A DNA stretch of 22,455 nt from a virus. The notes beneath the pieces were generated by a model. That model saw only the letters and a list, made by a program, of their open reading frames with translations, was not told the origin of the DNA and ran no database searches. Numbering within the stretch: the first letter of the stretch is position 1; each line of letters opens with the position of its first letter. Of the stretch, positions 1-22,455 are shown one piece after another. The stretch covers positions 1-22,455 of the IMG/VR virus record IMGVR_UViG_3300046001_006231, one strand, 5' to 3'. The translations under genes and the position numbers were made by a program.

Positions 1-2
1 CC

Positions 3-710
3 GAACGCATGGTCAAGCACATCAAGCAAGGTTATGCCAAGGACGGCAAACTGACCGGTAAAGAAAAAGCCATTGCGTATGCCACCACATGGAAAGCACA
101 CAACCAGGGACAGGTAGAAGAGGCCAGCACAGATCTGGTCGGATTTCACTTGGATACCGAACGTGCGTACAATGCTGTAATGGAAAGATTTGGTGATGTG
201 GTTGAGCAAGACCAAGAGTCGGGCATGATGACTGTGCCGCGCCGCTACTGGCTGCAGCTGGAACAGGTTGCACATGATGCTGATGGTATTGGTGCTATCG
301 AAGCCGGCGGTGAAAAAATTGCAGTAGACGAAGTCGAAGAGTCTTACTGGCAGCCCCAGATTGATGAGGCCATTGCACAGGAAGATGTGCTGGACAAAGA
401 AAAGCGCCACCTGGGCGACTACCTGCAAAGTGTAGCTGATGCAGTCAAGCATGACGCTGCGCTATCCAGCAAAGACACACCGACCCACAGCGGTGACACA
501 ATTGGATCAGCAGTTAAGACTGTCACAACTGATGACGGACATGATCTCAAGATTCACGGTAACGAAGATGATGGCTTCCGTATCAGTATCAAGGGTCGTC
601 CCAGCAGGGTCAAGTTCAAGAGCCTAGACGAAGCCGGCATGGCATGTGAAATGTATCGCTCACATCGGCGCCACAAGCTGGAGTCAGCAGACTATATCGA
701 GGAGCAATGA
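3..710 (+). CDS. Hypothetical phage protein, 5' end cut by window edge
   Basis: The frame is open to the left edge, so this is probably the C-terminal part of a longer protein; the first visible ATG (position 9) need not be the start. The beginning reads MVKHIKQGYAKDGKL followed by TGKEKAIAYATTWKAHN. I recognise this kind of short helical motif from C-terminal or internal segments of proteins in marine T4-like phages, but I know of no function for it. The middle is acidic and low in hydrophobic residues, with a DEVEES-QPQIDEAIAQED stretch that is probably disordered or helical. The last 60 residues look like a small compact domain (GFRISIKGRPSRVKFKSLDEAGMA). There is no signal peptide or membrane segment. 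The stop overlaps the next start as ATGA, so the two are probably co-translated. A structural or scaffold role is possible but unproven. Confidence 0.6.
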   Translation, partial: ERMVKHIKQGYAKDGKLTGKEKAIAYATTWKAHNQGQVEEASTDLVGFHLDTERAYNAVMERFGDVVEQDQESGMMTVPRRYWLQLEQVAHDADGIGAIEAGGEKIAVDEVEESYWQPQIDEAIAQEDVLDKEKRHLGDYLQSVADAVKHDAALSSKDTPTHSGDTIGSAVKTVTTDDGHDLKIHGNEDDGFRISIKGRPSRVKFKSLDEAGMACEMYRSHRRHKLESADYIEEQ

Positions 711-859
711 TGATTGTTGATGACTTGTTTGAAGATGACCCTGCCAGTTTAGAGTTTATCAAACTGGTACAAGAAAGTGTACAACAGCAGGATGACATCC
801 GTGTTATCCAAAACATGCTATATAAAATGCGCTCTGAGCGCGAACAGAACCAAGCCTAG
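707..859 (+). CDS. Small hypothetical phage protein (50 aa)
   Basis: The ORF starts at the ATG inside an ATGA overlap with the upstream stop and ends at TAG 857-859. The product has 50 residues: an acidic N-terminus (MMIVDDLFEDDPASLEF) and then a predicted amphipathic helix rich in Q, R and E ending in MRSEREQNQA. A methionine follows the first one, so the start could be codon 2. The tight overlap and full use of the space before the next gap argue that it is real. I do not recognise a family. Small acidic-then-helical proteins of this type are common between phage structural or replication genes. No function is proposed. Confidence 0.55.
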   Translation: MMIVDDLFEDDPASLEFIKLVQESVQQQDDIRVIQNMLYKMRSEREQNQA

Positions 860-921
860 GACCGTTAAGGTGCGGTGGGCGGCTGCTGCCCGGGAATCAC
901 GGATTCGCTACCCTGTGGTCC
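859..921 (+). other. Inverted-repeat-rich gap, possible structured RNA
   Basis: This non-coding gap has nested complementary segments: GGACC 859-863 with GGTCC 917-921, GGT 869-871 with ACC 910-912, GGGC 877-880 with GCCC 888-891 (7-base loop), and GAATC 894-898 with GATTC 902-906 (3-base loop). Together these could form a closed three-way junction. There is no T-run after it, so it is not a standard terminator, and it does not fit a tRNA. A leader RNA of the following gene or chance pairing are both possible. It is also more GC-rich than the gene that follows. Confidence 0.3.
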
Positions 922-924
922 AAA

Positions 925-2061
925 GTGAGCATATATATTCACATGCTTGATAAATGGAATATGTTAGTGCCCCGGGAATGGACAGGTCGACCTAGTCAAT
1001 TAGACAATCGATGGTCCCAGGACTACTATGTACAGTGGTTAAAAAAATTTCCCGATACTTGGTATTTGGCCCTCTGGCAAAGATGGCCATCTTTGCCAGG
1101 GCTGGGCAAGTTAGATCTTCCATTAGGGTGTGATGGTTATATAGTAAGCTTCCACTTAGAGGCAGTGGATATCGAGTGGGTTAATCAACAAGCAAAACGA
1201 GTGCAAGCGCCGATTATTGTTTTGTCGGATTCGGAATATTACAACTGGCCTCATGCCAGTAATGTGTATCCTTTTACATACATATTCTGGCACTCACAGA
1301 TTAAAAAAATGTTAGAATGGTTTCCAAACCCTGGGTGGGATACCAAACGACAATATTTAACCAGTGCCTTTTGTAATCGTATTACACAAAGCAAGCTGCT
1401 GGTGTTTACTGCATTGGCAGAGTATATTGGAACAGATCAGTGCTTGCTCAAACTCAGCAACTGGGTAGAGGAGAAAAATGTTCACTATCGAGAGCCAACA
1501 GGTAACGAATTGTTAGACACTCTGGCCAATATATTTTGGGACAAATACGCAGGCCACCCCCGGGATATTGGGGACAGCTACACTGAAGACAAGAATTATC
1601 AACAGTACACAGCTGACCCATGGGGTGCAGCATATCAACAAGCTGCTATACACTTTACTAATGAAAGCCTGCACTACAGTTATATGGACAATGATCAAGG
1701 CAGATTCATTCGTCCCGGGCCGTTCATTACTGAAAAAACTCTCAAATGTCTAGTTGGCGGAACTGCATTTGTGCCTGTTGGACAATATGACACCTACGGT
1801 AGACTCTCACGTTTGGGGTTTCGATTTGATTATAAATTTGATACCAGTTGGGACTCAGATTCCGGTAACATCACGCGGTTAGCTAGCATTGTAAATTTGA
1901 TAAAACAGTTTTCTCAGTACAGTATCCAGGATCTTGTTGATGCTACTCAAGAATCTAGTCGTTACAACCAAGACTATATCATGTCCGGAGAGTTTGCCCG
2001 CCGGGCACAAGCTGAAAATATTGATATAGTTAGTACGATTTACCGACTTTTCATAAAATAG
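925..2061 (+). CDS. Glycosyltransferase-like protein with C-terminal TEKT segment
   Basis: The protein has 378 residues from a GTG at 925; an in-frame ATG at 943 (MLDKWNMLVP) is an equally good start, and neither has a clear ribosome site. The N-terminal half contains SDSEYYNWPH (about 101-110), and TKRQYLTSAFCNRITQSKLL (about 140-159) recalls the "cln R-R" block of GT10-like phage proteins. The C-terminal block FITEKTLKCLVGGTAFVPVG (about 267-286) then LGFRFDY resembles the nucleotide-sugar-binding region of family 10 fucosyltransferase-like enzymes (usual pattern: TEK, a GxxPV stretch, then LGF). It probably transfers a sugar from a nucleotide donor, but donor and acceptor are unknown. No membrane segment is visible. 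Its codon use is more AT-rich than the preceding gene. Family placement is by motif memory only, so the function is tentative. Confidence 0.6.
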   Translation: MSIYIHMLDKWNMLVPREWTGRPSQLDNRWSQDYYVQWLKKFPDTWYLALWQRWPSLPGLGKLDLPLGCDGYIVSFHLEAVDIEWVNQQAKRVQAPIIVLSDSEYYNWPHASNVYPFTYIFWHSQIKKMLEWFPNPGWDTKRQYLTSAFCNRITQSKLLVFTALAEYIGTDQCLLKLSNWVEEKNVHYREPTGNELLDTLANIFWDKYAGHPRDIGDSYTEDKNYQQYTADPWGAAYQQAAIHFTNESLHYSYMDNDQGRFIRPGPFITEKTLKCLVGGTAFVPVGQYDTYGRLSRLGFRFDYKFDTSWDSDSGNITRLASIVNLIKQFSQYSIQDLVDATQESSRYNQDYIMSGEFARRAQAENIDIVSTIYRLFIK

Positions 2062-2100
2062 CATTTGGCTCAATTGTTGGGATTAATGCTAGCTTTTCTT
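2059..2100 (+). terminator. Possible Rho-independent terminator
   Basis: TAGCATT (2059-2065, starting at the stop codon) is the exact complement of AATGCTA (2085-2091). The stem is followed by GC and then TTTTCTT (2094-2100). The 7-bp stem has a long 19-base loop and only two G-C pairs, so it would be weak. Its position just after a gene and before the dsbA promoter fits a transcription boundary. Confidence 0.4.
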
Positions 2101-2110
2101 CCAGGAATAC

Positions 2111-2139
2111 TGTATAATACGCTATAACTTACCTAGGAG
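2111..2139 (+). promoter_or_regulatory. dsbA promoter -10 (TGTATAATAC) and ribosome site
   Basis: TATAAT lies at 2113-2118 inside TGTATAATAC, 27 bases before the dsbA ATG. A recognisable -35 hexamer is absent at the usual distance (TAGCTT at 2090-2095). It shares TGTATAATA with the folE and queD promoters. AGGAG at 2135-2139 is a strong ribosome binding site, 6 bases before the ATG. Confidence 0.5.
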
Positions 2140-2145
2140 ATTTAC

Positions 2146-2406
2146 ATGGACACTCGAGTATTTTCTGGCGAACAAAAAGCCAAACTGGTTCAAATCATCA
2201 ACGAAGGCATGCAGATCATGCATGATGTTGAAACCCTCAACGCTGGTCTTTCGGAAACGGTCAAGGCCATTGCTGAAGAGCTAGAAATCAAACCCAATGT
2301 ACTAAAGAAGGCCATCCGCTTGGCACACAAAGCGGAATTTGGCAAAGAGAAACAGGATCACGACCTGCTGGAAACTATTCTGGAAACTGTAGGCCGAACA
2401 CTTTAA
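2146..2406 (+). CDS. dsbA: DsbA-like dsDNA-binding late-transcription protein
   Basis: The 86-residue product has the size (T4 DsbA is about 89) and the characteristic core of this T4-superfamily family: NAGLSETVKAIAEELEIKPNVLKKAIRLAHKAEF (about 33-66) and a C-terminal ILETVGRTL. In T4, DsbA is a small double-stranded-DNA-binding protein that binds near late promoters and enhances gp55/gp33/gp45-dependent late transcription. The region looks like a helix-turn-helix type fold with no membrane or export signal. It has its own -10 element and a strong AGGAG site, so it is expressed independently of the gene before it. Its presence near genes for the polymerase and the clamp, which is itself the mobile activator of T4 late transcription, fits this role. 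Assignment is from the recognised sequence pattern and size. Confidence 0.75.
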   Translation: MDTRVFSGEQKAKLVQIINEGMQIMHDVETLNAGLSETVKAIAEELEIKPNVLKKAIRLAHKAEFGKEKQDHDLLETILETVGRTL

Positions 2407-2427
2407 GGACACTGTTTTTTACTGTGA

Positions 2428-2444
2428 TGATAAATACTTTATCA
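2428..2444 (+). promoter_or_regulatory. Late-promoter-like box inside a perfect hairpin
   Basis: TGATAAA (2428-2434) and TTTATCA (2438-2444) form a perfect 7-bp stem with a 3-base loop. The sequence contains GATAAATA (2429-2436), one mismatch from the T4 late promoter TATAAATA. It lies 17 bases before the HNH endonuclease start. Whether it works as a promoter, an RNA hairpin or both is not known. Confidence 0.4.
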
Positions 2445-2461
2445 ATAATAGTAAAAAAACA

Positions 2462-3043
2462 ATGAAAAAAAGATCAGCAACACATCGATACTTGTATAAA
2501 AAATGGCATGGTCCTATTCCAATAGACGAATTTGGTCGCACGTATGATATTCATCATAAAGATGGAAATCACGAAAACAATTTGCCAGAAAATTTAGTAG
2601 CCGTTCCTATACAAGAACATTACAACATACATTATCAAAATCAGGATTATAGTGCATGTGTATTAATTGCATGTAGAATGAAGATGTCATCAGATGAGAT
2701 TTCAAAATTAAATTCGTTGGCCGCATGTAAAAGAGTCAACGAAGGAACTCATCATTGGTTAACAGAAGAGCATAGTAACAATGTTAAAGAAAGTATCAAA
2801 AGAAGAGTTGCTGATGGCACCTTTCATATGCTCGGTGGCGAAATTCAAAAAGACTTCCAACTAAAAAGAAGTTATAATAAAGAACATCAGTGGAATGGGT
2901 CTCAACACAATTATGATAAAATAAAAAACGGAACCCATTCATCACAAAAAGAATGGATTTGTCCACATTGTAATACATCAGGAAAAGGTTCAACTAATGC
3001 AAAACGGTGGCATTTTGATAACTGTAAAAATAAACAAGGATAA
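2462..3043 (+). CDS. Free-standing HNH homing endonuclease
   Basis: The product (193 residues) has an HNH core at about residues 29-58: YDIHHKDGNHENN, then NLVAVPIQEHYNIHY, with paired His 31-32, Asp34, Asn40 and the late His53/His57. The C-terminus carries a CxxC...HxxxC zinc-knuckle-like pattern (C167, C170, H184, C188). This architecture matches phage-type HNH homing endonucleases, which nick or cut a DNA site and are copied into uninfected alleles by recombination. The gene sits directly before the DNA polymerase gene, a well-known homing target. It is clearly more AT-rich than dsbA and most of the polymerase gene, and uses AAA/AGA codons, as expected of a recent arrival. No Shine-Dalgarno sequence is visible before the ATG. 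I infer the target lies in the adjacent polymerase region. Confidence 0.85.
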   Translation: MKKRSATHRYLYKKWHGPIPIDEFGRTYDIHHKDGNHENNLPENLVAVPIQEHYNIHYQNQDYSACVLIACRMKMSSDEISKLNSLAACKRVNEGTHHWLTEEHSNNVKESIKRRVADGTFHMLGGEIQKDFQLKRSYNKEHQWNGSQHNYDKIKNGTHSSQKEWICPHCNTSGKGSTNAKRWHFDNCKNKQG

Positions 3044-3045
3044 GA

Positions 3046-5706
3046 ATGTCATATATTGATGCGTTATTCGATCGTGAGCATGATCGAATTCATGTAGTTG
3101 AGAGAGTAAAAGGTAACAGAGTATATAAAGAATTTCCTGCAGAATATCGATTTTATTACGACGACCCCAAGGGCAAGTTTCGCAACATCTACGACAAGCC
3201 AGTAAGCCGGTTCAGCTCTCGCAACAACAAAGAGTTCCGCAAAGAAATGCGGGTACACTCGGGTAAAAACATCTACGAAGGTGATATCAACCCGGTGTTT
3301 CGTTGCTTGGAAGACAACTACAAGGGGCAAGACGGCCCGCCACTGCACACAGCATTTTTCGACATTGAGGTCGATTTTGATCCAGTCAAGGGTTATAGTC
3401 GACCGGATGATCCGTTTAATCCTATCACAGCGATCTCGGTCTACCTGGACTGGATGGATCAATTGATCACACTGGTGGTCCCGCCCAAGCGCATGAGTGC
3501 CGAAACTGCACAAGAGATTGCAGCCGAGTTTCCCAACACATTTGTGTTTTGGGAGGAAGCTGAACTGCTGAAAACGTTTATGTCTTTGATTGAAGATGCC
3601 GACGTGCTTAGTGGTTGGAACAGTGAGGGATACGATATTCCATACACTGTCAATCGTGTAATCAAACTGTTGAGCAAGGACGATACCCGTAAGTTTTGCC
3701 TTTGGGAACAACTGCCCAAGCCAAGAATGTTCGAGCGCTTTGGTGCCGAGAACATGACATATGACTTGGTTGGCCGTGTTCACCTGGACTATATGCAACT
3801 GTACCGCAAGTACACCTATGAAGAGCGACACAGCTACAGCTTGGATGCTATCTTGGAATATGAGGGACTGGCAGGCAAGACCAAGTACGAGGGCACACTA
3901 GATCAGCTGTATAACCAGAACTGGAAAACTTTTATCGAGTACAACCGGCAGGACGTGGTTGGTCTTGCCAACATCGATAAGAAACTTAGATTCCTGGATC
4001 TAGCCAACACCCTGGCGCATGAAAACACTGTGTTGCTGCAAACCACAATGGGTGCAGTGGCAGTGACCGAGCAAGCAATTATCAATGAAGCCCATGAACG
4101 TGGGCTAGTAGTTCCTAACCGTAAAGAGAGACTTAATGACAGTGATACACAAGCGGCAGGTGCCTATGTTGCTACGCCCAAAAAAGGAATCCATGAATAC
4201 ATCGGTTCCATTGACATCAACTCGCTCTATCCCTCGGCTATTCGCGCCCTCAACATGGGCCCAGAAACCATTGTTGGACAGCTCAGAAGCACAGCAACCG
4301 ACAACTTAATCCAGGAACGCATGGCCCGGGGAGATAGTTTTGCAGCATCCTGGGACGGTTTGTTTGCCACACTAGAGTACACTGCTGTGATGGAGCAGCA
4401 GCGGGGCACTGAGATTACCATTGACTGGCAAGATGGCAACAGCTCTGTGCACTCGGCTGCCGAGGTATGGAAGGCTGTGTTTGACAGCAACCAACCTTGG
4501 ATCCTAAGCGCGAATGGCACTATCTTTACCTATGAGAAAGAAGGTGTAATCCCAGGCCTGCTCAAGCGTTGGTATGCAGAACGTAAACAAATGCAGGCCA
4601 AGCTGAGGGAATGCACAGACAAGACAGAAGAAGAATACTGGGACAAGCGACAGTTGGTCAAGAAGATTAACTTGAACAGCCTGTATGGTGCTATTTTGAA
4701 TCCTGGTTGTAGATTCTTTGACAAGCGTATTGGGCAAAGTACTACACTGACTGGACGTAGTATTGCCAAGCACATGGATGCTCATGTAAATGAATGTGTG
4801 ACCGGCAAGTACGATCATGCCGGCGCCGCTATCATTTACGGTGATACAGACAGTTGTTACTTTTCTGCTTGGCCCATGCTCAAGGATGATGTGGAAGCAG
4901 GGCGCATGGAATGGGACAAGGATATCTGCGTGGCACTGTATGATAGCATCGCCGAACAGGTCAACCAAAGCTTTCCGGGATTCATGGAGCAAGCATTCCA
5001 TTGTCCCAGAGAAATGGGCAGTGTTATCAAGGGCGGTCGAGAGATTGTTGCCAGCAAGGGCTTGTTCATTACCAAGAAGCGGTACGCTGTGCTTTACTAT
5101 GACAAGGAAGGCAAGCGTCTTGACGTCAACGGCTATCCAGGTAAGGTCAAGGCCATGGGCCTGGATCTCAAGAGGTCAGACACTCCCAAGGTAGTACAGG
5201 AATTCCTTAGTGAGATCCTGGAGAATGTGCTAACTGGTCATAGTCGTGCAGACGTGATTGAGAAGATTCGAGCATTCAAATATGTGTTCATGGAAAGGCC
5301 CGCGTGGGAAAAAGGAACACCCAAGCGTGTAAACAACTTGACCAAGTATGGCGAGGCAGAGCTAAAGGAAGGCAGAGCCAACATGCCCGGACATGTGCGT
5401 GCTGCACTTAACTGGAATACTATGCGACGCATGAATAGTGATAATTACAGCATGCAAATTATTGACGGCATGAAAACAATTGTTTGCAAGCTAAAATCCA
5501 ACGCCCTGGGTTGGACTTCAATCGGTTATCCCACAGACGAAATGCACTTGCCACAGTGGTTCCGGGACTTGCCATTTGATGATGGCTTGATGGAAACTAC
5601 AATTATCGACAGCAAGGTATCCAACTTGTTGGGTGTACTGAACTGGGACATTAGTCAGGCCACTAACACAGAGAATACATTTCAATCACTATTTGAGTTC
5701 ACATGA
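3046..5706 (+). CDS. 43: Family B DNA polymerase (T4 gp43 type)
   Basis: The replicative polymerase has 886 residues; T4 gp43 has 898. The 3'-5' exonuclease motifs are complete: DIE (D106, E108), WNSEGYDIPY (N192, D197) and YNRQD (D303). The polymerase motifs are also complete: A, SIDINSLYPS (D390); B, KKINLNSLYG (K540, N544, Y547); C, YGDTDS (D600, D602); and KKRY at 677-680. The C-terminus, FQSLFEFT, looks like a clamp-binding peptide. It is therefore expected to be an active, proofreading enzyme working with the clamp encoded downstream. The start ATG is 2 bases after the HNH stop, with AGGA just upstream. The first 37 codons are AT-rich like the HNH gene, and base use changes sharply near position 3157. 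The stop overlaps the next start as ATGA. Confidence 0.97.
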   Translation: MSYIDALFDREHDRIHVVERVKGNRVYKEFPAEYRFYYDDPKGKFRNIYDKPVSRFSSRNNKEFRKEMRVHSGKNIYEGDINPVFRCLEDNYKGQDGPPLHTAFFDIEVDFDPVKGYSRPDDPFNPITAISVYLDWMDQLITLVVPPKRMSAETAQEIAAEFPNTFVFWEEAELLKTFMSLIEDADVLSGWNSEGYDIPYTVNRVIKLLSKDDTRKFCLWEQLPKPRMFERFGAENMTYDLVGRVHLDYMQLYRKYTYEERHSYSLDAILEYEGLAGKTKYEGTLDQLYNQNWKTFIEYNRQDVVGLANIDKKLRFLDLANTLAHENTVLLQTTMGAVAVTEQAIINEAHERGLVVPNRKERLNDSDTQAAGAYVATPKKGIHEYIGSIDINSLYPSAIRALNMGPETIVGQLRSTATDNLIQERMARGDSFAASWDGLFATLEYTAVMEQQRGTEITIDWQDGNSSVHSAAEVWKAVFDSNQPWILSANGTIFTYEKEGVIPGLLKRWYAERKQMQAKLRECTDKTEEEYWDKRQLVKKINLNSLYGAILNPGCRFFDKRIGQSTTLTGRSIAKHMDAHVNECVTGKYDHAGAAIIYGDTDSCYFSAWPMLKDDVEAGRMEWDKDICVALYDSIAEQVNQSFPGFMEQAFHCPREMGSVIKGGREIVASKGLFITKKRYAVLYYDKEGKRLDVNGYPGKVKAMGLDLKRSDTPKVVQEFLSEILENVLTGHSRADVIEKIRAFKYVFMERPAWEKGTPKRVNNLTKYGEAELKEGRANMPGHVRAALNWNTMRRMNSDNYSMQIIDGMKTIVCKLKSNALGWTSIGYPTDEMHLPQWFRDLPFDDGLMETTIIDSKVSNLLGVLNWDISQATNTENTFQSLFEFT

Positions 5707-6659
5707 AACTTAGCTCTATAATTGACTATAGAAATTTGTTAGCACGACTGGACCCCGCCGACACAGATCTTTTGATTAATAGTCACCTTGGCCCAGTGCT
5801 GTACAGTATTGGAGCTAGCGTAGTGCAGTTCCCGGATTTGCTAGAACAGCTTAATCGTGACCGTGATCAGATACACGGTGCGTTTATGAAATTTCGATCC
5901 ACTGTTCGTGAAATAAGAGAACAACTGCAAGGCTTAATTGATCAGTTAGAGCCAACTTATTTCACGAATAGCTTTGAACTCTATAAATCAAGTCAGCATG
6001 TAGACAATCCCGAATATTTGCTTAATCGACATCCCGACTTATCACAAGACGCAGTTGATTACATTCGTAGTAGACTTCGATTGCTTTCTGACTGGCACCA
6101 CCCAGCAATGGTTATTCGCCCAGGACAAGCAGACTGGATCGAAGACTTGGTTGGATCAGATCCGTTGTATCTAGTTGACTATTGTGAAGAAATGATTCGG
6201 CCAACACTAAATCGTTTCCGAGAAGAATATCAGAGGCGACTGCAGGTTTATATTGAGCCACGTGACGGTGATTCTATAGTGCTAGAATCTCTACCACAAT
6301 CGCAGTTTGGATTAGTTGTTGCGTTGTACTATTTCAATTTCATGCCCATGGAACGTGTTGGCCAGTATCTAACTGAAATATTCAACAAGCTCAAGCCGGG
6401 CGGAAGTCTACTAATGACCTTCAATGATTGTGATATTGGTGGCGGCGTCGAACTGGCTGAACGCAGCTATATGTGCTACACGCCCGGGCACATGATCAAG
6501 ACACTAGCAAAAACTCTTGGGTTCGAAATAACCCAATGGTATTATTTAGAAAAAGCCAATGCTTTAGTAGAACTAAGGCGTCCAGGGCGACTTACATCAC
6601 TGCGCGGAGGCCAAAGCCTGGGCAAAATTATACCGAAACCTGTTGTAAATTCTAAATAA
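5703..6659 (+). CDS. Putative SAM-dependent methyltransferase with helical N-terminus
   Basis: The product has 318 residues. The first 85 or so are predicted helical (NRDRDQIHGAFMKFRS...IREQLQGL), suggesting a coiled coil. The remainder resembles a class I Rossmann methyltransferase: strand-like AMVIRPGQADW (about 135-145), YLVDYCEEMI (about 156-165, acidic end of strand 2), QFGLVVALYYFNFM (201-214), and LKPGGSLLMTFNDCD (230-243), the typical post-motif III turn. The usual glycine-rich motif I is degenerate (VIRPGQ), so SAM binding is less certain. The start lies in an ATGA overlap with the polymerase gene, so translation of the two is probably coupled. The C-terminal 25 residues are basic. 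The substrate is unknown; a role in DNA or nucleotide modification is suggested only by position. Confidence 0.55.
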   Translation: MKLSSIIDYRNLLARLDPADTDLLINSHLGPVLYSIGASVVQFPDLLEQLNRDRDQIHGAFMKFRSTVREIREQLQGLIDQLEPTYFTNSFELYKSSQHVDNPEYLLNRHPDLSQDAVDYIRSRLRLLSDWHHPAMVIRPGQADWIEDLVGSDPLYLVDYCEEMIRPTLNRFREEYQRRLQVYIEPRDGDSIVLESLPQSQFGLVVALYYFNFMPMERVGQYLTEIFNKLKPGGSLLMTFNDCDIGGGVELAERSYMCYTPGHMIKTLAKTLGFEITQWYYLEKANALVELRRPGRLTSLRGGQSLGKIIPKPVVNSK

Positions 6660-6686
6660 CTGTAATACAATTAACCCATATAGGAG
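6643..6686 (+). promoter_or_regulatory. Sliding-clamp promoter, late-like box and ribosome site
   Basis: TTGTAA (6643-6648) and TACAAT (6666-6671) are separated by exactly 17 bases, a good sigma70-type pair. Within the spacer lies TCTAAATA (6651-6658), one mismatch from the T4 late promoter TATAAATA; the same octamer occurs in the folE promoter. AGGAG at 6682-6686 is a strong ribosome site, 8 bases before the clamp ATG. This is one of very few gaps in a tightly packed block, which supports it being a real start of transcription. Confidence 0.55.
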
Positions 6687-6694
6687 AACTTATA

Positions 6695-7426
6695 ATGAGA
6701 GATTATCTACTTGACTTAGTCGAGCACACGTTTGATCTTGGCTGCATTGATTTGATCAAAACCACCGGTACTGACCAAGACACTATCATTGATGGATTGT
6801 CAGAAGATCGCAAAGTGGTTGTACAAGGGAAGTTTTTGACCCCGGTGGCAGAATTCATTGGCACATTTGGCATGCCAAATCTTAACAAGCTCAAAATTAT
6901 TTTGAATTTGCAAGAGTACCGCGAAGGTGCTGATATTACTGTGTCGCGGCAGGATCGCAACGGCGAGGCCGTGCCAGTAGGCCTACACTTTCAAAATGCT
7001 GCCAAGGACTTTACGAATGACTACCGGTTCATGACATCGGAGATCATTGCAGAAAAGCTCAAGACCATGAAGTTCAAGGTTCCGGCCTGGCACATCGAGT
7101 TCGAGCCCAGCGTTGCTTCCTTGTTAAGACTTAAAATGCAGGCTCAGGCCAACGCAGAAGAAGACACTTTCCAGGTTCGGACTGACAAGGGAGACTTGAA
7201 GTTCATGTTCGGTGACCACAGCACACATGCTGGTGAATTTGTTTTCCAGGCCGGAGTATCGGGCGTGCTCAAGCGTTCATGGTCATATCCCAAGGCACAG
7301 GTGATTAGTATTCTTAATCTTACCGGGGACAAGATTATCCGCATCAGTGATGACGGGGCTGCACAGATCACTGTGAATTCGGGTATTGCTGAATACAACT
7401 ACATCCTACCCGCAATGGGCAAGTAA
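6695..7426 (+). CDS. 45: DNA polymerase sliding clamp (T4 gp45 type)
   Basis: The product has 243 residues; T4 gp45 has 228. It shows the pattern of T4-superfamily clamps: alternating beta strands throughout, FIGTFGMPNLNKLKIILNL in the first half (about 48-66), EFEPSVASLLRLKMQA in the middle, and the C-terminal block KIIRISDDGAAQITVNSGIAEYNYILPA, which I recognise from clamps of marine T4-like phages. It would form a trimeric ring that holds the polymerase on DNA and, in T4, also activates late transcription. It has its own promoter and a strong AGGAG site. The DpdA-family gene starts only 6 bases after its stop with no ribosome site of its own, so the two are likely co-translated. Clamp loader genes (44/62) are not in the window. 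Confidence 0.8.
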   Translation: MRDYLLDLVEHTFDLGCIDLIKTTGTDQDTIIDGLSEDRKVVVQGKFLTPVAEFIGTFGMPNLNKLKIILNLQEYREGADITVSRQDRNGEAVPVGLHFQNAAKDFTNDYRFMTSEIIAEKLKTMKFKVPAWHIEFEPSVASLLRLKMQAQANAEEDTFQVRTDKGDLKFMFGDHSTHAGEFVFQAGVSGVLKRSWSYPKAQVISILNLTGDKIIRISDDGAAQITVNSGIAEYNYILPAMGK

Positions 7427-7432
7427 CTGCCA

Positions 7433-8950
7433 ATGATTGAACAAGACGACCTAACTGCCAAGCAAAGCGACTACGCTATTTTTCTGCCAGCTATCTCCAG
7501 TTTTTATGGCAGCTATATTGGAAAACAACGTGCTGGCCCGTATGTAGAGCAGACTCGCATGCCTGCGGGAATTCCTGACATGGAACAACTAAACTGGTTG
7601 AATCCACAAAAGGCACTGTTCCCGTACCGCTGGAGTCTTTACAGTGCAGGTCACGCCAATCTTGACATGACCAAGCCCAGTGCCAAGGAAGACATGGTAC
7701 GAGACCGAGACCCCAACAGCTTCATGCTGTTGGACTCAGGCGGGTTCCAGATTGCCAAGGGCGTGTGGCCGGGACAATGGGCCGACCCTGCGGACTTGAA
7801 CGCAGAGAAGAAACGCAGGCAAGTGCTAGAGTGGCAATGTCAAATTGCTGACTATGCAATGACCATGGATATTCCCACCTGGACATACTTGGACAAGGAA
7901 GCATCTGTGCTGTGCGGGATCCACAGTTATGATGATGCAGTCAACGCTTCTAAGTACAACAACGAGTACTGGATGGCAAATCGTTATGGCAAAACCAAGA
8001 TTCTAAACGTGTTGCAGGGTAGCAATCACAGCGAAGCTGATCATTGGTATGACATGATGAAGGGCTATTCTGATCCCGGCCTGCACCAAAATGCCTTTAA
8101 TGGTTGGGCCATGGGAGGGCAAAACATGTGTGATGCGCACCTGGTGCTTAAACGCTTGGTTCACTTGATACATGATGGATTGTTAGAAAAAGGACAACAT
8201 GACTGGATGCATTTCTTGGGAACATCGAAGTTGGAATGGGCAGTATTACTCACAGCCATTCAACGTTCAATTCGGTACTATCACAATCCCAACTTCACAA
8301 TTAGTTTCGACTGTGCGTCACCCTTCTTGGCCACAGCCAACGGGCAATTATACCATAACATCACCACGGAGAGCAGGGGCAAATGGTCTTACAACATGAG
8401 TCCTACAGTAGACGACAAAAAGTACTCCACTGATTCCCGTATGTTTGGTGATGCAGTGCGGCAGGATGGGATCCATCCTAAATTCGAAGACAGTCCCATC
8501 ACCAGTAGATTAAAAATTAGCGATGTTTGCTGTTACCAACCCGGTGACCTAAATAAGATTGGTAAGGAAGGTCGCACATCGTGGGATAGTTTCAGCTACG
8601 CCTTGCTCATGGGGCATAATGTTTGGATGCATTTGGAATCAGTACAACGGGCAAATCGAATGTGCGATTCGGGTGTTTACCCAGATATGATGGTGCATCC
8701 AATTTCTGAAGCATTCAATGTTACTAACCTAATTGATAGAATATTTTCTGCCCGTGATCGCCAAAAGAGCTTGGAAATTATCAACGGACATGCTAAAGTA
8801 TGGGAACGGGTGGTAGGAACTCGTGGGTACACAGGAAAACGAGCAGTCAACGCTCATACTCAGTATAACAATTTATTCAGCGTAGTCGAGGAAGAAGCTA
8901 CAGATGAACTTGATCAATCTCGACTTGATCAACTTGAGGACAGTGTATAA
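7433..8950 (+). CDS. dpdA: DpdA-family DNA guanine transglycosylase (TGT-like)
   Basis: The product has 505 residues; bacterial tRNA TGT has about 375. Key TGT features appear in order: LLDSGGFQ (D101), MTMDIPTW (D146), LNVLQGS (Q195-G196), NGWAMGGQ (224-230), HFLGTSKL, and FDCASPF (D293), matching Zymomonas TGT Asp102, Asp156, Gln203, the Gly230 loop and nucleophile Asp280. The usual CxCxxC zinc site of tRNA TGT is not apparent. Phage DpdA proteins replace guanine in DNA with a preQ0-derived 7-deazaguanine, which protects against restriction; the long C-terminal extension (about 310-505) fits DpdA better than a tRNA enzyme. The window also encodes FolE and QueD, which feed this pathway. It directly follows the clamp gene and its stop overlaps the next ATG by one base. 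A role on tRNA is the main alternative. Confidence 0.8.
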   Translation: MIEQDDLTAKQSDYAIFLPAISSFYGSYIGKQRAGPYVEQTRMPAGIPDMEQLNWLNPQKALFPYRWSLYSAGHANLDMTKPSAKEDMVRDRDPNSFMLLDSGGFQIAKGVWPGQWADPADLNAEKKRRQVLEWQCQIADYAMTMDIPTWTYLDKEASVLCGIHSYDDAVNASKYNNEYWMANRYGKTKILNVLQGSNHSEADHWYDMMKGYSDPGLHQNAFNGWAMGGQNMCDAHLVLKRLVHLIHDGLLEKGQHDWMHFLGTSKLEWAVLLTAIQRSIRYYHNPNFTISFDCASPFLATANGQLYHNITTESRGKWSYNMSPTVDDKKYSTDSRMFGDAVRQDGIHPKFEDSPITSRLKISDVCCYQPGDLNKIGKEGRTSWDSFSYALLMGHNVWMHLESVQRANRMCDSGVYPDMMVHPISEAFNVTNLIDRIFSARDRQKSLEIINGHAKVWERVVGTRGYTGKRAVNAHTQYNNLFSVVEEEATDELDQSRLDQLEDSV

Positions 8951-9162
8951 TGTATGAAACTAGAATTCGACACTTAGAGAACCTGCATGCCGATCTAGAT
9001 AATCGGGTTGATGTTATGGAAAAGAACAATGTTTTCGAAGACCGCCAGCTATCAGAACTTAAGAAACGGCGGCTTGCTGTGCTAGACGAACTACGGTTTC
9101 TGCGCCGTCAACAACACGAACATAACCAGCGGGTAGATCTTGGCTCGGAGGACCGGCGATGA
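8950..9162 (+). CDS. Small coiled-coil protein, YdcH/DUF465-like
   Basis: This 70-residue, fully helical and charged protein starts at an ATG sharing one base with the dpdA stop, and its own stop forms an ATGA with the next start. The pattern RIRHLENLHADLDNRVDVMEK...DRQLSELKKRRLAVLDELRFLRRQQHE matches the YdcH/DUF465 type: an HLE-xLH-xLD start, a variable link with an acidic residue, then LKK-x-KLxLxDE. Those proteins form short antiparallel helical hairpins of unknown function. An adaptor or assembly role is conceivable, but nothing in the sequence shows the partner. The tight operon position between dpdA and the 171-residue gene suggests a shared function. Confidence 0.6.
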   Translation: MYETRIRHLENLHADLDNRVDVMEKNNVFEDRQLSELKKRRLAVLDELRFLRRQQHEHNQRVDLGSEDRR

Positions 9163-9674
9163 ATCGAGAAGGACACGAGGACATCAAGTTCTTTACCGGC
9201 ATCGAAGTTGAAAATACTCCACAGCGAGGCAAGAAAACCTTGTTTGTTGTAGGCGTACAACCGGTAGATGATATTACAGCGCAACTCAGCGCCGGCGATT
9301 CTATTCAACATATCTACTTCGGCGCTAATCACAGCTTTCCTAAGCTAGCAATCAATGATGCGGAAAACTGGGAACAATGGGAAGAAATGATTAGTTTCTT
9401 CTTGGAGCTTGAGTATACTTGCACACTCGACATTGATGTAAACTGTGTAGAAGGATTGCTTGAAAGCGGCCTAACCGAAAATCATAAATTTATCCCCATG
9501 ATATCTGTTAAAATTCCCTACATCCAGCAACTGGGATACAATGCAACCGTAAAGATTGATGATTATGACTTTGATGCCACAAACCCCGGTGTATGGTGTC
9601 ACAGTGTACATGATCTCATGAGGCGGGATTGTTTCACAGACTGGGATGAATATACAAAGGACAAAACACTATGA
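9159..9674 (+). CDS. Conserved phage protein, possibly a degenerate QueE-like fold
   Basis: The product has 171 residues and starts in an ATGA overlap. I recognise its core as typical of marine T4-like phages: HEDIKFFTGIEVENTP, GKKTLFVVGVQ, HIYFGANHSFP, FIPMISVKIPYIQQLGYNAT, TNPGVWCHSVHDLM. No function is known to me. The order of elements loosely recalls 7-carboxy-7-deazaguanine synthase (QueE): a G-x-TLFVVG strand like the G-x-P-x-FVR start, YFGANHSFP like TGGEP, a CTLDIDV strand like leTNG, and ISVKIP like SPK. The CxxxCxxC radical-SAM cluster is absent (cysteines at 88, 96, 147 and 158 only), so QueE activity is not expected. The neighbours, DpdA and a T-fold protein, make a link to deazaguanine metabolism worth testing. 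Evidence for the fold is weak. Confidence 0.6.
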   Translation: MNREGHEDIKFFTGIEVENTPQRGKKTLFVVGVQPVDDITAQLSAGDSIQHIYFGANHSFPKLAINDAENWEQWEEMISFFLELEYTCTLDIDVNCVEGLLESGLTENHKFIPMISVKIPYIQQLGYNATVKIDDYDFDATNPGVWCHSVHDLMRRDCFTDWDEYTKDKTL

Positions 9675-10114
9675 GCCAAGACCAAAGAGACTCCACCGAA
9701 CGTATTCGTAAAGCTGCATCCAGGATGATCTGGGTTACCTTTCAAAAAGAAGGTATCCACAAGTATCCGGCAGCATTGACTGACCCGGCCCTGGCTACCG
9801 GGGATGAATATGATGTAAGTTTTCTGGGCTACCCGCACCGTCATATCTTTCACTTCCGTGTTTGGATTGATGTGTTCCATGATGACCGGGATATTGAGTT
9901 TATTCAGTTCAAAAGATGGTTGGAAAATCTCTACAAAGATGCTATACTAGCGTTGGACTATAAAAGTTGCGAGATGATTGCAGATGACCTATATACTCAT
10001 ATCAGTTTCCGACATCCTAAACGTGCAGTGTGGATTGAGGTATCCGAAGACGGTGAGAACGGATGCCTTGTACGTTACGAAACTCACCAACCTCCTAACC
10101 GCTTGAAAATTTAA
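9671..10114 (+). CDS. T-fold protein, divergent QueD/PTPS relative
   Basis: The product has 147 residues and starts in an ATGA overlap with the preceding gene. The layout of the pyruvoyl-tetrahydropterin synthase/QueD family can be followed: WVTFQKEGIHKYP (H30 in place of the first zinc His), PHRHIFHFRVWIDV (H56/H58 for the HxH pair), then IEFIQFKRWLENLY (helix 1), LDYKSCEMIADDLYTHI (helix 2, like the PTxE-LA pattern) and IEVSEDGENGCLVRY (E126 for the pterin-binding Glu). The catalytic cysteine expected between the first His and the HxH pair is missing, so normal QueD chemistry is doubtful. A second, more typical QueD is encoded at 15779-16261. It may bind a pterin or deazaguanine precursor. 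The family call is an inference from motif order; the gene itself is well supported. Confidence 0.55.
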   Translation: MSQDQRDSTERIRKAASRMIWVTFQKEGIHKYPAALTDPALATGDEYDVSFLGYPHRHIFHFRVWIDVFHDDRDIEFIQFKRWLENLYKDAILALDYKSCEMIADDLYTHISFRHPKRAVWIEVSEDGENGCLVRYETHQPPNRLKI

Positions 10115-10122
10115 TTAAAATT

Positions 10123-10365
10123 ATGGCTAAAACTGTTTTTGAACCTAACCCCCGTGTCCACCAAATCTTTGATGATTTGGATCAGTACTTGGAATTTTGC
10201 CAAGACTTTGGATACATGTACGACGAATCCGATCTTTACAATTGGAAGAGCTACGCTTATCAACAATTCACCAAGAACCAGCAGAACAAAGCTGCCAAGG
10301 ACATGTGGGTGATTGACGGTCGCAAGCCCGAAGATCGTGTGTTTAGGAAGTATGCCAATGCGTAA
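10123..10365 (+). CDS. Small conserved phage protein (80 aa)
   Basis: The ATG at 10123 lies 8 bases after the preceding stop. The 80-residue product is rich in aromatic residues and lysine: RVHQIFDDLDQYLEFCQDFGYMYDE, then DLYNWKSYAYQQFTK, NKAAKDMWVIDGRKPEDR. I recognise this as a recurrent small protein of marine T4-like phages with no known function. It has no cysteine pairs, signal or membrane segment and is probably a compact helical protein. Its last codons overlap the start of the glycosyltransferase gene. Confidence 0.65.
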   Translation: MAKTVFEPNPRVHQIFDDLDQYLEFCQDFGYMYDESDLYNWKSYAYQQFTKNQQNKAAKDMWVIDGRKPEDRVFRKYANA

Positions 10366-11563
10366 GTTGTTTTACATGGGCCTGGAGGCTTATGAGGCTC
10401 GATACACACTACAGCTCACTGAGTGGAATCGGCGAGTATTTGATCGCCGCGGACTTGATGTTGTGTACGTGCCTGGATCGGTGATTGACAACACCAAAAG
10501 CATCAGTGTGGGCCAGGTGCTGGATGCACACGGTCGCAGCTATTTCTCATTAAGCCAGATGATGAACTTGGTGCAAATGATGCGCAGTGGTGATGTCACA
10601 AACGAAGATGTCATCTACTTTGAAGACATGTTTCAATGTGGTATCGAAAGCTTGCCTTACATCCTGGATCAAGTGCCGCTCAACATGCGTCCTCGCATTT
10701 ATGTTCGATGTCTTGCACAAGCTATTGACCCCGATGATTTTGTTCATGTGTGGGGTATGGCTGGCTGGATGAGCACGTATGAAAAGATGGTTAATGAATT
10801 TGTAACCGGTGTGCTTGCTACCAACGAAGAGATGGTTGCTCACATGCGTATTGCCGGGTGGAAGGCTCCGATCTACAACATCAGTGGATTAGCGTTTGGC
10901 AAGGAAGAAGTGCTAGAGCGCATTGGTGGTGCTGAGAATATCCAGCCCTTTAAGGATCGGGCAATGAGGGTTGGGTTTGCTGCAAGGTTTGATCAAGAGA
11001 AGCAACCAGACTTCTTTATGAATCTAGTACAAGAGTATCAAGAAGCATACCCGCGAGTCAAGTTTGCTATTTTTTCAGGCGGACCACTGCGCAGCAACAA
11101 TCCTCAATACATCACCCGTGCTAGAGCCATGCAGGAACAAGGGTTTCTCGAGATCCACGAGAACCTTGGCAAGAACGAGTACTATGCACTACTGAATAAT
11201 ACTCGAGTACTGTTTAACTGTGCATTGCAAGACTGGGTTAGCAACACTGTAAGCGAAGCAGACACGCTAGGATGCAATGTACTGTATCCAGCTTATCGCA
11301 GTTTCCCTGAAACTTTTGCAAATGATCCAGACCGTTTGTATGTGCCGTGGAGCGAGGATGATGCTTTCAACAAGCTTACTGGCTTGCTGGAAAAACCACA
11401 TCATAACATGGGCTTGATTTCTGATTGGAACAATGGCACGGTAGATCGCGTTGTGGATATTCTAGAGGACAAAGGCCTAGGCGAACAGTGGCGGCGTGTT
11501 GGTCCCAGGTACCGAGATCATGTTGCACATGCCAAGTATCCTGTGGTCAAGATTGAAGCATGA
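10358..11563 (+). CDS. GT-B (family 4-like) glycosyltransferase
   Basis: I chose the ATG at 10358 (MRKLFYMGLEAYEARYTLQL), which has TAGGAAG ending 7 bases upstream; an upstream TTG (10313) and an ATG at 10352 are less well placed. The product has 401 residues with two Rossmann-like halves. The second half carries MRVGFAARFDQEKQPDFF (about 203-220), a standard GT4 opening (G-x-R-x-x-x-K), then VKFAIFSGGP, LGKNEYYALLNNTRVLFNCALQDWVSNTVSEADTLGCNVL, which places an acidic residue and a VSEA-type donor-site motif where retaining GT4 enzymes have ExxxxE. It would transfer a sugar from a nucleotide donor, with the acceptor unknown. It precedes an epimerase gene with which it overlaps by ATGA. Phage DNA, virion proteins or host surface glycan are all possible acceptors. 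Confidence 0.75.
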   Translation: MRKLFYMGLEAYEARYTLQLTEWNRRVFDRRGLDVVYVPGSVIDNTKSISVGQVLDAHGRSYFSLSQMMNLVQMMRSGDVTNEDVIYFEDMFQCGIESLPYILDQVPLNMRPRIYVRCLAQAIDPDDFVHVWGMAGWMSTYEKMVNEFVTGVLATNEEMVAHMRIAGWKAPIYNISGLAFGKEEVLERIGGAENIQPFKDRAMRVGFAARFDQEKQPDFFMNLVQEYQEAYPRVKFAIFSGGPLRSNNPQYITRARAMQEQGFLEIHENLGKNEYYALLNNTRVLFNCALQDWVSNTVSEADTLGCNVLYPAYRSFPETFANDPDRLYVPWSEDDAFNKLTGLLEKPHHNMGLISDWNNGTVDRVVDILEDKGLGEQWRRVGPRYRDHVAHAKYPVVKIEA

Positions 11564-12510
11564 TTACTGTAGTAACTGGTGCTGCTGGCTACATAGGTGG
11601 TCATATTGCATTACGTCTTAAAGATGCTGGGCACACGGTCGTTGGCATTGATCGGCGACCCTTGCCCGGGCATTTTGACAAAGATGTAATGAGTTTCCTA
11701 CAGGCCGACTTCGATAGTGATGTTGCTAAACAACAGTTGCTCGATGTACATCCAGATGCCATTATACATTGTGCCGGCACAAGCTTGGTTGGCCCCAGCT
11801 TGTCGACTCCGTGTGAGTACTATAATAACAATGTAGTCAAGACCATACATCTGTTGGACTTTATGTTGCAAGCAATACCAAAAACTAAGTTTATCTTTAG
11901 TTCATCAGCAGCAGTATACGGGACACCAGTTATGAATCCGTGTTACGAAGTTGATCCACGTGAACCAATTAGTCCATATGGTGAGAGCAAACTTATGGTC
12001 GAACAGGTATTGGAAAGTTATCACAAGGCATACGGTCTCGACTATGTTGCTTTTCGATACTTCAATGCCTGCGGCGCAGATATGAGTAGGAGACACGGAC
12101 AAGAACCCGGGGCTACTCATATTATTGCAAGGGTGCTCGAAAGCATTCGAGATAATAAACCATTTATTTTGAATGGTACAGACTATTCCACAGCTGATGG
12201 TAGTTGTGTAAGAGATTATATCCATGTGCAAGACATTGCTGATGCTCATGTGAGTGCAGTATATGATGACATGTCTGCTGGCGTATACAATCTTGGTACA
12301 AGCAAGGGTACTAGTAATTTAGAAATTATTAATGCAGCTGAACGCATTACTGGAAAAAAATTACAAGTAGAAACAGGTCCACAACGACCCGGTGATCCAG
12401 CTGTGCTTACTGCCGGTGCAAATAAATTTGGCAGGATCTATAAAGGCTGGCAGAAATTTACTCTTGACGATATGATTTCACACGCTTGGTCCTGGTACAG
12501 TGTTCGATAA
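11560..12510 (+). CDS. galE: GalE-type nucleotide-sugar 4-epimerase
   Basis: The product has 316 residues; typical GalE has about 338. It is an extended short-chain dehydrogenase: NAD motif VTGAAGYIGGH (5-15), IIHCAGTS (strand 4), the Ser in SSSAAVYG (114-121), catalytic Y140-x3-K144 in SPYGESK, then RYFNACGAD, and the substrate-side block GQEPGATHIIARVL, VRDYIHVQDIADAHV. These are characteristic of UDP-glucose/UDP-galactose 4-epimerase, which inverts C4 of the sugar; a UDP-GlcNAc or related epimerase cannot be excluded. It overlaps the glycosyltransferase before it (ATGA) and the short aminotransferase-like gene after it, so it probably supplies a donor sugar for one of the glycosyltransferases in the window. 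Confidence 0.8.
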   Translation: MITVVTGAAGYIGGHIALRLKDAGHTVVGIDRRPLPGHFDKDVMSFLQADFDSDVAKQQLLDVHPDAIIHCAGTSLVGPSLSTPCEYYNNNVVKTIHLLDFMLQAIPKTKFIFSSSAAVYGTPVMNPCYEVDPREPISPYGESKLMVEQVLESYHKAYGLDYVAFRYFNACGADMSRRHGQEPGATHIIARVLESIRDNKPFILNGTDYSTADGSCVRDYIHVQDIADAHVSAVYDDMSAGVYNLGTSKGTSNLEIINAAERITGKKLQVETGPQRPGDPAVLTAGANKFGRIYKGWQKFTLDDMISHAWSWYSVR

Positions 12511-13078
12511 ATTATTGCAGTTCGAACGAGAACTAGCTGAGTACACAGGTGCACCTTATGTGGTAGTCACTGACGGGTGCACCCATGCCATTGAACTGGT
12601 TATGAGATGGTATCAGGTTGGGCAGTGTGAATTCACTGCCCGCACCTACCTTAGCGTACCGCAATGCTTGGCCAACCTAGGGATCAGATACACACTAACT
12701 GCCGAAGCGTGGCAAGGCGAATACCAATTCCATGGTACAAACATCTGGGATTCAGCACGCCGACTTGAACCAGGAATGTACCGTACAGGTCAAGTACAAT
12801 GCTTGAGTTTCGGGCACAGTAAGCCCATGACTATTGGTAAATGCGGAGCTATCTTGCTTGACGACAAGCCAGCATACTCACAGTTAAGTCGTATGCGCAG
12901 CGATGGCCGAGATCTTAGAATTGCTCCTTGGCAAGCTCAATCAACATTCGGCCCAGGATGGCACTATTGTCCGACCCTAGAAGATTGTGAGCGGGGAAGT
13001 AACTTGCTTCCGACTATTCAACCACAGTCCCAGCAAGCGGTTTATCCAGACTTGCGGCAAATTAATTTTGTTAGTTGA
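12500..13078 (+). CDS. Short DegT/DnrJ-type PLP protein (aminotransferase-like)
   Basis: The start is a GTG at 12500 inside the end of galE (11-base overlap); no ATG lies near. The product has only 192 residues, about half the usual DegT length. It retains the large-domain features: FERELAEYTGAPYVVVTDGCTHAIEL (like the Gly-x-Gly-Ser-A-x-L start), ARTYLSVPQCLANLG, NIWDSARRL (D84 for the PLP-nitrogen Asp), and CLSFGHSKPMTIGKCGAILLDD, where K108 is the expected Schiff-base lysine. RMRSDGRDLR and GPGWHY correspond to the following loop. The C-terminal small domain is missing. I recognise this short form from other marine phages, so truncation is probably ancient rather than a fresh mutation. It may be a sugar aminotransferase or a related PLP enzyme, but activity is uncertain. 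Confidence 0.65.
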   Translation: MFDKLLQFERELAEYTGAPYVVVTDGCTHAIELVMRWYQVGQCEFTARTYLSVPQCLANLGIRYTLTAEAWQGEYQFHGTNIWDSARRLEPGMYRTGQVQCLSFGHSKPMTIGKCGAILLDDKPAYSQLSRMRSDGRDLRIAPWQAQSTFGPGWHYCPTLEDCERGSNLLPTIQPQSQQAVYPDLRQINFVS

Positions 13079-13103
13079 CACTTATCTAAATAACCTGTAT
13101 AAT
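13075..13103 (+). promoter_or_regulatory. folE promoter: consensus sigma70 with late-like box
   Basis: TTGACA (13075-13080), exactly 17 bases, then TATAAT (13098-13103) is a perfect sigma70 consensus promoter. The -10 lies in TGTATAATAGATA (13096-13108), repeated exactly before queD. The spacer contains TCTAAATA (13085-13092), a T4-late-like octamer also present before the clamp gene. Transcription would begin about 13110, giving a leader of under 30 bases with no Shine-Dalgarno sequence. Confidence 0.75.
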
Positions 13104-13136
13104 AGATACATTCCTAACCTTAACCAACAAACACAT

Positions 13137-13832
13137 ATGACCCAACTAGATCGCAATCTATCCCAAGTAATCCGTGACCGTATCAATGCAGCCGGAGCCC
13201 GCTTTCACAGCAATGACAATATTGCCGAATTTGTCCAAGAAGGTGAGCTCGAAGGCCTTGTCGATGAAGTTGCTGCAAAAATGCAAGGCGTACTTGACTC
13301 CTTGGTGATTGATACCGAAAACGACCACAACACACACGACACTGCGCGCCGCGTGGCCAAGATGTTCGTGAAGGAAACGTTTAGCGGTCGCTATCGCCCA
13401 GTGCCCAAGATCACTGCTTTCCCTAACATGGGCTATAAGAGCCTGTACACTACAGGGCCTATTTCTATTCGTAGCACCTGTGCACATCACTTTCAAAACA
13501 TTGTGGGTAGCTGCTGGGTTGGGATTGTTCCCGATACCGAAGTGATTGGGTTGAGCAAGTTCAACCGTTTGGTGCACCATATTTGTGAGCGCCCTCAAAT
13601 TCAAGAGGAGATGACCACGCAAATTGCCGACGCACTGAAACAATATGCCAAGACTGATAATATTGCTATTGTGGTCAAAGCAGAACATTTCTGTATGACA
13701 CAGCGTGGAGTGCGGGAACACTCTAGTGATATGACCACAGCAATCATGATGGGTGCATTTGAGAAGGATCCTGCATTGAAGAAAGAATTTTACGACATCT
13801 GTTTGAGCATGAAAGGCCACAGCGGTAACTAA
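13137..13832 (+). CDS. folE: GTP cyclohydrolase I (FolE)
   Basis: The 231-residue protein has the full family signature: STCAHHFQNIVGSCWVGIVP (113-132), GLSKFNRLVHHICERPQIQEEMT, and VVKAEHFCMTQRGVREHSSDMTTAIMMGAF (179-208). Zinc ligands correspond to C115, H118 and C186 (E. coli Cys110, His113, Cys181). It converts GTP to 7,8-dihydroneopterin triphosphate, the first step of both folate and 7-deazaguanine (preQ0) synthesis. With queD nearby and dpdA upstream, preQ0 production for DNA modification is the likely role. I chose ATG 13137 because the frame upstream runs through the promoter; no Shine-Dalgarno sequence is visible before it. The N-terminal 50 residues are less conserved. The promoter is a perfect sigma70 consensus. 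Confidence 0.95.
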   Translation: MTQLDRNLSQVIRDRINAAGARFHSNDNIAEFVQEGELEGLVDEVAAKMQGVLDSLVIDTENDHNTHDTARRVAKMFVKETFSGRYRPVPKITAFPNMGYKSLYTTGPISIRSTCAHHFQNIVGSCWVGIVPDTEVIGLSKFNRLVHHICERPQIQEEMTTQIADALKQYAKTDNIAIVVKAEHFCMTQRGVREHSSDMTTAIMMGAFEKDPALKKEFYDICLSMKGHSGN

Positions 13833-13834
13833 TC

Positions 13835-15718
13835 ATGAAAACGGTCACTCTTGGTGCGGTCTCTTTTGCAGGAAGTTTTAATTATTACGACTCTCCCAAC
13901 AGTTGGATGGTTGTAAGTCAACTATACGCTCAAGACATCAATGGTGATGGTGTTGACGAAATTATGTTTGCTGGATTTGAAACTCCAGCAAACACATCAA
14001 CGTACCATCACACTACTTCGGTGCATATTTTTGGATGGCAAAGTGGTAAGCTGCAAGATATTACCGGCCAGTGGCTCCCGTCCAACAAAGTCGAAGGTGT
14101 CGATGACGTAGCGTATGGAGATTTCAATGGTGATCATAAAGTTGATGCAATACTTGCAACCTACACTAATCTAAATTCACCAACTCATACCTATGCACTA
14201 ATGAATCAAGGTGATCATTTCGATAAAATTGATCTTGGCCAAGCACAGCTACAACACGGCATAACAGTATACGACATTAATCATGATGGGTATGATGATG
14301 TTGTTACTACTGGATTTGGGCGATCTAATGGATCAACGACGGTGTACATGGGATCAGTGGCTGGACTAATTTCATATACAATATCAGCACAATCAAAGTA
14401 TAACACAGGTGGTGCCGGAATTGCACTTGGGGATTTTTTGGGTAATGGAACCACCACTGCGGTAATCACTGACCATCAAACTAGTTTAATACATGCCGCT
14501 GCCGACACTATATTGATGCAGTTAAAATTAAATGTATCAAATCATACGTTTGATCTTACACCAATCTCAACCCTACCTGTGCCGCTGTTAGAAAACAGTG
14601 CTGTAAACCCAGGAGGACAAAGTCTTGATGCTCGCGCAAAAACTATTGATTTTAACCAGGATAGTTTACTTGATGTAATAGTATTCAGTCGCGCTGGATG
14701 GAACGGGACCTCTTGGCCTGAATTGTCGGCGGTGCAATTTCTAAAGAATCTCGGTGGTGGCAAGTTTGACGACGTAACCAGCATGATGTTGGCTGGATAT
14801 AAAAATGACACCGGTGTAGCATATTCCCCAATTTTTAGTGATTTTAACGACGACGGACTTATAGACATATTCCTAAGTTCGCAAACTTTTTCATCGCCGC
14901 ATGACTCAACAACATTACTGTTGCAGCAGCTCAATGGGTCATTCCTTGACACCGGTCGTAGTACACTGTCGGCTGCAATTGCCCCCGGCGCTGGCCAAGC
15001 TACACTTGCACATGGTCCAGACGGTAAGACATTTCTAGTTACAGAGAAGGTAAGTCAAGCTTCTCCAACCGGGGGACTAGTTAGTATTGTTTCATCGCAA
15101 GAGATGACAATTGGAGAAGAATTACCGATCGTTTTAAATCCATACCTAATTAACGGCAAGTGGACTGTGGTTGTTCCAGATCCAGCAAATTGGGCTACAA
15201 TGGGCGCTGCTGATAGAGATACAATTCGTCCTTATCTAAATCCGCAAAATGCATTTGCTGTACAGTTGGCATTGAATACTGAACAACGTGCCCAAATAGT
15301 TGCAGAAAATGCAGCGTGGGTAGCCCAAGGACATACTTTAAGTTTAGTAGGATCATACTATGATGCAACTTACTTTAATAATGACACTTGGAATAACAAT
15401 GTTCCTACTGCAACTGACTGGGCACAGATGGGCGCAGCTAATCGAGATATAATTCGAGCACTGCTAACTATGCCCAAGGCTCTTGCGATACGCGACCAAG
15501 TTACACAAGAACAGTGGTTAACAATTGTTGAAGAAAACACATCGTGGGCACAACAAGGACATACGTTACATGCAGTAGGATCTGCGATCCCAGCCCCCAC
15601 TCAGTCCCCAACCGGTCTTCATGTTGATAATACAGTTGTTGATTATGTTAATCTAAATACTGATCACACTTATCAGATAGACTCAGGAATACGCCCAACT
15701 AACTGTGATTGGGCTTGA
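13835..15718 (+). CDS. VCBS/FG-GAP repeat protein with C-terminal tandem repeat
   Basis: The product has 627 residues and begins 2 bases after the folE stop. The N-terminal 400 residues contain repeated calcium-site FG-GAP/VCBS motifs: DINGDG (34-39), DFNGDHKVD (96-104), DINHDGYDD (147-155), DFLGNG (200-205), DFNQDSLLD (272-280) and DFNDDGLID (336-344), consistent with a beta-propeller. The C-terminal part has two copies of a roughly 58-residue unit (about 449-507 and 526-583), each W-A-x-MGAA-RD-IR ... EN-W-QGHTL-VGS. The end, NTVVDYVNLNTDHTYQID, may begin another module. Such proteins usually bind glycans or cells, so a virion adhesin or receptor-binding component is plausible. No signal peptide is evident. 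It lies between folE and queD, with a promoter after it, and interrupts the metabolic pair. Confidence 0.75.
   Translation: MKTVTLGAVSFAGSFNYYDSPNSWMVVSQLYAQDINGDGVDEIMFAGFETPANTSTYHHTTSVHIFGWQSGKLQDITGQWLPSNKVEGVDDVAYGDFNGDHKVDAILATYTNLNSPTHTYALMNQGDHFDKIDLGQAQLQHGITVYDINHDGYDDVVTTGFGRSNGSTTVYMGSVAGLISYTISAQSKYNTGGAGIALGDFLGNGTTTAVITDHQTSLIHAAADTILMQLKLNVSNHTFDLTPISTLPVPLLENSAVNPGGQSLDARAKTIDFNQDSLLDVIVFSRAGWNGTSWPELSAVQFLKNLGGGKFDDVTSMMLAGYKNDTGVAYSPIFSDFNDDGLIDIFLSSQTFSSPHDSTTLLLQQLNGSFLDTGRSTLSAAIAPGAGQATLAHGPDGKTFLVTEKVSQASPTGGLVSIVSSQEMTIGEELPIVLNPYLINGKWTVVVPDPANWATMGAADRDTIRPYLNPQNAFAVQLALNTEQRAQIVAENAAWVAQGHTLSLVGSYYDATYFNNDTWNNNVPTATDWAQMGAANRDIIRALLTMPKALAIRDQVTQEQWLTIVEENTSWAQQGHTLHAVGSAIPAPTQSPTGLHVDNTVVDYVNLNTDHTYQIDSGIRPTNCDWA
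15179..15583 (+). repeat. Two-copy internal coding repeat in the VCBS protein gene
   Basis: Two related units of about 175 bases lie at 15179-15355 and 15410-15583, separated by a 54-base linker. In both, TGGGC is followed by an ATGGGCGC run, then a GATAGAGATACAATTCG / AATCGAGATATAATTCG block, and both end with the same CAAGGACATAC sequence encoding QGHT. The repeat is diverged (mostly third-base and conservative changes), so it is an old in-gene duplication. Confidence 0.7.
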
Positions 15719-15724
15719 GCGGGC

Positions 15725-15770
15725 TTGTATAATCTAGATGTAGTGTGTATAATAGATAAATTAGCAGGAG
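15725..15770 (+). promoter_or_regulatory. queD promoter and ribosome site
   Basis: TTGTAT (15725-15730), 17 bases, then TATAAT (15748-15753); the -10 lies in TGTATAATAGATA (15746-15758), identical to the folE promoter core. A second TGTATAAT at 15726-15733 overlaps the -35 and could be an alternative -10. AGGAG at 15766-15770 is 8 bases before the queD ATG. The heptamer GGGCTTG is duplicated 10 bases apart (15711 and 15721) just upstream. Confidence 0.65.
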
Positions 15771-15778
15771 AGAACAAC

Positions 15779-16261
15779 ATGGCAAAAAAGTATTTTAGTA
15801 CAAAAACGTACAAGCAAATTGGTCCAGTCGCATACCGGCAATGGAGAGCAGATAGCCACTGCAATCTAATTCACGGATACGCAATGAGCTTCCATTTTGA
15901 ATTTGAAGCAGACACACTAGATGCTCGTAATTGGGTTACAGATTTTGGTGGGCTAAAGCCCTTAAAGGCCGAACTTGAAAACTGGTTTGATCATACCTTG
16001 TTGGTTGCACAGGACGATCCCATGCGCGAGCACTTGCTGGAGCTTGGCAGACTTAAACTGGCAAAGATTACGGAAGTGGAAAAGACCGGATGTGAGGGCC
16101 TTGCTGACTTTTTATATGAGTATGTCAACACCATCTTCCTACCAAACTGCGGTAGCGCAGAGGCTGCACGAGTCTGGTGCTGCAAAGTTGAGGTTCGTGA
16201 AACTGACAGCAACATGGCCGGTCGGCAAGGGCATCGAGAAGACAACGAGTTTGTTAATTAA
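15779..16261 (+). CDS. queD: 6-carboxytetrahydropterin synthase (QueD/PTPS family)
   Basis: The product has 160 residues from ATG 15779, chosen because AGGAG lies 8 bases upstream; an in-frame ATG at 15725 would begin inside the -35 element. Family features are ADSHCNLIHGYAMSFHFEFE (about 24-43), with zinc-binding histidines in SHC, HGY and FHF and a cysteine after the first His; then WVTDFGGLKPLKAELENWFDHTLL (52-75), the GL-x-LK and FDHT-L blocks; and CCKVEVRETDSNMA, with the pterin-binding Glu. This matches the short QueD form common in phages and proteobacteria. It converts dihydroneopterin triphosphate to 6-carboxytetrahydropterin, step two toward preQ0. Its promoter core is identical to that of folE. 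QueE and QueC, needed to reach preQ0, are not in the window and may come from the phage elsewhere or the host. Confidence 0.9.
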   Translation: MAKKYFSTKTYKQIGPVAYRQWRADSHCNLIHGYAMSFHFEFEADTLDARNWVTDFGGLKPLKAELENWFDHTLLVAQDDPMREHLLELGRLKLAKITEVEKTGCEGLADFLYEYVNTIFLPNCGSAEAARVWCCKVEVRETDSNMAGRQGHREDNEFVN

Positions 16262-16270
16262 AGCACCCAC

Positions 16271-17092
16271 ATGAGTTTGGATAACGCATTACCCGGTATC
16301 AGTATTCTATTACCCAGCCGAGGACGAACTGAACAACTGAAGCGCAGTGTTGAAAGCTTGATTGATCTTGCGCAAGAGCCAGCCGACATCCAGTGGTGCT
16401 TTGGGTTCGATAATGATGACTCGGAAAGTTTTGCATACTTTCAATCCCATGTGCTACCTAAGATTCAGGAATCTGGTGCAAAGTATACCTGTCTCGGCTT
16501 CGAACCAATGGGATATGCACGTCTGCACGAATATGTGAACCAACTTGCGCACACCAGCACAGGAAAGTGGATGGTGTTTTGGAATGATGACGCAATAATG
16601 CGTACCGCAAAGTGGGACACAACGATCAAAAGTCAAGGTGATCGATTTTGTTTGCAAGCCTTTGAAACACATAAAAAACATCCTTATAGCATTTTCCCTA
16701 TTGTGCCTCGCAAATGGCTTGAACTGATCGGGCACTTTAGCCAACACCAACTGAACGATGCATGGGTAAGTCAGGTAGCCTGGCTATTAGACATCATGGT
16801 TAAAATTGATGTACATGTGGACCACGAACGATACGACCTTACCGGAAAAAACAACGACGCTACCTTCAGAAAGAGAATTGTGTTTGAAGGGAAACCATCA
16901 GATCCAAGAGATTTTAATTATGTGACGCGTCGTCAACAACGGTTAACAGAAGCCCAAACAATCGGGAATTATCTCATATCACAGGGATATGATATGAGCT
17001 ATTGGACGAGTGTGGCACAAGGAAAACAACTGCCCTGGGATCGTATGATAGCTGCAGATGTGAACAAACATCTGTCGACCCCGTCGATGTAA
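16271..17092 (+). CDS. GT-A glycosyltransferase (family 2-like)
   Basis: The ATG at 16271 is 9 bases after the queD stop. The product has 273 residues. It opens with ISILLPSRGRTEQLKRSVESL (10-30), the beginning of the GT-A nucleotide-binding fold, followed by FGFDNDD (44-50), GYARLHEYVNQ and MVFWNDDAIM (101-110), where NDD is the DxD-like metal-binding site. The C-terminal part (VDHERYDLTGKNNDATF, about 179-195) is like those of phage and bacterial sugar transferases. It is probably soluble, with no membrane segment. It should transfer a sugar from a nucleotide-activated donor; the acceptor is not indicated. Its place before the RmlB/RfbH cluster makes it a candidate user of that deoxysugar. 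Confidence 0.75.
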   Translation: MSLDNALPGISILLPSRGRTEQLKRSVESLIDLAQEPADIQWCFGFDNDDSESFAYFQSHVLPKIQESGAKYTCLGFEPMGYARLHEYVNQLAHTSTGKWMVFWNDDAIMRTAKWDTTIKSQGDRFCLQAFETHKKHPYSIFPIVPRKWLELIGHFSQHQLNDAWVSQVAWLLDIMVKIDVHVDHERYDLTGKNNDATFRKRIVFEGKPSDPRDFNYVTRRQQRLTEAQTIGNYLISQGYDMSYWTSVAQGKQLPWDRMIAADVNKHLSTPSM

Positions 17093-17104
17093 TATAAGTA
17101 CATT

Positions 17105-18055
17105 ATGAAGAAAATTGTCTACGTGACCGGATGCTTGGGGTTTATAGGATCACACGTGACACGGCAATGTTTGGATCGTGGATGGTATGTGATTGGAGTT
17201 GATAGTTGTACTTACGCCAGTAATTGTAATTTCATGTCTGAGTTTGAAACGTGGCCCACGTTTAAATTTATCAAATCTGATATCAATGATCTAGACCGAT
17301 TGGTTGACTGCGACTATGTTATTAACACGGCTGCAGAAACACATGTAGATAACTCCATCATGAGCTCGGAAGTTTTCATCCGCAGCAACATCAACGGGGT
17401 GCATCATTTACTGGAACTAATCAAGCAACAACCCAGTCACAAAGCGCCAGTGTTTTTGCAATTTAGTACCGATGAGGTTTATGGAGATATCGAGTCAGGA
17501 GCCCATACTGAACAAGATATGTTGCGGCCATCAAATCCATATTCGGCATCAAAGGCGGCTGCTGATATGTTGGTATTGGCCTGGAACAGAACCTATGATA
17601 TCAAGCATGTTATTGTACGGCCAACCAACAACTATGGCATTGGGCAGTATGTAGAGAAACTGATTCCAAAGTCGATCAAGTATCTTGAACTTGGCAGGAA
17701 AATTGATTTGCACGATCATGGTAGACCTGTGCGTACTTGGTTGCATGCCAAAGACACTGCTTGTGCAGTAATATCTATTATCGATGCTGAGTGCACCAAT
17801 GAGATATTCAATATCAGTGGCAATACCGAATTACCCAATTGCGAAGTAATTAAAAAAATACTACATCTATATTACGGAGTTGATCACAACAGCAATTGGG
17901 AAACATTTACCACACCTAGTGTCAGACAAGGCCAGGATGTACGCTATGCAATTGACGACAGCAAATTAAAAAAATTAGGTTGGGCACCAGAGGCCAAGTT
18001 CGACCAAGAACTAGAACAAATAGTCGAGCATTATAGGAATAATTTTGTATGGTAA
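17105..18055 (+). CDS. rmlB: Nucleotide-sugar 4,6-dehydratase (RmlB type)
   Basis: The product has 316 residues; RmlB is usually 330-360. It is an extended short-chain dehydrogenase: GCLGFIGSH (9-17), NTAAETHVDNSI (74-85), STDEVYGDI (121-129) with the T122-D123-E124 catalytic trio, and Y146-x3-K150 in NPYSASK. The block VIVRPTNNYGIGQ...EKLIPKSIKYLELGRKIDLHDHGRPVRTWLHAKDTA is diagnostic of dTDP-glucose 4,6-dehydratase. It makes a 4-keto-6-deoxy nucleotide sugar, the substrate class needed by the RfbH-type enzyme downstream. CDP-glucose 4,6-dehydratases usually have TDK-x-Y, so a dTDP or other donor is more likely. No promoter or clear ribosome site is seen in the 12-base gap before the ATG. 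Confidence 0.85.
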   Translation: MKKIVYVTGCLGFIGSHVTRQCLDRGWYVIGVDSCTYASNCNFMSEFETWPTFKFIKSDINDLDRLVDCDYVINTAAETHVDNSIMSSEVFIRSNINGVHHLLELIKQQPSHKAPVFLQFSTDEVYGDIESGAHTEQDMLRPSNPYSASKAAADMLVLAWNRTYDIKHVIVRPTNNYGIGQYVEKLIPKSIKYLELGRKIDLHDHGRPVRTWLHAKDTACAVISIIDAECTNEIFNISGNTELPNCEVIKKILHLYYGVDHNSNWETFTTPSVRQGQDVRYAIDDSKLKKLGWAPEAKFDQELEQIVEHYRNNFVW

Positions 18056-18774
18056 AGAACTATCTAGTATGTTCGGTTCGTCCTATATCAGAAAATTGGA
18101 TGGGCAATGATAGTTCACAATTATATTTAGACTATCAAGAAATGTATCGTTTAAGACTGGCTAGTTTTGAACACTTTGTAAAAGAACCGTTTGAAACAAT
18201 ATTGTGGACGGATACGGCTACCAACGGCGATACCTGTGCATATCAAAATTGGTTGGACATTAAAGAATTATGGAATCGTGAACCTTGTAACGTATTCTGG
18301 GCCGGTGCCGACACACTTATGATTCAGCCTACAGAATTATTTTCAGATAGATTTACTGAATATCGATTGTTCAATTATACTGATCCAAAAAGTTATAGAG
18401 ATTTTGCACACTATTTTAATGATGATATACAATATTATCCACATACCATGTCAGACGATGTATGGAAACTTGGAGAAGAGTGGTTGACTCAAAGAGAAAC
18501 CCACCCAGACCGTAATTGGGGTTTTGACCAGCTAAGACACAATGCCATGTTCTGGAACCAAGATATTGATGAGTCCGACATACTGCATCCAGAGATGGCC
18601 TATCAAGCAATAAATTTAAGAGTCCTGGCCCAAAATGTAATAGATTGGCATAATGACTGGAACCGTATATCTATAAATCAAGCTCACATATTACATTTTC
18701 ATGGCAGTCGTGGTAGTCAAGCTGTAATAAACATTATGAGAGAAATGTGCAATCAACTTGCAATTAAAATATGA
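18049..18774 (+). CDS. Putative glycosyltransferase (GT-A-like)
   Basis: This 241-residue protein overlaps the end of the dehydratase by 7 bases and has ATAGGAAT before its ATG. The segment NVFWAGADTLMIQPTELFSD (81-100) is typical of GT-A enzymes in which a DxD-type "lwxDaDtl" motif is followed by Pro; here the first Asp is Ala-Gly-Ala-Asp, so the motif is partial. An N-terminal LYLDYQEMYRLRLASFEHFV and a C-terminal ISINQAHILHFHGSRGSQA (with HFHG) resemble donor- or metal-site regions of galactosyl- and other sugar transferases. No signal or transmembrane segment is visible. Its place in the deoxysugar operon supports a sugar transfer role. I am not sure of the family. Confidence 0.5.
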   Translation: MVKNYLVCSVRPISENWMGNDSSQLYLDYQEMYRLRLASFEHFVKEPFETILWTDTATNGDTCAYQNWLDIKELWNREPCNVFWAGADTLMIQPTELFSDRFTEYRLFNYTDPKSYRDFAHYFNDDIQYYPHTMSDDVWKLGEEWLTQRETHPDRNWGFDQLRHNAMFWNQDIDESDILHPEMAYQAINLRVLAQNVIDWHNDWNRISINQAHILHFHGSRGSQAVINIMREMCNQLAIKI

Positions 18775-20093
18775 AACAAATATTAGAAGACATTAAAAAA
18801 TATATTGATAATAAACAAGCAGACAAAACCTGGGTAGCCGGTAAAGACTTTGTAAACTATGCAGGGCCTCATTTTGACTCTTCGGAGTATGTGGCAGCAG
18901 CAGAAGTACTGCTCGACGGCTGGCTTGTTATGGGTAACAAAAGTCTAGAGTTTGAGCGCAAATTTCCAAAAGAGTTTGGGAAGACTCGCGGAGTATTAAC
19001 CAACTCCGGGAGCAGCGCCAACCTGCTCATGATGACAGCAATGAAGTCCAAGCGCGGATACAACTTCCCGGCAGGAACCAAGGTGCTGATGCCTATTGCA
19101 GGATTCCCTACAACGTTGAATCCGACCATTCAAAACAATTTCACACCTGTGTTTTGTGACATTGAAATTGATACTCTGAACATTGACTTGGATCAAGCAG
19201 AACAGATTCTTGCAACTGATACAGATATCAAAATTATCACGTTTGCTCATGTGCTAGGCAACCCCCCCAACATGGATCGTGTTATGGACCTGGTCCGCAA
19301 GCACTCGCTTGTACTGCTAGAGGACTGCTGTGATGGCTTAGGCACAACATACGACGGTCAACCCTTGGGCAGTTTTGGCGAGATGGCAAGTTGTAGTTTT
19401 TATCCGGCACATCACATGACCATGGGCGAAGGTGGCTTTGTAGCCATGAACGACGCCCAGCAAGAAGTCATTGTTCGTTCCTTACGTGAATGGGGTCGTG
19501 GATGCTACTGTGTTGGCCCCGATGCCAACAAGTTAAAATGTGGTACTTGTAACAAACGTTTCAACGAGTGGATTCCTGAAATGCCCGGAGAAATATTTGA
19601 TCACAAGTATGTGTATGACGAGATTGGTTACAATCTAAAACCCATTGAACTACAAGCGGCCATGGGTCTTGAACAAATCAAGAAACTGCCCGAGATACAT
19701 GCTTTACGTCAACGCAATTACAATCTGTTGTTTGCCATTTACGAAAAGTACGAAGAGTTTTTCCACTTGCCACGTGCTAGAGAACATGCAGATGTAAGTT
19801 GGTTTGCGTTTCCTCTTACCATTAGAGCAGGTGCGCCGTTTACACGCATGGACATTGTGGATTATCTTGAAGAAAATCTAATTCAAACCCGTCCCTACTT
19901 TGCCGGCAACATCATGTTACAGCCTGCCTACAGCCACTTGATGAATCCTGCAGACGCACGTGACAACTATCCTGTGGCCACACTCACAATGAAAAACACA
20001 TTCTTCCACGGTTGTAGTCCTGTTATTACACCGGAACAGATTGAGTACATTGGTGAGCAGGTAGATGGGTTTATGAGTTTATTTGGAGTTTAA
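18771..20093 (+). CDS. rfbH: RfbH/E1-type sugar 3-dehydrase (PLP, 2Fe-2S)
   Basis: The product has 440 residues (known E1/DdhC enzymes have about 437) and begins in an ATGA overlap. It has the DegT fold but with His in place of the Schiff-base lysine: SFYPAHHMTMGEGG (H214-H215), the hallmark of CDP-4-keto-6-deoxyglucose 3-dehydrase. Cysteines C187, C245, C247 and C257/C260 recreate the C-x57-C-x-C spacing of the E1 2Fe-2S cluster, and the E1-specific block KRFNEW...FDHKYVYDEIGYNLKPIE follows. E1 removes the C3 hydroxyl of a 4-keto-6-deoxy sugar to give the 3,6-dideoxy product and needs a reductase partner (E3), which I do not see. It is followed by an acetolactate-synthase-like enzyme. Presence in a phage replication genome is unusual. 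Confidence 0.9.
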   Translation: MKQILEDIKKYIDNKQADKTWVAGKDFVNYAGPHFDSSEYVAAAEVLLDGWLVMGNKSLEFERKFPKEFGKTRGVLTNSGSSANLLMMTAMKSKRGYNFPAGTKVLMPIAGFPTTLNPTIQNNFTPVFCDIEIDTLNIDLDQAEQILATDTDIKIITFAHVLGNPPNMDRVMDLVRKHSLVLLEDCCDGLGTTYDGQPLGSFGEMASCSFYPAHHMTMGEGGFVAMNDAQQEVIVRSLREWGRGCYCVGPDANKLKCGTCNKRFNEWIPEMPGEIFDHKYVYDEIGYNLKPIELQAAMGLEQIKKLPEIHALRQRNYNLLFAIYEKYEEFFHLPRAREHADVSWFAFPLTIRAGAPFTRMDIVDYLEENLIQTRPYFAGNIMLQPAYSHLMNPADARDNYPVATLTMKNTFFHGCSPVITPEQIEYIGEQVDGFMSLFGV

Positions 20094-20094
20094 T

Positions 20095-21105
20095 ATGAGA
20101 GTATGCGATTGGATAGCAGATTATCTTTATAATTTAGGCATTAAAAATGTCCATGGGCTCATGGGTGGAGGCGCTAGCGGATTAAATGATGGGTTTATTA
20201 AGAATGGTAAAATAAACTATATCTGTTATCATAACGAACAAGGTGCTGGGCACAGTGCAGTTGGAGAAGCAAAATTTACTGGCCAATTAGCGGTTGTGAA
20301 TCCCACCACTGGATGTGCTGGCACTAATTGCACTACTAGTGTATTGGATGCCTGGCAAGATAGTGTTCCTGTTTTATTTTTAAGTGGCAATGTAAAGCTC
20401 AATACCTGTAGTGGGTGGATTAATCAAACTCAGGGGATTAATTTGCGCAAATATGGTGTTCAAGAGCATCATATTGTTGATACAGTAAAATCAATTACTA
20501 AAATGTCGTACTTTATAACTTCTCCAGATGAAGTTGCCAAAGTTATTCAAGAAGCAATGTATGTTGCTACTACAGGGCGGCCCGGTCCTGTATGGATTGA
20601 TATTCCAGGTAATATTCAGACTTCGCCTATGCCCGCTGAGTTTGAAACATTTAATATACCAGAACAAACACAGTCACAGGTTGATATAAAATCAGTAATT
20701 GATGCATTAGAGCAGAGTCAGCGTCCATTGGTTGTTGCAGGGGATGGCATACGACAATCACGCACAGTGAATTATTTTGTTAGATTTGTTGAAAAGTATC
20801 AACTTCCGTTTGTTACTACCTATGGTGGGCGAGATATAACTTCCAATGATTATTCTCTGAATGTTGGTCCTATTGGTGTTCGTGGTAGCCGAGCAGGAAA
20901 TTTTGCTTTACAAAATGCCGACTTGTTATTGATACTTGGTACCAGTCTTAGTAGCGGTGTCGTGGGCTATGACCCAGCACAGTTTAGTCCATTTAGTTAT
21001 AAAATTGTTGTTGATTGCGATTCTAATGAGTTAGAAAAAAATATTATACACATGGATCAAAAACATCAACTTGACTTGCAAGATTTTTTTGGAGCGATGC
21101 TATGA
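20095..21105 (+). CDS. TPP enzyme N-terminal half (acetolactate synthase/YerE-like)
   Basis: I chose ATG 20095 because GGAG lies 6 bases upstream; an in-frame TTG at 20083 is inside the rfbH gene. The product has 336 residues with the PYR domain (MRVCDWIADYLYNLGIKNVHGLMG; catalytic Glu48 in CYHNEQGAGHSAVGEA; NPTTGCAGTN) and the central domain (ITSPDEVAKVIQEAMYVATT, GRPGPVWIDIPGNIQ, RPLVVAGDGIRQS, LLLILGTSLSS). This matches the first two domains of acetolactate synthase-type enzymes. The PP domain is in the next gene. In yersiniose synthesis the homologous YerE adds an acetyl unit from pyruvate to a 4-keto-3,6-dideoxy sugar, and here the gene follows rfbH. The ORF ends in DFFGAML; the stop forms an ATGA overlap with the C-terminal half. 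Confidence 0.85.
   Translation: MRVCDWIADYLYNLGIKNVHGLMGGGASGLNDGFIKNGKINYICYHNEQGAGHSAVGEAKFTGQLAVVNPTTGCAGTNCTTSVLDAWQDSVPVLFLSGNVKLNTCSGWINQTQGINLRKYGVQEHHIVDTVKSITKMSYFITSPDEVAKVIQEAMYVATTGRPGPVWIDIPGNIQTSPMPAEFETFNIPEQTQSQVDIKSVIDALEQSQRPLVVAGDGIRQSRTVNYFVRFVEKYQLPFVTTYGGRDITSNDYSLNVGPIGVRGSRAGNFALQNADLLLILGTSLSSGVVGYDPAQFSPFSYKIVVDCDSNELEKNIIHMDQKHQLDLQDFFGAML
21084..21090 (+). promoter_or_regulatory. Possible -1 frameshift site T_TTT_TTT
   Basis: Seven T residues, preceded by GA, lie in the codon phase required for -1 slippage (T 21084, TTT 21085-21087, TTT 21088-21090). The zero-frame stop is 13 bases on (TGA 21103-21105). After a -1 slip reading continues TGG AGC GAT GCT ATG into the downstream ORF with no stop. 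Whether a stimulatory RNA follows was not determined. Confidence 0.45.
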
Positions 21106-21854
21106 CAAGAACACAATGGATTAAAAGTTGTCAACGTTGGAAAGCAAAATGGCCGATTATACAACAAGAATATCTTCCGCAACCAGAAGATCAGGCACTT
21201 AATATCTATGCTGTGTTGCATGCTATTAATCAACATAGCACAGCCAATGATATTCTCATGGGCGATGGCGGCAGTATAGGATACGCAGGCCCTACAGCAA
21301 TGAATGCCAAGCAAGGACAAAGAATAATTTTAAATCTTGCGCAAGGTGAAATGGGATGGGCATTGCCGGCATCTATAGGTGTATCAATGTCTAGTAATCA
21401 ACCAGTTATTGCAACCATGGGCGATGGTAGTTTTATGTTAAACATGCAAGAACTTGCCACAGTAAAACAACATAATCTAAACATCAAATATGTTGTTATG
21501 AATAACCGGGGTTACCTAAGCATTAAAAATACACAGAACAAATACTTTGGCGGTCGTGTGTATGGCACAAGTTCTGAAACTGGACTTTGGTTTCCTGATT
21601 TTGCCAATGTTGCTCAGGCATTTAAAATTGGGTATGCAAAAGTTTCCACTAAAAAAGATCTTGACAATATAAAAGTATTGTTATCGACTCTGGGCCCAAT
21701 GATTATTGACTGCACTTGTTTATCTGAGCAAGAAATTATGCCTGGACAAGCTCTTAAAAATGGGCATCAAGCAGCATTACATGATATGTATCCGTTTCTA
21801 AGTGACAAAGAGATGCAAGAAGAAATTATTAACAAAAAATTGTTAGACCTATGA
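21102..21854 (+). CDS. TPP enzyme C-terminal half (PP domain)
   Basis: The product has 250 residues and overlaps the N-terminal half by ATGA. It carries the PP domain: DILMGDGGSIGYAG (50-63), LAQGEMGWALPASIGVSM, and the TPP motif MGDGSFMLNMQEL (106-118) through KYVVMNNRGYLSI (129-141), with N134-N135 about 25 residues after GDG. The beginning (TRTQWIKSCQRWKAKWP) is the linker that in intact enzymes follows the central domain. Together with the preceding ORF this makes about 585 residues, the length of a normal acetolactate-synthase-type catalytic subunit. Because the ORFs are in adjacent frames they could be two subunits, a product of -1 frameshifting at 21084-21090, or a single-base assembly error in the T7 run. 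Confidence 0.85.
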   Translation: MTRTQWIKSCQRWKAKWPIIQQEYLPQPEDQALNIYAVLHAINQHSTANDILMGDGGSIGYAGPTAMNAKQGQRIILNLAQGEMGWALPASIGVSMSSNQPVIATMGDGSFMLNMQELATVKQHNLNIKYVVMNNRGYLSIKNTQNKYFGGRVYGTSSETGLWFPDFANVAQAFKIGYAKVSTKKDLDNIKVLLSTLGPMIIDCTCLSEQEIMPGQALKNGHQAALHDMYPFLSDKEMQEEIINKKLLDL

Positions 21855-22455
21855 CAAATTCTATGACAAATTCTACATGCAAAACAAACCCAATGTTACA
21901 AGACCTAATTGAAGTAAGAGAATCTAGTTACCCTGAACTGGGAACATTATGGTGGCCCAGTTACGATCGAGGAATGTGGGATTACATGCACCAGTATCGC
22001 CTGGCACCAGAATTTTTTGATACGTTAATGACGCATGTCACTGGCCACAGTGTCATGGTGCAAGCCGGTGGTAACTGTGGCCAGTATGTACGCCAGTTCA
22101 GTAAGAGATTTAGCACGGTATATACATTTGAGCCGGATCCAATAAATTTTTTGTGTTTGACTTTGAACTGCGGTAATAACGTAATAAAAACACAGGCCTG
22201 TGTGGGCAATGAAAGAAACTTTGTAAACATAAACAAAGGCAACGACTCTGGCGCCATTCATGTAAGCGGTACGGGTAATGTACCTACAGTAATCATTGAT
22301 GACCTAAATTTACCGGCCTGTGATTTGATACAGTTAGACATTGAAGGTTACGAATATTTTGCATTGTTGGGAGCTCAACGTACCATTGAAAAATATCATC
22401 CTTTGCTCATGTTAGAATGGTGCGAGCCGTGGGCTAGACGATATGGAACTGACTC
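21851..22455 (+). CDS. FkbM-family methyltransferase, 3' end cut by window
   Basis: The frame is open from ATG 21851 (ATGA overlap with the preceding stop) to the window end; 201 residues are visible. FkbM features are VMVQAGGNCGQYVRQF (68-83, SAM motif I), VYTFEPDPINF (90-100), and the hallmark DLIQLDIEGYEYFALLGAQRTIEKYHPLLMLEW (158-190). Such enzymes commonly O-methylate sugars or related groups in surface polysaccharide synthesis. The 12-base unit ATGACAAATTCT is repeated at 21851 and 21863, giving two consecutive possible starts and an MTNSMTNS N-terminus. The real start could be either. Position at the end of the deoxysugar operon suggests methylation of that sugar, but substrate is not shown. 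Confidence 0.85.
   Translation, partial: MTNSMTNSTCKTNPMLQDLIEVRESSYPELGTLWWPSYDRGMWDYMHQYRLAPEFFDTLMTHVTGHSVMVQAGGNCGQYVRQFSKRFSTVYTFEPDPINFLCLTLNCGNNVIKTQACVGNERNFVNINKGNDSGAIHVSGTGNVPTVIIDDLNLPACDLIQLDIEGYEYFALLGAQRTIEKYHPLLMLEWCEPWARRYGTD

Follow-up and report, generated by a model that had tools for sequence, protein, structure and literature searches.

Introduction

The systems closest to the one described here come mainly from phage T4 and its relatives. In the excerpts of PMC2988022 drawn on here, I-TevI, II and III are described as having middle or late promoters nearby, with RNA structures that cover the ribosome site. In the same excerpts, the free-standing T4-type enzymes SegF, SegG and MobE adjoin their target genes, have cut sites that lie hundreds to thousands of bases away from the endonuclease gene, and co-convert flanking sequence, which explains marker exclusion; the excerpts also link seg43(25), from Aeromonas phage 25, with gene 43. 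An excerpt of PMC10448857 places 29% of IPA-HNH genes near DNA polymerase genes. Outside phages, the plant mitochondrial cox1 homing intron is described, in part of PMC3192709, as having a short divergent co-conversion tract, which one putative intron loss retained. As we read the excerpts of PMC2988022, most of what is known about homing by free-standing endonucleases comes from T4-type crosses.

The stretch analyzed here (the window) is a single 22 kb metagenomic virus record from an uncultured phage, IMGVR_UViG_3300046001_006231, positions 1 to 22,455. Its features are listed in Table 1. Comparison with related loci makes it highly probable that the window encodes an I-TevIII-like free-standing HNH homing endonuclease, with co-conversion of the start of the adjoining polymerase gene.

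Table 1. Features of the locus; positions are counted from the first base of the window.
Feature	Position	Strand	Evidence
Left neighbor gene, 86 aa	2146-2406	+	phrog_12534 / phrog_639
Leader common to L084	2409-2461	+	blastn alignment with L084 starts at 2409
Predicted RNA hairpin spanning HNH start codon	2410-2464	+	-14.2 kcal/mol, z -4.9
Candidate operator	2413-2430	+	14/18 to polymerase bases 102-119 of L001
GATAAATA, late-promoter-like box	2429-2436	+	7/8 to consensus TATAAATA
HNH gene, free-standing, I-TevIII-like, 193 aa	2462-3043	+	Pfam HNH_3, E 7e-10
AAGGA, probable polymerase ribosome site, inside HNH gene tail	3036-3040	+	sequence
Polymerase gene, family B	3046-5706	+	phrog_262
Donor-like polymerase 5′ end (bases 1-104), inferred co-conversion tract	3046-3149	+	identity contrasts, edge mapping, trees
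Core (polymerase bases 89-104) common to all eight recombinants	3134-3149	+	edge mapping
Right-hand exchange interval	3150-3161	+	last donor-like site 104, first native site 117
Native polymerase body	3162-5706	+	0.95 identical to L001 over bases 112-1011

The HNH gene and its neighbors

The HNH protein matches PF13392 (HNH_3) with 38.7 bits, against a curated cut-off of 24.8. Residues H31, H32, N39, N40, N44 and H53 are invariant in 20 aligned homologues, as are C167 and C170 in a C-terminal Cys/His motif, where H184 and C188 are present in at least 90% of the 20 rows; we read this motif as a probable zinc finger. Almost all the matching phage records (86 of 88) span at least 80% of the query, and records that carry the annotation I-TevIII or intron-like DNA endonuclease are about 32% identical to the protein across 95% of its length. 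Matches in bacterial and archaeal contigs are weak, numbering 10 and covering 35-55 residues. The gene has dN of 0.08-0.11 and dS of 1.4-2.1, which indicates purifying selection.

Fold comparison as a route to homing-endonuclease identity gave no convincing structural match. The structure model (pLDDT 84, pTM 0.57) has I-HmuI as its first-ranked Foldseek match, which is weak (E 2.8), and VIA at rank 9, also weak (Z 3.7 over 58 residues); a sequence search found no matching solved structure up to E 1.

The gene sits between two intact ORFs, beside the polymerase gene, and is not intron-encoded in nrdB. A surrounding intron was rejected, as there are 0 Rfam matches at 2000-3400; an RNA search of 13 related loci returned only 4 tRNAs, all in L360. 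We take the gene to encode an HNH endonuclease that is free-standing and a relative of I-TevIII. The gene on its left, which presumably resembles T4 DsbA, is 95% identical in DNA and 100% identical in protein to that of L001, the close relative discussed below, and appears, as far as can be told, to lie outside the transferred DNA.

Base composition

A first-pass annotation had described an AT-rich island from about 2411 to about 3157, ending with an abrupt change of codon use inside the polymerase gene. The island is real: GC is 0.322 over 2411-3156 and 0.440 in the whole window, the lowest other non-overlapping 746-base stretch having 0.353. Both borders are where they had been placed, with likelihood change points in GC at 2402 (2dLL 14.9) and, within the polymerase gene, at 3159 (2dLL 11.5). 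GC in the first 111 polymerase bases is 0.324, and third-position GC there is 0.16 compared to 0.55 across the remaining gene, in which none of 813 windows of 111 bases is equally AT-rich.

An AT-rich start is not the norm for this polymerase gene, given that the mean difference between first-111 and body GC is -0.015 ± 0.031 over the 179 loci listed. The two lowest values belong to loci with the HNH gene, namely L084 (-0.163) and L082, a copy of the window phage (-0.161); the third lowest, L187 (-0.143), is without it. In L085, which has the gene, GC is 0.40 in the tract and 0.41 in the following 300 bases.

Carriers and relatives without the gene

The loci compared are contigs from IMG/VR. 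Searches for the polymerase gave the best 80 of at least 591, at least 600 and at least 599 confirmed matches, and the 338 contigs listed reduce to 180 distinct polymerase 5′ ends, 179 of them long enough for pair tests. A close copy of the HNH gene lies within 400 bases upstream of three of the 180. These three carrier lineages are L082 (the window phage), L084 and L085, the HNH genes of the last two being 81% and 79% identical in DNA to the window copy. One further 5′ end (L020) has a 41% relative of the gene within 400 bases upstream, at the same place, without the EYRF marker described below. Presence of the gene is thus sporadic among relatives, at one site.

What the three carriers have in common is the HNH gene, with the AAGGA sequence in its tail, and about the first 105 polymerase bases. 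Carriers are 0.74-0.84 identical to each other over the first 111 bases and 0.62-0.70 in the bodies (three 300-base segments). The pattern is reversed when each carrier is paired with gene-less relatives (L082 with L001 and L182, L084 with L263 and L262, L085 with L191), where bodies are 0.89-0.95 and first 111 bases 0.58-0.69 identical. For the window phage, L001 and L182 are the nearest gene-less loci among the matches listed, with 0.95 identity over polymerase bases 112-1011 and only 0.63 and 0.69 over the first 111.

The expectation that relatives without the gene would also be without the AT-rich start held for L001 and L182, and failed in form for L187. The sisters of L187, L263 and L262, are without the tract, and its upstream DNA and first ~19 polymerase bases are native, so its AT-rich start is probably a conversion tract that is incomplete or left over.

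Trees of polymerase body and tract

Trees were made for 30 loci from the body and from the tract (bases 1-108). Fifteen rows were drawn at random from loci without the EYRF motif, L020 among them, and the tree groups were named after the earlier comparisons, so that the p values are not blind. In the body tree, each carrier joins its own gene-less relatives (100/100), and carriers as one clade are rejected (AU p 0.0002). In the tract tree, the carriers come together (99/99), while grouping the window phage with L001 is rejected (p 0.003), as is L084 with L263 and L262 (p 4e-5); L085 with L191 is not rejected at 0.05. This conflict is what co-transfer predicts, and indicates that, in three lineages, the HNH gene has a history in common with the 5′ tract of the polymerase gene and different from that of its body.

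Partial recombinants and exchange edges

Five gene-less loci in four clades (L187, L182, L167, L189 and L175) hold only part of the donor tract. They were collected by a search for the EYRF protein motif, and their number is not an estimate of frequency. All eight recombinants (three carriers and five gene-less loci, forming five clades and hence not eight independent events) have the core in common. Edges could be mapped to roughly 10-20 bases. Right edges fall within bases 105-125, except in L187 (125-158), and left edges are variable; in the window phage the first steady native site is base 117. A core present in all eight, with nearly fixed right and variable left edges, suggests a cut at or beside it, either inside the core or immediately to its right. 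The exchange interval contains 3157, in agreement with the earlier proposal of a polymerase-side tract of about 115 bases bordered there, and the proposed cut near the junction is consistent with the five gene-less loci having bases 89-104 in common with the carriers. Single sites within the tracts look native, which implies that the true donors are not among the sampled loci.

The EYRF motif occurs in 24 of the 180 distinct 5′ ends: the three carriers, the five patch loci and 16 others. Those 16 are gene-less and have no carrier-like DNA, their identity to L084 over the patch (bases 76-108) being 0.58-0.73, close to background; loci without the motif have a best patch identity to any carrier of median 0.61 and maximum 0.79. 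The motif alone was therefore rejected as a footprint. Two of the 16, L186 and L165, are 0.82 and 0.79 identical to the window phage over the patch, but with bodies only 0.77 and 0.70 identical to those of the nearest loci without the motif, these two are ambiguous. No EYRF is found among the 155 loci labeled from the polymerase searches, but duplicates had been filed under other identifiers: those searches did bring up the contigs of L167 (as L299) and L168 (as L232), together with the carriers L084 (as L261) and L085.

As a control, pairs with bodies at least 0.88 identical were compared. Patch identity is 0.42-0.70 in the 20 pairs that differ in the EYRF marker, and falls to 0.61 or below in none of the 224 that agree in it; 103 of 73,024 33-base windows from agreeing pairs are that low.

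The suggestion that the target is unusually conserved DNA is unsupported (65th percentile of entropy); bases 106-120 are among the less variable ones. The best solved-structure match to the polymerase, 1clq, presumably an RB69-type polymerase chain, begins at residue 33 and thus offers no position for the greater part of the exchanged stretch.

The leader

The leader appears to have been transferred together with the HNH gene in the window phage and L084 lineages, and is missing from L085. The start hairpin is predicted in the window phage, where none of 200 shuffles is as stable, and in L084; folding predicts none in L085 or L020. The promoter-like box was scored against TATAAATA, which we take to be the late-promoter consensus. 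An exact TATAAATA is absent from the whole window (1.08 expected), and T/G-ATAAATA occurs near the start of 29 of 74 homologues, against 2.6 expected. The operator-like match to L001 is weak, with 1 of 200 shuffles as good; the equivalent match between L084 and L263 is stronger (16/18, 0 of 200), and none is present against L182, the other close gene-less relative. As candidate elements, hairpin, box and the weaker operator-like match together resemble the regulation of T4 homing endonucleases.

Alternative explanations

Given that the window is a 22 kb metagenomic record, the island could in principle be an assembly artifact that joins two phages from the same metagenome. This can be practically discounted. 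Both junctions recur in the contigs L082 (8,040 bases, 99.94%) and L083 (4,155 bases, 99.76%), from samples that are possibly not independent, which argues against misassembly of a single contig, and L084 and L085 have a like arrangement. It is also very improbable that the AT-rich start is ancestral and that the gene-less L001 and L182 are the recombinants. Direction is unreadable from one pair alone, and L187 has such a start without the gene; yet L001 keeps its neighbors L231 and L006 in both trees while the window phage moves to the carriers, and the low GC of the tract differs from its own gene.

Ordinary homologous recombination, with no endonuclease cut and with the FYYDD-coding stretch setting the right edge as the best local homology, is more plausible than either, though still unlikely. 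The right edges do lie in or beside the conserved stretch (106-120), at which diverged phages could most easily recombine. Set against this, the same short region was exchanged in five clades with no such patch among the marker-agreeing pairs, the left edges are not bound to one homologous stretch, and the adjoining gene is of homing-endonuclease type and under selection. Somewhat less probable again is a selected protein variant, such as an escape from an inhibitor of the polymerase N-terminus, with the HNH gene as passenger. Such a variant would fit the patch-only alleles in four gene-less clades, in which residues are changed (ANYIF/ANYVF to AEYRF), but in all three carrier lineages the exchanged tract extends to and includes the HNH gene, and the 16 other EYRF loci, with unlike DNA, have these residues without the haplotype.

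Proposed mechanism

Homing with co-conversion, as the first-pass annotation proposed, is well supported, with cleavage as its inferred step; the 5′ contrast recurs in L084 against L263 and L262 and in L085 against L191. Against it stand the AT-rich L187 without the gene, and L085, which has no AT bias, leader or hairpin and gave p 0.071 for its tract with L191. In a mixed infection of a carrier and a phage without the gene, the HNH enzyme, as the likely source of the break, would cut the polymerase gene of the latter at or next to bases 89-110 (codons 30-37). The break would be repaired off the carrier genome, copying leftward through roughly the initial 105 bases of the polymerase gene, its ribosome site and the HNH gene, together with the leader in two of the three lineages. 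The converted core would presumably no longer be cuttable, and patch-only phages may have arisen by repair stopping before the gene or by later gene loss.

More tentatively, the patch may be an immunity allele that makes the phage uncuttable and spreads alone beyond the lineages holding the gene, with an endonuclease that stays on the FYYDD-coding DNA, shields the right-hand break end, and represses its own late promoter via the operator copy. The right edge would then be nearly fixed because the bound enzyme shields that end. To judge from the patch alleles in gene-less phages, immunity at the target site may be in circulation independently of the element, and a selfish gene would appear able to alter the beginning of a gene essential for replication.

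Comparison with known systems

Compared with the excerpts cited in the Introduction, the locus shares with I-TevIII a homologous HNH protein and, in the window phage and L084, may have a like design of promoter and predicted hairpin. I-TevIII lies in the nrdB intron of T-even phages, whereas the gene here is free-standing between intact genes and its probable target is the polymerase start. As with SegF, SegG and MobE, the gene lies beside its target gene and neighboring sequence appears co-converted, although the likely cut lies ~90-115 bases beyond the end of the HNH gene, and the evidence is read from sequences, not mixed infections. Co-conversion of flanking host-gene sequence is thus present as judged from exchanged tracts rather than observed events. 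Like seg43(25) and the IPA-HNH genes, the endonuclease gene is near a phage DNA polymerase gene; unlike in those cases, so far as the excerpts describe them, the polymerase is unsplit, and both the exchanged tract and the patch-only alleles can be followed at single-base resolution. The short divergent tract beside an element in an otherwise native gene recalls cox1, which is a group I intron of plant mitochondria, whereas the phage gene here is free-standing and patch-only alleles occur in four clades. Here, homing by a free-standing endonuclease appears readable from uncultured phages, with eight natural recombinants narrowing the likely cut to a stretch of about 20 bases. This is a known kind of system, with a sharp natural footprint.

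Carriers of the HNH gene and their gene-less relatives

The polymerase gene (3046-5706) encodes a phage enzyme of family B (phrog_262); the gene inserted before it (2462-3043) encodes an HNH endonuclease (Pfam HNH_3; top PHROG 'intron-like DNA endonuclease'). The 88 records matching the HNH protein in the phage collection, every one below 60% identity, include some annotated as I-TevIII or intron-like DNA endonuclease. With the HNH protein as query, a search gave two more lineages with close copies (84% protein identity), the IMG/VR contig loci L084 and L085, in both of which the gene sits immediately upstream of a polymerase gene and is 81% and 79% identical in DNA, respectively, to that of this phage.

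The first-pass annotation had proposed a comparison with relatives lacking the HNH gene. The nearest gene-less polymerases among the matches listed (best 80 of 591, 600 and 599 in the polymerase searches) are, for this phage, those of L001 and L182, which share the polymerase body (0.95 identical over bases 112-1011, base 1 being 3046) but not the first 111 bases (0.63 and 0.69); since two other ORFs in L001 and one in L182 lie between the left neighbour gene (2146-2406) and the polymerase, this is a comparison of alleles and not with a clean empty site. L084 is 0.93 and 0.91 identical to L263 and L262 in the body and 0.69 and 0.68 in the first 111 bases, and L085 is 0.89 and 0.58 identical to L191. 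Identity among the three carriers, by contrast, is 0.74-0.84 over the first 111 bases and 0.62-0.70 over the body segments compared.

Trees were made of 30 loci: 15 were picked for contrast, and the other 15 were a random draw from loci lacking the EYRF motif. The body tree groups each carrier with its gene-less relatives (100/100) and rejects the carriers as a single clade (AU p 0.0002). In the tree of bases 1-108 the three carriers come together (99/99); two of the three groupings of a carrier with its gene-less relatives are rejected (p 0.003 and 4e-5), while the third, L085 with L191, is not (p 0.071). Sister to the carriers in this tree (97/92) is L020, which has an HNH gene (L020:1358-2029) 41% identical and in the same place before the polymerase, and lacks the EYRF marker. 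This predicted endonuclease may cut elsewhere, and could be an older relative or one with a different target.

Base composition

The proposed AT-rich island, running from about 2411 across the HNH gene and 37 codons of the polymerase to about 3157, was confirmed: GC is 0.322 over 2411-3156 against 0.440 for the whole window, and the lowest value in any non-overlapping stretch of that length is 0.353. Likelihood puts the GC change points at 2402 and 3159, and at third codon positions GC is 0.16 over polymerase codons 1-37, 0.23 over the HNH gene and 0.55 over the remainder of the polymerase. Both junctions were found again in two further contigs. In L085 the tract is not AT-rich; the AT bias therefore belongs to two of the three copies and is not part of the mechanism.

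Gene-less recombinants and edges of the exchanged DNA

Gene-less recombinants were sought by scanning for DNA encoding EYRFYYDDP, which gave 31 stretches; in 16 gene-less loci the EYRF residues occur without carrier-like DNA. Five gene-less loci with close motif-less relatives hold a foreign patch in an otherwise native polymerase: L187 (compared with its sisters L263 and L262), L182 (L001), L167 (L300 and others), L189 (L200, L024) and L175 (L014, L200).

Edges of donor-like sequence, in polymerase bases, mapped from sites separating native from donor-like sequence
Locus	Native (5')	Donor-like	Native (3')	Contrary single sites	Later donor-like sites
This phage		to 104	from 117	15, 24, 27, 30, 40, 91	
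L084		to 105	from 126	54, 72	
L085		to 105	from 120	several in 22-69	
L187	4-19	27-124	from 159		
L182	to 82	84-104	at 111	60	
L167	to 84	89-105	from 108 or 111		scattered
L189	to 72	75-108	from 114 or 120		two vs L084
L175	to 72	75-108	from 120	21, 91	

Bases 89-104 (window 3134-3149) are common to all eight recombinants, which form five clades by body identity: this phage and L182, L084 and L187, L085, L167, and L189 with L175 (0.86). Contrary single sites are expected when the true donors are unsampled; L182 also shares sites 147-177 with this phage, as expected within one clade. Sites 106-125 of L084 are uninformative with the donors used, and the later right edge of L187 may be the same as that of L084. 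In L085 the left edge of the shared sequence lies just upstream of the HNH start; in L084 and this phage it is about 50 bases upstream of that start. The right edge is nearly fixed and the left edge variable. The native spacer, including the ribosome site, is replaced in L084 and L085, and all three carriers have AAGGA in the HNH gene tail, ahead of the polymerase ATG.

As a control, among 224 pairs with bodies at least 0.88 identical and agreeing in the motif, none had an identity of 0.61 or below over the patch (33 bases, polymerase bases 76-108), whereas in 20 such pairs differing in the motif it was 0.42-0.70. Between L189 and L085, identity is 0.97 over the 33-base patch and 0.66-0.67 over the bodies. 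Patch DNA is common to different lineages.

The HNH leader

A hairpin including the HNH start codon is predicted in this phage (z -4.9) and L084 (z -5.8; 0/200 shuffles each), and both leaders hold GATAAATA. Among twelve other leaders subjected to folding, a strong hairpin was predicted for L340 (z -6.8); the remaining 11, including L085 and L020, have none beyond z -1.4. The hairpin over the HNH start is considered likely. Upstream sequence was sufficient in 74 homologues, some of them near-duplicates; 29 have TATAAATA or GATAAATA near the start, against 2.6 expected from a mononucleotide shuffle, which is a weak null.

Within some 75 bases upstream of the HNH start, many I-TevIII-like genes (L086, L088, L091, L358, L376, L393 and others) have a leader in common, with T/G-ATAAATA in most loci, then a hairpin GTAGTTCGCGG..CCCAACTAC, then TCTAAC. 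It could be a common late leader; Rfam matches in the 13 loci tested were tRNAs only.

Bases 102-119 of L263, a gene-less sister of L084, agree with the L084 leader at 16/18 positions (0/200 shuffles), and those of L262 at 15/18 (2/200). The leader of this phage matches L001 at 14/18 (1/200), a score of at least 14 being reached by 6/20 leader shuffles against the whole gene, and L182 at just 12/18 (57/200). In the first ~1,000 bases of 156 motif-less polymerases, the top match of the 15-base leader element is at base 106 in 149 (L084) and 142 (this phage), counts that are not independent because the genes are homologous. An operator in the leader is possible. In T4, I-TevI acts on an operator resembling its homing site and thereby represses the late promoter of its own gene, and RNA structures prevent early translation of I-TevI, II, III, SegB and Aeh1 MobE (PMC2988022).

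Other genes in the window

GTP cyclohydrolase I and 6-pyruvoyl-tetrahydropterin synthase family genes lie at 13137-13832 and 15779-16261. The ORF at 7433-8950 resembles tRNA-guanine transglycosylase by eye, with no match in a Pfam search; the three perhaps form a 7-deazaguanine pathway for DNA modification. A thiamine-pyrophosphate enzyme is divided between overlapping ORFs (20083-21105 and 21102-21854), one with the N-terminal and central domains and the other with the C-terminal domain.

Many relatives have differing small genes between the polymerase and the 2146-2406 gene, among them L001 (two ORFs), L164 (a 366-aa ORF), L169, L174, L187 and others. The site looks like an insertion hot spot.

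Proposed mechanism and comparison with known systems

At the level of sequence, the comparisons demonstrate that the HNH gene and the polymerase tract moved together. The first-pass annotation had read the island as homing with co-conversion; this joint movement supports it, and we infer the break and repair steps. A break would fall at or beside polymerase bases 89-110, repair would copy leftward from the carrier genome, and converted alleles would lose the recognition or cut sequence. Against the proposal, the target region is not unusually conserved. Patch-only alleles would be repairs ending short of the gene, or remnants left after gene loss. An HNH-less relative with the same AT-rich start had been taken to count against homing; in form L187 is such a relative, and L001 and L182 are not.

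Phage homing endonucleases near polymerase genes have already been described (PMC10448857), and a preprint treats homing endonucleases and their degradation (PMC13405050). In the accessible portion of the phage homing endonuclease literature, which included few subscription papers, neither this element nor patch-only polymerase alleles were found described. When free-standing endonucleases home in T4, flanking DNA is co-converted, and this underlies marker exclusion (PMC2988022). A parallel is the plant cox1 intron, where a putative intron loss retained its tract (PMC3192709).
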